64,000 nt of DNA, from NCBI RefSeq assembly GCF_002563855.1, contig NZ_PDJQ01000001.1, positions 186,001 through 250,000 of the forward strand, read 5' to 3'. The DNA comes from Tepidiforma thermophila (lineage in GTDB: Bacteria > Chloroflexota > Dehalococcoidia > Tepidiformales > Tepidiformaceae). How positions within the stretch are numbered: position 1 is the first letter of the stretch; each line of letters begins with the position of its first letter. Made by a program: the position numbers and the translations under genes. Positions 1-64,000 of this stretch are shown piece by piece. Under the pieces are notes generated by a model. The model searched no databases. It saw nothing but the letters and a program-made list of their open reading frames with translations, and was not told where the DNA came from.

Positions 1-2
1 GC

Positions 3-383
3 GCCGGGTGCGGGGGATCGAACTCGCTGCAGGCGGCGCGGCTGGCGGCGGAGGCGTGCCGGGCGGCAGGAGTGCGCGAGGTGCTGGTGCTGGGCGGCGC
101 GCCGCCGGCGCGGCAGGAGGCGGCGCGGCTGATGCGGGAAGCGGGCGGACCGCGGCTGCAGTTCGTAGAGGGGGATGTGCGGGTGACGGAGCAGGATGCG
201 AGGGCGGACAAAGCGCGGGCGGATGTGGTGCTGGCGTGGGCAGGGACGCCGCTGCCGCACAAGGTGAGCGACCTCTACCGGCGGCGGGAGGCGGGTGATC
301 CGCCGTTCATCACGGTGCCGACGACGGGGGTGGCGGCCCTCTTCGCGGCGCTGGCCGAACACGCGCGGAACCGCCGCCCGTAG
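3..383 (+). CDS. DUF2325-like protein, C-terminal part (5' end outside window)
   Basis: The frame is open from the first bases of the window and ends at TAG 381-383, so this is the last 126 codons of a longer gene. The visible part reads as an alpha/beta fold: a hydrophobic strand VLVLGG, an Asp-rich middle, the strand [14 protein letters not shown] and the end [16 protein letters not shown]. The order (strand-GG, then a sentence ending in a His-Lys pair before a helix, then a short strand and Gly-Val-Ala-Ala-Leu) resembles DUF2325 proteins, which have no assigned reaction. That family call is by eye and only moderately sure. It lies 25 bases before purE with no terminator between, but purE has its own -10 box. 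Confidence 0.5.
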
Positions 384-396
384 CGCCGGGCGGCCG

Positions 397-402
397 TACA
401 AT
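397..402 (+). promoter_or_regulatory. -10 box TACAAT of purE (leaderless arrangement)
   Basis: TACAAT is followed by exactly six bases and the purE ATG at 409. A transcript starting the usual 6-7 bases after a -10 box would begin at the start codon. No Shine-Dalgarno sequence is visible. The same N6 spacing recurs at seven other genes in the window. Confidence 0.6.
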
Positions 403-408
403 GCGGGC

Positions 409-900
409 ATGGCCGGGGAGGCGCCGCTGGTGGGCATCATCATGGGGAGTTCGAGCGACTGGCCGACGATGCGGCTGGCGGCGGAGGTGCTCGAGCGGTT
501 CGGGGTGCCCTACGAGGCGCGGGTCGTTTCGGCGCACCGGACGCCCGGGCTGGTGACGGAGTACGCCTCGACGGCGGCGGCGCGCGGGCTGAAGGTGATC
601 ATCGCGGGGGCCGGGGGCGCGGCTCATCTGCCGGGGATGACCGCGGCGCAGACCCCGCTCCCCGTCATCGGCGTGCCGATCCAGACGAAGGCGCTTCAGG
701 GGCTCGACTCGCTGCTCTCGATTGTTCAGATGCCGCGCGGCACGCCGGTGGCGACGATGGCGATCGGCGAGGCGGGTGCGGTGAACGCGGCGCATTTCGC
801 GGTGCGGCTGCTCGGCGCGGAGGACGCCGCGCTCCGGGAGCGGGTGGCGGCGTTCATGGCGGAGGAGCGGGACCGCGTGCTGGGCGAACAGCTGGCATGA
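409..900 (+). CDS. purE: PurE, N5-carboxyaminoimidazole ribonucleotide mutase
   Basis: 163 residues, the normal length for class I PurE. It moves the carboxylate of N5-CAIR to C4 to give CAIR in purine synthesis, working as a cytoplasmic octamer. Visible family motifs are GSSSDW at residues 13-18 (substrate phosphate loop), SAHRTP at 41-46 carrying the active-site His, and [11 protein letters not shown] at 67-77. The start at 409 rather than any upstream in-frame ATG is chosen because it gives the family N-terminus and sits six bases after a TACAAT box. The stop overlaps the ATG of purK as ATGA, so the two enzymes of this step are translationally coupled. Confidence 0.96.
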
Positions 901-2015
901 CGGCGCTGCCCCCGGGTTCGACCATCGGCGTCATCGGCGGGGGGCAGCTCGGGCTGATGCTGACCGAGGCGGCGCACGCGCTGGGTTACCGGGTGGCGGC
1001 CTTCACCGACACGGCTGATTGCCCGGCCGCCGCGGTGGCCGACGAGCTGGTCGTCGGGGGGTATACGGACGGGGCGGCGATTGCGCGGTTTGCGGAGCTG
1101 GCGGCAGTCGCAACGGTGGAGACGGAGACGCTGCCGGCAGCGACGCTGACGGCGGTGGGGGAGCGGATGGAGCTGCTGCCGCGGGCGGAGATCATCCTGA
1201 CGACGCAGGACCGGGCGAAGCAGCGGACGTTCACGGCCGGGCTGGGCATCGCGGTGCCGCGGCACCGGATCGTGGCGAGTGCGGCGGAGGCGGAGGCGGC
1301 GGGGCGGGAGCTGGCGATGCCGGCGGTCGTCAAGCGGGCGACGGGCGGCTACGACGGCCGGGGGCAGGCATGGGTGACGGCACCGGGCGAACTGGGGGAG
1401 GCGTGGGCGTCGCTCGGGGGCGGCACGTGCGTGGTCGAGGAGCGGGTGCCGTTCGCGGCGGAGTTCTCGGTCATCGTCTGCCGGAGCCGGGCGGGTGAGC
1501 TGGCGTTCTTCGACCCGATCCGGAACGTGCACCGGGGCGGGATTCTGCGGATTTCGCGCGCGCCGGCGGAAATCCCGGAGGCGTCGGCGGCGACGGCGCG
1601 GGAGTTCGCGCGGCGGTTCGCGGAGGGCGCCGGGCTCGTTGGCATTGCGTGCCTCGAGTGCTACCTGCTGCCGGACGGCGGGGTGCTGGTGAACGAGGTG
1701 GCGGCCCGGCCGCACAACTCGGGGCACCTGACGATCGAGGCGTGCGCGACGAGCCAGTTCGCGCAGCTGGTGCGGATCGTGGCGGGGCTGCCGCCCGGGG
1801 ACACGACGCTGCGGGAGCCGGCGACGATGCTCAACCTGATCGGCGACATCGACGAGGAGGCGCTGGCAGCGCTGGAGGCGGCGTACCCGGGGCGGACGTT
1901 CGTGCACCGGTACGGGAAGGCGCCGCGCCCGGGGCGGAAGCTGGGCCATGTGACGGTGCTTGGTTCGAACGCGGTTGTTCCGCCGGCTGCTCGACCGGGG
2001 TGTGAGATCGGCTAG
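897..2015 (+). CDS. purK: PurK, N5-carboxyaminoimidazole ribonucleotide synthase
   Basis: 372 residues, an ATP-grasp enzyme that carboxylates AIR with bicarbonate and ATP to N5-CAIR, the substrate of PurE encoded just upstream. The N-terminus has the pre-ATP-grasp loop [11 protein letters not shown] (residues 11-21). The ATP-grasp core has [16 protein letters not shown] near 141-157, then an E-x-x-x-P segment (VEERVPF) and the metal-binding end [14 protein letters not shown] near 266-279. The C-terminal domain LGHVTVLG is present. It starts inside the purE stop codon (ATGA). Its stop codon TAG falls inside a TAGAAT -10-like box for the next gene. Confidence 0.96.
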
Positions 2016-2018
2016 AAT
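2013..2018 (+). promoter_or_regulatory. Probable -10 box TAGAAT before the acyl-CoA ligase
   Basis: TAGAAT overlaps the purK stop codon, 34 bases before the ligase ATG at 2053. A weak TCGACC lies 16 bases upstream as a possible -35. This would allow the ligase to be transcribed separately from purEK. Confidence 0.4.
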
Positions 2019-2052
2019 CCGCGCGCATCTTTTGAACGCGGGGGACCGGCCG

Positions 2053-3639
2053 ATGGAAGTACCGCTGCTGCTGAACGATTTCCTGCGCCGCGCGGCGAAG
2101 CTCTACCCGAACAAGGAGGCGATCGTCGACGGCGACCTGCGGATGACGTACCGCGACTACCAGGAGCGTTGCAACCAGCTGGGGCATGCGCTGCTTTCGC
2201 TGGGGGTAAGGAAGGGCGACCGGGTGTGCATCCTCAGCCCGAACAGCCACTACTTCCTCGAGAGCTACTACGGGGTGACGCAGATCGGGGCGATCCTCGT
2301 GCCGCTCAACTACCGGCTGGTGGCTGCGGACCACGAGTACATCATCAACCACGCGGGCGTGAAGGTGGTGCTCGTCGACTACGACTACACGAAGGTAATC
2401 GATGACATCCGCCCGAACCTGAAGACGGTTGAGCATTACATTGTGGCCGACCCGCGGACGCCGAAGCAGACGCCGCCGGGCTGGGTGGACTGGGACGGGC
2501 TGGTCGGCAGCCAGCCGAAGACGGCGACGCCGTTCGTGGAGCAGGACGAGAACGATGTGACGTCGATCAACTACACGTCGGGGACGACGGCGCGTCCGAA
2601 GGGCGTGATGCTGACCCACCGGAACGTGTACATCAACGCGTACAACTTCATCGCCCACCTGCGGGTGCGCCACGAGGACCGGGAGCTGTGGACGCTGCCG
2701 ATGTTCCATGCGAACGGCTGGGGCGGGCCGTTTGCGATTACGGCGATGGGCGGCACGCACGTGGTGCTGCGGGCGGTGGTGGGGGCGGATATCTTCCGGC
2801 TGATCCAGGACGAGAAGATTACGTTCGCGTGCATGGCGCCGGCGGTGCTGAACACGATCCTGACGTTCCCGGACCGGGACAAGTACACGATCACGACGCG
2901 GCCGCGGTTCGTGGTGGCAGGCGCGCCGCCGCCGGCGGCGTTCATTGAGCGGCTGGAGAAGGAGCTGGGCTGGGAGTTCATCCAGATTTACGGGCTGACG
3001 GAGACATCGCCGATCCTGACGGTGAGCATGCCGGATTACCACAACCCGGACGGGCAGAACTACCAGCGGCGGGCGCGGGCCGGGGTGGAGGCGATCGGGG
3101 TGGAGATCCAGGTGCTCGACGACAACGGCAACCCGGTGCCGAAGGACGACAGGACCATCGGCGAGGTGTGCGCGCGCTCGAACGTGGTGCTGAAGGGGTA
3201 CTGGGAGCAGCCGGAGGAGACCGCGAAGGCGATCTACGACGGGTACTTCCACACGGGCGACCTGGCGACGTGGGACGAGTTCGGGAACATCAACATCGTC
3301 GACCGGAAGAAGGACGTGATTATCTCGGGCGGCGAGAACATCTCGTCGGCGGAGGTGGAGGATGCGCTCTACAAGCACCCGGCGGTGCTGGAGTGCGCGG
3401 TGATCGGCGTGCCGAGCGAGAAGTGGGGCGAGACGCCGCGGGCGCTGGTGGTGCTACGGCCGGGGATGACGGCGACGGAGGAGGAGCTCATCCAGTTCTG
3501 CCGGGAGCACCTGGCGCACTTCAAGTGCCCGACGGGCGTGGACTTTGTGGAGAGCCTGCCGCGGACGGCGACCGGGAAGCTGCAGAAGTTCCTCATCCGG
3601 GAGAGGTACTGGGCCGGAAAGGAGCGCCGGGTGAACTGA
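2053..3639 (+). CDS. AMP-forming acyl-CoA synthetase (long/medium-chain fatty acid CoA ligase family)
   Basis: 528 residues of the ANL adenylating superfamily. It should activate a carboxylic acid with ATP to an acyl-adenylate and transfer it to CoA. Visible motifs are the phosphate loop YTSGTTARPKGV (174-185), YGLTETSP (313-320), TGDLATWDEFG (401-411), the hinge DRKKDVIISGGENIS (417-431) and the C-terminal catalytic lysine motif TATGKLQK near 510-517. Substrate cannot be read from sequence; the pattern resembles FadD/AlkK-like ligases. The start is the ATG giving the usual N-terminus (PLLLNDFLRRAAKLYPN). A crotonase lies just downstream on the other strand, fitting acyl-CoA catabolism. Confidence 0.9.
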   Translation: MEVPLLLNDFLRRAAKLYPNKEAIVDGDLRMTYRDYQERCNQLGHALLSLGVRKGDRVCILSPNSHYFLESYYGVTQIGAILVPLNYRLVAADHEYIINHAGVKVVLVDYDYTKVIDDIRPNLKTVEHYIVADPRTPKQTPPGWVDWDGLVGSQPKTATPFVEQDENDVTSINYTSGTTARPKGVMLTHRNVYINAYNFIAHLRVRHEDRELWTLPMFHANGWGGPFAITAMGGTHVVLRAVVGADIFRLIQDEKITFACMAPAVLNTILTFPDRDKYTITTRPRFVVAGAPPPAAFIERLEKELGWEFIQIYGLTETSPILTVSMPDYHNPDGQNYQRRARAGVEAIGVEIQVLDDNGNPVPKDDRTIGEVCARSNVVLKGYWEQPEETAKAIYDGYFHTGDLATWDEFGNINIVDRKKDVIISGGENISSAEVEDALYKHPAVLECAVIGVPSEKWGETPRALVVLRPGMTATEEELIQFCREHLAHFKCPTGVDFVESLPRTATGKLQKFLIRERYWAGKERRVN

Positions 3640-3667
3640 CCCTGCCCGGGAGATCCGCTGCCATCGC

Positions 3668-3694
3668 GGGGCCGCGGCGCGCTGCCGCGGCCCC
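3668..3694. terminator. GC-rich hairpin between convergent genes
   Basis: GGGGCCGCGG (3668-3677) and CCGCGGCCCC (3685-3694) form a perfect 10 bp stem with a 7 base loop between the stops of the ligase and the crotonase. There is no T-run on either side, so it may act as a weak or factor-assisted bidirectional terminator. Confidence 0.45.
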
Positions 3695-3701
3695 TGGCGT
3701 T

Positions 3702-4499
3702 TCAGCTGCCGGTGAAGCGCGGCGGGCGCTTTTCGATGAAGGCCTGGCGCTGCTCACGGGCGTCGTTCACAGCACGGCGGCAGATTGCGATGGCGTGGAT
3801 TTCCTCGCGGAGCTGGGCGTCGAAATCGTTCTCCCAGGCGCGCTGCACGACGCGGCGGGACATGATGGCGGCGATCGGCGGGTGTGCGGCGATCTGCTGC
3901 GCCACGGCGCGGGCTTCGTCGAGCAGGCGCTCGTGGGGGACGAGCCGCTGGAGGAGACCGATGCGGAGGGCTTCGTCGGCGTCGACGGTGCGGCTGGTGA
4001 GGATAAGGTCCAAGGCGTTGCCCTGGCCGACGATGCGCGGCAGGAGGTAGCTCATGCCGGAATCGGGCGAGAGGTTCCGCTCGATGAAGACGGTCTTGAA
4101 ACGGGCCTGTTCGCTGCCGATGCGGATATCGCAGGCGAGGGCGAGAGAGAAGCCCGCCCCGGCGGCGATGCCGTTGATGGCGGCGATGGTGGGCTTGTCG
4201 ATGGTGTAGACGGCGCGGGCCTGGCGGCCGACCCAGCTGTCCTCATCGGTGAGCTGCTGCCAGGGCACGCGGTCGGGCGTTTCGGGCAGGGGCCCGGAGA
4301 GGTCGGCGCCGGAGCAGAAGCCGCGGCCGGCGCCGGTGAAGATGACGGCACGGACGCCGTCATCGTGTTTGAGCCGGTGGCAGACGTCGAGGATTTCCTG
4401 CTGGAGGGGACGGTTGAGGGCGTTGAGCTTTTCGGGCCGGTTGAGGGTGACGGTCGCGATCTCGTCGGCGATGTCGAGCGTGAGGTGTTCGAAGGTCAT
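3702..4499 (-). CDS. Enoyl-CoA hydratase/isomerase family protein, PaaG-like
   Basis: 265 residues, a complete crotonase fold. It has the N-terminal NRPEKLNALNR, the oxyanion loop GFCSGADLSG, the second oxyanion region NGIAAGAGFSLALACDIRI and the trimerisation tail with EKRPPRF. The two catalytic glutamates of true hydratases are missing: Ser stands where GGGCE-type proteins have Glu, and the later Glu is also absent. Instead there is SPDSG, matching the PaaG-type isomerases that use an Asp. So ring-epoxide or double-bond isomerisation of an acyl-CoA is more likely than classical hydration. It converges with the acyl-CoA ligase. Confidence 0.85.
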   Translation of the reverse strand: MTFEHLTLDIADEIATVTLNRPEKLNALNRPLQQEILDVCHRLKHDDGVRAVIFTGAGRGFCSGADLSGPLPETPDRVPWQQLTDEDSWVGRQARAVYTIDKPTIAAINGIAAGAGFSLALACDIRIGSEQARFKTVFIERNLSPDSGMSYLLPRIVGQGNALDLILTSRTVDADEALRIGLLQRLVPHERLLDEARAVAQQIAAHPPIAAIMSRRVVQRAWENDFDAQLREEIHAIAICRRAVNDAREQRQAFIEKRPPRFTGS

Positions 4500-4564
4500 G
4501 CTTCACCCCCGGGTAAGCTGGTGCGGGGAGTGGAGCAGATTGCGGGGCAGGTGTCGAGCGGGGT

Positions 4565-5209
4565 ATGGTGCCGGCGATGATGGACGACGGTGCGGGCAGG
4601 CCGCTGCAGGTTTTGGTGATTTCGGACTTCGTGTGTCCCTGGTGCTACCTGGGGCTGGTGGAGATTGAGCGGGTGGAGCGGGAGTACGAGGTGGAGGTGC
4701 GGCACGTGCCGTACCTGCTGGACCCTTCGACGCCGCCGGAGGGGAAGCCGCGGCGGCCGATGACGCGGCCGGGAGACCCGCCGACGGCGATGGAGCTGCG
4801 GGCGGAGGCTGCGGGAATCCGGTTCACCCGCGGGCGGGAGTGGACGTCGAATTCGGTGCTGGCGCACGAGGGGGCGGAGTTCGCACACGAGGCGGGGCGG
4901 GCGCGGGAGTATGCCCGGGAGATGTTCCGGGCGTATTTCACGGAGCTGGAGGACATCGGGAAGCTGGAGGTGGTGCTGGCCGTGGGCGAGCGGGCCGGGC
5001 TGGACGTGGAGGCGCTGCGGGCGGCGCTGGAGGCGCACACCTACCGGCCGCGGGTGCTGGAGGCGATCGGGTGGACGCGGGAGGCGGGGATCTCGGGGGT
5101 GCCGACGTTCGTGTTCGGCGACCGGTTTGTGCTGCCTGGGGCCCAGGATGCGGCGGTGTTCGATGCGGTGATGGAGCGGCTCGGGGTGCCGCGGCGGCGG
5201 CAGGGGTAG
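4565..5209 (+). CDS. DsbA-family (FrnE-like) thiol oxidoreductase
   Basis: 214 residues with the thioredoxin-fold start VLVISDFVCPWCYLG. The CPWC motif is at residues 23-26, and an alpha-helical insertion leads to the cis-proline loop GVPTFVFGDRFVLPGAQ. This is the layout of the cytoplasmic FrnE/DsbA-like group, which shuffles disulfides or binds glutathione-like thiols. No signal peptide is present. The ATG at 4565 is used; ATGs at 4577 and 4580 are alternatives only a few residues shorter. It is divergent from the crotonase, 65 bases away. Confidence 0.85.
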   Translation: MVPAMMDDGAGRPLQVLVISDFVCPWCYLGLVEIERVEREYEVEVRHVPYLLDPSTPPEGKPRRPMTRPGDPPTAMELRAEAAGIRFTRGREWTSNSVLAHEGAEFAHEAGRAREYAREMFRAYFTELEDIGKLEVVLAVGERAGLDVEALRAALEAHTYRPRVLEAIGWTREAGISGVPTFVFGDRFVLPGAQDAAVFDAVMERLGVPRRRQG

Positions 5210-5238
5210 CAGGCGGTTTCCGCACGGGTGAGGGCGGA

Positions 5239-5267
5239 CTGACAACCCTTTGCGATTCGGCTACGCT
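5239..5267 (+). promoter_or_regulatory. Sigma-70-type promoter of the VWA gene
   Basis: CTGACA (5239-5244) and TACGCT (5262-5267) are separated by 17 bases. The start codon follows at 5313 behind a GGGGAGG ribosome-binding site at 5297-5303. Confidence 0.6.
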
Positions 5268-5312
5268 CGTGGAACACGGCGCGGGTTCCGCGCCCCGGGG
5301 AGGTTTGGACCG

Positions 5313-7493
5313 ATGGCGATGCGCTACCGCTATTCGATGTGGGATGGGACGCAGGAGGTGCCGGCGCTCGACCCGGACCAGATCCTGGACAACATCACGG
5401 ACGACCTGATGAATTTCGGGGACCTGCAGCACGCGCTGCGGAATTTGATGCAGCGCGGGATGCGGAACCCGATGGGCCAGCGGATGCAGGGCCTCCGGGA
5501 CCTGCTGCAGCAACTCCGGCAGCAGCGGCGGCAGCAACTCGACCGGTTCGACCTTTCGTCGATTTTCGATGACCTGAAGCGGAAGCTGGACGAGATCCTT
5601 GAGCTGGAGCGGAACACGCTTGAGCGCCGGCTGGAGGAAGCGGACCGGGCCGGGGGCGAGCACCAGGACGGCGGTACGCAACCGGGGCAGCAGCGGAGCG
5701 AGGCAGGCCAGCAGCCGGCCGGGCAGCAGGGTGCGCAGGCGAGCCAGCAGCAGGGCCAGCGCGGCGAGCAGGGCGAACCGGGCGAGGGGAGCCAGCAGGG
5801 GCAGCAGGGCGGTCAGCCGACGCCGCCGCGCGAGTTCGCCGAGATGCTGCGGAACATCGCCAACCGGAAGAAGGAGTTCCTGGAGAACCTGCCGCAGGAT
5901 GTGGCGGGGCAGGTGCGGCAGCTCCAGAACTACGAGTTCATGGACCCGGAGGCGCAGGCGAAGTTCAACGAGCTGCTGGAGTCCCTGAAGAAGGCGATGA
6001 TGGATACCTTCTTTAAGGATCTCTACAACCAGATTGCGAACATGTCGCCCGAGGACCTGCAGCGGATGAAGGAGATGGTCCGCGAGCTGAACCAGATGCT
6101 GCAGGACCGGATGGCGGGGCGGGAGCCGAACTTCGAGGAGTTCATGCAGAAGTACGGCGACCTGTTCGGCGACAACCCGCCGCAGTCGCTGGACGAGCTG
6201 GTGCGGCAGATGCAGCACCAGATGGGGCAGATGCAGTCGCTGCTCGATTCGCTGCCGGGGGACCTGCGCCAGCAGCTGCAGGACCTGCTCTCGGACAAGA
6301 TTGGGGACCCGGAGCTGCAGCAGGCGCTGAACGAGCTGGCGCAAAACCTGGAGTACCTCTACCCGATGCGGGACCTTCGGAACCAGTACCCGTTCCGGGG
6401 CGAGGAAGAGCTGGACCTGCAGTCGGCGATGCAGCTGATGGAGCAGATGCAGTCGATCGACGAGCTGGAGCGGCAGATCGAGCGGACGCAGTACGGCGGG
6501 GACATCGAGGACATCGATGCGGACAAGCTGGAGGAGCTGCTCGGGCCGGAGGCGCGGGAGGCGCTGGAGCAGCTGAAGCAGTTCCTGGAGATCCTCGAAG
6601 AGGCCGGGTACATCCGGAAGAAGGGGAACCAGTGGGAGCTGACGCCGCGCGGCACGCGGAAGATCGGCCAGCGGGCGCTGGCGGAGATCTACCAGCAGCT
6701 GAAGGCGGACACGTTCGGCAAGCACGAGGTGCGGGAGACGGGGACCGGCGGCGAGCGGACGGACACGACGAAGCCGTATGAGTTCGGGGACCCGTTCTAC
6801 CTGGACATCCAGAAAACGATGATGAACTCGATGTACCGGGAGGGGCCGGGCACGCCGCTGAAACTGAAGCCGGACGACTTCGAGGTGGCGCGGACGGAGA
6901 TGCTGACGCAGACGGCGACGGTGATCATGCTCGACCTGAGCTGGTCGATGGCGCTGCGCGGCTCATTCCAGGCGGCGAAGAAGGTGGCGATGGCCCTGAA
7001 CAACCTGATTTCGTCGCAGTACCAGCGCGACAGCCTGTACATCATCGGGTTCAGCGCATATGCGCGGGAGCTGAAGACGGAGGAGCTGCCGTATGTGCGG
7101 TGGGATGAGTCGGTGCTGGGGACGAACATGCACCACGCGCTGATCATCGCGCAGCGGCTGCTGGCGAAGCATACGCAGGGGACGCGCCAGATCATCATGA
7201 TTTCGGACGGGGAGCCGACGGCGCACCTGGAGCGGGGGCGCTCGTACTTCGCCTACCCGCCGAGCCCGATCACGATCCGGGAGACGCTGAAGGAGGTGAA
7301 GCGGTGCACGCAGAAGCGGATCACCATCAACACCTTCATGCTGGACCGGAACTACTACCTGAAGGAGTTCGTGAACCAGGTGGCCCGGATCAACAAGGGG
7401 CGGGTGTTCTACACGACGCCGGATAAGCTGGGCGAGTACATCCTGGTGGACTACGTGGCGCAGAAGCGGAAGCGGCTGGCGGGCATGGGATAG
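5313..7493 (+). CDS. VWA-domain protein with MIDAS and Gln/Gly-rich linker
   Basis: 726 residues. The N-terminal part is rich in Leu, Gln and charged residues and probably helical. Residues about 110-172 form a low-complexity linker of Gln, Gly, Glu and Ala. A long helical region follows, with a winged-helix-like stretch GYIRKKGNQWELTPRGTRKI. The C-terminal von Willebrand A domain has the metal-ion site DLSWS at 541-545, then LGTNMHHAL and MISDGEP. There is no signal peptide or membrane segment. In other bacteria such VWA proteins work with a MoxR-type AAA ATPase or with magnesium chelatase-like partners. No such ATPase is in the window, so the role is open. The ATG at 5313 is preferred over 5250 because of its ribosome-binding site. 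Confidence 0.85.
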   Translation: MAMRYRYSMWDGTQEVPALDPDQILDNITDDLMNFGDLQHALRNLMQRGMRNPMGQRMQGLRDLLQQLRQQRRQQLDRFDLSSIFDDLKRKLDEILELERNTLERRLEEADRAGGEHQDGGTQPGQQRSEAGQQPAGQQGAQASQQQGQRGEQGEPGEGSQQGQQGGQPTPPREFAEMLRNIANRKKEFLENLPQDVAGQVRQLQNYEFMDPEAQAKFNELLESLKKAMMDTFFKDLYNQIANMSPEDLQRMKEMVRELNQMLQDRMAGREPNFEEFMQKYGDLFGDNPPQSLDELVRQMQHQMGQMQSLLDSLPGDLRQQLQDLLSDKIGDPELQQALNELAQNLEYLYPMRDLRNQYPFRGEEELDLQSAMQLMEQMQSIDELERQIERTQYGGDIEDIDADKLEELLGPEAREALEQLKQFLEILEEAGYIRKKGNQWELTPRGTRKIGQRALAEIYQQLKADTFGKHEVRETGTGGERTDTTKPYEFGDPFYLDIQKTMMNSMYREGPGTPLKLKPDDFEVARTEMLTQTATVIMLDLSWSMALRGSFQAAKKVAMALNNLISSQYQRDSLYIIGFSAYARELKTEELPYVRWDESVLGTNMHHALIIAQRLLAKHTQGTRQIIMISDGEPTAHLERGRSYFAYPPSPITIRETLKEVKRCTQKRITINTFMLDRNYYLKEFVNQVARINKGRVFYTTPDKLGEYILVDYVAQKRKRLAGMG

Positions 7494-7529
7494 GGCAAGC
7501 TGGCGCCGCAGCGGGCGACGTTGACGTTG

Positions 7530-7570
7530 AACGAAGAGGGGGGCCCACGGTCATGGGCCCCCTCTTCGTT
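7530..7570. terminator. Bidirectional hairpin terminator
   Basis: AACGAAGAGGGGGGCCCA (7530-7547) pairs with TGGGCCCCCTCTTCGTT (7554-7570), a stem of about 17 bp with one extra G. It lies between the convergent stops of the VWA gene and the response regulator. A short A/T-rich end on both sides suits use in both directions. Confidence 0.75.
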
Positions 7571-7596
7571 GTCCGCGACCGCGGGAGGTGCGGGGA

Positions 7597-8373
7597 TTAG
7601 CCGGCGGCGGCTTCGGCGTCGTCGAGCATGGCCTGGGCTTCGTCGACGCTTTCGAGGCGGACGATGCCCTTGCGGATGGCGTAGCGGATGAGGTCGGTGC
7701 GGTTGCGGGCGTGGAGCTTGGCCATGATGTGGGCCTTGTGGGCTTCGACGGTTTTGACGGAGATGTAAAGTTCGTTGGCGATGCCCTGGTTGGTGTAGCC
7801 CTCGGCGATGAGCTGGAGGACTTCGCGTTCGCGGCTGGTGAGGGTATCCATGCCGTTGCGCTGGTCTGCGCGCTTGGCCTGGTAGAGGACTTCGGCGAGG
7901 TCGAAGCCTTCGGAGAGGGAGCTGGAGAAGTAGCTGTTGCCGCGGTGGACGGTCTGGATGGCGAGGACGAGTTCGGAGACGTCGGATTTTTTGACGATGT
8001 AGCCGGAGGCGCCGGAGCGGATGGCATCGAGGAGCTGGTCTTCGTCGACGAAACCGCTGAGCATGACCACGCGGGTGGAGGGTGCGATGCGGCGGATCTG
8101 GCGGGTGGCTTCGAGGCCGTTGAGGCCGGGCATGACGACGTCCATGAGGACGACATCAGGCTGGAGGCGTTCGACGGCCTGGACGGCTTCGCGGCCGTTT
8201 TCGACGTCGGCGACGACTTCGAGCTCGGGCTGGGCTTCGAGGAGCATCCGGAGGGCCTGGCGGATGACGGCGTGGTCGTCGACGAGGAGGATGCGGATGG
8301 GGCCGGCTCCGCGGGCGGCGCTGGCGGTGGAGCGGGCCGGGAGGGTCCTGGGCTGGGGGCGCATCTGGTTCAC
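7597..8373 (-). CDS. NarL/FixJ-type response regulator (orphan)
   Basis: 258 residues. After a basic, Ala-rich N-terminal tail of about 25 residues comes the receiver domain. It has the acidic pair VDD (31-33), the phospho-acceptor Asp at about 78 (VLMDVVMPG), SG for the Thr/Ser switch and the conserved Lys in VKKSD. The LuxR-type DNA-binding domain follows, with TSREREVLQLIAEGYTNQ and the recognition helix KTVEAHKAHIMAKL. A 20-residue acidic tail ends it. The start is GTG behind AGAGGAG. No histidine kinase is adjacent; the PAS kinase at 48.2-50.1 kb is the only one in the window. It should regulate transcription; its targets are unknown. Confidence 0.92.
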   Translation of the reverse strand: MNQMRPQPRTLPARSTASAARGAGPIRILLVDDHAVIRQALRMLLEAQPELEVVADVENGREAVQAVERLQPDVVLMDVVMPGLNGLEATRQIRRIAPSTRVVMLSGFVDEDQLLDAIRSGASGYIVKKSDVSELVLAIQTVHRGNSYFSSSLSEGFDLAEVLYQAKRADQRNGMDTLTSREREVLQLIAEGYTNQGIANELYISVKTVEAHKAHIMAKLHARNRTDLIRYAIRKGIVRLESVDEAQAMLDDAEAAAG

Positions 8374-8463
8374 GGTCGAACTCCTCTGATGGTCTCCGGC
8401 GCTGGCTGGTGGGCCGTGCCGTGTCGGATTGCGCCAGGTGGCGGGGGTCCGGCGACAGGGAGG

Positions 8464-8469
8464 AGTCTA
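8464..8469 (-). promoter_or_regulatory. -10-like box TAGACT before the response regulator
   Basis: TAGACT on the minus strand lies about 90 bases upstream of the regulator start, in the 223-base gap 8374-8596. No good -35 is seen. Nothing else was recognised in that gap. Confidence 0.3.
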
Positions 8470-8596
8470 GGGCGTGCCTCGCGCGGGCGTATTGGCAAAA
8501 ACCCTAATCGTGGCGCGCAAAGACCCGGGGATAGGGGCACCCGGGGGCAGGAATCGGTGGTTTCCCGGCCGGAGGCGGGCGGGACCGGAGCCCGTG

Positions 8597-8884
8597 TCAG
8601 ATGGTGAAGAAGGCGCGCTCGATATGGCCGGGCTCGACGCAGAGGTGGATTTCGGAGCGGAGGGCCATGATGTGGGTATCGTTGGCGGCGTGCTCGGCGG
8701 CCTCTTCGGAGTCGTAGATGGCGAGGCGGGCGATTTCGCCGCTGTCGTCGTGGGGGCGCATCAGGTAGGTGACCTGGCAGCCGGGTGTGGCGGCGACCGC
8801 CTCATCGAGCTTGCGCAGGAGTTCTTCGACGCGGGCATCTTCACCGCGGCGGGGCTTCATGATGGACAGGCGAATGTACGGCAT
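8597..8884 (-). CDS. ABM-like (dimeric alpha/beta barrel) small protein
   Basis: 95 residues. The pattern is that of antibiotic-biosynthesis-monooxygenase or dimeric ferredoxin-like barrels: a first strand YIRLSIMKPRRG, a long helix to KLDEAVAATPG, then strands CQVTYLMRP and IARLAIYDS, and a helix ending in an EIHLCVEPGHIERAFF strand. Such proteins are often cofactor-free oxygenases, heme-binding proteins or stress proteins; no catalytic residues can be assigned. It has its own -10 box and an AGGAG-like site (CCGGAGG). Confidence 0.7.
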   Translation of the reverse strand: MPYIRLSIMKPRRGEDARVEELLRKLDEAVAATPGCQVTYLMRPHDDSGEIARLAIYDSEEAAEHAANDTHIMALRSEIHLCVEPGHIERAFFTI

Positions 8885-8913
8885 GGGTGTGCTCTGCTAC
8901 CTCCGGAGGGCGA

Positions 8914-8919
8914 ATTCTA
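8914..8919 (-). promoter_or_regulatory. -10 box TAGAAT of the ABM-like gene
   Basis: TAGAAT on the minus strand is about 30 bases before the ATG, with CGGAGG between as ribosome-binding site. Confidence 0.45.
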
Positions 8920-8944
8920 GTGCGCGGTGGTGCTGGCGAAAAGA

Positions 8945-8972
8945 CGGAACCCCCGCCTGCGCGGGGGTTCCG
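8945..8972 (-). terminator. Intrinsic terminator after the riboswitch-controlled zinc-ribbon gene
   Basis: A perfect 12 bp stem, CGGAACCCCCGC / GCGGGGGTTCCG (8945-8956 with 8961-8972), has a 4 base loop and is followed on the minus strand by TCTTTTC. It closes the zinc-ribbon transcript before the ABM-like gene, which has its own promoter. The unit under the riboswitch is therefore probably monocistronic. Confidence 0.8.
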
Positions 8973-9005
8973 TTTCCAGGGCTGCCGGGGTGTGCCGCGG
9001 TGCGG

Positions 9006-9224
9006 TCAGAGCCGGAGCTTGCCGTGGGAGGGCTGGCGGCGGCGCTGCCGCTGGGGCAGGGCAGCCTCTTCGGCGGCGAGGTCGACGGGCGGGCTGGTGA
9101 GCACTTCGTGGACGTAGCCGCACATGATGCAGCTGCCGTAGGTGCCGTGCCAGTCGCGCTCGACGATCATGGAGCCGCGGCACTTGGGGCACGACTTTGG
9201 CGGTGCTTCCTGCAAAGCTGGCAT
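9006..9224 (-). CDS. 72-residue zinc-ribbon protein under c-di-AMP riboswitch
   Basis: 72 residues with two CxxC knuckles: SCPKCRG near residues 11-17 and SCIMCGYVHE near 31-40. They are separated by a short acidic/aromatic loop, so a single zinc ribbon is expected. The C-terminal third is Pro/Gln/Arg-rich and probably disordered. The start is ATG behind GAGGAGGGA. The first 40 residues resemble the many tiny zinc ribbons of Chloroflexota with CPxCGG-x(10-15)-CxxCGY, none with a known job. Nucleic-acid or protein binding is a guess. It is the only gene between a c-di-AMP riboswitch and an intrinsic terminator, which makes it the direct target of that second messenger. Confidence 0.85.
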   Translation of the reverse strand: MPALQEAPPKSCPKCRGSMIVERDWHGTYGSCIMCGYVHEVLTSPPVDLAAEEAALPQRQRRRQPSHGKLRL

Positions 9225-9278
9225 GACGGTAGTTCCCTCCTCTTTCGATGCGGACGTTATGGTGCAGTTCGAGGACAG

Positions 9279-9312
9279 AAAAAAAGACCTCGAAACGAGC
9301 TACCTGCTCGCC
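9279..9312 (-). terminator. Riboswitch expression platform with T-run
   Basis: Downstream of the aptamer on the minus strand, a CGAGC...GCTCG stem and a second CTCG/CGAG stem lead into seven T residues (A-run 9279-9285 on the + strand). CGAGG and CCTCG also flank the T-run, offering an alternative pairing. This fits transcription attenuation, but the folding was not computed. Confidence 0.55.
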
Positions 9313-9313
9313 A

Positions 9314-9436
9314 GGCCTTCCAGACTGCCGACGGGGTTAGCTGACGGGCTCGGGCGGAAGGCGCCCTTGCGGCGGGTGCCGCGTTCGCCCCGGGACGTTG
9401 GGTCCCCCGCTGCGCCGTGCGGCGCACTAGGCAGGT
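9314..9436 (-). ncRNA. c-di-AMP riboswitch (ydaO-yuaA type)
   Basis: Read on the minus strand, the leader carries the conserved parts of the ydaO aptamer in order. They are a 5' P1 strand CCTGCC, a paired TGCGCC/GGCGCA arm, the purine-rich GGGGGACCCA, then GGGGCGAAC, a GCGGC/GCCGC arm, and CCTTCC. The hallmark GAGCCCGTCAGCTAACCCC follows, then GGCAG (P1 partner) and GGAAGG pairing with CCTTCC. The CCGTCAGCTAAC core and the two pseudoknot-forming arms are specific to this class. In known cases ligand binding turns the gene off, usually for cell-wall hydrolases or K+/osmolyte transport; here the gene is a tiny zinc ribbon. Confidence 0.9.
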
Positions 9437-9459
9437 GGTGCGAAACACTGAACGCGCAC

Positions 9460-9483
9460 GTGAACGACGCGAACGCCGTTCAC
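9460..9483 (-). other. Hairpin at the 5' end of the riboswitch transcript
   Basis: GTGAACG (9460-9466) and CGTTCAC (9477-9483) form a 7 bp perfect inverted repeat between the predicted transcription start (about 9484) and the aptamer. It may protect the 5' end. Confidence 0.45.
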
Positions 9484-9490
9484 CTGCCGC

Positions 9491-9519
9491 AAGCTACCAA
9501 CCGGCCGGGAGGCTGTCAA
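9491..9519 (-). promoter_or_regulatory. Promoter of the c-di-AMP riboswitch transcript
   Basis: On the minus strand TTGACA (9519-9514) and TAGCTT (9496-9491) are 17 bases apart. This is the best -35 match in the window and places transcription start near 9484, just before the aptamer. Confidence 0.8.
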
Positions 9520-9555
9520 TAGGTCTTTGCGCTTTTCGTCACAATTTTCTGGCTG

Positions 9556-9573
9556 AGCCGGGGAATCCCGGCT
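9556..9573 (-). terminator. Hairpin after the hppA-like gene
   Basis: AGCCGGG (9556-9562) and CCCGGCT (9567-9573) form a 7 bp stem just past the stop of the membrane protein at 9583. The minus-strand 3' flank has no T-run, so readthrough into the riboswitch region is possible. Confidence 0.4.
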
Positions 9574-9582
9574 GCGGGGGCG

Positions 9583-11469
9583 TCACGCGAGGAGGCCGGC
9601 GGTGACTGCGAGGGCGAGTCCCGCCGCGGCAAGACCACAGGCCGGGGCTGCTCCGGGAGTCTCGTCGCGGGCCATGAGCGCGGCGCCGGGGCCTGCGACC
9701 AGGGCGAGGGCGGCGACGAACGCAAGGGGGTCGGCCTCGCCGGGCCCGAAGAAGCGGAGGGCCGGGCCGACGACGAGCAGCAGCACCAGCAGTCCGAACG
9801 CTGCCGCGAGCGAGGCAGCTGCTGTGCCGGGCCGCCAGGAGAAGCCGGCTGCCGCGATGACGGCGAATCCAGTGAGGAGGCCGACGGCGGCACCGGCGGA
9901 CGTGCCGGGGAGCGGGAGAAGCGCGGGCAGCGGACGGCGCGCGGCCGAGATGCGCGCGGCTTCGCCGGGGATGAGCTGCCCGGCGGCGAGGCGGGATTGC
10001 ACGAAGGTGTCCCGGGCGGAGGCGTCGGCGGCGAGGAGCAGGCGGACATCGGCCGGGCCGAAGTCGGCGTCGTCCTGGATCTCCTGGCGGAGTTCCTCGA
10101 GGGCAGCGCGGCGCTGCTGGAGGTCGTTGGCGTAGGCGTAGCGGTCGGCTGCGCCGGTGGGAAGGAGCCCGAGGTCCTGGACGATGGCTGCCGTGCGGAC
10201 GGGGTCGGCCTCGGCGGTGCGCAGGAGCTCGTGCCGGGCGTGGGGGCCGAGGGTGAGGGCGAGGACGACCGCGGCGAGGGCAGCGATGCCGGCGGCCGGG
10301 ACGGCGTTCGCCGGACGGGGCCGGGCGGGGGCCGTGGCGAGGGCCACGGCGAAGCCGGCCTCGCCGGGGCGGGCCCAGGTCTCGACGTCGATGGCGGCGG
10401 CGGGAACGGGCGGGGCGAAGGGGACGAGGGCGAGCCTGGCGACGACCGGGCCTGCGGCCGCGCCGGCTGCGAGGGCCAGGCCGTAGAGGCCGGCAGCGGC
10501 GGGAGCGAACCCTTCGCCGGAGAGTTCGCGGCCGAGCGCCCAGGCGACTGCGAGGGCGAGGGCAGCGGCCGCCCAGGGGAGGAGGCGCCCGGGGAGGCGG
10601 TCAGCGCCGGTGGCGGGGAGGATGCCGCCATGGGCGAGCACGAGGCCGGCGGCCAGGCCGGCCCCGGCCGCGCCGGCGGCCCATCCGGCTCCGGCGGGAA
10701 GGAGCACGATGGCGGCACCGACCACGGCGAGGGCTGCGATAACGGCGGCGAGCCAGGCGGCCAGGAGCGGGGCGGATGACCGGCCCGACGCTGCGAGGAC
10801 GGCGCCGGGGATGAGGGCGATGGCGGCGGCGGCGAGAACGCTGGCGGTGACGACAAGGGGGAAAGCGCTCCATGCCGCATCGCCGGAGAGGGCGGAGAGT
10901 TCGCCGGACGCGAGGAGGCCAGCCATGGCCGCCGCTGCGACTGCGCCGCCGGCCAGCGGCCCGGCGGCCGGGCGGGAGGCCCCGGGGGCGGGGCCGAGGG
11001 CCGCGACCAGGGCCGCGAGGCCGGCCCCACCGGCGAACGGCGCGATGAGCGATGCCGCGGCCCATGGGCCTTCGCCGGCGACGCGGCTGGCCAGACCGAA
11101 GAGCCCGGCGCCGGCCGCAAGCGCAAGGGCGGTGGACGCAAACGGAGTGACCACGGCGGGGCGGCCGTCATCGGCGTCGATGGGGGCGGCAAGGAGGCTG
11201 GCAAGGGCGAGCGCTGCGAAGCCGGCGAGGAAAGCTCCGCCGGCCCAGGCGGCGCGGTCGAGTTCGCCGGCGTAGCCGCCGACAAAGGCGGCAAGGGCGA
11301 TGGTCCCGGCAAGGCCGGCGGCGACGTGAGCCAGGGCGAGTTCGACCAGGGCGGGGCCCCAGGCGGCGGGACGGGGGACCGCCGGGTCGCGGGCGGCGAG
11401 TGCGCAGACGACGGCTGCTGCGACGGCGACGACGGCGGAGATGGGGATGAGGGCCTGTGCGAGGAGCAT
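9583..11469 (-). CDS. Degenerate membrane-pyrophosphatase paralogue (pseudoenzyme) with periplasmic insert
   Basis: 628 residues, almost wholly Ala/Leu/Gly/Val-rich, with about 14-16 membrane segments. By eye it aligns end to end with the HppA encoded 106 bases upstream. Examples: AGLYGLALAAGAAAGP (326-341) with AGLYGIALAAVGMLSP of HppA (414-429); GGAVAAAAMAGL then AW-SAFPL (174-204) with GSIVAAMALTT then NWDSKAFALP; and the last four helices in the same order. Every catalytic loop is gone: no DVGADLVGKVE, no DNVGDNVGD, no DPFKD. Residues about 408-518 form a charged helical insert at a loop that faces outside in pyrophosphatases. It cannot hydrolyse pyrophosphate; a structural or regulatory partner role is inferred. 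Its visible codons look less C-biased than those of hppA. The ATG at 11469 is chosen because it begins the first hydrophobic helix. Confidence 0.75.
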   Translation of the reverse strand: MLLAQALIPISAVVAVAAAVVCALAARDPAVPRPAAWGPALVELALAHVAAGLAGTIALAAFVGGYAGELDRAAWAGGAFLAGFAALALASLLAAPIDADDGRPAVVTPFASTALALAAGAGLFGLASRVAGEGPWAAASLIAPFAGGAGLAALVAALGPAPGASRPAAGPLAGGAVAAAAMAGLLASGELSALSGDAAWSAFPLVVTASVLAAAAIALIPGAVLAASGRSSAPLLAAWLAAVIAALAVVGAAIVLLPAGAGWAAGAAGAGLAAGLVLAHGGILPATGADRLPGRLLPWAAAALALAVAWALGRELSGEGFAPAAAGLYGLALAAGAAAGPVVARLALVPFAPPVPAAAIDVETWARPGEAGFAVALATAPARPRPANAVPAAGIAALAAVVLALTLGPHARHELLRTAEADPVRTAAIVQDLGLLPTGAADRYAYANDLQQRRAALEELRQEIQDDADFGPADVRLLLAADASARDTFVQSRLAAGQLIPGEAARISAARRPLPALLPLPGTSAGAAVGLLTGFAVIAAAGFSWRPGTAAASLAAAFGLLVLLLVVGPALRFFGPGEADPLAFVAALALVAGPGAALMARDETPGAAPACGLAAAGLALAVTAGLLA

Positions 11470-11574
11470 GGCGGGAGGGCTCCGCGAGGAGGGTGGCGGA
11501 GGGCGCAGCATAGAGAAGCGGCCGCCGGAGCTCAACCGGCGGCCGCCGTTCGTGCGGGCGAAGGGGAACCGGCG

Positions 11575-13641
<2,067 letters not shown>

Positions 13642-13805
13642 CTCGTCCCCCGGTAAGCATGTTTGGCCGCGCGCCCCCACCGGTGCGCGGCCGTGCCAAA
13701 ACCGGCCGAATCCTACCAATCGGCGGTGTTACGGGGAATTTCGTTTGTTCACGGGAAACGAACGGCGGTGCACACTCTGGGCGAGGACGTCGAGGGAGGT
13801 TCGTG

Positions 13806-14816
13806 ATGGCGACGCGTGAGGTTGCGGAGCTGAATGGCGACGGGATTGCGGCGGAGCTGCGGGCGGCGGTCCATGCGGTGAACGAGGCGCTTGGTTCGCC
13901 GGTGGCGTTTCGGCCGATCGACTGGTCGCTGGAGCGGCGGGAGGCATCGCCGGCAGTGCTGGAGGAGGGGATCGAGGCGGTGCGAGCGCTGGGCGCTGCG
14001 ATGAAATATCCGACGGTGACAGAGACGGTGAGTCCGAACCAGGTGCTGCGCGACCGGCTGGGACTGGCGGTGATCCACCGGCCGTGCCGGAGCTACCCGG
14101 GGGTGAGCCGGAACTACACGGGGAAGGTGGACCTGCACGTGGTGCGGATCGCGACGGGCGGAACGTACGAAGACGCGGGGATCCGGATCGGGTACTACTC
14201 GGCGGTGAGCGTGCGGGTGATGGAGCGGACGCCGGTGGAGCACGCGGCGCACTTTGCGTTCCGGCTGGCGGAGCAGCACCGCCAGGCGGTGACTTCGACG
14301 AGCAAGTACACGATTCAGCGGGCGACGGACGGGCTGTTCGAGGAGGTGGTGGCGGAGGTGGCGACGGAGTACCGGAATGTGACGCACAACCGCGAGCTGT
14401 TCGATGCGCTGCTGGCGAAGCTGATCATCAACCCGGAGCGGTACGACGTGGTGGTCTGCCCGAATGAGTACGGGGACTTCCTGAGCGACATGGTGTACGG
14501 GCTGGTGGGTTCGATCGGGCTGGGGGCGAGCGCGTCGTATGCGTTTTCGAAGAGCCACCAGCCGATCATTGGGGTGTTCGACCCGGCGGGCGGAACGGCG
14601 CCGGACATCGCGGGGAAGGGGATCGCAAATCCCTCGGGGGCGATCGAGGCGTTCGGCTACCTGCTGCAGTTCTGCGGGCACGGGGCGCTGGGGCGGCAGC
14701 TGGTGGATGCGGTGCACGACACGATTGCGGCCGGCGAGAAGACGCGCGACCTCGGGGGAACGCTGGACACGATGGCGTTCACGCAGGCGGTGATCCGGCG
14801 GGCGGTGCCGGCCTGA
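13806..14816 (+). CDS. Isocitrate/isopropylmalate dehydrogenase family protein
   Basis: 336 residues of the beta-decarboxylating dehydrogenase fold. It has the N-terminal DGIAAEL loop, VSPNQVLRDRLGLAVIHRPCRSYPGV with the substrate-binding arginines, the central STSKYTIQRATDGLF, and the catalytic block VVCPNEYGDFLSDMVYGLVGSIGLG. The cofactor end is GVFDPAGGTAPDIAGKGIANPSGAIEAFGYLLQF. The usual HGSAPDIAGK is GGTAPDIAGK here. Substrate (isocitrate, isopropylmalate, homoisocitrate or tartrate) cannot be fixed by eye. The loop VSPNQVLRDRLG favours the NAD-isocitrate type. The start ATG at 13806 has GAGGGAGG upstream. It is divergent from hppA. Confidence 0.85.
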   Translation: MATREVAELNGDGIAAELRAAVHAVNEALGSPVAFRPIDWSLERREASPAVLEEGIEAVRALGAAMKYPTVTETVSPNQVLRDRLGLAVIHRPCRSYPGVSRNYTGKVDLHVVRIATGGTYEDAGIRIGYYSAVSVRVMERTPVEHAAHFAFRLAEQHRQAVTSTSKYTIQRATDGLFEEVVAEVATEYRNVTHNRELFDALLAKLIINPERYDVVVCPNEYGDFLSDMVYGLVGSIGLGASASYAFSKSHQPIIGVFDPAGGTAPDIAGKGIANPSGAIEAFGYLLQFCGHGALGRQLVDAVHDTIAAGEKTRDLGGTLDTMAFTQAVIRRAVPA

Positions 14817-14822
14817 GGACGG

Positions 14823-15428
14823 CTAGACGGCCGGGCGGCGGGTGACGATGGCGAGGGTGAGGTCGCCGCGGGTCTTTTCGAGGATGCCGCGGACCTGGTC
14901 GGTGGTGCGGCGGAGGCCGCCGGTCATTGCGTCGGGGTAGTCGATGGTGACGAGGACGTTGTAGATGTCGTCCATGGCGGCGAGGAGGGCTTCGCAGCCG
15001 TCGAAACTGCCGGAGCGGAGGCGGTCGAGGATGACGCGGCGGAGTTCGCCGACGGCTTCGCCGATGCCGTTGAGGTAGGCGGGGTCTTCGACGCTGAGTT
15101 CGGCCGGGCCGGGGATGGCGCCGCCGGCGCAGAGTTCGAGGGTGGTGACGGCCTCGACGTATTCCTTCTGGGCGTCGTGGAGGAAGCCGGCGTGGTAGAC
15201 GTCGGCGTGGCCTTCGAGGGCGCGGACGGCGGCTTCGTGGGTGGCGCGGGCCTCGGCGATGAGGCGGCGGGCGGCGTCGAATTCGCCGCGGTGGACGGCG
15301 CGGATGGCGTTGGCGCTGGTGCGGATGATGACGCGTGCGGCGGCGAGGGCCTGTTCGCGGGCGGCGTTCTTGGCGGCGAACCGCTCGAGGATTTCGGGGA
15401 CGACGCGCTCGAGCGGCCCGGTACTCAC
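14823..15428 (-). CDS. Translin-family protein (bacterial)
   Basis: 201 residues, all-helical. It shows the translin/Trax pattern in order: AIRAVHRGEFDAA (42-54), then DVYHAGFLHDAQKEYVEA (76-93) with the paired glutamates of the nuclease site of Trax, GIPGPAELS-like GAIPGPAELSVEDPAYLNGIGEAVGELRR (about 102-130), DDIYNVL and DYPDAMTGGLRRTTDQVRG. Eukaryotic translin/Trax form the C3PO endoribonuclease; archaeal members bind RNA. The bacterial function is not established. The start is GTG and overlaps the stop of the FmdB gene by GTGA, so the two are co-translated. Confidence 0.85.
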   Translation of the reverse strand: MSTGPLERVVPEILERFAAKNAAREQALAAARVIIRTSANAIRAVHRGEFDAARRLIAEARATHEAAVRALEGHADVYHAGFLHDAQKEYVEAVTTLELCAGGAIPGPAELSVEDPAYLNGIGEAVGELRRVILDRLRSGSFDGCEALLAAMDDIYNVLVTIDYPDAMTGGLRRTTDQVRGILEKTRGDLTLAIVTRRPAV

Positions 15429-15772
15429 AGGTCTTTGACGGGGTCGGGGAACTCGCCTTCGCGGGCGGCGTCGATCATGGTGCGGGCCTCTTCGGGGAGG
15501 TCCATGCCGTACTCTTCGAATTTCTTTTCGACCCAGGTGCCGATCTGGCGCGGGTCGCGGTAGTCTTCGGGGCCGCCGCGGCCGGCGGAGGGGTCGCCGT
15601 ACTTTTCGAGGATGTCCTGGCGGGTGTAGGTGCGGCCGAACTTCGACATCATGCGGCTGGTGTTGGAGCTGCCGCAGTGTTCGCAGGGCGGCCGGACCTC
15701 GGTGTCGATCTTCCGGGTGAAGTAGTTCGTCACCTTTTTGCAGTCGGCGCAGCGGAACTCGTAGATCGGCAT
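15425..15772 (-). CDS. FmdB-family zinc-ribbon protein
   Basis: 115 residues. It begins with the family signature MPIYEFRCADC and completes the ribbon with CEHCGS near residues 30-35, followed by the family's MMSKFG. The longer acidic C-terminal half is typical of Chloroflexota members. FmdB proteins are proposed regulators or small metal-binding proteins; no activity is proved. The ATG is at 15772, six bases after a GACAAT -10-like box, so probably leaderless. It is coupled to translin by a GTGA overlap. A second FmdB gene is at 36.3 kb. Confidence 0.9.
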   Translation of the reverse strand: MPIYEFRCADCKKVTNYFTRKIDTEVRPPCEHCGSSNTSRMMSKFGRTYTRQDILEKYGDPSAGRGGPEDYRDPRQIGTWVEKKFEEYGMDLPEEARTMIDAAREGEFPDPVKDL

Positions 15773-15778
15773 GGTTCT

Positions 15779-15784
15779 ATTGTC
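15779..15784 (-). promoter_or_regulatory. -10 box GACAAT of the fmdB-translin pair (leaderless)
   Basis: GACAAT on the minus strand is six bases before the FmdB ATG, the N6 spacing seen repeatedly in this window. Confidence 0.5.
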
Positions 15785-15788
15785 GAAA

Positions 15789-15814
15789 GGGGCCGTGGCG
15801 GTGTCCACGGCCCC
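15789..15814 (-). terminator. Terminator after the AttH/CrtC-like gene
   Basis: GGGGCCGTGG (15789-15798) and CCACGGCCCC (15805-15814) form a perfect 10 bp stem with a 6 base loop, followed on the minus strand by TTTCG. It separates the upstream gene from the fmdB promoter. Confidence 0.65.
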
Positions 15815-15825
15815 GGGCAGGGCGG

Positions 15826-16917
15826 TCAGGGCGCGGGGTCGAGGAGGTCCTTGAAGCCGGTGGGCGCGTGGGGGCCGAGGACGATGAGTTCGAAGACGCC
15901 GAGCCCTTCGCGGCTGCCGGCGCGGACGCGGGAGACCTGCTGGACATGGAGGTTCTGGAGCGGCTGCTCCTGGCTGAGGATGTACTCGGTGCCGTCGACG
16001 ACGTCTTCGCCGACCCACATGCCGTGGCCCCAGGTGGGTTCGCCGTAGCCGAGGCCTTTCATGAGGAAGGGGTAGAGCGGTTCGACGGCGATTTCGAGCG
16101 GCTCGCCGTTCGCGGGGGCCAGGGTGATGACGGCGGACTGGAGCCAGCGGGTGCCGGACTTGAAGGTGAGCCGGTAGTCGACGGCGGCTTCGGTGAGTGT
16201 GGCGTCGGGGTAGGGGGTGAGGATGACCCCGGACTGGTGCCAGCGGGTGCCGTCGGCGGATTCGGAGACGGTGTAGAGGGTGCAAAGGTCGGGGAAGTTG
16301 AGCGGCGCCCAGTTCCAGAAGAACTGGGGGACCTGCTTCGGCGGGGCACCGCGGGGGTCGCGGCCGCCGACGGGGCGGATGCCCCAGGAATGGTCGCGGG
16401 AGCCCCACCAGGTGGCGGGGTCGAGGGTGAATTCGCGGCCGTCGACGCGGATGGTGCCGGACCAGCCGCCGTGCTGGGTCATGCGGGTGTAGTCCATGAC
16501 GGGGACGTTGCCGGCCATGCGGAAGAAGTGGGGTTCTTCGACGGGGAGGGAGCGGGCATGGAAGACGAGGTCGGCTTCGATGCCGTAAGGGTTGGGGGCG
16601 ACGGTGACGCGGAGGTCGTGTAGCGGGCGAAGGACTTCGACGGCGATGGGGCCGACGGCCGCGGCCATGCGGTCGGGGCCGAGCCGCTTCGAGGCGCGGA
16701 CGACGCGCTGGCGGCCGTCCACGACGATGCTGAAGGCGGCGTCGGTGATGCCGAGGTTGGGGTACTGGCCCATGGCGACGCCGAAATAGACGGAGGCGTC
16801 GGGGCTGTATCCGTTGAAGAAGTAGCGGTCGTAGAAGTTGCGGTCGCTCGTGAAGACGCGGTCGATGGTGCAGGGGGTCTGGTGGATGAGGTAGTCGTCG
16901 GCGGGGGTAATCGCCAT
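15826..16917 (-). CDS. AttH/CrtC-like (DUF7064/7065-type) beta-rich protein
   Basis: 363 residues, no signal peptide, rich in Trp, aromatic and beta-strand segments. Recognisable pieces are SDRNFYDRYFFNGYSP near the N-terminus, WWGSRDHSWGIRPVGGRDPRG in the middle (the HSWG-type motif of this double-lipocalin group) and WNWAPLNF. Related proteins are linked with hydratases of carotenoids (CrtC) or with steroid and terpenoid metabolism in actinobacteria. The substrate here is unknown. The start is ATG behind CCGGAG. It follows yraN by 55 bases and ends in its own terminator. Confidence 0.65.
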   Translation of the reverse strand: MAITPADDYLIHQTPCTIDRVFTSDRNFYDRYFFNGYSPDASVYFGVAMGQYPNLGITDAAFSIVVDGRQRVVRASKRLGPDRMAAAVGPIAVEVLRPLHDLRVTVAPNPYGIEADLVFHARSLPVEEPHFFRMAGNVPVMDYTRMTQHGGWSGTIRVDGREFTLDPATWWGSRDHSWGIRPVGGRDPRGAPPKQVPQFFWNWAPLNFPDLCTLYTVSESADGTRWHQSGVILTPYPDATLTEAAVDYRLTFKSGTRWLQSAVITLAPANGEPLEIAVEPLYPFLMKGLGYGEPTWGHGMWVGEDVVDGTEYILSQEQPLQNLHVQQVSRVRAGSREGLGVFELIVLGPHAPTGFKDLLDPAP

Positions 16918-16972
16918 GGCCGTGCTCCGGTGAGGGGTCGGGGCGGAACATACGCGCCGGGATGTGAACGGG

Positions 16973-17344
16973 TCAAAGGCCGGGAATGCCGACGCCGCGG
17001 AAGTGGTGGATGGCGCGGGCGCGGCCGCCGGCGTCGAGGTCGACGGTGACGACGTCGATGCGGGTCGTGTCCGGGTCGAGGGCTTCGCGTTCGCAGTAGG
17101 CGAGCGCCGCGGCGAGGAGGCGTTCGAGCTTGGCGGCATCGATGGACTCGGCAGCGAGGCCGGGCGCGCCGCGACGGGTGCGGACCTCGACGAAGACGGT
17201 GGTGTCGCCGTCGCGGGCGAGGAGGTCGATTTCGTGGGGGCCGATGCGGAGGTTGCGGGCGAGGATGGTGAGGCCGGCGGCTTCGAGGCGGTGGGCGGCG
17301 ACGCGTTCGCCGAAGTCGCCGAGCCGGCGGCGGGGAGTCACCAT
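16973..17344 (-). CDS. yraN: YraN/UPF0102 family putative nuclease
   Basis: 123 residues. The Holliday-junction-resolvase-like core is visible: GDFGERVAAHRLEAAG at 9-24, EIDLLARDGDTTVFVEVRTR (38-57) with the D-x(n)-E-x-(R/K) catalytic layout, and RIDVVTVDL. The activity is unproved in most bacteria. Its start overlaps the end of rnhB by 7 bases. rnhB-yraN is a widely conserved order, which supports both calls. Confidence 0.92.
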   Translation of the reverse strand: MVTPRRRLGDFGERVAAHRLEAAGLTILARNLRIGPHEIDLLARDGDTTVFVEVRTRRGAPGLAAESIDAAKLERLLAAALAYCEREALDPDTTRIDVVTVDLDAGGRARAIHHFRGVGIPGL

Positions 17345-17961
17345 GGGAGGGCGAACTGGGCGACGGGGGCGTAGCTGCGGCGGTGGACCGGGCTGGGGCC
17401 GCGGGCGGCGAGGCGCTCGCGGTGCTCGGGGGTGGGGTAGCCCTTGTTTCGGCAGAAGCCGTAGCCGGGGTAGCGGGCGCAGAGTTCGACCATGACGGCG
17501 TCGCGGGCGACCTTTGCGAGGATGGAGGCAGCGGCAACGGCGACGGAGAGGGCGTCGCCATCGATGACGGGGCGGACGTTGGGGAGGGGGAGGTCGAGGG
17601 CGTCGCTGATGATGGCGCCGGGGCGGACGGCGAGCTGTTCGAAGGCGCGGAGCATGCAGAGGCGGCGTGCCGGGAGGGTGCCGATGCGGTCGATCTCCTC
17701 CACGGAGGCCCAGCCGATGGCCCAGGGGACGGATGCGCGGATGCGGGCGGCGAGGCGCTCGCGGGCGGGCTCGCTGAGGACTTTGGAATCGCGGACTTCG
17801 CGGTACCAGGCGAGGCGGCGGCCGCGGGGAAGGGCGACGACGGCGGCGGCCACGGGACCGGCGAGCGGCCCGACGCCGACTTCATCGACGCCGGCGACCC
17901 ACTCGGCGCCGGCGTTCCAGGCTTCGCGCTCGAAGCGGAGGGACGGGACGGGGGCCGGCAC
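17338..17961 (-). CDS. rnhB: Ribonuclease HII (variant GVG junction motif)
   Basis: 207 residues. It removes ribonucleotides and RNA from RNA-DNA hybrids. The first active-site block is GVDEVGVGPLAGPV (Asp26, Glu27); other acidic residues are Asp120 (ISDALDLP) and Asp154 (AKVARD), with the family end YPGYGFCRNKGYPTPEH. The normal Gly-Arg-Gly that recognises the RNA-DNA junction is Gly-Val-Gly (29-31). The start is GTG 17961, supported by a TACACT box six bases upstream and by the absence of homology further out. It is divergent from purM. Confidence 0.93.
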   Translation of the reverse strand: MPAPVPSLRFEREAWNAGAEWVAGVDEVGVGPLAGPVAAAVVALPRGRRLAWYREVRDSKVLSEPARERLAARIRASVPWAIGWASVEEIDRIGTLPARRLCMLRAFEQLAVRPGAIISDALDLPLPNVRPVIDGDALSVAVAAASILAKVARDAVMVELCARYPGYGFCRNKGYPTPEHRERLAARGPSPVHRRSYAPVAQFALPW

Positions 17962-17967
17962 GGGGGA

Positions 17968-17973
17968 AGTGTA
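17968..17973 (-). promoter_or_regulatory. -10 box TACACT of rnhB (leaderless)
   Basis: TACACT on the minus strand, then six bases, then the GTG of rnhB at 17961. Confidence 0.55.
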
Positions 17974-18035
17974 GCCGACGCGGGCGGCAGCGGCCCGGGC
18001 CCCGGGGGCCTCCGCCGCGGAAGGCGGGGCTTTGG

Positions 18036-18041
18036 TAGGCT
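18036..18041 (+). promoter_or_regulatory. -10 box TAGGCT of purM (leaderless)
   Basis: TAGGCT is followed by six bases and GTG 18048. This favours 18048 over the GTG at 18042 as the purM start. Confidence 0.5.
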
Positions 18042-18047
18042 GTGGGG

Positions 18048-19112
18048 GTGACCGGGGAACGGAAGTACGCCGAGGCGGGGGTCGATATTGCGGCGCGGAG
18101 CCGCTTTGCGAAGTCGCTGCCGGGGATACTTGCCCGGGCGCGGCGGCCGGAGGTGCTGAGCGATGCCGGGCCGTTCTCGGGGCTGTTCCGGCTTGGCGAC
18201 CGGTACCGGGACCCGGTGCTCGCGGCAAGCGCGGACGGGATCGGGACGAAGGTGAAGCTGCAGCTGGCAGCGGGGCGGCTCGACCTCTGCGGGCCGGACA
18301 TCATCGGGCACAGCGTGAACGACATCCTCGTGTGCGGGGCGGAGCCGCTGTTCTTCCTCGACTACATTGCGGGGAACGGGCTTTCGAACGAGCAGAAGCA
18401 GGCGCTGGTGGAGGGGGTTGCGAACGCGTGCGCGGAGGTCGGGTGTGCGCTGCTGGGCGGGGAGACGGCGGATATGCCGGATGTGTACCTGCCGGGGGAG
18501 TTCGACCTTGCGGGGTTCATCGTTGGGGTGGTGGAGCGGGACGCGATCATCGACGGGACGAAGATCCGGCCGGGCGACGTGCTCATCGGGCTGCCGAGTT
18601 CGGGGCTGCACACGAACGGGTTTTCGCTGGCGCGGCGGGCGCTGGATGTGGCGAACGGTGAGCCGGCGGAGGAGACGCGGCGCCGGCTGGAGGAGCGGCC
18701 GCCGGAGCTGGGCGGGTTGACGCTCGGGGAGGCGCTGCTGGCGACGCACCGGCCGTATGCGCGGGAGGTGCGGCCGGTGATTGACCGGGTGCACGGGATG
18801 GCGCACATCACCGGGGGCGGCTACCGGGAGAACGTGCCGCGGGTGCTGCCCGAGGGGGTGACAGCGGTGATCGATACGCGGGCGTGGGAGGTGCCGGGGA
18901 TCTTCCGGCTGATCGCCGAGCGGGGGCGGGTTTCGGCGGAGGAGATGTACGAGGTGTTCAACATGGGGATCGGGCTGGTGCTCATGGTCGGCGCGGAGGA
19001 TGCGGAGGGGGTGCTGGCGGCGGTCCCGGGGGCGGTGCGGATTGGGGAGATACGGGAGTGGACGGGCCGGCCTGTGGAGCTAGTCGGGCTGGAGCAGGGG
19101 CAGCGGGGCTAG
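18048..19112 (+). CDS. purM: PurM, phosphoribosylformylglycinamidine cyclo-ligase (AIR synthetase)
   Basis: 354 residues. It closes the imidazole ring of FGAM with ATP to give AIR, the substrate of PurK. Motifs: YAEAGVDIAA at the N-terminus, DGIGTKVKL (the substrate/ATP loop), HSVNDILVCGAEPLFFLDY, GGETADMP, GLPSSGLHTNGFSLAR and ITGGGYRENVPR. The length is normal. The GTG start is chosen by the N6 spacing from TAGGCT. It stands alone, divergent from rnhB and far from purEK. Confidence 0.95.
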   Translation: MTGERKYAEAGVDIAARSRFAKSLPGILARARRPEVLSDAGPFSGLFRLGDRYRDPVLAASADGIGTKVKLQLAAGRLDLCGPDIIGHSVNDILVCGAEPLFFLDYIAGNGLSNEQKQALVEGVANACAEVGCALLGGETADMPDVYLPGEFDLAGFIVGVVERDAIIDGTKIRPGDVLIGLPSSGLHTNGFSLARRALDVANGEPAEETRRRLEERPPELGGLTLGEALLATHRPYAREVRPVIDRVHGMAHITGGGYRENVPRVLPEGVTAVIDTRAWEVPGIFRLIAERGRVSAEEMYEVFNMGIGLVLMVGAEDAEGVLAAVPGAVRIGEIREWTGRPVELVGLEQGQRG

Positions 19113-19261
19113 CCGGCGAAGGAGCGTGCGGCGCCGGCCGTTCGATTGTTTGCGTTGTGTTTACCGTTTGGCACCGCCTATCGGGGAATCTCCCGATAGC
19201 GGCCGGCGCAGCCCTTGAAGGACGATTGGTGTGCGCCCGGATGCCGGAAGGAGGTTGTGCG

Positions 19262-19516
19262 ATGCGCGTGGTGTGTGCCTGGTGCGGCGCTGTGCTCAGC
19301 GAGGGGGAGGGTGCGGTTTCGCACGGGATTTGCCGGGAATGCGAGGTGCTGTTCGAGCGGGCGTACCTGCGAGGCCTCGCTGAGCGGCGCCGGCAGCCGC
19401 GACGTGTTCGGGTAACGCTGCGGGCGGGGGCCCCGCTCCCGGGCTTCGAACGCGAAGGGGCGCCGGCGGGCGGGCCGGTGTGCGCGGCGGGGGCTACCAG
19501 CGCAGCCGGTCGATAA
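19262..19516 (+). CDS. Small zinc-binding protein
   Basis: 84 residues. The N-terminus reads VVCAWCGAVLSEGEGAVSHGICREC, a C-x2-C-x(15)-C-x2-C ribbon over residues 4-25. A helix follows (FERAYLRGLAERRR), then an Arg/Pro/Gly tail. Similar ribbons occur beside response regulators and in isolated small genes; no function is known. The strong ribosome-binding site GGAAGGAGG lies just before the ATG. Its 3' end overlaps the convergent PAP2 gene by 23 bases. Confidence 0.75.
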   Translation: MRVVCAWCGAVLSEGEGAVSHGICRECEVLFERAYLRGLAERRRQPRRVRVTLRAGAPLPGFEREGAPAGGPVCAAGATSAAGR

Positions 19517-20282
19517 TCGCCGCGGGGAGGCGGCGGAGGCGGACGTCGCCGAGGCTGGCGACGAGCCACCAGGAGAGGATGACCACGACGCCGCCCATGA
19601 CCATGTCGAAGAAGTAGTGGTTGCCGGTGACGGTGACGGCCCACCACATGACGGCGGACATGGCGACGGCAGCGGCGCGGATCAGCCGGCTGCGGGTGCT
19701 GGTCCAGATGGCCATGGAGGAGAGGAGGATCCAGCCGAAGTGGAAGCTGGGGAGGGCGGCGTAGTCGTTCACGAAGGGACCGGGCTGGAAGTAGTGCACA
19801 CTGCTGGCGGCGCCGTGGACGGTATCGACGAAGCCGAAGTCGTAGCCGTGGAGCGCCATGAGCCGCGGCGGAGCGGCCGGCACGAGCCAGTAGGCGGCGA
19901 TGCCGACCAGCGCGGAGACGACGAGGACGTTGCGGACGAAGCGGAAGCGGACGGGGTCCTGCCAGAGGAGCCAGAGGCCGATGGCGAGCATGACGGGGTA
20001 GTGGCCCCAGGCGTAGACCCAGTTGGCAACGGCCATGGCGGGGCCGATGTCGAGGAAGGCGGCCTGCAGGCGGGCTTCGAGGAAGAGGCCGAGCTGCTGT
20101 TCAAGGTGGATGAGGCGGAGGCTGCGCGCGACGGCGGCGTCGACATCATCGGGCCGGATGCCGCGGAGGAAGAAGTAGGCGAGCATGAAGGCCGCGGTGA
20201 AGGCGGCCTCGGCGGCGACAGCCCGCAGGCGTGCGGCGGGCCGGGAGGGAGGAGCGCAGGGAGCGGGAGCGGTGAGTGCCAT
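19494..20282 (-). CDS. PAP2/AUR1-like membrane phosphatase or lipid synthase
   Basis: 262 residues with about six membrane helices. The catalytic C2 and C3 blocks of the PAP2 superfamily are visible as PSFHFGW (near 185) and GNHYFFDMVMGG (near 227-238). The first block is diverged, as in inositol-phosphoceramide-synthase-like proteins. It should transfer or release a lipid phosphate at the outer face of the membrane. The ATG at 20282 is preferred to 20297. A perfect 12 bp palindrome lies 40 bases upstream. Confidence 0.82.
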   Translation of the reverse strand: MALTAPAPCAPPSRPAARLRAVAAEAAFTAAFMLAYFFLRGIRPDDVDAAVARSLRLIHLEQQLGLFLEARLQAAFLDIGPAMAVANWVYAWGHYPVMLAIGLWLLWQDPVRFRFVRNVLVVSALVGIAAYWLVPAAPPRLMALHGYDFGFVDTVHGAASSVHYFQPGPFVNDYAALPSFHFGWILLSSMAIWTSTRSRLIRAAAVAMSAVMWWAVTVTGNHYFFDMVMGGVVVILSWWLVASLGDVRLRRLPAAIIDRLRW

Positions 20283-20321
20283 GGTGTGCTGCGGCAACCC
20301 GTGTTACCAGTCCGTTAACGC

Positions 20322-20333
20322 TACCGTACGGTA
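20322..20333. promoter_or_regulatory. Perfect palindrome TACCGTACGGTA upstream of the PAP2 gene
   Basis: The 12 bp palindrome lies between TTGCCA and TAGCGT on the minus strand (18 base spacing), so it falls in the spacer of a plausible promoter. This is the usual place for a dimeric repressor, for example a TetR-type one. No candidate regulator is adjacent. Confidence 0.5.
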
Positions 20334-20453
20334 AGTTAGGGTGGCAAGGGCCGAATGACAGCCCGGGAGGTGTAAGAGCGGCGTGTAAAGCGTGTGCCGG
20401 GGAGTAAGCGCGTTGCGGCGAGGTGCCGCATACTGTACATGAGGGGTATGCCG

Positions 20454-20708
20454 ATGAACGCTACGGACGACCGCGAGACGACCATCCCGGCAGGCCGCGA
20501 TGCGGAATTCACCGGGCTGATCCGGTGCAAGCGCTGCAACCTTTCGTACACGCCGTCGAAGTCGACGAGCGCGCTGCGGCTGACGTACTGCAGCTTCCTG
20601 TGCGAGCTGGGGGACCTCGGCTTCAGCATGCAGGGGCTGGAGCACATGGAGCGGGTGAAGAAGACGGACGAACAGCCGAAGGAGCCGGTTTCGGCGGGCA
20701 CGGAGTAG
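20454..20708 (+). CDS. Small protein with Cys-rich segment, function unknown
   Basis: 84 residues. It has CKRC near residue 24-27 and a second pair TYCSFLCEL near 46-54, so a zinc-finger-like fold is possible. The end is Lys/Glu-rich. No known family is recognised. The ATG at 20454 has AGGGG seven bases upstream; 20448 and 20439 are in-frame alternatives. A strong terminator follows, so this is a single-gene transcript that is probably well expressed. Confidence 0.65.
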   Translation: MNATDDRETTIPAGRDAEFTGLIRCKRCNLSYTPSKSTSALRLTYCSFLCELGDLGFSMQGLEHMERVKKTDEQPKEPVSAGTE

Positions 20709-20740
20709 CCTTGCCGCGACGGCAGCGCATTGAGGACGCG

Positions 20741-20770
20741 GACCCCGCGGGGAGCGGGGTCTTTTGTTTT
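20741..20770 (+). terminator. Intrinsic terminator
   Basis: GACCCCGC (20741-20748) pairs with GCGGGGTC (20754-20761) around a 5 base loop, followed by TTTTGTTTT. Confidence 0.88.
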
Positions 20771-20829
20771 GTGCGAAGGATTTGGGTAGGCTACGGCTCC
20801 CGGCAGCGCCGGAGACTGGCAGGGGCGTG

Positions 20830-21786
20830 ATGATGGCCGCGATCACCCACCGGACGGTTTCGACGAACGGCATCGAGATGCACATCGCGGAGGCGGGGAG
20901 CGGGCCGCTGGTGGTGCTGTGCCACGGGTGGCCGGAGTCGTGGTATTCGTGGCGGCACCAGCTGGTTGCGCTGGCGGAGGCAGGTTTCCATGCGGTGGCG
21001 CCGGACCAGCGCGGATACGGGCAGACGACGGCGCCGCCGGAGATTGAGAAGTACACGCAGCTCCATCTCGTGGGCGACATCGTCGGGCTGCTCGATGCGC
21101 TGGGCGAGGAGACGGCGGTCATTGTGGGGCACGACTGGGGGGCGCCGGTGGCGTGGAACTCGGCGCTGCTGCGGCCGGACCGGTTCCCGGCGGTGGTGGG
21201 GATGAGTGTGCCGTATGCGCCCCGGGGAGACGTGCGCCCGACGGACGGGATGAAGGCCATCTTCGGGGACAATTTTTTCTACATCCTGTACTTCCAGGAG
21301 CCGGGGAAGGCCGAGGCGGAGCTGGAGGCCGACGTGCGGACGACGATGCGGAAGCTGCTGTACTCGGCCTCGGGGAACCTGGTGCCGACGCCGGAGATGG
21401 CGCGGCCGCGGCCGAAGACGGCGAAGTTCCTCGACAACATGGTGGACCCGGCGGAGCTGCCGCCGTGGCTGAGCGAGGCGGACCTGGAGTTCTTCGTGGG
21501 CGAATTCAGCCGGACGGGGTTCCGGGGCGGGCTGAACTGGTACCGGAACATCGACCGGAACTGGGAGCTGATGGCGGCATGGCGGAATGCGAAGGTGACG
21601 GTGCCGGCGCTCTTCATCACGGGGGAGCGGGACCCGGTGCGCGGCTTTGCGCCGGAGGCGAACATCCGGCAGCACGTGCCGAACCTGAAGGACCTGGTGC
21701 TGGTGCCCGGGGCGGGCCACTGGGTGCAGCAGGAGGCGCCCCAGGCGGTCAACGAGGCGCTGATCCGGTTCCTGCGGAGCCTCTGA
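20830..21786 (+). CDS. Epoxide hydrolase-type alpha/beta hydrolase
   Basis: 318 residues. It has the oxyanion motif HGWPESWYSW (residues 33-42) with HGxP, the nucleophile elbow VGHDWGAPVAW with Asp, the second acid in TGERDPV and the catalytic His in GAGHWVQQEAP. The Asp nucleophile and the lid with GGLNWYRN match soluble epoxide hydrolases (also close to haloalkane dehalogenases and fluoroacetate dehalogenase). It should open an epoxide by water. Start codons GTG 20827, ATG 20830 and ATG 20833 are in frame; 20830 is used. Confidence 0.88.
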   Translation: MMAAITHRTVSTNGIEMHIAEAGSGPLVVLCHGWPESWYSWRHQLVALAEAGFHAVAPDQRGYGQTTAPPEIEKYTQLHLVGDIVGLLDALGEETAVIVGHDWGAPVAWNSALLRPDRFPAVVGMSVPYAPRGDVRPTDGMKAIFGDNFFYILYFQEPGKAEAELEADVRTTMRKLLYSASGNLVPTPEMARPRPKTAKFLDNMVDPAELPPWLSEADLEFFVGEFSRTGFRGGLNWYRNIDRNWELMAAWRNAKVTVPALFITGERDPVRGFAPEANIRQHVPNLKDLVLVPGAGHWVQQEAPQAVNEALIRFLRSL

Positions 21787-21793
21787 CCCGGGG

Positions 21794-22594
21794 TCAGCCG
21801 TAGCTGCGGGCGAGGCCGGCGCGGGCGTCGGCCTGGATGCCGTATTGGGGGATGGGGTAGCGGAGGCCGTTGGCGGCGAGGCGCTCCATGCCGGCGATGG
21901 CGCGGGGGAGGTACTTCGGCGGGAGAGCCATGAGCAGCTCGTCATCGAGAACGCCCCCGTAGCGGCGCTCGGCGTAGCAGGGGATGGCAAGGCTCGGTTC
22001 GCCGGTGACGAGGGCGCGGCCCCAGCTATCGGCGCAGGCGGATTCGCCGACGACGCCCCACTGGAATTTGCGGTAGCCGCTCCACTGGAGGCCGTTGATG
22101 AAGATGATGGCCTGGCCGGGGGTGAGGTAGATGAGGCAGATATCGGGCGGGTCGAGGCGGCCGGAGGTGAGGGGAGAGACGGCCATCGCGCGGTAGCGGC
22201 CGAAGGGAACGACGTCCATGGCGGCCTGGTGGGCGGCGGCATCCTCGGGCGTTTCGAACCAGACGCCGGCCATGCGGCGGCCGGAGCGCCATTCGTCGTC
22301 CTGGGGGTGGAGGCCGATGACGGCGCCGCACTGGGCGCCGACGAGGTCGTCGGCGGTGATGCCGACGGTCCAGCCGAGGCGTGCGGCCTGGGCGACGATT
22401 TGGTCTGTGGTATGAATGGCGTTCGGGCGGCGGATGCGCGGGATTTGCTCCATCTCTTCGACGGTTTCGAAGAGCTTCATGCCGATGGGGGTGGTGCGGA
22501 GTCGGAGCAGGCGGTTGAGCGCGTCGACGAGCGCGTTCCAGTCGTAGCGGGCGGGTTCTTCGAGGGGGACGCTGCCGGGTTCGATGACGGACAC
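21794..22594 (-). CDS. DUF169-family protein
   Basis: 266 residues. It shows the DUF169 layout: LNRLLRLRTTPIGMKLF at 22-38, an AQCGAVIGL segment, the central AVSPLTSGRLDPPDICLIYLTPGQAIIFINGLQW and the Cys-containing VVGESACADSW and AIPCYAERRYG. The three conserved cysteines hint at metal or cofactor binding, but no function is established. The start is GTG 22594 behind CGGAGGTG, the only good ribosome-binding site. It converges with the epoxide hydrolase, 7 bases apart. Confidence 0.82.
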   Translation of the reverse strand: MSVIEPGSVPLEEPARYDWNALVDALNRLLRLRTTPIGMKLFETVEEMEQIPRIRRPNAIHTTDQIVAQAARLGWTVGITADDLVGAQCGAVIGLHPQDDEWRSGRRMAGVWFETPEDAAAHQAAMDVVPFGRYRAMAVSPLTSGRLDPPDICLIYLTPGQAIIFINGLQWSGYRKFQWGVVGESACADSWGRALVTGEPSLAIPCYAERRYGGVLDDELLMALPPKYLPRAIAGMERLAANGLRYPIPQYGIQADARAGLARSYG

Positions 22595-22679
22595 GGGGCA
22601 CCTCCGGGGCGGGCGTGCCGGTATGGTAGCGCGGAGAGCGGGCGGCCGGGGGACCGCGGGAGGCTGTGCGCGACGCAGT

Positions 22680-24092
22680 TCAGGGCGCGGATGCGGGGGC
22701 TTCTGCCTGTTCGAGGGCGGCGAGGATGGCGTCGAGCGAGGTGAACTTGACGCGGGGGCGGCCTTCGCGGGCGCCGGCTTCGCGCTCGAGCCGGTCGATG
22801 CGCTGCCAATCGGCGCAGGTGAGCCAGCGGACGCCGCGGGCGGCGAGGAGGGCAGGGACGGTCTCGGCGCCGGGCTCAGGCGGGGCAGGGAGACGGCCGG
22901 CGGCGGCATCTTCGACGAGGCAGCGGACGGTCTCGGCGGCGTCGGGCTTGTTGGTGCCGATGACGCCAGTGGGGCCGCGTTTCAGCCAGCCGGCGACGTA
23001 GAGGCCCGGGAGGGGCGCGCCGGTGGCGGGGTCGATGACGCGGCCGGCGCGGTTTGGCACCACGCCGAGGCGGTCATCGAAGGGGAGGCCGGGGAGGGGG
23101 AGGGCGCGGTAGCCGACGCTGCGGAAGACGAGCCCGGCGGGGATGACTTCTTCTTCGCCGGTGGGCTCGGCGGCGATGCCGCCGGAGGGGGTGGCGACGA
23201 GCCGGGTGCGGGTGCAGCGGACGGCGGCGACGGTCCCGCCCGGGCCGGGCAGCAGTTCGAGCGGGGTGATGCAGAAGCGGAGGTGGAGGGTGCGGGGCCG
23301 GGGCGGCCCGGGGCTGGCGGCGATCTCCTGGATGAGCTGGACCTTCCGGGCAAGGGTGCGGTCGGCGGAACGTTCGACCTCTGCGGCGCTGAGGGGGTCG
23401 AGCGCGGCCTCATCGGGGCGGATGCGGAGCGCTGCGCCTTCGAGGGTGGTCAGCTCTTTGAGTTCAGGAGTTGTGAAGGCGGCCTGGGCGGGGCCGCGGC
23501 GGCCGAGGACGTGGACCTCGCGGATGCGGCTGGCTTCGAGGGCCTCGATGGCGTAGGCGGGCATGTCGGTGCGGCGGAGCTCACCAGGGGTGAGGCAGAG
23601 GATGCGGGCGACATCGATGGCGACGTTGCCCATGCCGACGATGACGGCGGCCTCCTGTGCGAGGTCGACGGCGAGGGTGCAGTAGTCGGGGTGGCCGTTG
23701 TACCAGGCGACGAAGGCGGTGGCGGGCAGGGAGCCGGGGAGGTCTTCGCCGGGGATGCCCATGCGGCGGTCGGACTGCGCGCCGGTGGCGAAGCAGGCGG
23801 CGTGGTAGAGGCGGCGGAGGTCATCGAGGGCGAGGTCGCGGCCGTATTCGACGCTGGCGAAGAGGCGGACGCGTGGGTCGTGGAGGAGGGGTTCGAAGGC
23901 GCGGGTGACGCCCTTGATTTTCTGGTGGTCGGGAGCGACGCCCGCGCGGACGAGGCCGTAGGGGGTGAACAGCCGCTCGAAGACGTCGACAGTTACGTCG
24001 AGTTCCGGCTCGGCGAGGAGGTGTTCGAGGGTGTACATGGCGGCCGGCCCGGAGCCGATGATGGCGACGCGGAGCGGGCTCGGGCTGCTCAC
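22680..24092 (-). CDS. FprA-type ferredoxin/adrenodoxin-NADP+ reductase
   Basis: 470 residues. The N-terminal FAD site is VAIIGSGPAAMYTLEHLL (9-26), followed by LFTPYGLVRAGVAPDHQKIKG, the glutathione-reductase-like signature of mycobacterial FprA. NADP binding is at VIVGMGNVAIDVARIL with VLGRRGPAQAAFT, and the FAD end is AGWLKRGPTGVIGTNKPDA. It moves electrons between NADPH and a ferredoxin. The GTG start overlaps the CBS gene stop as GTGA, so the two are coupled. The aldehyde ferredoxin oxidoreductase elsewhere in the window could be one user of the ferredoxin pool. Confidence 0.92.
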   Translation of the reverse strand: MSSPSPLRVAIIGSGPAAMYTLEHLLAEPELDVTVDVFERLFTPYGLVRAGVAPDHQKIKGVTRAFEPLLHDPRVRLFASVEYGRDLALDDLRRLYHAACFATGAQSDRRMGIPGEDLPGSLPATAFVAWYNGHPDYCTLAVDLAQEAAVIVGMGNVAIDVARILCLTPGELRRTDMPAYAIEALEASRIREVHVLGRRGPAQAAFTTPELKELTTLEGAALRIRPDEAALDPLSAAEVERSADRTLARKVQLIQEIAASPGPPRPRTLHLRFCITPLELLPGPGGTVAAVRCTRTRLVATPSGGIAAEPTGEEEVIPAGLVFRSVGYRALPLPGLPFDDRLGVVPNRAGRVIDPATGAPLPGLYVAGWLKRGPTGVIGTNKPDAAETVRCLVEDAAAGRLPAPPEPGAETVPALLAARGVRWLTCADWQRIDRLEREAGAREGRPRVKFTSLDAILAALEQAEAPASAP

Positions 24093-24541
24093 CGGCCGAC
24101 CCCGAACTGTTCGATTTCGGCTTCGAGGCGGAATTCGAGGGTTTCGACGCGGCCGGCGAGGCTCTGGAGGAGGGCCTGGGCGAGGTCGCCGGTGGTGACG
24201 AGGCCGACGAGCAGGCCGTTATCGACGACGGGCAGGTGGCGGAAGTGGCCGGAGGTCATGACGGCGAGGACGGTCTCGAGGTCGTCGTCGAGGGTGCCGC
24301 AGATGACATCGCGGGTCATGACGTCGGCGACGGGGAGGTCGAGGACGGGGCCGCCCGCGGCGAGGGCGCGGATAATGTCGCGCTCGGAGATGATGCCGGC
24401 GACGGCGCCGGCGCCATCGAGGACGACGAGGGCGCCGATGTTGCGGGCGGCGAGTTCAGCGACGGCTTCGGCGATGGGGGCGGAGGCGGCGATGGTGGCG
24501 ACGTGGGTTCCGCGTGTGGCGAGGACGGCGGCGAGCTTCAT
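24089..24541 (-). CDS. CBS-domain pair protein
   Basis: 150 residues, essentially two CBS motifs: IAEAVAELAARNIGALVVLD with GIISERDIIRAL, then VADVMTRDVICGTLDDDLETVLAVMTSGHFRHLPVVD with GLVTTGDLAQALL. Such stand-alone pairs bind adenine nucleotides and regulate a partner. The C-terminus LEFRLEAEIEQFG is a short amphipathic helix. Start at 24541 behind GGGAG. It is translationally coupled to the FprA reductase, so a redox-enzyme regulatory role is a reasonable inference. Confidence 0.88.
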   Translation of the reverse strand: MKLAAVLATRGTHVATIAASAPIAEAVAELAARNIGALVVLDGAGAVAGIISERDIIRALAAGGPVLDLPVADVMTRDVICGTLDDDLETVLAVMTSGHFRHLPVVDNGLLVGLVTTGDLAQALLQSLAGRVETLEFRLEAEIEQFGVGR

Positions 24542-24707
24542 CGGGCGCTCCCGGGGTAGTGTGCCGCTCGCGTGAGAGGGAACCACACGGCGTGATGGCG
24601 GTGCAATCGGGGAACTCCCCACCGGCGGGAGGGTAGCACGCGGAAGGCAGCGGGGCGGCGGTCGAACGGCCACGGGGAGAGGGACGGAGGTCCGCCAGGG
24701 GCCGGCG

Positions 24708-24794
24708 TCAGGCGGGGGTAGAGGTGAGTGCACCAACGGCGGCGGACACGAGGGCGAGCACTGCGAGCGCCAGAACGATGGTGCGAGGGTTCAT
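24708..24794 (-). CDS. 28-residue hydrophobic peptide, coupled to upstream secreted protein
   Basis: An ORF of 28 codons whose ATG overlaps the stop of the preceding gene as ATGA. The predicted peptide starts MNPRTIVLALAVLALV and has one membrane-spanning segment of about 18 residues and a short polar end. The tight overlap and the N-terminal Arg before the helix argue for a real single-pass micropeptide. No homologue is recognised. Confidence 0.5.
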   Translation of the reverse strand: MNPRTIVLALAVLALVSAAVGALTSTPA

Positions 24795-25579
24795 TGCAGC
24801 GCCTCCCGGGCGATGGCGAGGAGGTCATCGACGTGGATATCCGTGCCGCGGACAGCGACCTGGAGGCTTCGCCGCTCATCCCAGACCACGACAGCGCTTT
24901 CGCCGAATTCGTCGCGGAGGATGGCGCGGCCGAGTGCGGCCGGGAGTCCGTTCACGGTGGCCGGCTCCCAGCGCTCCGCGGCGACCTGGGAGGCAAAACC
25001 GGGAGCGGCGACGAGCTGCTTGAGGATGACGACCTGGCCGCCGTGTTCGACCTCGAACCAGCTCTTGCCGGCCGCCATCTCGGCCCGGGCGTTCGGGGAT
25101 GGCGGAATCTCGAGGGTGACTTCGGAGGAGACGATGTTGCCGCCGCAGCGGACGGCGCGGGCGTGCGCCGGAACGCCGTTGACGGGGAAGCGGTCGGGGA
25201 GCGAAAGCGGCGTCCCGGCGGCTTCGCCCGGGTCGACCCACTGCGCCTGACCTGGAGCGCACCACGCGCCAAGGTCGGGGGAAGCGGTCGGCCCCACCCT
25301 GATGCCGTTGATGACCTGGTCGTACCTGGGGAGCGCCCTGTCGGCCTCAATGTAGGGCATGCCCCAGCCGGGCCTGCTCGTATCGATTGCGTCGGCCGGC
25401 CGCGGCGTTGGGAGCGGCGTGACGTCGGCCGGGCCTGAGGGCGCTGCACGGGGCGACGCCACGGCGGCCTCGTCCGACCCGAAGAAGGCACGACCAGCCG
25501 TGAAGCCGCCGACGGCGACCGCGGCAGCGAGGGCAGTCCCGAGCGCCATCTGCTTCGGGCTGAGACGATTTCGCAGCAT
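24791..25579 (-). CDS. Membrane-anchored or secreted protein, function unknown
   Basis: 262 residues. It has a signal-anchor at residues 10-31 (basic LRNRLSPKQ, then Ala/Val/Gly-rich) and a Pro/Ala-rich linker to about 70. The globular exported domain has two Cys (AWCAPG, VRCGG) that could form a disulfide, and ends with a mixed alpha/beta part. No family recognised. Its visible codons are less C-ending than those of neighbouring minus-strand genes, which may mean faster evolution or transfer. The promoter GATAAT lies 25 bases upstream, and GGAAGG serves as ribosome-binding site. Confidence 0.7.
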   Translation of the reverse strand: MLRNRLSPKQMALGTALAAAVAVGGFTAGRAFFGSDEAAVASPRAAPSGPADVTPLPTPRPADAIDTSRPGWGMPYIEADRALPRYDQVINGIRVGPTASPDLGAWCAPGQAQWVDPGEAAGTPLSLPDRFPVNGVPAHARAVRCGGNIVSSEVTLEIPPSPNARAEMAAGKSWFEVEHGGQVVILKQLVAAPGFASQVAAERWEPATVNGLPAALGRAILRDEFGESAVVVWDERRSLQVAVRGTDIHVDDLLAIAREALQ

Positions 25580-25603
25580 GGATGCAGTCCTTCCGCCAGA
25601 GGA

Positions 25604-25609
25604 ATTATC
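25604..25609 (-). promoter_or_regulatory. -10 box GATAAT before the secreted protein
   Basis: GATAAT on the minus strand, about 25 bases before the ATG at 25579. The -35 is weak. Confidence 0.45.
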
Positions 25610-25641
25610 CGGCGGATGGTAGCGGGCGTCTACGCCGCCAG

Positions 25642-25660
25642 ACTGAGGAAGATTCTCAGT
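25642..25660. promoter_or_regulatory. Inverted repeat ACTGAG-N7-CTCAGT in divergent intergenic region
   Basis: The two arms (25642-25647 and 25655-25660) are perfect, and extend to 8 bases with one mismatch. It lies 33 bases upstream of the secreted-protein -10 box, in the 233-base gap between divergent genes. It could be an operator; nothing else was recognised in the gap except the promoters. Confidence 0.35.
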
Positions 25661-25770
25661 TGCGCGTGACGCCGACGCTGCGATGCGGGCGCAGACCCTG
25701 GCGGCGCAGAAGAGAGGCCTGGCCGTCTTCCGCGGTTGTCAGCCCGGCGCCAGCAGGCGGGCCGGGGGGC

Positions 25771-25776
25771 TACACT
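25771..25776 (+). promoter_or_regulatory. -10 box TACACT of the amidase gene
   Basis: TACACT is 36 bases before the amidase ATG; AAGGAGGGA provides a strong ribosome-binding site, so this gene is not leaderless. Confidence 0.5.
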
Positions 25777-25812
25777 ACGGCGGGCACCGACCGGGACACA
25801 AAGGAGGGAACG

Positions 25813-27216
25813 ATGACGGAGCGCTGGATGCCGGCATGGGAGATCGCGGAGCGGGTGCGCGCAGGGGAGCTGCGGGCGCGCGAGGTGACGGAGCGGGCGC
25901 TGGGGCGGATCGCCGAGCTCAACCCGGCGTTGAACGCCTTCATCCAGGTCGACGCGGAGGGTGCGCTGCGGCAGGCGGCGGCGATCGATGCGCGGGTCGC
26001 GGCCGGCGAGGACCCGGGGCCGCTGGCGGGGGTCCCGCTGGGGGTGAAGGACCTGGAGCCGGCGAAGGGGCTGCTGTTCACGCTCGGCTCGCGGGCGTTC
26101 GCGGGGCAGGTCGCGGAGGAGGATTCGGTGCAGGTGGCCCGGCTGCGGGCTGCCGGGGCGGTGATCATCGGCAAGACGAACACGCCGGAGTTCGGCTACA
26201 AGGGATTCACGGAGAACCGGCTCTGGGGGCCGACGCGGAACCCGTGGAACCCGGCGAAGACGCCGGGGGGTTCGAGCGGGGGTTCGAGCGCGGCGGTGGC
26301 CGCGGGGATGGTGCCGCTGGCGACGGCCGGCGACGGGGGCGGGTCGATCCGCATCCCGGCGGCGATGACGGGGTGCTACGGGATCAAGCCGACGGCGCAC
26401 CGGATTCCGCGGGCGGGCGAGCATGCGCCGACGTGGGGGTACTTTTCGACGCTGGGCCCGATGGCGCGGACGGTGCGGGATGCGGCGCGGTACCTCGACG
26501 TTGCGTCGGGGCCGCACCCGGACGACCCGGAGGTGCTGGACGGGCCGACGGGGTTCGAGGCGGCCGTGCTCGGGCCCGCGCCCCGGCTGCGGCGGGTGGC
26601 GTGGAGCGCGGACCTCGGCTACGCGGCGGTCGACCCGGAGGTGGCGCGGGTGGCCCGGGCGGCGGCGGAACGGCTGGCGGCCGCCGTCGGGGCGGAGCTG
26701 GAGGAGGCGCACCCCGGGTTCGGCGACACGATGGAGGCGTGGATGACGATCGCGGCGGCAGGGGATACGCGCCTCGTGGACGACATGACGGAGGAGCAGC
26801 GGGCGAAGCTGGAGCCGGGGTTCCTGCGGTTTGCGGAGGTGGGCCGGAAGTACACGGCGGTGGATGTGGCGCGGGCGCTGGAGGAGCGGCACCAGGTGAA
26901 CCGGAAGATGACGCGGTTTTTCGAACGGTACGACCTGCTGCTGACGCCGACGACGGCAGCGACGGCGTTCGCGGCGGAGGGGCCGCCGCCATCGGAGATC
27001 GGGGGGAAGCAGGTGGGGCCGGCGGGATTCATCCCGTTCACGTATCCGTTCAACTTTCTCGGGCTGCCGGCGGCCTCGCTACCGGCGGGGCTGGCGCCCG
27101 ACGGGCTGCCGGTAGGGCTGCAGGCCGTAGCGCCGCGCTTCGCTGACGCGCTCCTGCTGCGGGTGAGCGCGGCGTACGAGCTGGCGAGCCCGTGGCGGTA
27201 CCCGGGCCAGGATTGA
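25813..27216 (+). CDS. Amidase-signature family hydrolase
   Basis: 467 residues. The Ser-cisSer-Lys triad motifs are present: Lys in [10 protein letters not shown] (near 77), then [21 protein letters not shown] with the cis-Ser, and the nucleophile Ser in [11 protein letters not shown] (near 178). The usual GTDGGGS is AGDGGGS. It hydrolyses a carboxamide; aryl or acyl amides, or a non-GatA role, are equally possible. No gatB or gatC is nearby, so GatA function is unlikely. Start at 25813 behind AAGGAGGGA. Confidence 0.9.
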
Positions 27217-27245
27217 CGGAAGCGCGCGGTCAAACGGCCCGAAAA

Positions 27246-27266
27246 GGCGGGCTCGTTCGGCCCGCC
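27246..27266 (+). terminator. Hairpin after the amidase gene
   Basis: GGCGGGC (27246-27252) and GCCCGCC (27260-27266) form a 7 bp stem without a T-run, 30 bases past the stop. Confidence 0.35.
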
Positions 27267-27324
27267 ATCCGTTCAACTGAAGCTGGCATGCTGGGCCGGA
27301 AGAACCACGGGAGGTGAACCGACG

Positions 27325-28074
27325 ATGGGACGACTCGACGGCAAGGTGGCGATTGTGACGGGCGCGGGCTCCGGCATTGGTAAGGCTGCGGCGAAGCTGT
27401 TCGCGGCCGAGGGGGCGAAGGTAGTGTGCGCGGACGTGACGGGCGCGGAGGCTGCGACGGCGACGGAGATTGGACCGGCGCAGGCCGCGGCGATGACGGT
27501 CGACGTCTCGAAGGCGGCCGACGTCAGGGAGATGATGGAGCGGACGAAGGCGCTCTACGGGCGGCTGGACGTGCTGTTCAACAACGCCGGCATCGAAGGA
27601 ACGCCGGCGCCGACGCCGGACTACGAGGAAGAAGAGTTCCACCGGGTGATGCATGTCAATGCGTTCGGTGTGTTCCTGGGGATGAAGTACGGGATCCCGC
27701 TGATGCTGGAGACCGGGGGCGGGTCGATCATCAACACGGCGTCGGTCGCGGGGCTGGTGGGGTTCCCGGGCCTGGTCGCGTACACGGCATCGAAAGGCGC
27801 GGTCATCCAGATGACGAAGACGGCGGCCCTGGAGTTCGCGGCACAGGGGATCCGGGTGAACGCGATCTGCCCGGGGGTGATCCGGACGCCGATGGTCGAA
27901 CGGTTCACTGCAGGGCAGCCGGACGCTGAGGCGCAGCTGACGATGGCCGAGCCGGTGGGGCGCATGGGGACGCCGGAGGAGGTGGCCGCGCTGGCGCTCT
28001 TCCTTGCGAGCGACGAGTCATCGTTTGTGACGGGCGCTGCGCTGCCGGTGGACGGCGGGTTCGTGGCGCGGTAG
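27325..28074 (+). CDS. Short-chain dehydrogenase/reductase
   Basis: 249 residues, classical SDR. It has the cofactor loop TGAGSGIG (12-19), NNAG, the catalytic Ser in INTASVAG, YTASK with Tyr and Lys, and PGVIRTPM. Asp in CADVTG after the second strand favours NAD(H). Substrate unknown (alcohol, 3-hydroxyacyl or sterol-like). Ribosome-binding site GGGAGGTGA. Confidence 0.93.
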   Translation: MGRLDGKVAIVTGAGSGIGKAAAKLFAAEGAKVVCADVTGAEAATATEIGPAQAAAMTVDVSKAADVREMMERTKALYGRLDVLFNNAGIEGTPAPTPDYEEEEFHRVMHVNAFGVFLGMKYGIPLMLETGGGSIINTASVAGLVGFPGLVAYTASKGAVIQMTKTAALEFAAQGIRVNAICPGVIRTPMVERFTAGQPDAEAQLTMAEPVGRMGTPEEVAALALFLASDESSFVTGAALPVDGGFVAR

Positions 28075-28120
28075 GCGGACCAGGAGCTGCGGGAGGCGCG
28101 CTGGCCCGGCGCCGGGGGCT

Positions 28121-28147
28121 TTAGCACTCGTTTTGGTACACTGCTAA
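28121..28147 (+). promoter_or_regulatory. CIRCE-like HrcA operator before dnaJ
   Basis: TTAGCACTC (28121-28129) is the perfect left arm. Nine bases later CACTGCTAA (28139-28147) matches 7 of 9 of the right arm GAGTGCTAA. It overlaps the -10 box TACACT (28137-28142), so bound HrcA would block transcription. hrcA itself is not in the window. Confidence 0.75.
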
Positions 28148-28150
28148 CTG

Positions 28151-29284
28151 ATGGCGACGGGTCAGCGCGACTACTACGAGGTCCTCGGCGTGCCGCGGAC
28201 CGCGAACCAGGCCGAGATCAAGCGGGCGTTCCGGAAGCTGGCGATGGAGTACCACCCGGACCGGAACCCTTCGCCGGATGCTGCCGAGAAGTTCAAGGAG
28301 ATTAACCGGGCATACGAGGTGCTCGGCGACGAGCAGAAGCGGGCGATGTACGACCGGTTCGGGCACGCCGGGGTGGAAGGCACGGGCGCCGGAGCGGCCG
28401 GGTTCGACGGGTTCGCGCACTTCGAGGGCTTCGGGGACATCTTCGATGCGTTCTTCGGCGGGGCGGCGCGGCGGGGGCGGCGGCGCGGCCCGCAGCGCGG
28501 GAGCGACCTGCGGTACAACCTGCGGCTCACCTTCGAGGAGGCGGTCTTCGGCTGCGAGAAGGAGATCGAGTACCAGCGGCTGGAGCGGTGCAGCGTCTGC
28601 GGGGGCAGCGGTTCGGAGCCGGGGAGCATGCCGGCGGTCTGCCCGGAGTGCAACGGGATGGGGGAGATCCGGCGGGCGCAGCAGAGCTTCTTCGGGCAGT
28701 TCGTGAACGTGATGACCTGTCCGCGGTGCCAGGGCGAGGGCCGGGTGATTACCAGCCCGTGCGCGGCCTGCCGCGGGAGCGGGCGGGTGCGGGAGACGCG
28801 GCGGATTGTGGTAAAGGTGCCGGCGGGCGTCGACGACGGGGCGCAGATCCGGCTCTCGGGCGAGGGGGAGGCCGGGCCGCGGGGCGGCGAGCCGGGCAAC
28901 CTGTACGTGGTGCTGAGCGTGGCGCCGCACGAGCGGTTCCACCGGGTGGAGGACCATATCGTGCTGGAGCTGCCGGTGAACATCGCCCAGGCGGCGCTCG
29001 GCGCGGCGGTGACCATCCCGACGCTGGACGGGGAGATGGAGCTGGAGATCCCGGCGGGGACGCAGAGCGGCGAGGAGTTCGTCATCCGCGGGAAAGGTGT
29101 GCCGCACCTCCGGGGGACGGGCCGGGGCGACATGATTGTCCGGGTGACGGTGGTGGTGCCGGAGGAGCTGACCGACCAGCAGCGGAAGCTGCTGGAGCAG
29201 CTCGCGGAGACGATGGGCACGCCGACGCTGCCGAAGCGGCACAAAGGGTTCTTCGAGCGGCTGCGCGATGCGATGGCGGGCTGA
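28151..29284 (+). CDS. dnaJ: Chaperone DnaJ
   Basis: 377 residues with all domains. The J domain has HPD at 35-37, and a short Gly/Phe region follows ([21 protein letters not shown]). Four zinc-centre repeats follow: [24 protein letters not shown] and CAACRGSG. The two client-binding beta domains end at about 345. It stimulates DnaK ATPase and delivers unfolded proteins. ATG 28151 is eight bases after the -10 box, inside a CIRCE-like operator, so heat-shock control by HrcA is expected. No dnaK or grpE is adjacent. prmA follows 3 bases later. Confidence 0.97.
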
Positions 29285-29287
29285 GCG

Positions 29288-30187
29288 GTGACGCATCTCT
29301 GGTTCGAGATCACGGCGAAGACGCCACCGGCGCTGGCGGAGGCGGTGGCGGATATCGTGCGCGGCGTTGCCCCGGGCGGCGTCAGCATCGAGGAGCCGGT
29401 GGAGATCCTGGGGCCGGAGCAGGGGTTCCGGGTGCGCGGCGGCGAGCCGGTGCTCATCCGGTGCTACCTGCCGTCGTCGGAGCTGGGGGCGATGCTGGTG
29501 GAGGAGCTGCGGCGGGCGATGGAGGCGTTCCCGGCGGTGGAGCTGAGCGCGCGGCCGATCTACGAACAGGACTGGGCGGTCTCGTGGCGGGAGTTCTTCG
29601 GGGTGGTGGAAACGGGCGGCCGGGTGGTGGTGGTGCCCTCGTGGGTGGAGCACGAACCGGCGCCGGGGCAGCTCGTGATCCGGCTCGACCCGGGACAGGC
29701 GTTCGGCACGGGGCACCATGAGACGACGCGGCTCTGCCTGGGGTTCCTCGACGGGCTGGTTGCGCCCGGGACGCGGGTGCTCGACGTGGGGACCGGCTCG
29801 GGGATCCTGGCGATTGCGGCGGTGCTGCTCGGGGCCGCGCAGGTGGACGCGATTGACATCGATCCCGTGGCCGCCGAGGTGGCGGAGCAGAACTGCGCGG
29901 CCAATGGTGTGGCGGGGCAGGTGCGCGTGCGCGCCGGGCGGCTGGCGCCCGGCGACATCGGCGAGCCGTACGACCTGGTGGTTTCGAACATCAGCCCCGA
30001 CGCGAACATCGGGCTGGTGCCTGTGTTCGAGCGGGCGGTGCGCCCGGGTGGCGACCTGCTCCTCTCGGGGGTGCTGGAGCAGGACGTCGAGCGGGTGACG
30101 GGGGCGTGCGCGGCAGCCGGGTTCGTCCACCGGGAGACGCGGCTGGAGCGGGACTGGGCGGCCATCCACTTCCGGCGGGAGGGCTGA
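29288..30187 (+). CDS. prmA: Ribosomal protein L11 methyltransferase
   Basis: 299 residues. It trimethylates L11 with SAM. The N-terminal substrate domain ends at about 95 with EQDWAVSWREFF. The methyltransferase core has LDPGQAFGTGHHETT, VLDVGTGSGILAIAAVLLGA, the acidic AIDIDPVA and the catalytic NIS variant VVSNISPDANI (normally NILA). Start GTG at 29288, 3 bases after dnaJ, as in many dnaJ-prmA operons. Confidence 0.94.
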   Translation: MTHLWFEITAKTPPALAEAVADIVRGVAPGGVSIEEPVEILGPEQGFRVRGGEPVLIRCYLPSSELGAMLVEELRRAMEAFPAVELSARPIYEQDWAVSWREFFGVVETGGRVVVVPSWVEHEPAPGQLVIRLDPGQAFGTGHHETTRLCLGFLDGLVAPGTRVLDVGTGSGILAIAAVLLGAAQVDAIDIDPVAAEVAEQNCAANGVAGQVRVRAGRLAPGDIGEPYDLVVSNISPDANIGLVPVFERAVRPGGDLLLSGVLEQDVERVTGACAAAGFVHRETRLERDWAAIHFRREG

Positions 30188-30331
30188 GCGGGGTGGACAG
30201 CGGCGCGCCGGGGGCGCAGGATCGCGGCGCAATGACGGAGGCCAGCGGCCAGGCCATGCGGGGGCCGGGGCGATGAGCGCGGACGGCGGGTCGCCGGGGC
30301 GCGGCTGCGGGCGCTGCTCGAGCGGGGGCTG

Positions 30332-31096
30332 GTGCTGGCGCCGTTTGTGTTCGATGGGGTGCAGGCGCGGCTGGCCGAGGCCGCGGGGTTCGACGCGGTG
30401 TACATGAGCGGGTTCGGGACGGCGGCATCGTGGGGGCTGCCGGACCGGGGGCTGATCGGGCTGGGAGAGATGGCGGCAAACGCGGCGCGGGTGGCGGGTG
30501 CGGTGCGGGTCCCGGTCATTGCGGATGCGGACACGGGCTACGGGAACGAGGCGAACGTGGCGCGGACGGTGGAGCTGTACGAGCGGGCCGGCGTGGCGGC
30601 GCTGCACATCGAGGACCAGGAGTGGCCGAAGCGGTGCGGGTTCCTCGAAGGGAAGCGGGTCATCCCGGCGGAGGAGATGGAGCTGAAGGTGCGGGCGGCG
30701 GTCCGGGCGCGGCGCGACCCGGCGACGGTGATTATCGCGCGGACGGATGCGCTGGCGCCGCTGGGGCGGGAGGCGGCGGCGGAGCGGGCGCGGCGGTACT
30801 TCGCCGCCGGTGCGGACCTCGTGTTCCTCGACGGGCTGAAGGACCGGGAGACGATCGCGTGGGCGGCGGAGGAGCTGCGGGGGATCCCGCTGGTGCTGAA
30901 CACGTGGCTCCTGGCACCAGAGGAGGCAGAGGCGCTGGGCTTCCGGCTCTACCTGCAGCTGGGGGTAATGCTGCGGCACTTCGCGGACTTCCGGGCGGCG
31001 CTGGCGGAGCTGCGGGCGACGGGTCAGGTGCGGCTCGGTGAGGACGCCGGGGTGGAGTGGATCACGGAGCTGCTGGATCGGGGTCGGGAGGAATGA
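30332..31096 (+). CDS. Isocitrate lyase/PEP mutase family protein, 5' end disrupted or misread
   Basis: 254 residues from GTG 30332. The core is complete: VYMSGFGTAASWGLPD, ADADTGYGNE (metal site), IEDQEWPKRCGFLEGKRV with the KKCG-type loop as PKRCG, and ARTDAL. The reaction could be methylisocitrate/isocitrate cleavage, carboxyphosphonoenolpyruvate-type or oxaloacetate hydrolysis. The family's first helix and strand (ARLRALLERGLVLAPFVFD) lie in the same frame upstream of 30332 with no usable start codon. A good ATG at 30273 (MSADGGSP) is one base out of frame. This suggests a one-base deletion, a sequencing error, or an unusual start. A 27-codon ORF 30193-30276 ends on that ATG as ATGA. Confidence 0.75.
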   Translation: MLAPFVFDGVQARLAEAAGFDAVYMSGFGTAASWGLPDRGLIGLGEMAANAARVAGAVRVPVIADADTGYGNEANVARTVELYERAGVAALHIEDQEWPKRCGFLEGKRVIPAEEMELKVRAAVRARRDPATVIIARTDALAPLGREAAAERARRYFAAGADLVFLDGLKDRETIAWAAEELRGIPLVLNTWLLAPEEAEALGFRLYLQLGVMLRHFADFRAALAELRATGQVRLGEDAGVEWITELLDRGREE

Positions 31097-31185
31097 CGGG
31101 CGCGGATAGGTGGGTTTCCGTTCGTCTACCGTTTAGGGGTGGAACCTGATACGTTCGCGGTACCCCCGCTGGGGCACGACGGCCT

Positions 31186-32097
31186 ATGGGTGAACTCGGG
31201 AGCCTGTTGACTCGCGCCCGGGAGGCGCGCGGGTTGACGCTCGAAGACGCTGAACGCGATACGCGCATTTCGCGCCGGTACCTCGCGGCGCTCGAGGCGG
31301 AGCAGTTCGAGATCATTCCTGCTCCGGTGTATGCGCGCGGGTTCTTGCGGTCGTACTCGCAGTACCTGGGGCTGGACCCGCAGGAGATGCTGGCGATGTT
31401 CCCGCGGGAGGACGAGGACCCGTACGGGCGGGAGCAGGAGCCGGCGCGGCCGAGCATGGACCGGCCGGTGAGCCCGGTATCGGCATCGCGGCCGGCGTGG
31501 AGGTCACGGCCGACGGCTCCGGCGGGGCGGCCGGCGGCGGGACGGGGTGCACCGGAAGCCGAGGATGAGGGACCGGTCATCGGGAGGGGCGCACCTCCGC
31601 GCCGCCCTGCGCCGCTCCCGGCGCAGCCGGGCGCCAGCCGGGAGCCGATCATCGGCGTAGACATCGGGGTGCCGGCGCCGGCACGGCGGATTAACCCGGA
31701 CCCGGCAGCGCAGACGCGCTCCGCCGTGCTTGCAATTGTGGCGATTGCGGCGATCCTCGGGGTCGTGTTTGTGGCGTACCTGCTGGCGAGCCTGGCAGGG
31801 GATGACGGGAGCGCACCGCCGGGGTCGCTCGGTTCGACGCCGACGGCCACGCCGGCTACCGGCACGACGCCCACGGGGCCGAGCGGGCTGCCGGTGACGC
31901 CGGGGCTGGTGCCTGATGTGCGCGGGGTGCCGGAGGCGACGGCGATAGCGGCGATTCGCGAGGCGGGGTACGAACCGCTGATTCAGCGAGTGAAGAGCAA
32001 CCAGCCGGCGGGGACGGTCATCGACCAGTCGCCGGCGCCGGAGGTGGAGATGGCTGCGGGGTCGCGGGTGCAGATTGTCGTGAGCGAGGGGCCGTGA
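31186..32097 (+). CDS. RodZ-like helix-turn-helix, single-pass membrane protein with PASTA domain
   Basis: 303 residues. The N-terminal HTH_25 domain (LLTRAREARGLTLEDAERDT, then FLRSYSQYLGLDP) matches RodZ. A Pro/Ala/Arg-rich linker runs about 85-175. One membrane helix is at about 183-205 (SAVLAIVAIAAILGVVFVAY). An outside Pro/Thr/Gly-rich stalk leads to a single PASTA repeat (VPDVRGVPEATAIAAIREAG to IVVSEGP). PASTA modules sense peptidoglycan; RodZ organises the cell-shape machinery. The combination suggests a cell-envelope scaffold. Its stop overlaps the rimO start (GTGATG). Confidence 0.85.
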   Translation: MGELGSLLTRAREARGLTLEDAERDTRISRRYLAALEAEQFEIIPAPVYARGFLRSYSQYLGLDPQEMLAMFPREDEDPYGREQEPARPSMDRPVSPVSASRPAWRSRPTAPAGRPAAGRGAPEAEDEGPVIGRGAPPRRPAPLPAQPGASREPIIGVDIGVPAPARRINPDPAAQTRSAVLAIVAIAAILGVVFVAYLLASLAGDDGSAPPGSLGSTPTATPATGTTPTGPSGLPVTPGLVPDVRGVPEATAIAAIREAGYEPLIQRVKSNQPAGTVIDQSPAPEVEMAAGSRVQIVVSEGP

Positions 32098-33443
32098 TGG
32101 CCGTGCCGAGGCGGTACCACCTGGTGACGCTGGGCTGCCCGAAGAACGATGTGGACAGCGCGCACCTGGCGCGGCTGCTGGAGGGCGGTGAGCTCGTGCC
32201 GGTGGCGGACCCGGGCGAGGCAGACGCCATCATCGTGAATACGTGCGGGTTCATCGAGCAGAGCCAGGCGCAGTCGATGGCGGCGGTGCGGGAGCTGGCG
32301 GCGGCGAAGCGCGAGGGGCAGGTGCTGATCGTGGCGGGGTGCATGACCCAGCTGTACGGCCGGCAGGTGAGGGAGGAGACGCCGGGGATCGACCATGTGT
32401 TCGGGGTGGGGCAGTGGCACGAGGTGGCGCGGCTGCTGCAGGTGGATGTGGACGCGATCTACGACATCCCCGAGAGCAACGTGCGGGTGGAAGGGCCGAG
32501 CGCGTACCTGAAAATTTCGGACGGGTGCGATGCGCCGTGCACCTTCTGTGTTATCCCGAAGATCAAGGGCGGGCTGCGGTCAGCGCCGGCGGGGCTGCTG
32601 GTAAGGGAAGCGCGACGGCTGGTGGAGGCTGGGGCGAAGGAGCTGGTGCTGGTGGGGCAGGACACGACGGCGTGGGGCGAGGACCTCGGGATGCCGGTCG
32701 GGAGCGGGCTGCCGGGGCTTTTGCGGATGCTGAGCGAGGCTGCGGGGCCGGAGACGTGGCTGCGGCTGATGTATGCCTACCCGAGCCGGGTGACGCCGGA
32801 GCTGATCGGGACGATGGCGGAGCTGCCGAATGTGGTGCACTACCTCGATGTGCCGCTCCAGCACGGGAGCGAGGCGGTGCTGCGGCGGATGAAGCGGCCG
32901 CACAACCTCGAGCGGGTGTACCGGTTCATCGAGGAGCTGCGGCGGGCGATGCCGGACATTGTGCTGCGGACGTCGTTCATCGCGGGGTTCCCGGGGGAGA
33001 CGGAGGCGGAGTTCGAGGAGCTGCTGGCGTTCGCCCGGGCGGTGGAGTTCGACCACGCGGGGTGCTTCACCTATTCGCGGCAGCAGTGGACGGGGGCCTA
33101 CGAGATGGAAGGGCAGGTCCCGGACGAGGTGAAGGCGGAGCGGCGGGCGCGGTTCATGGAGCAGCAGCAGGCGATCTCGGCGCGGCGGGCGGCCCGGTTC
33201 ATCGGGCGGACGCTGGAGATGCTGGTGGAGGGCGAAGGCGAGGACGAAGACGGGCTGCCGGTGGTGGCCGGGCGGACGTACCGGGAGGCGCCGGAGGTGG
33301 ACGGGCTGGTGTTCGCGCGGGGGCGGGCGCGGCCGGGGGAGCGGGTGCGGGTGGCGATCGAGGATGCCTCGGAGTACGACCTCTTCGGGCGGGTGGTGCG
33401 CGAGCGGCCGGGGCGCGGCCGGGTGCGGGCAATCTCCCCGTAA
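32094..33443 (+). CDS. rimO: RimO, ribosomal protein S12 methylthiotransferase
   Basis: 449 residues. It adds a methylthio group to Asp of S12. The N-terminal UPF0004 domain has the cluster cysteines in TLGCPKND, NTCGFIEQS and AGCMTQ. The radical-SAM CxxxCxxC is CDAPCTFC near residues 143-150, followed by IPKIKGGLRS. FIAGFPGETEAEF and a C-terminal TRAM domain (about 380-445) complete it. SGCD is replaced by DGCD. Start GTG 32094 or ATG 32097 inside the rodZ-like gene's stop. Confidence 0.94.
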   Translation: MMAVPRRYHLVTLGCPKNDVDSAHLARLLEGGELVPVADPGEADAIIVNTCGFIEQSQAQSMAAVRELAAAKREGQVLIVAGCMTQLYGRQVREETPGIDHVFGVGQWHEVARLLQVDVDAIYDIPESNVRVEGPSAYLKISDGCDAPCTFCVIPKIKGGLRSAPAGLLVREARRLVEAGAKELVLVGQDTTAWGEDLGMPVGSGLPGLLRMLSEAAGPETWLRLMYAYPSRVTPELIGTMAELPNVVHYLDVPLQHGSEAVLRRMKRPHNLERVYRFIEELRRAMPDIVLRTSFIAGFPGETEAEFEELLAFARAVEFDHAGCFTYSRQQWTGAYEMEGQVPDEVKAERRARFMEQQQAISARRAARFIGRTLEMLVEGEGEDEDGLPVVAGRTYREAPEVDGLVFARGRARPGERVRVAIEDASEYDLFGRVVRERPGRGRVRAISP

Positions 33444-33497
33444 CACGTGCGGGGTACACTTTGGCGGGCGCGTCCTGCGCGCCGGGAGGGTGTGCTG

Positions 33498-34820
33498 ATG
33501 AACGAATCTGCCGAGTATGTCCTCTCCGCTTGCCGCGAGCACGATGTGAAGTTCATCCGGCTCTGGTTCACGGACATCGTGGGGACGCTGAAGAGCTTTG
33601 CGATTACGGTGGAGGAGCTGGAGAAGGCGCTCGAGGAGGGGATGGGGTTCGACGGGAGCAGCATCGAAGGGTTTGCCCGCATCGATGAGTCGGACATGGT
33701 GGCGCGGCCGGACCCTTCGACCTTCCAGCTGGTGCCATGGCGGCCGAAAGAGGCGAGCGTGGCGCGGATGTTCTGCGATATCACCTACCCGGGCGGCGAG
33801 CCGTTCGAGGGGGACCCGCGCTACGTGCTAAAGCGGCAGCTGAAGCGGGCGGCGGACCTCGGGTACACGTTCTACGTGAGCCCGGAGATGGAGTACTTCT
33901 ACTTCAAGTCGGAGACGGAGCCGGTGCCGCTGGACCGGGGCGGGTACTTCGACCAGATGAGCGATGCAGGGAGCGACCTGCGGCGGGAGACGGTGCTGAC
34001 GCTGGAGGCGATGGGGATCGAGGTGGAGTACAGCCACCACGAGGTGGCGCCGAGCCAGCACGAGATCACGCTGCGGTACACGGACGCGCTCACGATGGCG
34101 GATGCGGCGATGACGTACCGGCTGGTGGTGAAGGAGATTGCGGCGGCGAACGGGGTGTACGCGACGTTCATGCCGAAACCGATCGAGGGCGTGAACGGGA
34201 GCGGGATGCACGTGCACCAGTCGCTCTTCAAGGGTGAGCGGAACGCCTTCTTCGATGAGAACGACCCCTACCACCTGAGCGCGGTGGCGAAGGGGTACAT
34301 TGCCGGGCTGCTCTACCACGCGCGGGCGATCACGCTGGTGACGAACCAGTGGGTGAACAGCTATAAGCGGCTGCTGCCGGGGTTCGAGGCGCCGGTGTAC
34401 CTGAGCTGGGCGCGGCGGAACCGGAGCGACCTGATCCGGATCCCGGAGTACAAGCCGGGGAAGGAGATCCACACGCGGATCGAGTACCGCTCGCCGGATG
34501 CGGCCTGCAACCCGTACCTGGCGTTCGCGGTGATGCTGGCGGCCGGGCTGGACGGGATCGAGAACGAGCGGCCGCTGCCGCCGCCGGTTGAAGAGAATGT
34601 GTTCGAGATGACGCCGGCGGAGCGCGCAGCGCGGGGCATTGAGATGCTGCCGGGGTCGCTGATTGAGGCGATCGAGGTGGCGGAGAAGTCGAGCTTCCTG
34701 CGCGAGGCGCTGGGCGACCACGTGTTCGAGAGCCTGATTGCGAACAAGCGGATCGAGTGGGAGCGGTACCGGCGGCACGTGACGGATTTCGAGCTGCGGG
34801 AGTACCTGCCGATCCTGTGA
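33498..34820 (+). CDS. glnA: Glutamine synthetase, type I
   Basis: 440 residues. It makes glutamine from glutamate, ammonia and ATP as a dodecamer. Motifs: GFDGSSIEGFARIDESDM near 50-67, VSPEMEYFYF (metal), GIEVEYSHHEVAPSQHEI, KPIEGVNGSGMHVHQSL (ATP), NSYKRLLPGFEAP and RIEYRSPDAACNPYLAFA. The length and lack of the 25-residue insertion mark the GSI-alpha class, normally not adenylylated. TACACT lies 30 bases and GGGAGGG 9 bases before the ATG. Confidence 0.96.
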   Translation: MNESAEYVLSACREHDVKFIRLWFTDIVGTLKSFAITVEELEKALEEGMGFDGSSIEGFARIDESDMVARPDPSTFQLVPWRPKEASVARMFCDITYPGGEPFEGDPRYVLKRQLKRAADLGYTFYVSPEMEYFYFKSETEPVPLDRGGYFDQMSDAGSDLRRETVLTLEAMGIEVEYSHHEVAPSQHEITLRYTDALTMADAAMTYRLVVKEIAAANGVYATFMPKPIEGVNGSGMHVHQSLFKGERNAFFDENDPYHLSAVAKGYIAGLLYHARAITLVTNQWVNSYKRLLPGFEAPVYLSWARRNRSDLIRIPEYKPGKEIHTRIEYRSPDAACNPYLAFAVMLAAGLDGIENERPLPPPVEENVFEMTPAERAARGIEMLPGSLIEAIEVAEKSSFLREALGDHVFESLIANKRIEWERYRRHVTDFELREYLPIL

Positions 34821-34836
34821 GTGCGCGGAAAAACTG

Positions 34837-34874
34837 CTCGCGCCGGTGATCGATTTCGCGTAGACTGGCGCGAG
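34837..34874 (+). other. Long-range inverted repeat CTCGCGCC / GGCGCGAG after glnA
   Basis: The 8 bp arms (34837-34844 and 34867-34874) enclose the TAGACT -10 box of the DinB gene. This could be a glnA transcript end or an operator; there is no T-run. Confidence 0.3.
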
Positions 34875-34880
34875 CGGGGG

Positions 34881-35438
34881 ATGGAGGCGCACGTGAGCGA
34901 AACCGGGACGTACCGTTCGGAACTGACGGCGCGGCTGCGTTCGGCCACGGACGACATCGCGTGGGTGGTGCGGGGGCTGCTCGAGGAGCAGGCGCACTAC
35001 CGGCCGGTGCCGGGAGAGTGGTCGGTGCATGAGCACCTGTCGCACCTGCGGGATATGGAGCAGGAGGTGTACCTGCCGCTCCTGCGGTGGGCGACGGTGC
35101 CGGAGATGCTGGACCCGCGGGATTACAGCCGGCGGGAGTGGCGGGAGCGGCGGTATGACCCGGCAGAGCCGCTGGCGGCGATCATGGCGGACCTCCAGCG
35201 GATGCGGGATGAGGAGCTGGCGATCTTCCGCGCGATGGGCGATGCGACCTGGACGCGCTACCGGACGGATACGCGCTGGGGGCCGCTGACCTGCCAGTGG
35301 ATTGCGGAGGTGATGTACCGGCACACGCTGGACCACCTGCAGGGGATCTTGGGGCTGGTGCAGGACCTCCACCTGGCGGCGCTGGAGCCGCCGCCTATCA
35401 TCGTGGGCGGGTATATTGGGGGCGGAGCCACCCGGTGA
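34881..35438 (+). CDS. DinB-family putative metal-dependent protein
   Basis: 185 residues, a four-helix DinB fold. The metal triad is likely His in HEHLSHLRDME (near 50) and the pair in YRHTLDHLQG (near 156-160). DinB/YfiT proteins include thiol transferases using bacillithiol or mycothiol; the substrate here is unknown. ATG 34881 is used; GTG 34893 is possible. A TAGACT box is 14 bases upstream. It is coupled to the CitE-like gene by GTGA. Confidence 0.8.
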   Translation: MEAHVSETGTYRSELTARLRSATDDIAWVVRGLLEEQAHYRPVPGEWSVHEHLSHLRDMEQEVYLPLLRWATVPEMLDPRDYSRREWRERRYDPAEPLAAIMADLQRMRDEELAIFRAMGDATWTRYRTDTRWGPLTCQWIAEVMYRHTLDHLQGILGLVQDLHLAALEPPPIIVGGYIGGGATR

Positions 35439-36253
35439 TTCGTCTGCGCAGCATTGTCGAGGTTGGCAGCGGCGGGCTCGACGCCGCGCAGGATGCGATC
35501 GGTTCGCAGGCCGACGCGATTCTGCTGAGCGTGGCGGATGCGCGGGTGCCGCTGGCGGAGGCGCGCCAGCAGGTGACGGCGGTGCTGGCGGCGGCCGGCC
35601 AGGGGGAGAAGGCGGCGCTGGTGGTGGTGAACCACCCGAAGACGCGGCTGCTGCGGGACGACCTGGACGCGATCCTGAGCCCGCTGGTGGGCGGGGTGCT
35701 GATCCCGCATGCGGTGGAACCGCAGGACGTGCGCGATACGGCGGTGTACCTGCGGGAGTTCGAGCTGCGGCGGGGGATCGAGCCGGGGGATACCAAGGTG
35801 TTCCCGGTGATCGATACGGCGCGGGGGCTGCTGCACGCGGAGCAGATTGCGATGGCGGCGCCGCGCGTCGGCGGGCTGGTGTTCCACGCGGTGCGGTTCG
35901 CGCGGGATATCGGGGCGCGGCCCGAGCAGCGGGGCGACCGGCTGGCGTATGCGCGGGGGAAGGTGGTGGCGGTCTGCCGGGGGCTGGGGATTTCGCCGCT
36001 GGTGACGAGCGACGGGCTGGAGCTGACCTACCTGGCGGAGCAGGGCTTCGCCGGGGCGATTCTGCCGGACGTGCGGTATGTGGCGACGGCGAACGCAGCC
36101 TTTGCGCCGGGGCGGCTGGTGAAGGACCGCGCGAACGCGGCGGTCGAGGCGTATGAGGCGGCGCGGGCCGAGGGGGCGTGGGTGGCGCGGTTCGAGGACG
36201 AGGTGATCGACGCGGAGGCGGCGCGGAAGCTGCGCCACCTGATCGGGGAGTAG
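35435..36253 (+). CDS. HpcH/HpaI-CitE-like aldolase/lyase family protein
   Basis: 272 residues, a TIM-barrel pattern. AILLSVADARVPLAEAR, ALVVVNHPKTRLLRDDLDAILSPLVGGVLIPHA and VFPVIDTARGLLHAEQIA match the CitE/malyl-CoA lyase order. The usual catalytic PxIET is VIDTARG (Asp for Glu), and the usual Asp after GxxFG is in RFARDIGARPEQRGDRLAYAR. The start at VIRLRSIV lacks the common RSxLFVP end, so it is a short member. It may cleave a malyl- or citramalyl-CoA-type substrate. It starts inside the DinB stop codon. Confidence 0.8.
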   Translation: MIRLRSIVEVGSGGLDAAQDAIGSQADAILLSVADARVPLAEARQQVTAVLAAAGQGEKAALVVVNHPKTRLLRDDLDAILSPLVGGVLIPHAVEPQDVRDTAVYLREFELRRGIEPGDTKVFPVIDTARGLLHAEQIAMAAPRVGGLVFHAVRFARDIGARPEQRGDRLAYARGKVVAVCRGLGISPLVTSDGLELTYLAEQGFAGAILPDVRYVATANAAFAPGRLVKDRANAAVEAYEAARAEGAWVARFEDEVIDAEAARKLRHLIGE

Positions 36254-36259
36254 GGCGGG

Positions 36260-36559
36260 TCAGTCGGGCTCGGGCGGGAGGTCTTTGGCGAGTTTTTCGT
36301 AGCGGCGGGCGTATTTGCCGACATCGGGGGCCGGGCCCATGGCGGCGTCGACTTCCTTGCCGTACTTCGCCTCGGCTTCGGCGATCTTGTCTTTGAGGGT
36401 CTGGTGGCGGACGAAGGCGCTGACGATGCGGCGCATTTCGTGGCCGTGCTCGCTGCCGGCTCCGGGGCAGGGCGGCGGTTCGACCGGTGCCAGGACGGAC
36501 CGGACGAAGAGCTCCGTCATGGCCCCGCATTTCGCGCACTTGAACTCGTAGAGCGGCAT
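36260..36559 (-). CDS. FmdB-family zinc-ribbon protein (second copy)
   Basis: 99 residues starting MPLYEFKCAKCGAMTELF. The second half of the ribbon is changed: instead of CxxC there is PPPCPGAGSEHGHEMRRI, offering one Cys and two His. The C-terminal half is a charged helix. ATG 36559 is six bases after TACCAT. It converges with the CitE-like gene. Confidence 0.85.
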   Translation of the reverse strand: MPLYEFKCAKCGAMTELFVRSVLAPVEPPPCPGAGSEHGHEMRRIVSAFVRHQTLKDKIAEAEAKYGKEVDAAMGPAPDVGKYARRYEKLAKDLPPEPD

Positions 36560-36565
36560 GGGCGC

Positions 36566-36571
36566 ATGGTA
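36566..36571 (-). promoter_or_regulatory. -10 box TACCAT of the second fmdB (leaderless)
   Basis: TACCAT, then six bases, then the ATG at 36559 on the minus strand. Confidence 0.55.
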
Positions 36572-36626
36572 CCGCGGCGGGGAGCGCCCGAGAAGGCAGG
36601 GGCGGTTTTGCTTGACGAGCGGTGCG

Positions 36627-37571
36627 TTACCCGTGGCGCTCGGGGCTGGCCTCACGGGCGGCGAGGTAGTGCTCGGCGCTGATGGCTGCGGTGGCGCCGT
36701 CGCCAGCGGCGCTGATCAGCTGGCGGGCGGCTTTCGTGCGGAGATCGCCGGCGACGAAGAGGCCGGGGACACTGGTGGACATGTCGAGGTCGACGATGGC
36801 GTGGCCGCCGGGGTCGAGGTCGACAAGGCCCTGGAGGAGGTGGCTGTTCGGGGTCTGGCCGATGAAGATGAACACGCCGTCGATGGGGACGGTCTCGATT
36901 TCGCCGGTGACGACGTTGCGGAGGCGGACGCGCTCGACGCTCTCGGCGCCTTCGATGGCTTCGACGACGGTGTTCCAGCGGAAGCGCATTTTCGGATTGG
37001 CGAAGGCGCGTTCCTGGAGGATGGCGCTGGCGCGGAGGGTATCGCGCCGGTGGACGACGGTCACGCTGCTGGCGTAGCGGGTAATGAAGAGGCCTTCGTC
37101 GATGGCGGAATCGCCGCCGCCGACGACGATGACATCCCGGCCGGCGAAGAAGGCGGCATCACAGGTGCCGCAGTAGGAGACGCCGCGGCCGGTGAATTCG
37201 GCTTCGCCGGGTACGCCGAGCTTGTTGTAATCGGCGCCGGCGGTGACGATGACGGCGTCGGCGGTGATGGTGCGCTCGGAGGTGGTGATTTCGAAGGTGC
37301 CGCCGGGGAGACGCTGGAGGCCGGTGACGGGCTCGTAGGCGAACTCGGCGCCGAATTTTTCGGCCTGGCGGAACATGAGCTGGGCGAGGTCGAAGCCGTT
37401 CACGCCGTCCGGGAAGCCGGGGTAGTTTTCGACGATGTCGGTGGTGGCGATCTGGCCGCCGATGACCTTGCCTTCGAAGACGATGGTTGTGCGGCGGGCG
37501 CGGGCGGCGTAGATGGCGGCAGTGAGCCCGGCGCCGCCGGCGCCGATGATGGCGATGTCGTAGTCGCTCAT
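36627..37571 (-). CDS. trxB: Thioredoxin reductase (NADPH)
   Basis: 314 residues. FAD loop GAGGAGLTAAIYAARARR (10-27), redox-active CGTC at 134-137 (more often CATC), NADPH loop VIVVGGGDSAIDEGLF with VVHRRDTLRAS, and the FAD end GLFVAGDLRTKAARQLISAAGDGATAA. It reduces the thioredoxin encoded just upstream. A strong hairpin separates the two genes. Confidence 0.95.
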   Translation of the reverse strand: MSDYDIAIIGAGGAGLTAAIYAARARRTTIVFEGKVIGGQIATTDIVENYPGFPDGVNGFDLAQLMFRQAEKFGAEFAYEPVTGLQRLPGGTFEITTSERTITADAVIVTAGADYNKLGVPGEAEFTGRGVSYCGTCDAAFFAGRDVIVVGGGDSAIDEGLFITRYASSVTVVHRRDTLRASAILQERAFANPKMRFRWNTVVEAIEGAESVERVRLRNVVTGEIETVPIDGVFIFIGQTPNSHLLQGLVDLDPGGHAIVDLDMSTSVPGLFVAGDLRTKAARQLISAAGDGATAAISAEHYLAAREASPERHG

Positions 37572-37591
37572 GGGGTGCTCCGGGGAGAAGG

Positions 37592-37622
37592 AGCGGCCGC
37601 CGGGCGTACCCTGGCGGCCGCT
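37592..37622 (-). other. Intercistronic hairpin between trxA and trxB
   Basis: AGCGGCCGCC (37592-37601) and GGCGGCCGCT (37613-37622) form a perfect 10 bp stem with an 11 base loop and no T-run. It could attenuate, or stabilise the trxA message so that trxA is made in excess over trxB. Confidence 0.6.
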
Positions 37623-37646
37623 GGGAGAGTGAACGGCTGTGGCGCC

Positions 37647-37973
37647 TCAGGCGAGGGCTTCGTCGAGCCGCTTCTTGAGGTCGCTCTTGGGGCGGAAGCC
37701 GACGATGGTGCCCTTGAGCTCGCCGCCCTTGAAGATGAGGAGCGAGGGGATGCTGCGGATCCCGAACTTTGCGGGGACCATGGGGTTTTCGTCGGTGTTG
37801 ATTTTGAGGAAGTTGACCTTGCCGGCGTACTCCTGGGCGAGCTCTTCGACGATGGGGGCGACCATGCGGCAGGGGCCGCACCAGGGCGCCCAGAAGTCGA
37901 CGAGGACGGGGAGGTCGGACTTGACGACGTCGGTTTCCCAGGTGGCGTCGGTGACTTCGCGAACTTCGGACAT
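37647..37973 (-). CDS. trxA: Thioredoxin
   Basis: 108 residues. Classic thioredoxin: VLVDFWAPWCGPCRMVAPIVEELA with CGPC at 32-35, INTDENP, and cis-Pro in IRSIPSLLIFKGGE. The first gene of a trxA-trxB operon whose promoter carries a CsoR-type operator. The 5' leader is about 52 bases, with GGAAAGGAA before the ATG. Confidence 0.97.
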   Translation of the reverse strand: MSEVREVTDATWETDVVKSDLPVLVDFWAPWCGPCRMVAPIVEELAQEYAGKVNFLKINTDENPMVPAKFGIRSIPSLLIFKGGELKGTIVGFRPKSDLKKRLDEALA

Positions 37974-38032
37974 GGCGGTGTTCCTTTCCGGCCGGCTGGC
38001 CGCGGGGATTGCGGTGAGGTACCGGTAGTGCG

Positions 38033-38061
38033 ACTATACCCCCGAGGGGTATTGAAGTCAA
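38033..38061 (-). promoter_or_regulatory. trxAB promoter
   Basis: On the minus strand TTGACT (38061-38056) and TATAGT (38038-38033) are exactly 17 bases apart. The CsoR-type operator fills the spacer and enters the -10 box. Confidence 0.8.
38036..38052. promoter_or_regulatory. CsoR-family operator ATACCCC-CGA-GGGGTAT
   Basis: A perfect 7 bp inverted repeat with a 3 base spacer and the G/C-run design typical of CsoR/FrmR/CstR operators. It lies between the divergent trxA promoter and the csoR-like gene, 28 bases before the latter's start, so one site can control both. Confidence 0.8.
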
Positions 38062-38080
38062 CCCCTCCAGGGAGGGGAAG

Positions 38081-38359
38081 GTGAACGACGAGGAGATGAA
38101 GCGGCTGCTCGACCGGCTGGCGCGGGTGGAGGGCCAGGTGCGGGGGCTGCGGAAGATGCTGGAGCAGCAGCGGTGCTGCGAGGATGTGCTGACGCAGCTT
38201 CTGGCAGCGCGTTCGGGGCTGGAGAGCGCGGGCCAGCTGGTGCTGGAGCGCCACCTGAACGACTGTGTGCTGGGCGGGGCGGAGGTGGACGAGCGGACGA
38301 AGGAGGCGCTGCGGGAGACGCTGCGGCTGTGGAGCCGGCACAGCGGGCCGGCGGGGTGA
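38081..38359 (+). CDS. CsoR/FrmR-family metal- or persulfide-sensing repressor
   Basis: 92 residues, all-helical (DUF156). RLARVEGQVRGLRKML (12-27) is the DNA-binding helix region. The sensor residues Cys33, His58 and Cys62 keep the exact 25- and 4-residue spacings of the copper site of CsoR; Cys32 is extra. Copper sensing fits this set, but sulfane-sulfur sensing (CstR-like, two Cys) cannot be excluded. No copper pump is nearby; the divergent partner is trxA-trxB. Start GTG 38081 behind GGAGGGGAA. Confidence 0.92.
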   Translation: MNDEEMKRLLDRLARVEGQVRGLRKMLEQQRCCEDVLTQLLAARSGLESAGQLVLERHLNDCVLGGAEVDERTKEALRETLRLWSRHSGPAG

Positions 38360-38360
38360 C

Positions 38361-39455
38361 TCAGGCAGGCTGTTCGGCGGCCCAGCGGGCGGCGAGCTGG
38401 CGGAGGAGCGGGGCGGCGTGCGCCATGGCGCGGGCGGGGTCGGGTTCGAGGTCGGCGAGGGTGCGGGCGCCGGGCAGGTCGGCGCGCCCGGCGAAGATGA
38501 CGACGGGTTTCCCGGCGGCGCGGGCAGCCTCGGCGACGCGGCCGGTGACTTTGCCGGCGAGCGACTGGACATCGTAGCTGCCCTCGCCGGTGATGACGAG
38601 GTCGGCGGCGGCGAGCCGTTCGGCGAAGCGGGTGACGCGGGCGACGACGTCGAAGCCGCTTTCGATGGCAGCGTCGAGGAAGGCATGGAGCCCGCCGGCG
38701 AGGCCGCCGGCGGCACCGGCGCCGGGGAGGCCGCGGAGGTCGACGCCGGTGGCGCGCCGGACGACGGCGGCGAACCGTTCGAGCGCTTCTTCGAGGAGGT
38801 CAACCTCGGCTGGGGAGGCGCCCTTCTGGGGAGCAAAGACGCGGGCGGCGCCGTCGGGACCGCAGAGCGGGGAGCGGACATCGGTTGCGACGACGATGGG
38901 GAAGGCGCCGAGCCAGGGGGGCGGGCGCCAGTCGATCCGTTCGAGGCGGGCGAGTGCGGCCCCGCCGGGCGGGAGTTCGGCGCCGGCCATGTCGAAGAAG
39001 CGGGCGCCGAGGGCGCGGAGGGCGCCGGCGCCGCCGTCGGTGGTGGCGCTGCCGCCGACGCCGATGAGCATGCGGGCGGGCTGGCCGGCGGCGGCATCGG
39101 CGATGAGTTCGCCGACGCCGAAGCTGTCGGCGCGGAGGGCATCGCGCTCCCCGGGCTTGAGGTGGAAGAGACCGTTGGCCTGCGCGGCTTCGATGACGGC
39201 TTCGCCGCTTTCGCGGAGGCGGAGGTAGCGGCCGAGGACGCGCCGGCCGAGGGGGTCGTGGACGACGGCGGCGCAGGTATCGGCGCGGACGGCGCGGCGG
39301 AGGGCATCGAGCAGGCCGGGGCCGCCATCGGAGAGGGGGAGGAGGTCGATGGTCCAGGCTGGCCGGGCGGCCCGGATGCCGGCAGCGATGGCGGCGGCGG
39401 CTTCGTCGGCAGAGAGGCTGCCTTTGAACTCCTGGGGAGCAACGAGGATGCGCAC
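38361..39455 (-). CDS. Glycerate 2-kinase (GarK/GlxK type)
   Basis: 364 residues. Family marks: VAPQEFKGSLSADEAAAAIAAGI at 5-27, PLSDGGPGLLDAL (normally SDGGEG), IGVGGSATTDGGAGALRALGARF, ATDVRSPLCGPDGAARVFAPQKGA, GAGAAGGLAGGL and ITGEGSYDVQSLAGKV. It phosphorylates D-glycerate with ATP. Start GTG 39455. The small membrane gene ends 1 base upstream. Confidence 0.93.
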   Translation of the reverse strand: MRILVAPQEFKGSLSADEAAAAIAAGIRAARPAWTIDLLPLSDGGPGLLDALRRAVRADTCAAVVHDPLGRRVLGRYLRLRESGEAVIEAAQANGLFHLKPGERDALRADSFGVGELIADAAAGQPARMLIGVGGSATTDGGAGALRALGARFFDMAGAELPPGGAALARLERIDWRPPPWLGAFPIVVATDVRSPLCGPDGAARVFAPQKGASPAEVDLLEEALERFAAVVRRATGVDLRGLPGAGAAGGLAGGLHAFLDAAIESGFDVVARVTRFAERLAAADLVITGEGSYDVQSLAGKVTGRVAEAARAAGKPVVIFAGRADLPGARTLADLEPDPARAMAHAAPLLRQLAARWAAEQPA

Positions 39456-39456
39456 G

Positions 39457-39630
39457 TCAGCTCAGCCAGAGGCGCCAGGCGGCGATGAGGACGATGGCGA
39501 TGATGTAGCCGTAGGCGACGTTGCGGACGAAGCGGAGGGTATCGCGGGCCTGCCGGTTGCGGAAGACGACGGCCATCACGATGGTGACGGCGAAGAAGGT
39601 GACGACCGCAAGGGCGAGGAGCGACTTCAT
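39457..39630 (-). CDS. 57-residue membrane peptide
   Basis: An ORF of 57 codons, MKSLLALAVVTFFAVTIVMA then a basic loop RNRQARDTLRFVRN and a second helix YGYIIAIVLIAAWRLWL. Two transmembrane helices with a positive loop are expected. C-ending codons (GTC, ATC, GCC, CGC) match the real minus-strand genes around it. The stop is 1 base before glycerate kinase, so they are probably co-transcribed. Function unknown. Confidence 0.7.
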   Translation of the reverse strand: MKSLLALAVVTFFAVTIVMAVVFRNRQARDTLRFVRNVAYGYIIAIVLIAAWRLWLS

Positions 39631-39654
39631 CCGTGAGAGCGCCGGGCCGGGGGC

Positions 39655-40050
39655 TCAGCTGTCGCCGACGACGGTGCGGCTGGCGAACTTCCAGCCCTCG
39701 GCGGTGCGGACCAGTTCGTCGCGGTAGATGGCGGTGACGAGGATGGAGGCGGGCGGCTGTTCGCCGGGGGCCAGGCGGAGGAGCATGAGGTAGCAGCTCC
39801 CGGAAGCGGTTTCGCCATCGCCGTCGAGGACTAGGTTGTTGGTCCAGTGGCGGGCCTTCATGCGGGTGGCGAAGGCGTTGCCGAAGGCTTCGAGCTGTTC
39901 GCGGCCTTCGAAGGTGCCGGAGGCGGAGGAGAACCGGCCATCGGGGGTGAAGCAGGCGGCCCAGGCGGCGCCGTTGCCGGAATCGATGGCGTGGTTGTAG
40001 CGGGCGTAGAGCTGCTGGATGGCGAGCTGGTCTTCGACGGAGAGGGGCAT
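39655..40050 (-). CDS. SnoaL/NTF2-like protein
   Basis: 131 residues. The cone-shaped NTF2 fold pattern is clear: QLAIQQLYARYNHAIDSGNGAAWAACFTPDGRFSS, then EAFGNAFATRMKARHWTNNLVLDGDGETA and strands to SRTVVGDS. Members are isomerases, dehydratases or ring-hydroxylating dioxygenase small subunits (similar start YARYNHAID). No pathway partner is adjacent. Start at MPLSVED. Confidence 0.85.
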   Translation of the reverse strand: MPLSVEDQLAIQQLYARYNHAIDSGNGAAWAACFTPDGRFSSASGTFEGREQLEAFGNAFATRMKARHWTNNLVLDGDGETASGSCYLMLLRLAPGEQPPASILVTAIYRDELVRTAEGWKFASRTVVGDS

Positions 40051-40134
40051 GGACGAGACCTCCGGTGGGGTGGCGGGCACGGCGCCCGGCTGCTGGCGTA
40101 CGATAGGGCAATCGCGGGAGAAGGGCACACGATC

Positions 40135-40779
40135 ATGCGCGCAACCTGGGTGATGGGCATGCTGGCCGGGCTGGCGCTGCTCGCTGCGGGATGCGGCGAT
40201 AACGGCGGCGGGTACCCGGATGGGCTGGCGAACGATGCGTACGACCTGGCGGCGATGTCGCTGCTGGCGGAGGACCTGCCGCCGGAATTTGAGAAGCAGA
40301 CGCCGGGGGAGTTCGAGAACGAGGCGTGGGCAGCGATTTTCCAGACTGACGACGTGGAGGCGAAGCTGCGGCAGCTGGAGGCACAGGGGCGGCTGCGGAA
40401 CTACGTGTCGCTGTTCGGGCCGAAGGGGCTCGGCCCGGTGCTGGCGGTGACGGCGATTTCGACGCTGTATGAGGATGCCGGCGCGGCGGAGCGCTCGCTG
40501 CGGGAGTTCGCCTGCGGGCTGCCGATCGAGGCGAATGTGCGGCTGGAGCCGCAGCTGGTGCCGGCAATCGGGGATGGGGCGAGCGGGTTCCTGGTGCGGC
40601 AGTTCGAGGAGGACGCGCCGACGTTCGTCGACGCGACGGTGTGCTTCCGCACGGGGCGGGTGGTGCACGCGGTCCAGGCGACGAGCGTAGCCGGGGTGGA
40701 GGATATCGGGTTCGTGATCCGGCTGGCGGAGCGGATGCTGGCGCGGACGGACGCGGCGTTCGCGAAGGCCGAGGGTTAG
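40135..40779 (+). CDS. Lipoprotein, function unknown
   Basis: 214 residues. A signal peptide MRATWVMGMLAGLALL ends in the lipobox LAAGC with the lipidated Cys at about 20. The mature part has no recognised domain. It contains an acidic, helical middle (FEKQTPGEFENEAWAAIF) and a mixed fold with two more Cys (REFACGLP, TVCFRTG) that may form a disulfide. A GGGAGAAGGG ribosome-binding site precedes the ATG. Confidence 0.82.
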   Translation: MRATWVMGMLAGLALLAAGCGDNGGGYPDGLANDAYDLAAMSLLAEDLPPEFEKQTPGEFENEAWAAIFQTDDVEAKLRQLEAQGRLRNYVSLFGPKGLGPVLAVTAISTLYEDAGAAERSLREFACGLPIEANVRLEPQLVPAIGDGASGFLVRQFEEDAPTFVDATVCFRTGRVVHAVQATSVAGVEDIGFVIRLAERMLARTDAAFAKAEG

Positions 40780-41210
40780 CCGCCGGGCGGCTCGCGGCGG
40801 AGGGCGTAGATGGTGCGGCCGCGGGCGCAGAGGGTGCGCCGCTCATCGAAGATGGAGACCTCGGCGTAGACCATGGTGCGACCCTTGCGGACGATGGCGG
40901 CCTCGGCGGTGGCGCGGGCCCCGTGGACGGGCCGGAGGTAGGTAATGCCGAGGTCGGCGGTGCCGTTGGGGATATCGCCGGGTTCGAGGGAGGCCTGGAG
41001 GGCGAAGAGCATGGCGATATCGACCATGGCGGCGAGGACGCCGCCGTGGACGGCGCCCCCGACCCCGGAGAGGGTGGCCGGGGAGGTGCGGAGGGCGATG
41101 CTGGCGAACCCGGGCCGGGCTTCGGTGAGTTCGAGGCCGAGGAGGCGGTGCAGCTCGGTGGCGGCGAAGCGCTCGGCGAGGTGCGGAGGGACGGCGCCCA
41201 TAGCGGTCAC
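40776..41210 (-). CDS. PaaI-type hotdog thioesterase
   Basis: 144 residues. Hotdog motif LSGVGGAVHGGVLAAMVDIAMLFAL (near 62-86) with the HGG oxyanion loop and Asp, then YLRPVHG and the final strands. It should hydrolyse an acyl- or aryl-CoA. The GTG start (41210) overlaps the stop of the crotonase as GTGA, so the two act in one pathway. The 3' end meets the convergent lipoprotein gene. Confidence 0.88.
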   Translation of the reverse strand: MTAMGAVPPHLAERFAATELHRLLGLELTEARPGFASIALRTSPATLSGVGGAVHGGVLAAMVDIAMLFALQASLEPGDIPNGTADLGITYLRPVHGARATAEAAIVRKGRTMVYAEVSIFDERRTLCARGRTIYALRREPPGG

Positions 41211-42106
41211 CAGGTGGCGGCGGCGGGCTTCGGCGCATCGGGCGGGGCAGCGCCGTAGTCGCCGAAGGGGCCGTCGCGCCAGTCGAGGGCGGCCTTGAGG
41301 CCGTTTTCGCGGGCGATGCGGCCGAAGGTTTCGCCGCCGGGGCGGACGCGGCCGAGCTCCTGGATATCGCCGCCGACCTGGAGGGAGGTGCGGAAGCCCA
41401 TGATTTCGTAGACGCGGTTGATTTGGCGCTTGGTCATCTGGAGCATGGGGCCGTCGATGTTGGCGATGCGCTCGGCGAGGGATTCGGTGACCTCGCAGAG
41501 GCGGTCGATGGGGACGGCGCGGTTGGCCCAGCCGAGTTCGACGGCTTCGCGGCCGGTGACGCTGTCGCCGGTGTAGAGGAGCTCGCGGACCTTGCGCATG
41601 TGCATGTGCCAGGGGTGGTAGATGATGTCGACGGGTGTCATGGCGCGGACGGGCGGGTAGCCGATGATGGCGTCTTCGGCGACGACCATGAGGTCGCACA
41701 TGGAGGCGAGTTCGGTTCCGCCGGCGAGGCAGTAGCCGTGGACCTGGGCGATGACGGGCTTGGTGCATTCCCAGATCTGCCAGTAGCCGCTGAGGAGGTG
41801 CTGGGGCCACTGGCCCTGGCCGGGGTGGATGGGGCCGACGTTGGGGAGGCCGGAGCGCTTTTCGACGTAGTCGCGGTCGTCGCTGGTTTGGGAGACGCCG
41901 GAGAGGTCGTAGCCGGCGGAGAAGGCGCGGCCTGAGCCGCGGATGATGATGGTGCGGACCTCGGGGTCCATTTCGAAGTCTTTGAGAGCATCGAAGAGCT
42001 CAGCGCGGAGGTTGTGGCTGAGCGCGTTCATTTTCTCCGGGCGGTTGAGCTGGATGATGCCGTGGCGCTGCTGCTTGATGGTGAGGATGTCGCGGTAGTC
42101 CTTCAT
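41207..42106 (-). CDS. Enoyl-CoA hydratase/isomerase family protein
   Basis: 299 residues. NRPEKMNALSHNLRAELF, the oxyanion loop GRAFSAGYDLSG and GYCLAGGTELASMCDLMVVAED keep the first catalytic Glu (GGTELA). The second is replaced: GYPPVRAMTP in place of a PE motif. A His/Trp-rich stretch IYHPWHMHMRKVRELL is typical of a larger actinobacterial/Chloroflexota subgroup. Reaction uncertain (hydratase or another crotonase activity). Coupled to the thioesterase. Confidence 0.87.
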   Translation of the reverse strand: MKDYRDILTIKQQRHGIIQLNRPEKMNALSHNLRAELFDALKDFEMDPEVRTIIIRGSGRAFSAGYDLSGVSQTSDDRDYVEKRSGLPNVGPIHPGQGQWPQHLLSGYWQIWECTKPVIAQVHGYCLAGGTELASMCDLMVVAEDAIIGYPPVRAMTPVDIIYHPWHMHMRKVRELLYTGDSVTGREAVELGWANRAVPIDRLCEVTESLAERIANIDGPMLQMTKRQINRVYEIMGFRTSLQVGGDIQELGRVRPGGETFGRIARENGLKAALDWRDGPFGDYGAAPPDAPKPAAATW

Positions 42107-42150
42107 GGCAGCGGGGATTGTGGCGCGGCGGGCGGAGGCTGTCGACGGGG

Positions 42151-43839
42151 TCAGGCCCAGACGGCGTCGATGAGGGTGTCGGGGATATCGAAGACGGCCG
42201 GGCCATCGGGGAGGTAAAGCGGCTCTTCGCGGAGCCAGCGGGGCAGGCGGTCGTCGGCGCGGGTGAAGCCGGCGCGGCGGTTGAACTCGCGCTCGGCGTC
42301 GATGGCGGCGCGGGCCATGCGGAGGATGACTTCGTCGTCGCAGGGGATATCGAAGCGGGTGCTGGCGAAGGCGGCGAGGTCGGCCGGGAGGGCGTTGGTG
42401 AACTGGCAGACGCCGGCGGAGTCGATGGCCATCATGACGAGCTGTTCGTGGCGGCTCTGCTTGACGAGGGTCTCGGCGTTGACGCCGCGGGCGGTGACCA
42501 TGCCGGCGGTGTGGTCGGCGCCCTGGGGGCTGGTGGCGTAGGTGATGCCCATGCCCTTGAGGGTGCGCGGCTCCCAGGCGGGGAGGCCCTGGCCCTTGAC
42601 GGCGGGGACGCGGTCGATGCCGAAGGTTGCGGCGGTGTGGACGGTGCCGTTGCCGATGATGCGGCCGAGGGGGGTGCCGGCGCGGACCTCTTCGAGGAGG
42701 CGCTTTGTTCCCTCCCAGTCGCCCCAGGGGAGGACGCCGGCTTCCATGGCGACGCCGATGGCGTTGCCGATTTCGATGGTATCGAGGCCGATGTCGTCGC
42801 AGAGGCGGTCGAGCTCGGCGACGGCGTCGGCGGGGCCGATTTCGAGGTTGGAGCCGAGGAGGGCGATGGTTTCGAATTCGAGGGCGGTGGTGACGTGGTT
42901 GCCGTGTTCGTCGTTGAAGAGGATGGCGCACTTGATGATGCAGCCGGCCATGCAGGGGAGCATTTTGCCGCCGCGGGTGGCCCCGAGCTCTTCGATGTAC
43001 TGGCCGGAGATGGTGTGGGCGCGGTCCCAGGTGCCGAAGCGGTGGTTGCGGGTGGGCATGGACTGGATATTGTCGCGGTTGACGAAGCGGACGACGCCGG
43101 CGGTGCCGACGGTGGAGAGGTTGTGGGTGCGGGGGTCTTCGAGGACGAGTTTGGAGAAGCGGGTGACGTGCTGGCGGAAGTCGTCTTTGCGGAGGCCAGG
43201 GATGGTGCGGGGCGCGCCGGTATCGTCGACGACGATGGCTTTGAGGCCCTTTGCGCCCATGACGGCGCCGGGGCCGCCGCGGGCGGCGTGGCGGGTGGGG
43301 CGGCCCTCGGGGTCGGTGACGGCGACGGAGGCGGCGGCCATGCGGTGTTCGCCGGCGGGGCCGATGGTGGCTGCGGCGCGGGCGCCGACGGCTTCGCCGA
43401 CGAGCTGGCGGTGGAGGTCGTAGTTGGAGCGGCCGGCGAGTTCGGGCGCGGGGGCGAGGCGGACGCCGTGCTGGTCGATATCGAGCCGCTGCCAGCCGGA
43501 GCGTGAGGCGCCAGAGATGACGAGGGCTTTGATGCCGAGGCGGGCGAGGCGGTGACCAAGCTGGCCGCCGACGTTCGCCTCTTTGACGCCGCCGGTGAGG
43601 GGGCTCTTAAACACGAAGGAGGTGCGCCCGCTGGTGGTGACGGCGGTGCCGCCGAGGAAACCGGGGCAGATATAGAGGCGGGCGTCGCGGTGGAGCGGGT
43701 GGATGGTCGGGTCGGTCTCTTCGAGAAGGAGGGTGGCGCCGAGGGCGCGGCCGCCGAGGTAGCGGAGGCGCTCGGGGGCAGGTTCTTCGGTGATCTCGCC
43801 CGTGGTCATGTCGACCCGGACGATGCGGTCGATTTCCAT
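42151..43839 (-). CDS. Tungsten/molybdenum aldehyde ferredoxin oxidoreductase family protein
   Basis: 562 residues. The N-terminal domain has LGGRALGATLLLEE and SGRTSFVFKSPLTGGVKEANVGG, which binds the pyranopterin. The Fe-S ligands are CMAGCIIKC (296, 300, 304) with the fourth Cys at 478 (DSAGVCQF). PTRHAARGGPGAVMGAKGLKAI is the second pterin region. It oxidises aldehydes to acids, or the reverse, with ferredoxin; the substrate is unknown. It is short by some 40 residues compared with archaeal enzymes. No MoaD-like or partner subunit lies beside it. The FprA reductase in the window could recycle ferredoxin. Confidence 0.9.
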   Translation of the reverse strand: MEIDRIVRVDMTTGEITEEPAPERLRYLGGRALGATLLLEETDPTIHPLHRDARLYICPGFLGGTAVTTSGRTSFVFKSPLTGGVKEANVGGQLGHRLARLGIKALVISGASRSGWQRLDIDQHGVRLAPAPELAGRSNYDLHRQLVGEAVGARAAATIGPAGEHRMAAASVAVTDPEGRPTRHAARGGPGAVMGAKGLKAIVVDDTGAPRTIPGLRKDDFRQHVTRFSKLVLEDPRTHNLSTVGTAGVVRFVNRDNIQSMPTRNHRFGTWDRAHTISGQYIEELGATRGGKMLPCMAGCIIKCAILFNDEHGNHVTTALEFETIALLGSNLEIGPADAVAELDRLCDDIGLDTIEIGNAIGVAMEAGVLPWGDWEGTKRLLEEVRAGTPLGRIIGNGTVHTAATFGIDRVPAVKGQGLPAWEPRTLKGMGITYATSPQGADHTAGMVTARGVNAETLVKQSRHEQLVMMAIDSAGVCQFTNALPADLAAFASTRFDIPCDDEVILRMARAAIDAEREFNRRAGFTRADDRLPRWLREEPLYLPDGPAVFDIPDTLIDAVWA

Positions 43840-43930
43840 GGGGGCTCCGGGACGGTTGCTGTAGCGGGCATCCTACACAATGCGCGGGGGGATGGTCAGC
43901 GGCGGCACCGGGAGCTGCCCCCGGCGGGCC

Positions 43931-43936
43931 TATACT
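43931..43936 (+). promoter_or_regulatory. -10 box TATACT (leaderless)
   Basis: TATACT, six bases, then ATG 43943. The same box and spacing appear before pdxA. Confidence 0.65.
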
Positions 43937-43942
43937 TGGGGC

Positions 43943-45079
43943 ATGCGCTGGTGGGAGTTCGAATCGGTTATCGGGAGCGACGTTATTGCGCTGGTGCGCG
44001 GCGCGGCGGCAGAGGCCGAGCGGCGGAGTGCGCTGACGCCGGAAGTCGTGCAGGCGATTGTGGAGCGCGGCTGGTTCAAGGCGTGGGTGCCGCGGGAGTT
44101 TGGCGGGCTGGAGCTGGATCTCGAGGCGGGGCTGCGGCTGTTCGAAGCGGCGGGCTGGGTCGACGGGTCGTTCGGGTGGAGCGTGATGATCGGGGCGGGC
44201 GGCGGCGTGTTCGCGGGGCTGATGCGGGAGACGACGGCGCACGCGGTGTTCGACCCGAAGGAGGCGGTCATCGCGGGGTCGGGGAACCCGCGCGGCACGG
44301 CGGAGCGGGTGCCCGGCGGGTTCCGGGTGAGCGGGCGGTGGCAGTGGGCGAGCGGGGCGCCGTGGGCGACGACGTTCACGGCGAACTGCGTGGTGACCGA
44401 AGGCGGGGAGCCGGTGCCGGGGGCGAACGGCGGGCCGCTGATCCGGGCGATGGCGTTCGAGCCGGCGCAGGTGCGGATTCACGAGACGTGGGATGCGCAC
44501 GGGATGCGCGGCACGGCGAGCCACGACATGGAGGTGACGGAGGCGTTCGTGCCGGAGGAGCGGATGTTCTCGGTGTTCGAGGGGGAGCCGTGGCACCCGG
44601 CAACGGTCTTCCGGGTGCCGTTCGTGGAGTTCGCGGAGGCGACGACGGCGTCGGTGCTCCCCGGGGTGGCGCTGCGGCTGTTCGACCTGGTGGCGGCATC
44701 GACGCGGGAGCGAACGGAGTACGGCGGTCCGCGGCTGATGGCGGAGCGGGACGATGTGCGGAGCCGGATGGCGGAAGCGCTGGTGACGGTTGAGGCGGGG
44801 CGCACGCTGCTGTTCGATGCGGCGCGGCAGACGTGGGCGGAGGCGGAGCGGGGCCGGCCGGCGCCGTCGACGCTGGCGCGGCTTTCGCTGGCGGCGAATT
44901 TTGCGGCGGCAGGCGCGCTGCGGGCGGGGAGCATCGTTGCGCCGCTGGGCGGGATGGCGCTGAACCAGCGGGCGGACGAGGCCGGGCGGGCGTGGCGCGA
45001 CCTGCAGACGGCGGGGCAGCACGGGGCGATCCGGCCGACCGGGCTGGCCATGCGGGGCGCGGAGCTGCTGGCGGACTGA
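43943..45079 (+). CDS. Acyl-CoA dehydrogenase-fold flavin monooxygenase (DszC/HpaB-like)
   Basis: 378 residues. The acyl-CoA dehydrogenase fold is visible (WVPREFGGLELDL, GSGNPRGTAERVPGGFRVSGRWQWASG, then HGMRGTASHDMEVTEAFVPEE). The GMRGT-SHD motif and the absence of the catalytic Glu point to group D flavin monooxygenases or hydroxylases rather than dehydrogenases. These need a separate flavin reductase. No reductase is adjacent. ATG 43943 is probably leaderless. Confidence 0.85.
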   Translation: MRWWEFESVIGSDVIALVRGAAAEAERRSALTPEVVQAIVERGWFKAWVPREFGGLELDLEAGLRLFEAAGWVDGSFGWSVMIGAGGGVFAGLMRETTAHAVFDPKEAVIAGSGNPRGTAERVPGGFRVSGRWQWASGAPWATTFTANCVVTEGGEPVPGANGGPLIRAMAFEPAQVRIHETWDAHGMRGTASHDMEVTEAFVPEERMFSVFEGEPWHPATVFRVPFVEFAEATTASVLPGVALRLFDLVAASTRERTEYGGPRLMAERDDVRSRMAEALVTVEAGRTLLFDAARQTWAEAERGRPAPSTLARLSLAANFAAAGALRAGSIVAPLGGMALNQRADEAGRAWRDLQTAGQHGAIRPTGLAMRGAELLAD

Positions 45080-45104
45080 CGGGCGGCCCGGGGCCGGGCG
45101 GGCC

Positions 45105-45110
45105 TATACT
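45105..45110 (+). promoter_or_regulatory. -10 box TATACT of pdxA (leaderless)
   Basis: TATACT, six bases, then ATG 45117. Confidence 0.65.
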
Positions 45111-45116
45111 CGCGGC

Positions 45117-46082
45117 ATGAGCCTGCCGCGGCTGGTGGTCACAATGGGCGACCCGAACGGCATCGGCCCGGAGGTGGTCGCGAAGGCGCTGGCGAGAGCG
45201 GACGTGCGGGCGGCGGCCGAGGTGCGGGTGGTCGGGCTGCGGCACGTGCTGGCGCCATGGCTGGAGGCGGCGGGCGCGGGCGGGGCGGATGTGGTGGAGC
45301 CCGTTGCGGCGCCGGGGTTCCGGGTGCGCCACGGGGAGGTCGACGCGGAGGCGGGGCGGCTCGCGCACCGCTGGGTGGAGTTCGCGGCCGCGGCGTGCCT
45401 TGCGGGCGAGGCCGACGGCATGGTGACGGCGCCGGTGAACAAGGCGGCGTTCGCGGCGGCGGGCATCCGGGAGACGGGGCACCAGGAGGTGCTGCAGCGG
45501 GTGAGCGGGGCGGAGCACGTGGCGACGATGCTGGTGACCGGCGGGCTGCGGTGCATGCACCTGAGCACCCACAAGCCGCTGCGCGAGGCGTGCGCCTACG
45601 TGACCCGGGCGAACGTGCTGCGGGCGATTGCACTGACGGACCGGGAGTTCCGGCGGTGGGGGTTTGCGCAGCCGCGGATTGCGGTGGCGGCGCTCAATCC
45701 GCACGCGGGCGAGGGCGGACTGATCGGCCGGGAGGAGATCGAGGAGATCGGGCCGGCGGTGGAGGACGCCCGGGCCCAGGGGGTAGACGCACGGGGGCCG
45801 TTCCCGGCGGATTCGGTGTTCAACCGGGCGATCGCGGGGGAGTTCGATGTGGTGGTGGTGATGTACCACGACCAGGGACACATCGCGATCAAGGTGCACG
45901 GGTTCGAGCGGAGCGTGAGCGTCAACCTCGGGCTGCCGTTCGTGCGGACGAGCGTGGACCACGGGACGGCGTACGACATCGCCGGGCGCGGGGGTGCGAA
46001 CGCGGAGAGCATGGCGGAGGCGATTTTGCTGGCGGCGCGGCTCTGCAGCGGCGGGAGCCTGGCGGGCGGGGGCGCGCGGTGA
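45117..46082 (+). CDS. pdxA: 4-hydroxythreonine-4-phosphate dehydrogenase
   Basis: 321 residues. It oxidises and decarboxylates 4-hydroxythreonine phosphate in the DXP-dependent pyridoxal phosphate route. Motifs: VTMGDPNGIGPEVVAKAL (8-25), TAPVNKAAF, TGHQEVL (metal His), MHLSTHKPLREA, ALNPHAGEGGLIGREE, GPFPADSVF, VMYHDQGHIAIK and RTSVDHGTAYDIAGRG. The fold and length are normal. Some PdxA2 paralogues act on other hydroxy acids; PdxA is the simplest call. Coupled to nnrS by GTGA. Confidence 0.92.
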   Translation: MSLPRLVVTMGDPNGIGPEVVAKALARADVRAAAEVRVVGLRHVLAPWLEAAGAGGADVVEPVAAPGFRVRHGEVDAEAGRLAHRWVEFAAAACLAGEADGMVTAPVNKAAFAAAGIRETGHQEVLQRVSGAEHVATMLVTGGLRCMHLSTHKPLREACAYVTRANVLRAIALTDREFRRWGFAQPRIAVAALNPHAGEGGLIGREEIEEIGPAVEDARAQGVDARGPFPADSVFNRAIAGEFDVVVVMYHDQGHIAIKVHGFERSVSVNLGLPFVRTSVDHGTAYDIAGRGGANAESMAEAILLAARLCSGGSLAGGGAR

Positions 46083-47482
46083 GCCGGGCGGGGGAGATTC
46101 CGCTCGAGCCGCCGCTGGTGCGGGCGCCTTCGACGGTTCCGGCCCGGGAAGACCGGTCGTACCTGGGCTACATCGGCGCGGCGCTTGCGTTTGCGCTTGC
46201 CGGCGGGTTTGCGCTGGCGGTGTGGATGCCGCTGGCCGGGACAGACGTGCTGCCCGGGGTGGAACGGACGCCGCGGCTTGTGCAGGCGCACGGGTGGCTG
46301 CAGCTGCAGGGCTGGGCGGGGCTGTTCGTGGCGGGGATGGCGATCCGGGTGGTGCCGCGGTTCGTCGGCCGGCGGCCGCTGCCGGCGCGGGTGACGGTCC
46401 CGCTGCTTGGGCTGCTGGCCGCGCCGCTGGCGGTGCGGCTCGGTGTTCTGCCGTGGGTTGATGGGGGTGCGGCGCGGGCGGCGGCGCTGGCGACAGGGTG
46501 GACAACGGCGGCCGGCTGTGCCGGCGTGGGCGGCGTCCTGGCGGTCACGTTCTGGCGGGGGAAACGCGGCAGCGAGGCCTGGCGGCTGTTCATCGGAGCG
46601 GGCGCGGCCTGGTGGCTGGCGTGGGCGCCGCTGGCAGCCTGGTGGGGCTGGCGCGCTGCGAATGGCGGCGGCCTGGCGCCAGCAGCCTTCGACGACGCGC
46701 TGGCGTGGGCGGTGATGCTCGGCCCGATCGGGAACTTCATCCTCGGGGTGCAGAGCCGGGCGGTGCCGGTGTTTTTCGGGCGGCGGCCTCCGGATGCGCG
46801 AGCGCTGGCCGGGCCGTGGCTGCTGGTGAACGCGGGCGCCGGGGCGTGCGTGCTGGGGATGGCGCTCGATGGGACGGCGGCAGCGCGGGCTGCGGGCGCG
46901 GGACTCGCACTGGGCGGCGCGGGCCTCTGCTGGGGGCTGCCGATCGCGGGAGCGGTACGCGGGCGCGCGCACCGGCTGCGCCCGCGGGCGCGCCCGGCGG
47001 CGAAGTTCGTGCTGGCTGCGAACCTCGCCGGCATGGCAGCGGGCGCGCTGATGCTGTTGGCTGGCGCGGCGATGGCGTTGGAGGGAGGCTACGCGGCGGC
47101 TCCGCTGCGCGATGCGGCGCGGCACCTGTTCGGGCTGGGGCCGATCACGATGCTCATCCTCGGGATGGCGCGGCTGATTGCGCCGGTGTTCGCGGTGGCG
47201 CGGACCGAGAGCCGGGGCGCGGGCTTCCGCGAGCACGCGCCGTTCTGGCTGCTGGCGGCCGCGCTCGTCGTGCGTGCGGGCGCGGGGCTGGCTTCGGGCA
47301 CGGCGAGCTACGACGCGTGGATGCATGCGTCGGCTGCGGCGGGGGTGCTGGCGTGGCTGGCGATTGCGGTGTTCGCCGCGGACGTGCTGACAGCCGCGCG
47401 GAAGGAGGCGCAGAACCTGGCGGCGATCGAGGCTGCCGCGCCCGGCGGGAAGCCGCAGGCGGAGGAGGGCCGGGTTCAGTAA
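46079..47482 (+). CDS. NnrS-like multi-pass membrane protein
   Basis: 467 residues with about 12 membrane helices. Segments such as AHGWLQLQGWAGLFVAGMAIRVVPRF, IGNFILGVQSRAVPVFFG and HLFGLGPITMLILGMARLIAPVF match NnrS, a heme-copper-type membrane protein tied to nitric oxide response. His residues in these helices (AHGWLQ, HLFGLG) are candidate heme ligands. GTG start inside the pdxA stop. No nitrite or NO reductase genes are nearby. Role in NO tolerance is inferred. Confidence 0.8.
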   Translation: MSRAGEIPLEPPLVRAPSTVPAREDRSYLGYIGAALAFALAGGFALAVWMPLAGTDVLPGVERTPRLVQAHGWLQLQGWAGLFVAGMAIRVVPRFVGRRPLPARVTVPLLGLLAAPLAVRLGVLPWVDGGAARAAALATGWTTAAGCAGVGGVLAVTFWRGKRGSEAWRLFIGAGAAWWLAWAPLAAWWGWRAANGGGLAPAAFDDALAWAVMLGPIGNFILGVQSRAVPVFFGRRPPDARALAGPWLLVNAGAGACVLGMALDGTAAARAAGAGLALGGAGLCWGLPIAGAVRGRAHRLRPRARPAAKFVLAANLAGMAAGALMLLAGAAMALEGGYAAAPLRDAARHLFGLGPITMLILGMARLIAPVFAVARTESRGAGFREHAPFWLLAAALVVRAGAGLASGTASYDAWMHASAAAGVLAWLAIAVFAADVLTAARKEAQNLAAIEAAAPGGKPQAEEGRVQ

Positions 47483-48036
47483 GGGAGGCCGGGAAGGCCG
47501 AAAAGCGTGCGGGCGTAGCTGGCGCGGCCGAGGTGGCCGTTGCCGTGGCCGATGAGGCCGTGGAGGATAGCTTCGATGCGCGGAACCGGGCCCCAGGGGC
47601 GGATGACCTGCACCTCGCGGAGGTAAGCCTCGCTCATGGCGGCGATGCGGGGCACGACGGCGGCTTCGACGGCGCGGGTGTATTCGTCGAATTCGGCGGG
47701 CGGCGGGAAGCGCATGGCGTAGGCGTCGCGCGGGTCCTGGCCGGTGCCCTGGTCGACGCGGGGGAGGTTCCAGCGCTCGTGGAAGTTGTGCTGGAGCCAG
47801 ACCGGCTGCTCGCGTTCGAAGACGAAGTGGATGATGTTGTCGATGGTGCGGACGACGTGCCAGACGTCCCAGCCGATGGAATTGGTGATGCCGCCGCGAG
47901 TATCGCAGAGCTGTTCGACGGTGAGGCCGTCGGTGGCGCGGAGGGCATACTTGAGGACGCGGCCGACGACGACGGAGAGCTGGGTGGGGGTATCGGGGGG
48001 ATTGCCCATGCCGGGCAGGTTGGGGATATCGGGCAC
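47476..48036 (-). CDS. DinB superfamily protein
   Basis: 186 residues. WDVWHVVRTIDNIIHFVF gives the first His region and HGLIGHGNGHLGRASYART the second, a DinB_2-type triad. Other features are YARTLFGLPG at the end and a Pro-rich start. GTG 48036 with a GAGG upstream is used; ATG 48009 is possible. It overlaps the convergent nnrS stop by 7 bases. Substrate unknown, as for the other DinB gene at 34.9 kb. Confidence 0.75.
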   Translation of the reverse strand: MPDIPNLPGMGNPPDTPTQLSVVVGRVLKYALRATDGLTVEQLCDTRGGITNSIGWDVWHVVRTIDNIIHFVFEREQPVWLQHNFHERWNLPRVDQGTGQDPRDAYAMRFPPPAEFDEYTRAVEAAVVPRIAAMSEAYLREVQVIRPWGPVPRIEAILHGLIGHGNGHLGRASYARTLFGLPGLPY

Positions 48037-48174
48037 GGGGGGACCTCGGCGGAGGAGTGGGCCGATTCTGCCAGAGGGCGGGGGCGGCGTCAGCCGGGGT
48101 GTGCGGCCGGCGCGGGCGCCGCAGCGGCCACGGGTGTGGGGAATTCCCCGATGACGGAGGCGGATGACACGGCC

Positions 48175-48180
48175 GATAAT
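48175..48180 (+). promoter_or_regulatory. -10 box GATAAT of the histidine kinase
   Basis: GATAAT is nine bases before ATG 48190; an ATGACG at 48151-48156 is an approximate -35 with 18 base spacing. This argues for 48190 as start instead of ATG 48151. Confidence 0.45.
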
Positions 48181-48189
48181 CCAGGCACG

Positions 48190-50127
48190 ATGGGGGAGGG
48201 GCAGCCATCCAGGGTTGCGGAGAGCGAGACCGCTGCCGCGGTCCGGCTGATCCGCGTCGGGCTCGACCTGTCGTCGGCGGGGTACGTCATTGCGGACGCC
48301 GATGGGTCGGTGGTGTTGTGGAACCGGGCGTTCCGCGAGCTGTGGGGGCTGGAGGGTGTCGAGCTGCCGGCGCGCTGGGAGGCGCTGCAGGCGCTGCTGC
48401 TGGAGCGGGCGGACGGCGATGCGCAGGCGGCGTTCGCGCGGGGCGCGGCGGCGATGGCGCAGCAGGAGCTGCGGGATGAGCGGTACGTGCGGCTGCGGAG
48501 CGGCAGGGTGGTGGAGGTGCAGAGCTGGCCGCTGCCACTGTTCGGGGACCGGGTCGGCCGTGCCTGGCGCTTCAGCGACGTGACGGAGCTGGCGGCGGCG
48601 CGGCGCGCGCTGGAGGAGGCGAACCGGCTGCTGGAGGGGGTCATCGAGGGGGCGCCGTACGGGATCGTCGCGGTGAGCATAGAAGGGCAACTGCTCTGGG
48701 CGAACGGACGGTTCTTCGCGATGACGGGGCTCGACGAGGCGTGGACGAAGCTGCCACCCCCGGAGCGGGCGGCCCGGCTCGAGGCGCTGGCGAAGGACCC
48801 GGGGCAGGCGCGGGCGTTCAACCAGCGGTGGCGGGCGGAACCGGGCGCATCGTACGCGGAGCTGTTCGAGCGAAAGGACGGGGCCTGGCTCCGGGTGAGC
48901 ACGCAGCCGCTGCGGGACCGGGCGGGCGCGGTGCTCGGGCAGGTGTTCTTCTACGAAGATATGACCGCGCAGGTGCTGGCGGAGCGGGCGGCAGCGGAAA
49001 GCGAGGCGCGGCTCCGGGCAGTCATCGAGCACATGGAAACGGGTGTCGTTGTGGTGAACCGGCAGGGGGCGATCACCGGGGCGAACCCGGCGGCGGCCCG
49101 GCTGCTGGGGGTGCCCGCGGACCAAATTGCCGGGCGGGCCTTGGACTGGAGCTGGGGAGCGGTGCGGGAGGATGGCAGCCTCTTCCCGCCCTCGGAGATG
49201 CCGGTGCACGTGGCGATGACGACCGGGGCAGCGGTGCGAGGGGTGGTGATGGGGCTGCCGCTGGGCAGCGGGAGGCTGCGCTGGCTGCTGGTGTCGGCGG
49301 CGGTGCTGCGGCGGGGCGCGGCGGGGGAGCCGCAGGAAGTGGTGGCGACCTTCACCGACTACACGGAGCACCGGGAGCGGGAGGGGCTGCTGGCGAAGGC
49401 GCGGTTCCTGGAGAGCTTCGCGGCGCTTTCGGCGGGGGTGGCCCACCGGCTGAACAACGACCTGACGGCCATGCTCGGCAATGCATGGCTGGTGCGGCAG
49501 GGCGGGCCGCTGACGGCTGACCAGGCCGAGGCGGTCAGCGCGATCGAGGAGGCAGCGCGTGATGCGGCGTACCTGGTGGCCGACCTGCGCGCGGCCGCAA
49601 CCGGAAGCGACGAGCCGAAGGGCCCGGTGGAGCTGGACGTGTGCCTGGGGCGGGCGCTCATCCAGTTCCCGGAGGCGGACCGGCGGCGGGCCGCGGTGGT
49701 GCTGGGGTCGGGCATGCCGTGTGTGCCGGGGCGGCCGCGGGCGCTGGAGGCGGCGTTCCAGCATGTGCTGGCGAACGCGTTCGAGGCGACCGCCGGGCCG
49801 GTGGAGGTCCGGGTGACGCGGCTGCGGGTGCGCGGCGATTTATCGCTGGGGAGGCCGGAGCGGTGGGAGCCTGAACCGCTCCCGGCGGGCGAGTATGCGG
49901 CTGTGTTCGTCGAGGACGCGGGGGAAGGGATTGCGGAGGAGCACCTTGGCCGGATTTTCGAGCCGTTCTTTACGACGCGGTTCGCCGGGCGTGGGCTGGG
50001 CCTCCCGGCGACGGCGGGGATCGTGCGGGAGCACGGCGGATACATCGGGGTGCACTCGGTGGCGGGCCGGGGGACGACCGTAGTCCTGGCCTTTCCCGTG
50101 CCGCAGGAGGCCTCGGAGGAGGCCTGA
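48190..50127 (+). CDS. PAS-domain sensor histidine kinase (cytoplasmic)
   Basis: 645 residues, no membrane segment. Three PAS-like modules precede the kinase. The first (about 15-130) has SSAGYVIADADGSVVLWNRAF, the second (about 140-260) APYGIVAVSIEGQLLWANGRFF, the third (about 280-395) METGVVVVNRQGAITGANPAA. The phospho-acceptor is His419 in GVAHRLNNDLTAMLGN, an NtrB/HWE-like H-box. The catalytic domain has HVLANAFEAT (N box), VEDAGEGI (G1), FEPFFTTRFAGRGLGL (F and G2). No response regulator adjoins; the orphan NarL-type regulator at 8 kb is one candidate. It senses an internal signal, unknown. Confidence 0.9.
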   Translation: MGEGQPSRVAESETAAAVRLIRVGLDLSSAGYVIADADGSVVLWNRAFRELWGLEGVELPARWEALQALLLERADGDAQAAFARGAAAMAQQELRDERYVRLRSGRVVEVQSWPLPLFGDRVGRAWRFSDVTELAAARRALEEANRLLEGVIEGAPYGIVAVSIEGQLLWANGRFFAMTGLDEAWTKLPPPERAARLEALAKDPGQARAFNQRWRAEPGASYAELFERKDGAWLRVSTQPLRDRAGAVLGQVFFYEDMTAQVLAERAAAESEARLRAVIEHMETGVVVVNRQGAITGANPAAARLLGVPADQIAGRALDWSWGAVREDGSLFPPSEMPVHVAMTTGAAVRGVVMGLPLGSGRLRWLLVSAAVLRRGAAGEPQEVVATFTDYTEHREREGLLAKARFLESFAALSAGVAHRLNNDLTAMLGNAWLVRQGGPLTADQAEAVSAIEEAARDAAYLVADLRAAATGSDEPKGPVELDVCLGRALIQFPEADRRRAAVVLGSGMPCVPGRPRALEAAFQHVLANAFEATAGPVEVRVTRLRVRGDLSLGRPERWEPEPLPAGEYAAVFVEDAGEGIAEEHLGRIFEPFFTTRFAGRGLGLPATAGIVREHGGYIGVHSVAGRGTTVVLAFPVPQEASEEA

Positions 50128-50202
50128 GGACGGGCCGGCTAACATGCCGGTTGGGTCGGGGCGTGGTTCAATAGCAGCCCAGGCTGCAGGAGGCACGACC
50201 CG

Positions 50203-51366
50203 ATGGAGTTCGAACTTTCGGAAGAGCACCGGCTGATCAAGGAGACTGCCCGGCGGATTGCGCGCGAGGTGATCGCGCCGCGGGCGAAGGAGGTCGACGA
50301 GACCGGGGAGTACCCGCACGACTTCTTCGAGGCGTTCAAGAAGGCGGGCCTGCTGGGGATGGCGATCCCGGAGTCGATGGGCGGCACGGGCAACGGCATC
50401 CTGCCGCTCTGCCTGGCGATCGAAGAGGTCGCGAAGTACGAGTGCGGGGCCGGGCTGATGCTGGTGCTGAGCGGGCTCCCGACCCGGCCGATCGTCTTCG
50501 GGGGCACCCCGGAGCAGCAGCAGCGATGGCTGCCGGCGCTGGCAGCCGGGGATGCCAAGGCGGCGTTCTGCCTGACCGAGCCGGACCACGGGTCGGATGC
50601 GGCGAACCTGCAGACGCGGGCGGTCCGCGACGGGGACGACTACATCCTGAACGGGAACAAGGTGTACATCTCGGGCGGGACGGTGGCGGATTACCTGACG
50701 GTGTTTGCGCGGACGGGCGGCCCGGGGGCGAAGGGGATCAGCGCCTTTGTGGTGGACGCGCACGCGCCGGGGGTGCGGATCGACCGGACGGACGACAAGA
50801 TGGGCGTACGGAGCGTGCCGACGGCGCACTTCAGCTTCCAGGATGTGCGGGTGCCGGCGGAGAACCTGCTGGGGGGCGTCGAAGGGCAGGGGTTCAACGT
50901 GGCGATGCTGACGCTGAACTCGATGCGGCCGACGGTGGGCGCGCGCGGCGTCGGCCTGGCCGAGGGCGCGGCGGCCTATGCGCTGGAGTGGGCGCGGGAG
51001 CGGAAGGCGTTCGGCAGCTCGGTGATCGATTTCGAAGCGATCCAGTTCATGTTTGCGGACATGGCGATCCAGATCGAGGCGGCGCGGAACCTGGTCTATA
51101 AGGCGGCGTGGCTGGTGGACCAGGGGAAGTACACGCGGGAGTATGCGCACCATCTGTCGATTGCGAAGGCGTACGCGACGGAGGTGGCGAACCGGGTGGC
51201 GTTCGATGCGCTGCAGGTGCTTGGTGCGCAGGGGTACATGAAGGACCACCCGCTGGAGCGGCACTACCGGGATGCGCGCCAGCTGATGATTGTGGAGGGG
51301 ACGAGCCAGATTCAGCGGGTGGTGATCAGCCGGGCGCTGATCGACCGGAACCTGGTCTACGGCTGA
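50203..51366 (+). CDS. Acyl-CoA dehydrogenase
   Basis: 387 residues, complete. FCLTEPDHGSDAANL (FAD/substrate), KGISAFVVDAHAPGV, ERKAFGSSVIDFEAIQFMFADMAI, and the C-terminal signature QVLGAQGYMKDHPLERHYRDARQLMIVEGTSQIQRVVISR with the catalytic Glu (VEGTSQ). It introduces the 2,3-double bond of an acyl-CoA using FAD and passes electrons to ETF. Chain length unclear (short/medium or branched). GGAGGCACG is the ribosome-binding site. Confidence 0.95.
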   Translation: MEFELSEEHRLIKETARRIAREVIAPRAKEVDETGEYPHDFFEAFKKAGLLGMAIPESMGGTGNGILPLCLAIEEVAKYECGAGLMLVLSGLPTRPIVFGGTPEQQQRWLPALAAGDAKAAFCLTEPDHGSDAANLQTRAVRDGDDYILNGNKVYISGGTVADYLTVFARTGGPGAKGISAFVVDAHAPGVRIDRTDDKMGVRSVPTAHFSFQDVRVPAENLLGGVEGQGFNVAMLTLNSMRPTVGARGVGLAEGAAAYALEWARERKAFGSSVIDFEAIQFMFADMAIQIEAARNLVYKAAWLVDQGKYTREYAHHLSIAKAYATEVANRVAFDALQVLGAQGYMKDHPLERHYRDARQLMIVEGTSQIQRVVISRALIDRNLVYG

Positions 51367-51435
51367 CGGCGGGCGGGGCGCACGGGCCGGCGCCGACGGG
51401 GTAGGATGTCGGCACCACGGAGAAGGAGGCGCCTG

Positions 51436-52080
51436 GTGGAACGGATTCGCGATGGGGACCTGGAGATTGTGATCGGCGGGCCGACGGGCTACGGGAACAA
51501 CGTGTACGTGGTGGTCGACCGGGCGACGGGCGAGGCGGCGTTCATCGATGCGCCGGGCGACCCGGAGGCGAATATGGCCGCGGCGGAGGCGGCCGGGGTG
51601 CGGCCGACACGCATCTTCCTGACCCACGGGCACTTCGACCATACGCCGGCCATCGATGCGCTGAAGGCGGCATACGGCGCGAAGCTGTACGCGGACCCGG
51701 ACGAACCGGGGCTGAAGGAGGGGCAGCTCGATGTGCCGGTGCGGCACGGCGAGGAGATCGCGGTCGGGAACCTGCGGTTCCGGGTGCTGAGCGTGCCGGG
51801 GCATACGCCCGCGAGCACGGCGTACCTGTGCGGGAAGAGCGTCTTCGTGGGCGACACGCTCTTCCCGGGCGGGCCGGGGCGTTCGAAGGACAACGCGGCG
51901 CTGCAGCAGGAGATCGCGTCGATCGTGCGGGAGCTGTATACGCTGCCGGACGACACGGTGGTGTACCCCGGGCACGGGCCGACCACGACGATCGGGGCGA
52001 GCAAGGCGGAGTACGCGGTCTTCGCCAGCCGGGAGCACGCGCCGGACCTGTGCGGGGATGTGACGTGGCTGAACTCGTAG
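51436..52080 (+). CDS. Metallo-beta-lactamase fold hydrolase
   Basis: 214 residues. Metal ligands: THGHFDHTPAI (HxHxDH, near 60-70), His in VPGHTPAST, Asp in VFVGDTLFPGGPGRS and the last His in YPGHGPTTTIG. This is the glyoxalase-II-like/hydroxyacylglutathione hydrolase type; it should hydrolyse a thioester. The start GTG 51436 is chosen because of AAGGAGG six bases upstream; the longer ORF start at 51406 is inside TAGGATG. The 3' end overlaps the next gene by 16 bases. Confidence 0.9.
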   Translation: MERIRDGDLEIVIGGPTGYGNNVYVVVDRATGEAAFIDAPGDPEANMAAAEAAGVRPTRIFLTHGHFDHTPAIDALKAAYGAKLYADPDEPGLKEGQLDVPVRHGEEIAVGNLRFRVLSVPGHTPASTAYLCGKSVFVGDTLFPGGPGRSKDNAALQQEIASIVRELYTLPDDTVVYPGHGPTTTIGASKAEYAVFASREHAPDLCGDVTWLNS

Positions 52081-52466
52081 GGCCGCCGGACGGGTGGTGG
52101 GCCCGGCGGATCGGCGAGCCGCGGACGGTGGTGCTGAGCACGACGGGGCCGGGCGGGCGGGCGCACGCGGCGGCGGTCTGGTACCTCTGGCGCGACGGCG
52201 AGGTGCAGATCGTGACGGGGCGCGGTTCGCAGAAGCACCGGAATATCGAGCGGACAGGTCAGGCGGCGGTGACGTGGCTCGACGACTGGCGGTACCTGAC
52301 GGCCGCGGGACCGGTGACGGCGGAGCCGCTGACGCGCGAGGACCGGTATGCGCTCTGGGCGCACTACCGCGGGCCGGAGGTTGCGGCGAAGGAGACGGCG
52401 AGCGATGCCCACGAGGAGATGGTGCTCCTGCGGCTGAGCCCGGCGCGCTGGTGGGGCCAGTGGTGA
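52065..52466 (+). CDS. Pyridoxamine 5'-phosphate oxidase-like split-barrel flavin/F420 protein
   Basis: 133 residues. RTVVLSTTGPGGRAHAAAVWYLWRDGEVQIVTGRGSQKHRNIERTGQAAVTWLDDWRYLTAAGPVT follows the split-barrel pattern, with the Lys-His-x-Asn-Ile contact to the cofactor phosphate. Such short members bind FMN, F420 or heme. The presence of an F420-type LLM oxidoreductase nearby makes F420 plausible. The GTG start lies 16 bases inside the preceding MBL gene. Confidence 0.8.
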   Translation: MAELVGPPDGWWARRIGEPRTVVLSTTGPGGRAHAAAVWYLWRDGEVQIVTGRGSQKHRNIERTGQAAVTWLDDWRYLTAAGPVTAEPLTREDRYALWAHYRGPEVAAKETASDAHEEMVLLRLSPARWWGQW

Positions 52467-52496
52467 TGGCTGCTTCTCCATTTGCGGGGTTGGCCG

Positions 52497-52502
52497 TACC
52501 CT
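52497..52502 (+). promoter_or_regulatory. -10 box TACCCT of fabI
   Basis: TACCCT is 8 bases before ATG 52511, so the leader is at most a few bases; TTCTCC 17 bases further up is a possible -35. Confidence 0.45.
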
Positions 52503-52510
52503 AGCGAGCC

Positions 52511-53296
52511 ATGGGCAAGCTCGATGGCAAGACAGCGCTGATTTTCGGCGTCGCGAACGACCGTTCGATTGCGTGGGGGATTGCGCAGGCGTTCCACCGG
52601 GAGGGGGCGAAGCTGGCGTTTTCGTACGCGGCGGAGAACCTCGAGCGGCGGGTGCGGCCGCTGGCGGAGAGCGTGGGGGCGGACTTCATCGAGCTGTGCG
52701 ATGTGACGAAAGACGAGGACATCGAGCGGGTGTTCGCGGCGGCGAAGGAGCGGCTGGGGACGATCGATGTGCTGGTGCACGCGATCGCCTATGCGAACCG
52801 GGAGGACCTCGCCGGGCGGTTCGTGGATACGTCGCGGGAGGGGTTCCTGCTGGCGCACAACGTGTCGGTGTACTCGCTGGTGGCGCTGGCGCGGGCGGCG
52901 CGGCCGCTGATGCCGAACGGCGGGAGCATCATCACGCTGACGTATTACGGTTCGCAGAAGGTGGCGCCGAAGTACAACGTGATGGGGGTGGCGAAGGCGG
53001 CGCTGGAGGCGACGGTGCGGTACCTCGCGTGGGACCTCGGGCCGGAGAACATCCGGGTGAACGCGATCAGCGCTGGGCCGATCCGGACGCTGGCGGCGAG
53101 CGGGATTTCGGGGTTCCGGGATTACCTGAAGGCGTTCGCGGATATTGCGCCGCTGCACCGGAACGTGACGATTGAGCAGGTCGGCGAGGCGGCGGTGTTC
53201 CTTGGGAGCGAGATGTCGAGCGGGACGACGGGGGACATCCTGTACGTGGACAGCGGCTACAACATCATGGGGCTCGTGGCCGAGACGCGGGAGTAG
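52511..53296 (+). CDS. fabI: Enoyl-[acyl-carrier-protein] reductase (NADH)
   Basis: 261 residues. It reduces the enoyl-ACP double bond, the last step of fatty acid elongation. FabI hallmarks: [16 protein letters not shown] (13-28), [36 protein letters not shown] with Tyr-x6-Lys, and [17 protein letters not shown]. Single fabI with triclosan-type inhibitor site (Tyr, Met). It leads a likely operon with a GNAT gene and a small zinc protein. Confidence 0.96.
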
Positions 53297-53300
53297 CGCG

Positions 53301-53792
53301 GTGGGAGCCGGGGAGTTCCGGGTGGTGCCGTACGCGCGGGGGCGGCACGGCGACGGCCCGTGGCGGGTGGTGGCGCGGGTGTTCGAGGAGTACGGCTTCC
53401 CGTTTGCGGAGGCGGACTACGATGCGGACGTGCTCTGGCCGGAGCGGCACTACCGGGAGGGGTGGTTCCTTGTGGCGGAGGCGGCCGACGGGGAGGTGGT
53501 CGGGTGCGTGGGGCTCTCGGACGAGGGCGGCGGTGAGTTCGAGCTGCACCGGCTGTACGTGCTGCCGGGAGCGCGGGGGAAGGGGCTGGGCGAGCGGCTG
53601 ACGCGGGAGGTGATTGGGCTGGCGCGGGCTGCTGGGGCGCGGCGGCTGGTGCTGTTCAGCGATGTGGCGTTCGAGCATGCGCACCGGCTGTACGAGCGGT
53701 GCGGGTTCCGGCGGAACCGGTTCCGGTATGCGCCGGACCCGTGGCGAAGCCGGGAATGGGGATTCGTGCTGGAGTTCGAGGAGGAACGGTAA
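53301..53792 (+). CDS. GNAT-family N-acetyltransferase
   Basis: 163 residues. Motif A is LYVLPGARGKGLGERLTREVIGLARAAGARRLVLFSD, with the acetyl-CoA loop ARGKGLG (R/Q-x-x-G-x-G/A). The motif-B region ends HRLYERCGFRRNRF. Start GTG 53301, 4 bases after fabI. Substrate unknown. Confidence 0.88.
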   Translation: MGAGEFRVVPYARGRHGDGPWRVVARVFEEYGFPFAEADYDADVLWPERHYREGWFLVAEAADGEVVGCVGLSDEGGGEFELHRLYVLPGARGKGLGERLTREVIGLARAAGARRLVLFSDVAFEHAHRLYERCGFRRNRFRYAPDPWRSREWGFVLEFEEER

Positions 53793-53980
53793 TGGCCCGG
53801 ATGCGGTGTTTGTGGTGTATCGAGCCGCCGTACCAGGAGGTAGCGGTGCTGAAATGGCGCGGCGAGGAGCGGGAGCGGCTGACGGTGCACCTGTGCCGGA
53901 AGCACCTGGCGCGGCTGAAGGAGGCCGGCCCGGCCGGCCGGGAGCACAAGGGGTGGTGGTACAAGGAGGGGTGGTGGTAG
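53792..53980 (+). CDS. Small Cys-rich protein
   Basis: 62 residues. CLWC near residues 6-9 and HLCRKHL near 33-39 suggest a C-C-C/H zinc site. The tail is Trp/Lys-rich (KGWWYKEGWW). Start overlaps the GNAT stop as TAATG, so coupled. No family recognised. It could be a zinc-binding RNA or protein adaptor. Confidence 0.7.
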   Translation: MARMRCLWCIEPPYQEVAVLKWRGEERERLTVHLCRKHLARLKEAGPAGREHKGWWYKEGWW

Positions 53981-53994
53981 CTGGGGGGCTCCCG

Positions 53995-54927
53995 TTAGCG
54001 GAAGTGGGGCAGGACGGTCTCGGCGAAGAGGCGGGCGGGCTCGCGGGTGTCGCGGCCGAAGAACTCGATGACGAACATGGTGCAGCCGAGGTCGAGGTGG
54101 CGCTGGATCTGCTCGCGGACGCGGGCAGGGCTGCCGGCGATGGCGAGCGGGCCGGTGGGGTCGCCCATGTGGCCGCCGAAGATCTTCTTCGCGGTTTCGA
54201 CCATGGGAGCGGCGGCGGCCTCATCCGGTGCGATGATGACGAGGCACTGCTGGCTGATGGTGATGGAAGCCGGGTCGCGGCCGACGGCGGCGCAGTGTTC
54301 GCGGAGGACGTCGATTTTGCGGGGGAGGGCGTGGTGGTGGGCGGCGAGGTTGTTCCAGATATCGGCGTGGCGGGCAGCGATGCGGAGGAGGACTTTTTCG
54401 CCGGCGCCGCCGACGAGGATGGGCGGCCTGCGGACGGGCTTGGGCTCGCAGACGAGGTTGCGGACGTGGACGAATTCGCCGTCCATGGTGACCTCGGGCT
54501 CAGTCCACATGGCGCGGAAGAGCTCGAGGGCTTCGCGGAGCTGGCGCATGCGGGCGCCGATGGGCGGGAAGGGGACGCCGAAGTCGGTGAATTCGCGGGG
54601 CATCCAGCCGGCGCCGAGACCGGGGATGATGCGGCCGCCGGCGATGTTGTCGATGGTGGCGATGACCTTGCCGAGCTGGGCCGGGTTGCGCATGCCGGCG
54701 GGGGTGACGAGGGTGCCGATTTCGACCCGTTCGGTGATGGCGGCAACGGCGGCGACGAGGGACCAGGCTTCGAGGATTGGGATCTGGGGCGACTGCGGGC
54801 CGTAGAGATGGTCACAGACCCAGAGGGAATCGAAGCCCATGGCTTCGAACTCGCGGGCGTTGGTCTTCGCTTCGTTCCAGGTGCGCTTAATCTGGGGGAT
54901 GGTGACGCCGAAGTGGGGTGCCGGCAT
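53995..54927 (-). CDS. LLM-class (F420-dependent) oxidoreductase
   Basis: 310 residues. TIM-barrel luciferase-like: FDSLWVCDHLYGPQS, EIGTLVTPAGMRNPAQLGKVIATIDNIAGGRIIPGLGAGWMPREF, PILVGGAGEKVLLRIAARHADIWNN. The strand-end Asp-His and the GGRIIPGLGAGW motif match F420-dependent enzymes more than FMN luciferases. The substrate is unknown. GGAGG ribosome-binding site; -10-like TAGGCT upstream. Its end converges with the small Cys-rich gene. Confidence 0.9.
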   Translation of the reverse strand: MPAPHFGVTIPQIKRTWNEAKTNAREFEAMGFDSLWVCDHLYGPQSPQIPILEAWSLVAAVAAITERVEIGTLVTPAGMRNPAQLGKVIATIDNIAGGRIIPGLGAGWMPREFTDFGVPFPPIGARMRQLREALELFRAMWTEPEVTMDGEFVHVRNLVCEPKPVRRPPILVGGAGEKVLLRIAARHADIWNNLAAHHHALPRKIDVLREHCAAVGRDPASITISQQCLVIIAPDEAAAAPMVETAKKIFGGHMGDPTGPLAIAGSPARVREQIQRHLDLGCTMFVIEFFGRDTREPARLFAETVLPHFR

Positions 54928-54998
54928 GGCTGGCCTCCGGTGGTGCGGGCTGTGGGTGGGGACAGCCTAGCGGGCCGCGCGAGGTTGCGCGAGGGCGT

Positions 54999-57900
54999 TC
55001 AGCGGATGACGAAGTAGCGGGCGCCGGGGTGGTGGACGATGACGGCGGCGGTGGTCTGCTCGGGGTGCCACTGGAAGGTTTCGGAGAGTTCGACGCCGAT
55101 GCGCTCGGGGCGGAGGAGGACGGCCATCTTCGTTTGCTCTTCGAGGTCGGGGCAGGCGGGGTAGCCGAAGCTGTAGCGGCAGCCCTGGTAGCCGAGGGCG
55201 AAGAGTTTGCGGATGTCGGCGGCGTCTTTGCCGGCGATGCCGAGCTCCTGGCGGACGCGCTTGTGCCAGTATTCGGCAAGGGCCTCGGCGGCTTCGACGG
55301 CAAAGCCGTGCCAGTGGAGGTAGTCGCGGTACTCGTTCGCCTGGAAGAGCTCGTGGGCGAACTCGCTGGCGCGGGGGCCCATCGTCACCAGGGAGAGGGC
55401 GACGACGTCGAACTGCGGGCCGGTGGGGTCGGCGGCGACCTCGTCGAAGGAGCGGAAGAAGTCGGCGATGCAGAGGCGGCGGCCGGTGGGCTGGCGGGGG
55501 AAGCGGAAGCGGACGGGTTCGCCGACGGGCCGGCCATCTTCGACGGAGGGCCAGACGACGAGTTCGTTCTTCTCGGCGAGGGCGGGGAAGTAGCCGTAGA
55601 CGACGGCCGGGAGGAGGAGCTGCTCGGCGATGGCGCGCTCCTGCCAGCGGCGGAAGATGGGGCGCACCTCCTCCTCGATGAAGCGGGCGTACTCGTCTTC
55701 GGGGCGGTCGCCGCGCTGGTAGCCCCACTGCCCGCGGAAGAGCGCGATTTCGTTGATGTAGGGGTAGATCTCGCGAAGGGGGATGCCGCGGACGACGCGG
55801 GAGCCCCAGAAGGGCGGAGTGGGGATGGGGACGCCGCGCTCGATGTCGGAGGGGGCGTAGTCGTGTTCTGAGGGGGCGGGGGCAGCATTCGGGTCGGCGA
55901 CGGGGTCGTAGCCGGAATCTTCGTCCTTCGGGCGGTCGGACGTGCGGGAGAGGTCGGGCAGGGGTTTGCCCTCGCGGAGGGCCGGGATGATGCGGTCGAG
56001 GGTGGCGAGGCCTTCGAAGGCGTCCTGGGCGTAGTAGACGTGGCCCTTGTAGACCTGGCGGAGCTCGTGTTCGACGTACTTCCGGGTGAGGGCGGCGCCG
56101 CCGAGGATGACGGGGTAGTGGAAGAGCTCGCGGGCGTTGAGCTCTTCGAGGTCCTCACGCATGACGACGGTGCTTTTGACGAGGAGGCCGGAGAGGCCGA
56201 TGACATCGGCGCCGACCTCCTGGGCTTTTTCGATGATGTTGGAGATCGGCTGCTTGATGCCGAGGTTGTAGGTTGTGTAGCCGTTATTCGTGAGGATGAT
56301 ATCGACGAGATTCTTGCCGATATCGTGGACGTCGCCGCGGACGGTGGCGAGGACGACCTTGCCCTTGGACTGGCCTTCGACGCGCTCCATGTGGGGCTCG
56401 AGGTAGGCGACGGCGGCCTTCATCGTCTCGGCGGACTGGAGGACGAAGGGGAGCTGCATCTTGCCGGCGCCGAAGAGGTCGCCGACTTCGCGCATGCCGG
56501 GGAGGAGGTGCTCGTTGATGATGGTGAGGGGGTCGAAGCGGGCGAGGGCTTCGTCGAGGTCGTCGTGGAGGCCGCGGCGGTCGCCGTTGATGATGCGGCG
56601 GCGGAGGCGCTCTTCGACCGGGAGGCGATGGGCCGGGTCGGCGGCTGGACGCTGCTCCTTCTCGGCGGATTCGAAGAGGGAGATGAAATGGGTGAGCGGG
56701 TCGTAGCCGTCGCGGCGGCGGTCGTAGATGAGGTCGCGGGCGGTTTCGAGCTGCTCTTCGGGGATGCGGTTGAGCGGGAGGATCTGTTTTGCGTTGACGA
56801 TGGCGGCATCGAGGCCGTGTTCGATGGCTTCGTGGAGGAAGACGGAGTTGAGGACGCGGCGGGCGGCCGGCTTGAGGCCGAAGGAGCAGTTGGAGACGCC
56901 GAGGATGGTGTGGACGCCGGGGAGCTCTTCTTTGACGCGGCGGATGGCTTCGAGGGTTTCGATGGCGTCGCGGCGGAGCTCCTCCTGGCCGCTGGTCATG
57001 GGGAAGGTGAGGCAGTCGAAAAGGAGGTCGCCGGGCTCCATGCCGTAGCGGTTGACGGCGATGTCGTAGATGCGGCGGGCAACCCGGAGCTTCCACTCGG
57101 CGGTGCGGGCCTGGCCTTCTTCGTCGATGGTGAGGGCGACGGCGGCGGCGCCGTGCTCCTTGATGAGGGGGAGGAGCTTCGTGATTTTCCGTTCGCCGTC
57201 CTCGAGGTTGATGGAGTTGACGATGGCGCGGCCGCCGTAGAGCTTGAGGGCGGTTTCGATGACGGCGACTTCGGTGCTATCGAAGACGAGCGGGACGGCG
57301 ACCTGCGTGCGGAAGGCGGAGACGACGCGGTGCATGTCGGCGGGGCCGTCGCGGCCGACGTAATCGACCATGACATCGATGACGTGGGCGCCTTCGGCGG
57401 CCTGTTCGCGGGCGAGGGCGACCATGCCGTCGACGTCCTCGGCGAGGAGGAGGTCGCGGAAAGCGCGGGAGCCGGTGGCGTTGGTGCGTTCGCCGACGAC
57501 GAGGAAGGAAGTGTCCTGTTTGATGGGGACGGCGGTATAGAGGGAGGCGGCGGCCGGCTCGTAGCGGGTGGGGCGCTCTTTGGGGCGGGGCCGGCCGATG
57601 ACGCGGATCGCCTCGGCGAACATGGCGGGGGTGGTGCCGCAGCAGCCGGCGACGATGGAGGTGCCGAACTCCTCGACGAAGATCTTCTGGTAGCGGGCGA
57701 ACTCTTCGGGGGAGAGGGTGTAGCAGGCGCGGCCGTCGATGACCTCGGGCAGGCCCGCGTTGGGGCCGATGAAGACGGGCCGGCGGGAGTGCTGCGCGAG
57801 GTAGCGGACATGCTCGACCATCTGCTCGGGGCCGGTGGCGCAGTTGATGCCGACGATGTCGACGACGTCGAGCGGTTCGAGGGTGGCGAGTGCGGCGGCG

Positions 57901-58538
57901 ATATCGGAACCGAGGAGCATCGTGCCGGTCGACTCGATGGTGACGGAGGCGATGACGGGCACGCGGCGGCCGGTGATTTCCATGGCGTCGGCGGCGGCGG
58001 CGAGGGCGGCTTTGGTTTGGAGGAGGTCCTGGCAGGTTTCGATTTTGAGGACGTCGATGCCGCCTTCGAGGAGGCCGATGCACTGTTCGCGCCAGCCTTC
58101 GCGGATCTCGTCGTAGGTGATGTGGCCGAGGGAGGGGAGCCGGGTGCCGGGACCGACGGTTCCGAAGCTGTAGCGCGGCCACTCGGGGGTGGAGTAGCGG
58201 TCGCGGACGCGGCCGATGACCTGTGCGGCGAGGCGGTTGAGCTCGCGGGTGCGGTCGGCGAGGCCGAACTCGGCGAGGACGACGGGGTTAGCGCCGAAGG
58301 AGCAGCTATCGACGGCGTCGACGCCGACCTCGTAGAAGGAGGCGTAGATGCTTTCGAGGATGTGGGGGCTGGCGACGTTGAGCCATTCGGGGCAGCCTTC
58401 GTGGCTTTCGCCATCGGGCGCGACGTAGGCTTCGGGGCCGAGGTTGAGCGAGAGCAGCGTGGAACCGATGGGACCTGCGGCGTAGAGCACCTGGTCCCGC
58501 AGGCGGTTGAGCAGCGGGAGGTCGCGCGGCCTGTACAT
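54999..58538 (-). CDS. metH: Cobalamin-dependent methionine synthase, four-domain MetH
   Basis: 1179 residues from ATG 58538. Domains in order: homocysteine-binding (about 1-320, zinc ligands Cys233 and Cys299-Cys300 in GCCGTTP), methyltetrahydrofolate-binding pterin domain (about 345-620, VGERTNATGSRAFRDLL and GADYV-type loops), cap and B12 domain (about 640-870, DVHDIGKN with the cobalt ligand His738, GLSGLL, ILGGAAL), and the AdoMet reactivation domain (about 890-1179, ending GCRYSFGYPACPDLEEQ and AVIVHHPGARYFVI). It makes methionine from homocysteine and methyl-THF. All domains sit on one chain. An ORF extension to 58562 is less likely because TACGCT there reads as a -10 box. Confidence 0.96.
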   Translation of the reverse strand: MYRPRDLPLLNRLRDQVLYAAGPIGSTLLSLNLGPEAYVAPDGESHEGCPEWLNVASPHILESIYASFYEVGVDAVDSCSFGANPVVLAEFGLADRTRELNRLAAQVIGRVRDRYSTPEWPRYSFGTVGPGTRLPSLGHITYDEIREGWREQCIGLLEGGIDVLKIETCQDLLQTKAALAAAADAMEITGRRVPVIASVTIESTGTMLLGSDIAAALATLEPLDVVDIVGINCATGPEQMVEHVRYLAQHSRRPVFIGPNAGLPEVIDGRACYTLSPEEFARYQKIFVEEFGTSIVAGCCGTTPAMFAEAIRVIGRPRPKERPTRYEPAAASLYTAVPIKQDTSFLVVGERTNATGSRAFRDLLLAEDVDGMVALAREQAAEGAHVIDVMVDYVGRDGPADMHRVVSAFRTQVAVPLVFDSTEVAVIETALKLYGGRAIVNSINLEDGERKITKLLPLIKEHGAAAVALTIDEEGQARTAEWKLRVARRIYDIAVNRYGMEPGDLLFDCLTFPMTSGQEELRRDAIETLEAIRRVKEELPGVHTILGVSNCSFGLKPAARRVLNSVFLHEAIEHGLDAAIVNAKQILPLNRIPEEQLETARDLIYDRRRDGYDPLTHFISLFESAEKEQRPAADPAHRLPVEERLRRRIINGDRRGLHDDLDEALARFDPLTIINEHLLPGMREVGDLFGAGKMQLPFVLQSAETMKAAVAYLEPHMERVEGQSKGKVVLATVRGDVHDIGKNLVDIILTNNGYTTYNLGIKQPISNIIEKAQEVGADVIGLSGLLVKSTVVMREDLEELNARELFHYPVILGGAALTRKYVEHELRQVYKGHVYYAQDAFEGLATLDRIIPALREGKPLPDLSRTSDRPKDEDSGYDPVADPNAAPAPSEHDYAPSDIERGVPIPTPPFWGSRVVRGIPLREIYPYINEIALFRGQWGYQRGDRPEDEYARFIEEEVRPIFRRWQERAIAEQLLLPAVVYGYFPALAEKNELVVWPSVEDGRPVGEPVRFRFPRQPTGRRLCIADFFRSFDEVAADPTGPQFDVVALSLVTMGPRASEFAHELFQANEYRDYLHWHGFAVEAAEALAEYWHKRVRQELGIAGKDAADIRKLFALGYQGCRYSFGYPACPDLEEQTKMAVLLRPERIGVELSETFQWHPEQTTAAVIVHHPGARYFVIR

Positions 58539-58581
58539 GGGTGGGATCACAGCGTACACCATGGTGGGTGTGGAGGAGCAC

Positions 58582-58995
58582 GTGAACCGGGCCGGCGGGG
58601 CTGGCGGGCCTGCGGGAGGGTACCCGAACTTCGGGGCGGCGCGGCGGGTGGCGGCGGCGCTGGCGATGCGGTGCCCGCGCTGCTGCCGGGGGGCCGCCTG
58701 GGCGGGGCCGTTCCGGATGCATGAGCGGTGCCCGGTCTGCGGGCTGCAGTTCGAACGGGAGCCGGGCTACTTCACGGGGGCGATGTACGCGAGCTATTTC
58801 ATCGGGCTGTTCGTGACGCTGCCCGTGTGGCTCTGGATGCTGCTGGCCGGGGCGCCGTTCGGGGCGATCCTCGTGACGGCGTTCGGGCTGGTAGCGCTGG
58901 TGACGCCCGCGGCATTCCACTATTCGCGGGTGGCCTGGATGCAGATCGACGCGTACTTCAACCCGGGGACGTTCGCCGAGGATGTGCCGGGATGA
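58582..58995 (+). CDS. DUF983-family zinc-ribbon membrane protein
   Basis: 137 residues. The ribbon CPRCCRGAAW...CPVCGLQF (about 31-54) is followed by EREPGYFTGAMYASYF, the DUF983 core, and two membrane helices (FIGLFVTLPVWLWMLLAG, FGAILVTAFGLVALVTP). A short cytosolic end with WMQIDAYFNP follows. Function unknown; related proteins in alphaproteobacteria sit by cytochrome oxidase genes. The GTG at 58582 with GGAGGAG is chosen over ATG 58561, which falls on the -10-like TACACC. Coupled to the next gene by ATGA. Confidence 0.82.
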   Translation: MNRAGGAGGPAGGYPNFGAARRVAAALAMRCPRCCRGAAWAGPFRMHERCPVCGLQFEREPGYFTGAMYASYFIGLFVTLPVWLWMLLAGAPFGAILVTAFGLVALVTPAAFHYSRVAWMQIDAYFNPGTFAEDVPG

Positions 58996-59825
58996 GCGGC
59001 GGTTTCCGGGTGCGGGAGGCAGACGCGGAGGACGCGGAGGCGCTTGCCGAGCTGTACGCGGGGAGCGGGCTGCCGGGCGCGCCGGGCGATGCCGCGGAGG
59101 CTGCGCGGATGCTCCAGACGGGCGCTGCGTTCCTGCTGGCGGAGGATGACGCGGGGATCGCGGGCGCGGTGCGCTGGCGGGAGGAGGAGGGGGTGGCGTG
59201 GTTCGACCTGCTGCGATCGCTGGAGCCGCCGGCGGGGGCGGAGCTGGTGCGGACGGTGGGCCGGCGGACGCAGGACCGGGGGCTGCGGCTGGCGCGCTGC
59301 CGGGCGCCCGATACCCCGGGCATGGCCGCCTACTTTGCCCGGCTGGGGTACCTGCCGGTAAGGCGGGAGCGGGCAGAGGACGGCCGGGCGCTGCTGGTGC
59401 TGGAGCGGCGGCTGCCGCTGCTGACGGTGCGGGAGCAGCGGCGGGGCGACGCGGCCGCGATCGCCAGGCTGACCGGCGCAGACCCGTGGCCGTTCGAACA
59501 GGGCGCGCGCCCGGGCTGGTTTGTGGCGGCAGACGGCGAGCGGGTGGTGGGGGTCATCAGCGTGTACGACGCCGGCGGCGGGCTGGCGGAGCTCGCGGAG
59601 CCGGTGGTGGAGGCCGGCTACGAGGGGCGCGGCCTGGAGGCCTGGATGGCAGAACGGGCGCGGGAGTGGGCCCAGACCAACGGCTTCCACACCTGCGTGC
59701 TCCAGGCGACGCCGCGGATGCGGGCGCTGCGGCGGGCGCTGGAGGACCGGCTGTGGCAGCTGGAAGGCGACCGGTTCGTCCACAGGAGGCCGCGGGCGGC
59801 CGAGGAGGATGGAGCGGAGCGGTGA
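58992..59825 (+). CDS. Tandem GNAT-like acetyltransferase
   Basis: 277 residues containing two GNAT-like halves (about 1-145 and 146-270). The first has FRVREADAEDAEALAELYAG and RTQDRGLRLARCRA with a weak motif A; the second has VREQRRGDAAAIARLTG, a hydrophobic GVISVYDAG strand and a diverged acyl-CoA loop VEAGYEGRGLEAWMAERARE. Neither half keeps a full R-x-x-G-x-G/A loop, except perhaps YEGRGLE, so activity may lie in one half. Coupled to the DUF983 gene. Confidence 0.72.
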   Translation: MSGGFRVREADAEDAEALAELYAGSGLPGAPGDAAEAARMLQTGAAFLLAEDDAGIAGAVRWREEEGVAWFDLLRSLEPPAGAELVRTVGRRTQDRGLRLARCRAPDTPGMAAYFARLGYLPVRRERAEDGRALLVLERRLPLLTVREQRRGDAAAIARLTGADPWPFEQGARPGWFVAADGERVVGVISVYDAGGGLAELAEPVVEAGYEGRGLEAWMAERAREWAQTNGFHTCVLQATPRMRALRRALEDRLWQLEGDRFVHRRPRAAEEDGAER

Positions 59826-59840
59826 GCCGGGCGCCGGCGG

Positions 59841-60077
59841 CTACGGGCCGCGCTGGGGGCGAAGGCCGCGGGGGAGCCAGGCGGCGGCGGCGAGGAGGCG
59901 TTCACGGCGGAGGCGGGCCAGCTCGGCGCGGAGGGCATCGCGCTCGGCCTGGAGGTCGCGGATGTGGTCGCGCAGGGCGGCGACCAGGAGGTCCATTTCG
60001 GTGACGCGGGCGATAGCTTCGCGGCGGACGGCCTGGATATCGGCGCGGAGGCCGGCGGGGCTGGACGGAGCGCTCAT
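59841..60077 (-). CDS. Small coiled-coil protein
   Basis: 78 residues. Residues about 12-62 form one long charged helix (RREAIARVTEMDLLVAALRD and HIRDLQAERDALRAELARLRRE) predicted as coiled coil, with a basic/Pro-rich end. Its ATG overlaps the stop of the preceding coiled-coil gene. No family recognised. Probably an assembly partner of that protein. Confidence 0.65.
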   Translation of the reverse strand: MSAPSSPAGLRADIQAVRREAIARVTEMDLLVAALRDHIRDLQAERDALRAELARLRRERLLAAAAWLPRGLRPQRGP

Positions 60078-60694
60078 GGCGCGGGCTCACCGGGCGGGAG
60101 GAGATCGGACCGGCCGAGGCGGGCGGGCGCCCACTCGCGGAGGAGGTCGCGCTCCTGGCGGAGGTCCTGGAGGTTGGCGTGGAGGGCGGCGATGACCTCT
60201 TCGAGGGTGGCGAGGCGGCTGTCGCGGCCGGCGGCGGCGAGTTCGAGCGCGCGGGCTCGCTCGATGGCGCGGTCGCGCTGTTTGCGTGCCTTGCGGAGCT
60301 GTTTGCGCAGGCGGCGGTTTTCGTCGGTCGCTGCGACCAGGGCGCGGACGAGGGTTGCAGGCGGGAGGGCTGCAGCGGCCTCGGGGTTGGCGGCGACGGT
60401 TTCGGGGTCGACCTCCAGGAGATCGGACTGCTCGACGCGGAGCTGTTCGAGGGTGGACTGGAGGCGCTCGACATCCTTCCGGACCTGGCGGATGAGCCGT
60501 TCGGCGCGGAGGTCGGCACCGGAGGCCTGGCCCTTGAGGGCGTCGGTGATGCGAAGGGCGGTGCGCTGCTGAAGGAGCTCCTCCCAGGTCCCGGCGGCCT
60601 CGGGCTGCTGGCGGAGGGGGATAGGGCCGGAGGCGGGGTCGGCGGGTTCGCCGGCCGGCTCCTGGGCGGGGGACTTACGAAGCGGGAAGCGCAT
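60074..60694 (-). CDS. Coiled-coil protein, function unknown
   Basis: 206 residues. N-terminal Pro/Glu-rich region to about 35, then two heptad-bearing helical stretches: about 60-105 (RAERLIRQVRKDVERLQSTL) and about 125-185 (ENRRLRKQLRKARKQRDRAI and the following helix). No membrane segment. Similar long helical proteins are division or chromosome scaffolds, but nothing here shows this. It is followed by the smaller coiled-coil gene with a 4 base overlap. A promoter with an inverted repeat lies upstream. Confidence 0.7.
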   Translation of the reverse strand: MRFPLRKSPAQEPAGEPADPASGPIPLRQQPEAAGTWEELLQQRTALRITDALKGQASGADLRAERLIRQVRKDVERLQSTLEQLRVEQSDLLEVDPETVAANPEAAAALPPATLVRALVAATDENRRLRKQLRKARKQRDRAIERARALELAAAGRDSRLATLEEVIAALHANLQDLRQERDLLREWAPARLGRSDLLPPGEPAP

Positions 60695-60719
60695 GCATGG
60701 CCCCGGGGTTCACCAGTTT

Positions 60720-60751
60720 CTCCCGGAATATACGCCCGGATTTTCCGGGAG
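60720..60751. promoter_or_regulatory. Inverted repeat CTCCCGGAA-N14-TTCCGGGAG over a TATATT box
   Basis: Perfect 9 bp arms (60720-60728 and 60743-60751). On the minus strand TATATT (60732-60727) overlaps the proximal arm, 35 bases before the coiled-coil gene's ATG. A dimeric repressor bound here would block the promoter. Confidence 0.5.
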
Positions 60752-60800
60752 AGCAGGGCAGGGGCGGCGGGGCACAGCGTTTTCCACGGAGCTGCAACCG

Positions 60801-61337
60801 TTATGTTATATCCCAGGCCGGGGCGCCCGGGGGCGGTTCGCCGAGGTCGAGCTGGTAGTAGCAGGTATCGAGCCAGGCGCCGAACTTGTAGCCCGCATTG
60901 CGGAGGGTGCCGACGCGGGTGAAGCCGAAAGATTCATGCAGGCGGATGCTGGCGGTGTTGGTCGAGGTGATGGAGGCGACAACGGAGCGGACGCCGATGC
61001 GGCGGGCCTCCTCGAGGAGGGCGCCGAGGAGGCGGCGGCCGATGCCGCGGCCCCGGGCTGCGGGGTCGAGGTAGATGGTGTCTTCGCGGGTAAAGCGCCA
61101 GCCGGGTTTCTCGCTCATCAAGGTGAGGTAGGCGAAGCCGACAACGCCGGCGGGGGTTTCGGCGACGAGGACGGGCTGGAGGGGGTCGCTGTGGGAGGCC
61201 CACCAGGCGCGGCGGCGCTCCATGGGCCATGGTTCGGTATCCCAGGTGGCGGTGCCGTGCAGGATTTCGTGGTTGTAGATGCGGTTGATGGCGTCGAGGT
61301 CGGCTTCGGCTGCCGGGCGAATGGCGAGTTCGGGCAC
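60801..61337 (-). CDS. Phosphinothricin-type GNAT acetyltransferase
   Basis: 178 residues. It matches the PAT/Bar/YncA group: LAIRPAAEADLDAINRIYNHEI, TATWDTEPW, VVGFAYL, DTIYLDPAARGRGIGRRLLGALLEEA (motif A), and FGFTRVGTLRNAGYKFGAWLDTCYYQLDL. Members acetylate phosphinothricin, methionine sulfone or sulfoximine. GTG 61337 gives the family N-terminus and lies six bases after TACCCT. It is divergent from the TVP38-like gene. Confidence 0.9.
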   Translation of the reverse strand: MPELAIRPAAEADLDAINRIYNHEILHGTATWDTEPWPMERRRAWWASHSDPLQPVLVAETPAGVVGFAYLTLMSEKPGWRFTREDTIYLDPAARGRGIGRRLLGALLEEARRIGVRSVVASITSTNTASIRLHESFGFTRVGTLRNAGYKFGAWLDTCYYQLDLGEPPPGAPAWDIT

Positions 61338-61343
61338 GGACGG

Positions 61344-61349
61344 AGGGTA
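61344..61349 (-). promoter_or_regulatory. -10 box TACCCT of the acetyltransferase (leaderless)
   Basis: TACCCT, six bases, then GTG 61337 on the minus strand. Confidence 0.5.
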
Positions 61350-61409
61350 GCGGGTACAGGTTTCGAACGGATTACGCGGAGCGTTCATTGTGCGATGACG
61401 GAGGTGCCG

Positions 61410-61415
61410 TACCAT
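61410..61415 (+). promoter_or_regulatory. -10 box TACCAT of the TVP38-like gene
   Basis: TACCAT is nine bases before ATG 61425; the leader would be only a few bases. Confidence 0.4.
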
Positions 61416-61424
61416 TGCGGTCGC

Positions 61425-62330
61425 ATGCGTGACGGGATCATCGGGGTGCTGGCGGTAGCGCTGGGAGCGGCCGTGACGCTGCTCGGACTGGAGTACCTGC
61501 ACTCGCGCTCGGTGTCGGTGGGGCTGGGGGTCGTGGTTGCGTACGTGGTCTGGGGCGAACTGACGGACCTGCTCGGTTCGGGGAGGAAGAACGGCCCCCT
61601 GCCGCCCGGGACGCCGCTATTGATGGACCCGAAGTTCCGGCGGCGGGTGCTGGGGGTGCTCGCGATGGGCGGAGCGAGCGGCGTGATCCTGCTGGGGCTG
61701 CTGACCGGCGACATCGACGTGGAGAAGGTGCGGGCGTGGATTCGCGACCTGGGGGCGTGGGGGCCGGTCCTGCTGATCCTCGTGCTGGCGGTCGCGATGA
61801 TCATCGCGCCGATCCCGAACCCGCCGTTCATGATTGCGGCGGGCATCGCCTGGGGGACAGTCCTCGGGGTGGTGTACGCGGTGATCGGGCAGCTGCTCGG
61901 TTCGGTGGTCATCTTTGCGATCTCGCGGCGGTTCGGGCGGCGGTTCATCCCGAAGCTGATCGGGGAGGAGGGTGCGGAGAAAGTGGACCGGCTGGCGCGG
62001 GAGATGGGACCGCACCTCGTATTCTGGTGGCGGATGATGCCGGTCTCGTTCGATTTTGCGGCGTATGCGGCCGGGCTGACGGGGATGTCGTTCCGGCTGT
62101 TTACGACGCTGGTGTTCCTCGGCTCGATTGTGCCGACGACGGTGGTGGTGGCGTTCGGAGACTCGTTCGGGAAGTCGTGGGAGGCGCAGGTGGTCTCGGG
62201 GGCGCTGATCGTGGTGGCGCTGGCTGTGCCTTCGACGGTGTTCTTCCTGCGCTACCGGAAGCAGCTGCCGCCGCCGCGGGAGTGGGTAGGGCGGATGCTG
62301 AGCACGGGGGACCCTACGCCGGGGGCGTAG
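61425..62330 (+). CDS. TVP38/TMEM64 (DedA-like, SNARE-associated) membrane protein
   Basis: 301 residues. Six or so membrane helices. The SNARE-associated/DedA-like core is PIPNPPFMIAAGIAWGTVLGVVYAVIGQLLGSVVIFAISRRFGRRFI and MPVSFDFAAYAAGLTGMSFRLFTTLVFLGSIVPTTVVVAFGD. The family likely moves lipids such as C55-P or PE between leaflets. ATG 61425 is near a TACCAT box. Its last 17 bases overlap the convergent coaBC. Confidence 0.88.
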   Translation: MRDGIIGVLAVALGAAVTLLGLEYLHSRSVSVGLGVVVAYVVWGELTDLLGSGRKNGPLPPGTPLLMDPKFRRRVLGVLAMGGASGVILLGLLTGDIDVEKVRAWIRDLGAWGPVLLILVLAVAMIIAPIPNPPFMIAAGIAWGTVLGVVYAVIGQLLGSVVIFAISRRFGRRFIPKLIGEEGAEKVDRLAREMGPHLVFWWRMMPVSFDFAAYAAGLTGMSFRLFTTLVFLGSIVPTTVVVAFGDSFGKSWEAQVVSGALIVVALAVPSTVFFLRYRKQLPPPREWVGRMLSTGDPTPGA

Positions 62331-63558
62331 CCGGGCGTTCGCGGGCCGCGAGCCGCTCGAGGACGCGGTCGAGGATGAGGTGGGCCACGGCGTACTTGGA
62401 GAGGAGGGGAAACTCTTCGACGCGGCCGTCGTCGTGAAAGATGACGACCTGGTTGGTTTCGGTGCCGAAGCCGGAGCCGGGGGCGCTGACATCGTTGGCG
62501 ACGATGAAGTGGAGGCGCTTGGCGGGGAGCTTCTGGCGGGCGTACTCGGCGAGGTTGCGGGTCTCGGCAGCGAAGCCGACGCGGATGCCGCCGCCGGGGA
62601 TGCTGGCGATGATGTCGGGGTTTTGTTCGAGTTCGATGACGAGGCGCTCCTGGCCGGGCGCCTTTTTGATTTTGTGGTCGGCCGGGCTGGCGGGTCGGAA
62701 GTCGGCGGGGGCGGCGGCCATGATGATGGCGTCGGAATCGGCGGCGGCCTGCTCGAGGGCGACGAGCATTTCGCGGACGGTCTGGACGTCGACGCGATGG
62801 ACGCCCCAGGGGGTTTCGAGGGCGACCGGGCCGGCGACGAGGGTGACGAAGGCGCCGCGGTCGCGGGCGGCTTCGGCGATGGCGAAGCCCATCTTGCCGG
62901 TGGAGCGGTTGCCGACGAAGCGGACGGGGTCGATCGGCTCGTGGGTGCCGCCGGCGGAGACGACGATGCGGCGGCCGGAGAGGTCGCCGGAGCGCTGGCC
63001 GAGGAGCAGGCGGAGTGCGCCGAGGATTTCGGGCACTTCGGCGAGGCGGCCGGGGCCGGTGCGCCCGCTGGCGAGGCGGCCGATCATCGGCCCGACGACT
63101 TCGACGCCGCGGTCGCGGAGGATGGCGATGTTCTCGCGGGTGGCGGGGTGCTCCCACATCTGGCTGTCCATGGCGGGGGCGACGAGAACGGGCGCCGCAG
63201 TGGCGAGTGCGGTGAGGGCGACCATATCGCCGGCGAAGCCGTGGGCGAGGCTGGCGAGGCAATCGGCGGTTGCCGGGGCGATGACCATGGCGTCGGCGCG
63301 GCGGGCGACTTCGACGTGGGCTTCGGTTTCGGCGGCGTCGAACATGTCGACAACCACGTCGCGGCCGGTGAGCGATTTGAAGGTGAGCGGCGCGATGAAG
63401 CGGGTGGCGGCGGGGGTCATGACGACTTCCACGTCGGCGCCGGACTGGCGGAGTTTGCTGGCGAGGTCGGCGGCTTTATAGCAGGAGATGGAGCCGGTGA
63501 CGCCGAGGACGATGTGGCGCCCCTGCAGGGGGAGGTCGCGCGGGGTGAAGTCGGACAT
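62314..63558 (-). CDS. coaBC: Bifunctional phosphopantothenoylcysteine decarboxylase/PPC synthetase
   Basis: 414 residues. CoaC half: GVTGSISCYKAADLASKL (19-36, FMN), His81 in AHVEVARRAD, the PASANT-type PATADCLASLAHG (95-107) and IGRLASGRTGPGRL near 159-172. CoaB half: VSAGGTHEPIDPVRFVGNRSTGKMG, KIKK and GFAAET. In many enzymes a Cys stands in the ACGDxG loop; here it is Ser164. CoaX lies just upstream, so CoA synthesis steps 1 to 3 are together. Confidence 0.95.
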   Translation of the reverse strand: MSDFTPRDLPLQGRHIVLGVTGSISCYKAADLASKLRQSGADVEVVMTPAATRFIAPLTFKSLTGRDVVVDMFDAAETEAHVEVARRADAMVIAPATADCLASLAHGFAGDMVALTALATAAPVLVAPAMDSQMWEHPATRENIAILRDRGVEVVGPMIGRLASGRTGPGRLAEVPEILGALRLLLGQRSGDLSGRRIVVSAGGTHEPIDPVRFVGNRSTGKMGFAIAEAARDRGAFVTLVAGPVALETPWGVHRVDVQTVREMLVALEQAAADSDAIIMAAAPADFRPASPADHKIKKAPGQERLVIELEQNPDIIASIPGGGIRVGFAAETRNLAEYARQKLPAKRLHFIVANDVSAPGSGFGTETNQVVIFHDDGRVEEFPLLSKYAVAHLILDRVLERLAARERPATPPA

Positions 63559-63575
63559 GGGCGGACCCCCGGTGG

Positions 63576-63998
63576 TCAGTCGCGGTCGCGGTTGAGTTCG
63601 TAGATGAGGCGGAGGCCGATGAGGGTGAGGTCGCCGTTGACGATATCGATGCAGTCGGTTTCGGAGGCGACGAGGGAGGCGAGGCCGCCGGTGGCGACGA
63701 CGGGGGGATTGCCGCCGAGTTCGCGCTTGAACCGGGCGACGAGCCCTTCGACGAGGCCGACGTAGCCGAAGAGGATGCCGGATTGCATGGCGTGGACGGT
63801 GTTCTTGCCGATGGCGGCCGGGGGACGTTCGAGCTGGACGCGGTAGAGCATGGCGGCGCGGGAGAAGAGGGCTTCGCTGGCGATGCCGATGCCGGGTGCG
63901 ATGGCGCCGCCGAGGTAATCGCCCTGCTCGTTGACGGCATCGAAGACGGTGGCGGTACCGAAATCGACGACGATGACCGGGGTGCCGTAGAGGCGGCT
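63576..63998 (-). CDS. coaX: Type III pantothenate kinase, 5' end outside window
   Basis: The last 140 codons. [53 protein letters not shown] is the ASKHA-fold core (the DFGTAT loop and the GGAIxPGI signature). [24 protein letters not shown] and [16 protein letters not shown] follow, typical of CoaX. It phosphorylates pantothenate. The start lies beyond position 64000. The stop is 17 bases before coaBC. Confidence 0.93.
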
Positions 63999-64000
63999 GG

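Follow-up and report, generated by a model that had tools for sequence, protein, structure and literature searches.

The locus raises a simple question: can a c-di-AMP riboswitch have a tiny zinc-ribbon protein as its target, and, if so, when would this protein be made and what might it act on? The targets reported for this riboswitch class in passages of PMC9337991 and PMC7288161 are genes of K+ uptake, osmolyte synthesis or transport, and the cell wall, whereas here the gene behind the aptamer encodes a small zinc ribbon. The sequence-only reading of the locus as a riboswitch with an expression platform, followed by a zinc-ribbon gene and then a terminator, is supported by the RF00379 match, the open reading frame at 9224-9006 and the hairpin at 8972-8945. 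Coordinates refer to the window, that is, the whole 64,000-nucleotide stretch of DNA that was analyzed. On the minus strand the elements follow each other in the order TTGACA, TAGCTT, RF00379, hairpin with U7, AGGAGGG, 72-aa reading frame, and GC-rich terminator:

9514-9519, minus strand: -35 box TTGACA, read directly, very likely part of a real promoter
9491-9496, minus strand: -10 box TAGCTT, 17-nt spacer, read directly
9311-9443, minus strand: aptamer of the c-di-AMP (ydaO/yuaA) riboswitch, RF00379 (cmscan, 63.5 bits, E 2.2e-12)
9356-9362, minus strand: predicted pseudoknot 5' strand GCCUUCC in the loop of the last hairpin, complementary to 9315-9321
9315-9321, minus strand: predicted pseudoknot 3' strand GGAAGGC, read directly, overlapping the base of the terminator
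9285-9318, minus strand: terminator hairpin of the expression platform, read directly, -16.0 kcal/mol including the U-run
9279-9285, minus strand: U7 run 3' of the terminator hairpin, read directly
9235-9241, minus strand: ribosome-binding site AGGAGGG, 10 nt 5' of the ATG, read directly
9006-9224, minus strand: gene of the 72-aa predicted zinc-ribbon protein, CPKC-x16-CIMC with C-terminal tail RQRRRQPSHGKLRL (reading frame, alignment, AlphaFold2)
8945-8972, minus strand: GC-rich terminator hairpin 3' of the ribbon gene, read directly
8597-8884, minus strand: ABM-domain gene beyond the terminator (PF03992, 35.6 bits against a cut-off of 23.1)

The riboswitch and its host

The sequence-only reading had staked its claim of a conserved ydaO-yuaA aptamer on a covariance-model hit, and such a hit was found: the RF00379 match spans the full model (positions 1-134) and exceeds the curated gathering score of 38. 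No other Rfam family reached its gathering score anywhere in the window (cmscan). A diadenylate cyclase, proposed as a further check, is present in the genome (DAC domain PF02457, 148 bits within a 281-aa open frame), and the host is thus counted as a maker of c-di-AMP. The genome of this Tepidiforma (Chloroflexota; 2.74 Mb, single contig) contains six RF00379 aptamers in all. Four of the other five outscore the window copy, reaching up to 92.2 bits, and these five precede an MFS permease, a second small zinc ribbon, a glycosyltransferase, and unknown genes. Thus, the earlier description of the zinc ribbon as the sole target holds for the window transcription unit, but not for the genome.

A pseudoknot between a loop and the 3' part of the aptamer is a feature of the c-di-AMP riboswitch class. 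The corresponding pairing varies on both sides among relatives, being GCCUUCC/GGAAGGC in the window and CCUUUC/GAAAGG, CUGAUC/GAUCAG, CUGGAUCG/CGAUCCAG, and CUGUUC/GAACAG in other loci. In the 53 leaders analyzed, the longest pairing has a mean of 6.0 Watson-Crick pairs, compared to 5.0 for shuffled 3' strands; in 13 of the 66 leaders the anchor was not located, and in some of the 53 the longest pairing is a different one. In single-sequence folding the whole window leader folds no better than its shuffles (z -0.41), which can occur at 75% GC, and the evidence for structure is therefore drawn from the covariance model and covariation. On sequence grounds the element is confirmed as a c-di-AMP riboswitch, with aptamer and platform read from the letters and ligand binding predicted.

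Promoter, expression platform, and transcription unit

The promoter was originally called good. Its letters are as stated (TTGACA-17-TAGCTT), but the -10 box agrees with TATAAT at 3/6 positions, and a strict promoter and terminator scan of the window lists none, presumably because of this -10 box and of a bulge in the terminator stem. The scan was replaced by a comparison of relatives. An exact TTGACA is found 5' of the aptamer in 59 of 65 related leaders (loci from the best 80 of 81), which makes the promoter very likely real, and TAGCTT or TAGCGT stands at the corresponding position in most members of the family.

The T-run expression platform, too, is where it had been placed, as a hairpin with the sequence AGGCCUGGCGAGC-AGGUA-GCUCGUUUCGAGGUCU followed by U7. 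A run of at least five T occurs in 21 of 66 related leaders (paired loci from the best 80 of 81), with stems that are unlike between lineages; in loci L105 and L139 it does not immediately adjoin the hairpin. In the remaining 45 of these 66, no T-run is present, and control may be exerted by translation or in another way.

In the window, the ribbon is indeed the only gene before a strong terminator. A hairpin with a T-rich tail 3' of the ribbon was found by a simple scan in just 27 of 80 related loci (best 80 of 81), and some relatives may therefore co-transcribe the ribbon with the monooxygenase-like (ABM) gene, which in many of them lies within ~200 nt downstream. On the other side, directly 5' of the riboswitch promoter, is a 650-aa membrane-type reading frame without a Pfam family (9583-11535, minus strand), and two genes 5' of the riboswitch the same strand encodes a membrane-bound inorganic pyrophosphatase (PF03030, 887 bits, 11575-13719, minus strand).

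The zinc-ribbon protein

Ten other family copies encode an identical protein, yet differ from the window gene in 13-26 of 72 codons, all differences being synonymous and none non-synonymous. Judged by this codon pattern, the 72-aa reading frame is a coding gene. The protein consists of two CxxC knuckles, an acidic linker, and the C-terminal tail RQRRRQPSHGKLRL, of which RRRQPSHGKLRL hardly varies. An alignment of 27 relatives shows no variation at R61-G68, R71, and L72 and almost none at K69 and L70; the knuckle cysteines of CPKC-x16-CIMC are invariant in the alignment as well. AlphaFold2 confidently predicts a three-stranded ribbon at residues 18-42 (pLDDT 86-92 at 11-40) and a short helix at 47-54, and gives the tail low confidence. 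The invariant cysteines together with the predicted beta ribbon identify a two-knuckle zinc-ribbon fold, with predicted zinc binding. The scan of named genomes was seeded with the tail and a CGY motif, so the constancy of the tail is partly an effect of how the loci were found; in less biased profile searches, full-length matches (>110 bits) are clearly set apart from all others (<55 bits).

Within its own family the ribbon is present in 34 of 37 genomes, as 35 copies with 81-100% identity. As a yardstick, the ribosomal protein S12 of the window's genome was searched in the same genomes. Among the 29 family members with both proteins whole, identity is 92-100% for the ribbon and 78-99% for S12, the latter figure being lowered by the variable C-terminal end of S12; the ribbon is the more conserved protein in 28 of them, and the two are equal at the printed precision in one. 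In four more distant genomes outside the family the order is reversed (54-67% for the ribbon, 75-77% for S12), so the extreme constancy is a feature of the family.

The ribbon does not reach the cut-offs of Pfam (PF08271, 21.9 against 29 bits; PF02150, 18.2 against 25.2) or of any NCBIfam model, and a fold search found no PDB match at E <= 0.001. Weak sequence or fold matches include TFIIB, RPC10, Elf1, RPB9, eIF2-beta, and ribosomal zinc ribbons. The best Pfam and PDB neighbors, the Zn_Ribbon_TF/TFIIB, RPB9, and RPC10 ribbons, all fall below curated cut-offs, and the window protein differs from them in being bacterial, 72 aa long, and equipped with its own nearly invariant tail. Neither a paralogue nor a shared tail was found elsewhere in its genome, where the codon pattern of the tail is present once. 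Carriage by phages was considered and rejected, since IMG/VR contains no relative. Our best guess for the partner of the ribbon, predicted from the fold type, the basic and nearly invariant tail, and the constancy of the protein, is RNA polymerase or the ribosome; given the lack of a PDB match at the above threshold, this idea draws on very weak similarity.

Recurrence of the aptamer-ribbon pairing

Absence of the ribbon behind the riboswitch in related genomes had been named as evidence against the pairing; the opposite was observed. In the family, RF00379 is located directly 5' of the ribbon and on the same strand at 32 of 35 copies, the exceptions being G009, G015, and the second copy of G013. 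From the scan of named genomes the best 80 of 81 ribbon loci were taken, one of which (L093) is from Tepidiforma flava (NZ_CP115149.1, 2,767,986 bases). RF00379 lies 5' of the ribbon on the same strand in 66 of these best 80 (19/20, 20/20, 20/20, and 7/20), at a distance of 23-111 nt from the start codon as called (L119 was read by hand). Outside the family of the window (L106-L164), 46 of 59 loci from the same best 80 of 81 have it. Fourteen of the best 80 lack an upstream aptamer; nine of these, rechecked at E 0.1, still yield none, and 11 look like one related group (L153-L160, L162-L164). Sampled genomes of family f21, among them G056, which corresponds to L156 of this group, carry one RF00379 elsewhere.

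A sample of 118 genomes from the class contains 36 with the full-length ribbon and 45 with RF00379. The aptamer is present in 36/36 ribbon genomes versus 9/82 ribbon-less ones (Fisher p 3e-22, uncorrected for relatedness). It lies <=250 nt 5' of the ribbon in 26 of the 36, and the spread of these over 10 families makes the pairing hard to ascribe to chance. Genomes with any RF00379 carry 1-7 copies, and 26 of the 122 listed switches precede the ribbon. In a scan of 301 genomes of the phylum, the full-length ribbon (>120 bits) occurs in seven, each of them a member of this class; a further 33 genomes gave matches of <=41.8 bits, which in nearly every case cover no more than the cysteine part.

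In six loci (L109, L110, L121, L122, L124, and L142) a divergent cobalamin riboswitch is located just 5' of the c-di-AMP riboswitch of the ribbon, near 2470-2690 on the minus strand, with a position near 1560-1628 (minus strand) also noted for L121.

Regulon and novelty of the target

Other RF00379 targets assigned by Pfam or NCBIfam include an MFS permease, SulP with a STAS domain, an MscS channel, an Mrp/Nuo-type antiporter subunit, a family 2 glycosyltransferase, a KamA-like radical SAM protein (aminomutase-like), a cytidylate kinase-like protein, and several family-less proteins. Trehalose-6-phosphate synthase (OtsA) is encoded behind RF00379 in three loci, in one of them fused to a phosphatase. 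This content fits the function of c-di-AMP riboswitches in osmotic shock and in the cell wall, as described in passages of PMC9337991 and PMC7288161. Judged by this company, a role of the ribbon in the osmotic or cell-wall stress response is very likely. The proposed tie to osmotic or cell-wall physiology thus stands at the level of the regulon (trehalose synthesis, MscS, transporters), and does not extend to a direct link with the ribbon itself. In loci L209 and L255 the c-di-AMP riboswitch is followed by the gene of a 74-76-aa protein, then by what we take, from its sequence, to be dnaX, and further on by a presumable recR.

In its full-length aptamer, pseudoknot, terminator platform, and host with a diadenylate cyclase, the element resembles the rest of the RF00379 class. 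In Dehalobacter, a tandem Na+/c-di-AMP riboswitch halts transcription in an osmotic context of the beta-lysine type (passages of PMC9337991). The c-di-AMP switch itself and a KamA-like target are shared with the family studied here; unlike the tandem, the window shows no Na+ aptamer in the Rfam scan, and the ribbon is no osmolyte enzyme. No paper in which zinc ribbons or Tepidiforma are connected to c-di-AMP riboswitches was found among titles, the starts of abstracts, and passages of PMC9337991, PMC7288161, PMC3766115, and PMC7266159. Hence, the riboswitch belongs to a known class and the zinc-ribbon target is new within this literature, outside which lie the original target lists (Block 2010, Nelson 2013), where the ribbon may be mentioned as a hypothetical gene. 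With the pairing, a hyperconserved and uncharacterized protein family acquires a regulator, a physiological context, and a condition under which its expression can be tested, and c-di-AMP control is extended beyond transporters and enzymes to tiny, dedicated zinc proteins. Should RNA polymerase or ribosomes indeed be what the ribbon acts on, it would constitute a global arm of c-di-AMP signaling in Chloroflexota, undescribed in the literature searched.

Polarity of the switch and alternative explanations

The window element is likely an OFF switch acting by transcription termination. At high c-di-AMP, in a cell with enough water or K+, the ligand would shut the P1 helix of the aptamer, the terminator hairpin with U7 would form, and transcription would end 5' of the ribbon gene. 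When c-di-AMP drops under hyperosmotic, low-K+, or cell-wall stress, the 5' strand of P1, ACCUGC, would be freed and would pair with GCAGGU of the terminator as a predicted antiterminator, so that the ribbon would be made alongside the rest of the osmoprotection regulon. The ribbon protein would then act on a partner that is itself highly conserved, with RNA polymerase and the ribosome as the most likely candidates, and would do so via its zinc ribbon and its basic, almost invariant tail RRRQPSHGKLRL. When the 3' arm of the terminator is absent or blocked, the predicted fold does pair ACCUGC with GCAGGU (-69.8 vs -80.4 kcal/mol); this predicted antiterminator shuts out P1, matching what an OFF switch requires. 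As a general rule the ACCUGC/GCAGGU antiterminator was rejected, being confined to the genus of the window and a few neighbors, and the polarity therefore leans on the published class members, which turn genes off (passages of PMC9337991 and PMC7288161). Taken as a whole, the scheme of a c-di-AMP riboswitch and a one-gene unit, OFF control by termination, and a ribbon acting on RNA polymerase or the ribosome appears probable; the aptamer, platform, reading frame, their conserved pairing, and the regulon are read from the DNA, and ligand binding, OFF polarity, and protein function are predicted.

An ON switch would be allowed by the overlap between the pseudoknot and the terminator, where the 3' strand at 9315-9321 covers the first terminator bases (9318-9315). 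A ligand-stabilized pseudoknot, with GGAAGGC held by GCCUUCC, would take the 5' base of the terminator and turn the ribbon on at high c-di-AMP, and the pseudoknot indeed covaries across lineages. However, the overlap amounts to ~4 nt, leaving most of the terminator stem outside it, the published riboswitches are of the OFF type (passages of PMC9337991 and PMC7288161), and the same aptamer precedes osmolyte genes, which are expected to be off at high c-di-AMP; we regard the ON polarity as distinctly improbable. The aptamer might also be a degenerate, non-functional relic inherited from one ancestor in front of a housekeeping zinc protein. The modest score of the window copy relative to most others in its genome (63.5 bits against up to 92.2) and the retention of the ribbon without an upstream aptamer in the 11-locus group and some single genomes would agree with such an origin, but it is extremely unlikely in view of the aptamer core, pseudoknot, promoter, and terminators, which persist, with compensatory changes, in 10 families, and of the RF00379 held by all 36 full-length-ribbon genomes of the class sample.

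Two further alternatives concern the target. The real regulated unit could comprise the ribbon, as a minor first gene, and the ABM gene behind it. Such a next gene is present in the window and in ~20 of 80 loci from several families (counted by eye; best 80 of 81). Nevertheless, most of these best 80 of 81 loci have another next gene, a strong terminator separates the two genes in the window, and it is the hyperconserved ribbon that adjoins the aptamer in 66/66 paired loci (best 80 of 81), which makes this explanation very unlikely. Alternatively, under the same riboswitch control, the ribbon may serve in zinc storage or as a metal or Fe-S accessory protein rather than regulate RNA polymerase or the ribosome, as hinted by NCBIfam CxxC-CxxC models (biotin synthase auxiliary BsaP, rubrerythrin-like domain) that match weakly, below cut-off. 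But the knuckles are no more constant than the tail RRRQPSHGKLRL; this speaks for a macromolecular partner, and the accessory function seems unlikely. We thus retain the OFF switch in front of the ribbon gene as the preferred explanation.

Other small zinc ribbons behind the riboswitch

The second small zinc ribbon of the same genome is a separate case of this kind:

G000:C1:578255-578428 (L240:302-475, plus strand in L240): gene of a tiny predicted zinc ribbon, 58 aa, CPEC...CPGC, behind the riboswitch at 578004-578141

The 58-aa ribbon is unrelated to the 72-aa one. A search at E <= 5e-12 gave a single copy in each of 21 family genomes, always downstream of RF00379 on the same strand (21/21, by eye). 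We also considered 100 regions 3' of c-di-AMP riboswitches, a non-random sample with the switches before the 72-aa ribbon left out. A small reading frame with two CxxC pairs is found within ~550 nt in 18/100 on the sense strand versus 0/100 on the other strand. These 18 comprise the 58-aa type, a type of ~110-160 aa with CxxC...CNxCA, and singles in L213 and L297. The third type comes from other families of the class (L233, L235, L281, L286, L291, and L261).

These tiny ribbons (58-aa MLRP type, CPYC type of L213, and CNxCA type) share with the 72-aa protein the same riboswitch, the small size, and the CxxC pairs; they differ in having no RRRQPSHGKLRL tail and by eye are alike only in their cysteines. 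One may tentatively imagine that c-di-AMP acts in Dehalococcoidia for the most part via small proteins, with several unrelated families of tiny zinc ribbons, each with its own riboswitches, which would be made at low c-di-AMP and bind RNA polymerase or the ribosome via nearly invariant short motifs. Such a two-step stress cascade, from messenger to small protein, is not known elsewhere; on present data we hold it for a possibility of limited probability. In locus L079 (genome G038), a more distant, tail-less ribbon is located behind a 99.9-bit aptamer. The single example in L213 is a 60-aa CPYC...CIQC ribbon (289-468, plus strand) behind the sole c-di-AMP riboswitch found in genome G054.

Follow-up and report, generated by a model that had tools for sequence, protein, structure and literature searches.

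A putative pseudoenzyme derived from a membrane pyrophosphatase, encoded behind an intact pump gene in Tepidiforma thermophila

In this work we asked what is encoded by a long open reading frame that directly follows the gene of an intact membrane pyrophosphatase (mPPase), HppA1, in Tepidiforma thermophila. Could a protein with none of the catalytic motifs of this family of ion pumps nevertheless be one of its members and, if so, from which mPPase does it descend and for what is it kept? mPPases are generally regarded as catalytic homodimers, and in the open-access literature that we searched neither an mPPase pseudoenzyme nor a catalytically inactive natural mPPase was found. The original prediction was that the frame encodes a full-length, catalytically empty paralogue of the active enzyme beside it. 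This central claim holds by way of intermediate sequences, profile-profile comparison, a residue map and a check of topology, and we put the probability that the protein is an mPPase-derived pseudoenzyme at roughly 93%. The frame itself, on the minus strand, is real and intact (628 codons and a stop), and it begins 105 nt downstream of HppA1, which is of the K+-dependent type. The features are listed here in coordinates of the window, the whole stretch of 64,000 nucleotides that was analysed; g1 (Tepidiforma), g13 and g8 are genera of the same bacterial family.

9583-11469, minus strand: gene of the putative mPPase-derived pseudoenzyme, 628 aa, with an ATG start and its stop codon at 9583-9585 (from relatives, alignment, residue map, hhalign and dN/dS)
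10240-11469, minus strand: pseudoenzyme residues 1-410, predicted TM1-12, with cytoplasmic loops shortened at the former catalytic-motif sites (from alignment and homology to the g13 pseudoenzymes)
9922-10239, minus strand: pseudoenzyme residues 411-516, the extracytoplasmic TM12-13 insert, common to active HppA2 (from hhalign and conservation)
9586-9921, minus strand: pseudoenzyme residues 517-628, the C-terminal part with four helices (predicted TM13-16; from position and helix count alone)
11575-13641, minus strand: HppA1, an intact mPPase of 688 aa with the K+-dependent signature GNTTAA (A at 12.46) and Glu at 6.53
11517-11547, minus strand: GC-rich hairpin of 11 bp in the gap between the two genes, with a short T-rich stretch behind it

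HppA1 matches the full mPPase profile (887 bits to PF03030 of Pfam) and scores 470-560 bits against the solved mPPases in PDB sequence comparison. The Tepidiforma pseudoenzyme itself matched nothing in Pfam, in NCBIfam or among PDB sequences. An end-to-end alignment with the adjacent HppA had been claimed, with the last four helices running in parallel; in fact the direct comparison is at chance level (BLASTP E 0.085, profile-profile probability 0.8%), and the C-terminal 112 residues match nothing significantly by themselves in hhalign, so that their assignment to the mPPase fold follows from order and helix count. The landmarks seen by eye, AW, SAFPL and AGLYGLALAA, do fall in the same columns of the multiple alignment. 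We rejected HppA1 as the parent and favoured descent from another mPPase. How, then, is the protein connected to the family? Orthologues with 56-75% identity occur in four other Tepidiforma genomes, one of them Tepidiforma flava YIM 72310, and the search for relatives gave local matches (E 1e-16 to 1e-8) to active mPPases of about 800 residues from other genera of the same family, here called HppA2. In hhalign the g1 and g13 pseudoenzymes are linked with a probability of 99.2 (E 7.5e-20), the g13 pseudoenzymes and active HppA2 with one of 100 (E 5.1e-49), and g1 and HppA2 directly with one of 98.2 (E 4.5e-14); reversed-sequence controls of the full-length comparisons gave E 0.08-0.57. When the insert between TM12 and TM13 was removed, the direct comparison of g1 with HppA2 lost its significance (E 0.012, probability 3.7), whereas those of g1 with g13 (E 1.9e-10, reversed 0.54; N-terminal part alone E 1.5e-9) and of g13 with HppA2 (E 1.6e-31) kept theirs, with reversed-target controls at E 0.12-0.89. 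The insert alone joins g1 to the HppA2 inserts (probability 98.8, E 9.7e-17). Against PF03030, two g8 copies score 193 and 162 bits and two g13 copies 45 and 28 bits, and the two g1 copies compared give no match. Full-length homology holds only through intermediates and a different mPPase, HppA2. By descent the pseudoenzyme falls in the mPPase superfamily, homology to PF03030 being reached via intermediates with a direct Pfam match absent in Tepidiforma. The paralogy that had been predicted thus stands, but the nearest active relative is HppA2, of the K+-independent type, and not the adjacent HppA1.

To see what has been lost, we mapped 29 positions of the active site, the K+ site and the gate through HppA1, with V. 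radiata numbering after PMC6882861. HppA1 has all mapped catalytic residues, and its Ala at 12.46 is the K+-dependent signature (PMC10897367). The predicted absence of motifs for pyrophosphate, Mg2+ and K+ was confirmed: in the T. thermophila frame none of the mapped catalytic and gate residues is left, each position being either missing or substituted. The whole Mg2+/PPi set (K250, D253, D257, D279, D283, D287, D507, N534, D691, K694, D723, D727, K730 and D731) is absent or substituted in five of five Tepidiforma copies, in which the ion gate residues D294, Glu at 6.53 and K742 are not kept either. Their catalytic Asp and Lys positions fall within deleted stretches or have been replaced, and catalytic loops 5-6, 11-12 and 15-16 are eroded or deleted. 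The protein thus has neither the Mg2+/PPi set nor the ion gate of a functional mPPase (EC 7.1.3.1), and we infer that it neither hydrolyses pyrophosphate nor pumps ions. The g8 copies retain the loops but have, among other changes, Asn for K250 and Ser for both D253 and D691, and a few of the residues are left, e.g. D731. Active HppA2 and HppA1 retain the mapped positions, except that 12.46 is A or K and that two genomes (G022 and G007) have an incomplete or shortened row.

Our inventory covered 38 genomes of the bacterial family and included a reading of the loci. Degenerate copies occur in 16 genomes of three genera, directly 3' of HppA1 in all 16: in five g1 genomes (628-633 aa, no PF03030 match), in eight of nine g13 genomes (complete copies of 680-684 aa, two of the eight being cut by contig ends) and in three g8 genomes (735-805 aa, 160-190 bits to PF03030). 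No degenerate copy was seen elsewhere in the 38 genomes or without HppA1. Four genomes, G017 (from the genus that has eight carriers), G018, G014 and G013, have HppA1 with nothing mPPase-like behind it, which indicates that the gene is dispensable in some lineages. The g8 (L052, L053, L054) and g13 (L058-L061, L064, L065) copies share with Tepidiforma the place 3' of HppA1, the loss of active-site residues and, where fully sequenced, the position of the insert, but are less eroded by their PF03030 bits. The fourth g8 genome, G028, has directly behind HppA1 the 5' part of an HppA2 gene with intact active-site residues (L055:1-1044, minus strand), which is cut by the end of the contig; a piece at the end of another contig (L083) is probably the missing 3' part.

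In the tree all pseudoenzymes fall within the insert-type HppA2 clade (100/100) and form one clade (95/99), in which g1 and g13 are sisters (99/98), and each genus built separately joins the same HppA2 clade. Because of long branches their position inside this clade is unsure. A topology in which the g8 copies arose separately, with the active HppA2 of g8, was not rejected (p-AU 0.08), and catalysis may have been lost once or several times. The trees and alignments show that the pseudoenzymes descend from HppA2, the K+-independent-type mPPase with an insert that other members of the bacterial family have. Intact mPPase tandems in other Chloroflexota (G072:C127, G117:C41 and G203:C2, with PF03030 scores of about 920 and then about 825 bits) make a tandem pair plausible as the ancestral state. 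A PF03030 survey of 221 Chloroflexota genomes, in which weaker matches were listed only for genomes with two matches, gave no full-length degenerate mPPase elsewhere in the phylum, and copies eroded like those of Tepidiforma would escape this profile.

Active HppA2 has all mapped active-site residues, the motif GNTTKA, which is the K+-independent signature, and an insert of about 100 residues between TM12 and TM13. Insert-bearing HppA2 enzymes (e.g. L076:428-2875, 816 aa, 788 bits to PF03030) are like the pseudoenzyme in their N-terminus, TM12-13 insert and helix plan. The pseudoenzymes, grouping inside this clade, differ from the active enzymes in lacking the active-site residues and GNTTKA, and in HppA2 the insert is the least conserved part (45.8% against 88-90% elsewhere). 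In Tepidiforma the insert (residues 411-516, about 105 in all) is helical and charged and separates predicted helices 12 and 13, and the pseudoenzyme thereby shares the feature that marks the K+-independent-type HppA2 lineage. The original prediction had described such a domain (408-518) as something extra; the segment is there, but active HppA2 relatives already have it, and the outside insert of the pseudoenzyme is inherited from HppA2. It has become the most conserved part of the Tepidiforma protein (71.1% against 61-66% elsewhere), which is not so in g13 and g8. AF2 run on the insert alone gave an all-helical model with a pLDDT of 64, and this model had no match with E below 1.5 among PDB folds. 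One HppA2 is itself unusual: that of G007 (L080:2636-4957, minus strand) is without about 44 residues between two GADL repeats, catalytic Asp residues included, a gap due either to an assembly error or to independent inactivation.

Prediction of the whole pseudoenzyme by AF2 from four sequences reached a pLDDT of 43.6, too low for fold matching or for independent support of the fold. Helix limits taken from this low-confidence model give 12 helices, the insert and 4 helices, 16 in all. The topology of mPPases is N-out, and when sides are assigned accordingly, with the same low-confidence limits, the short outer loops contain no Lys or Arg and the cytoplasmic loops ten. The pseudoenzyme is like the mPPase family (PF03030 H_PPase; TIGR01104; solved structures 4av3 of T. 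maritima, 4a01 of V. radiata and 8b37, a K+-insensitive proton pump) in its collinear motifs and the genomic place of an active mPPase. It would also be like it in its 16 predicted helices and an N-out topology, with which the positive-inside pattern and an alternating conservation of the segments are consistent. The Tepidiforma protein is unlike the family in having no catalytic or gate residue, short catalytic loops, a sequence below PF03030 detection and a conserved outer face.

Is such a gene under selection at all? All complete degenerate copies are open frames, and dN/dS (NG86) between pseudoenzyme pairs is 0.18-0.51 in Tepidiforma, 0.14-0.39 among five g13 copies and 0.24 for one g8 pair, as against 0.02-0.17 for HppA1 pairs of the same genera. 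The pseudoenzyme is under purifying selection, which is looser than that on HppA1, as its higher ratios indicate. We then compared mean pairwise conservation of outer and cytoplasmic segments, with the insert excluded and helix limits from the low-confidence AF2 model. Outer segments are the better conserved in g1 (0.714 vs 0.560; Mann-Whitney p 0.0003, circular-shift two-sided p 0.02) and g13 (0.782 vs 0.678; Mann-Whitney p 0.015, circular-shift p 0.04), and the two g8 sequences go in the same direction more weakly. In active enzymes the order is reversed, with 0.840 vs 0.911 for HppA2 and 0.703 vs 0.850 for HppA1. The preserved surface of the pseudoenzyme comprises the outer loops, the outer helix halves and the insert, the reverse of active mPPases, and on loss of the active site selection shifted to the outer surface, most clearly in Tepidiforma. 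Predicted helices 10 and 13 are among its less conserved helices. Since Tepidiformales have been described as monoderm (PMC10284905), the conserved surface would be turned towards the wall or the outside of the cell.

All five Tepidiforma genomes that have both genes also have the hairpin with its T-rich tail between them, which looks, from its sequence, terminator-like or attenuator-like. The hairpin makes the ratio of the two proteins uncertain, and their amounts are perhaps unequal. A simple operon of HppA1 and the pseudoenzyme, which we had considered, is weakened by it. In g8 (L052-L054) a GC-rich hairpin with a T-rich tail is found just 3' of HppA1, and then a conserved TGCTACACT, extended -10-like, before the pseudoenzyme.

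What might the protein do? The original prediction had offered a heterodimer partner or an extracellular sensor as ideas; the flip in conservation favours an outward-facing role, nothing in particular speaks for a conserved dimer interface, and we consider an outward-facing, non-catalytic function rather probable. An insert-bearing ancestor of the K+-independent HppA2 type had its catalytic loops eroded, with the predicted 16-helix plan and the outside TM12-13 insert staying in place; the frame has stayed open under purifying selection, its constraint now on the outer face, and the protein would sit in the membrane as an mPPase-like fold that works through that face. As the leading mechanism we propose that the protein serves the adjacent HppA1 as an accessory subunit, possibly in a heterodimer, because of the constant place behind HppA1 (16 of 16 genomes, though of three genera only) and the known coupling between mPPase subunits. 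Half-of-the-sites asymmetry is described for the homodimers, whose subunits communicate through helix 12, interface helices 10, 13 and 15 and outer loops near the exit channel, and the inhibitor ATC binds one of the subunits at outer loops 6-7, 8-9 and 12-13 (PMC10897367, PMC8657866, PMC6882861). We hold this partnership tentatively, as somewhat short of an even chance: the interface helices TM10 and TM13 are not specially conserved, a hairpin separates the genes, and in four genomes HppA1 does without the pseudoenzyme. Nearly as likely is a free-standing receptor or scaffold that faces outward; the protein would form its own homodimer and bind a ligand or envelope component by its outer face and insert without HppA1, the adjacency being a relic of an ancestral tandem. 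The same unremarkable interface helices and hairpin suit it, as do the outer face and insert as the best conserved parts, an insert turned to the exterior of a monoderm cell (PMC10284905) and the active HppA1-HppA2 tandems elsewhere in Chloroflexota, but the gene is confined to the position directly 3' of HppA1, again in three genera only. More doubtful is the fullest version of the partnership, a heteromeric mPPase in which HppA1 is joined by a dead, insert-bearing sister that senses the cell exterior and tunes pumping, half-of-the-sites asymmetry being hard-wired in two genes.

Could the gene instead be a decaying remnant, a drifting non-functional tandem copy of HppA2 whose deletion has yet to happen? 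It evolves faster than HppA1, is cleanly absent from the four genomes named above and shortens from g8 through g13 to g1. We nevertheless regard this as unlikely, given long open frames in all complete copies of three genera, dN/dS well under 1 (0.14-0.29 in the closest pairs) and a structured, sign-flipped conservation in which the insert has turned into the best conserved part. Least probable is a protein with no mPPase kinship, a membrane protein of 16 helices and rich in alanine that has gained the insert or converged on it. The insert-free comparison of Tepidiforma with HppA2, the silent C-terminal part, the empty Pfam and NCBIfam searches and the uninformative AF2 model would agree with it, but the two insert-free links through g13 speak against it, as do the same locus, N-terminal MLLAQ, helix count and insert loop. 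On the preferred reading, a pseudoenzyme kept intact by selection suggests that the mPPase family has taken on a new task, non-enzymatic and directed outward. A dead sister retained beside a live enzyme is also natural material for the half-of-the-sites question of whether one active site per dimer suffices. The graded series of active HppA2, g8, g13 and Tepidiforma in one bacterial family follows a primary ion pump as it loses its chemistry while selection on its outer face and insert becomes stronger. Transceptors and other transporter-derived receptors, such as yeast Mep2 (PMC4852598), offer an analogy only, that of a transporter fold used for sensing or regulation; their fold is unrelated, and the pseudoenzyme gives no sign of signalling.

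Lastly, the surroundings of the pair deserve mention. A search of the plasmid collection gave no match. A c-di-AMP (ydaO/yuaA) riboswitch (9311-9443, minus strand, 63.5 bits) lies downstream of the pseudoenzyme, ahead of a small ORF on that strand; a similar sequence is absent behind the pseudoenzyme in G001 and G003 and present in G004 and G002. On the other side, the divergent neighbour of HppA1 in Tepidiforma is an isocitrate/isopropylmalate dehydrogenase-like gene (13800-14816, plus strand). Such a gene adjoins HppA2 where HppA1 was not found (G007, G016 and G022; further loci L016, L075 and L070), and this neighbour common to HppA1 and HppA2 loci suggests a single ancestral locus.
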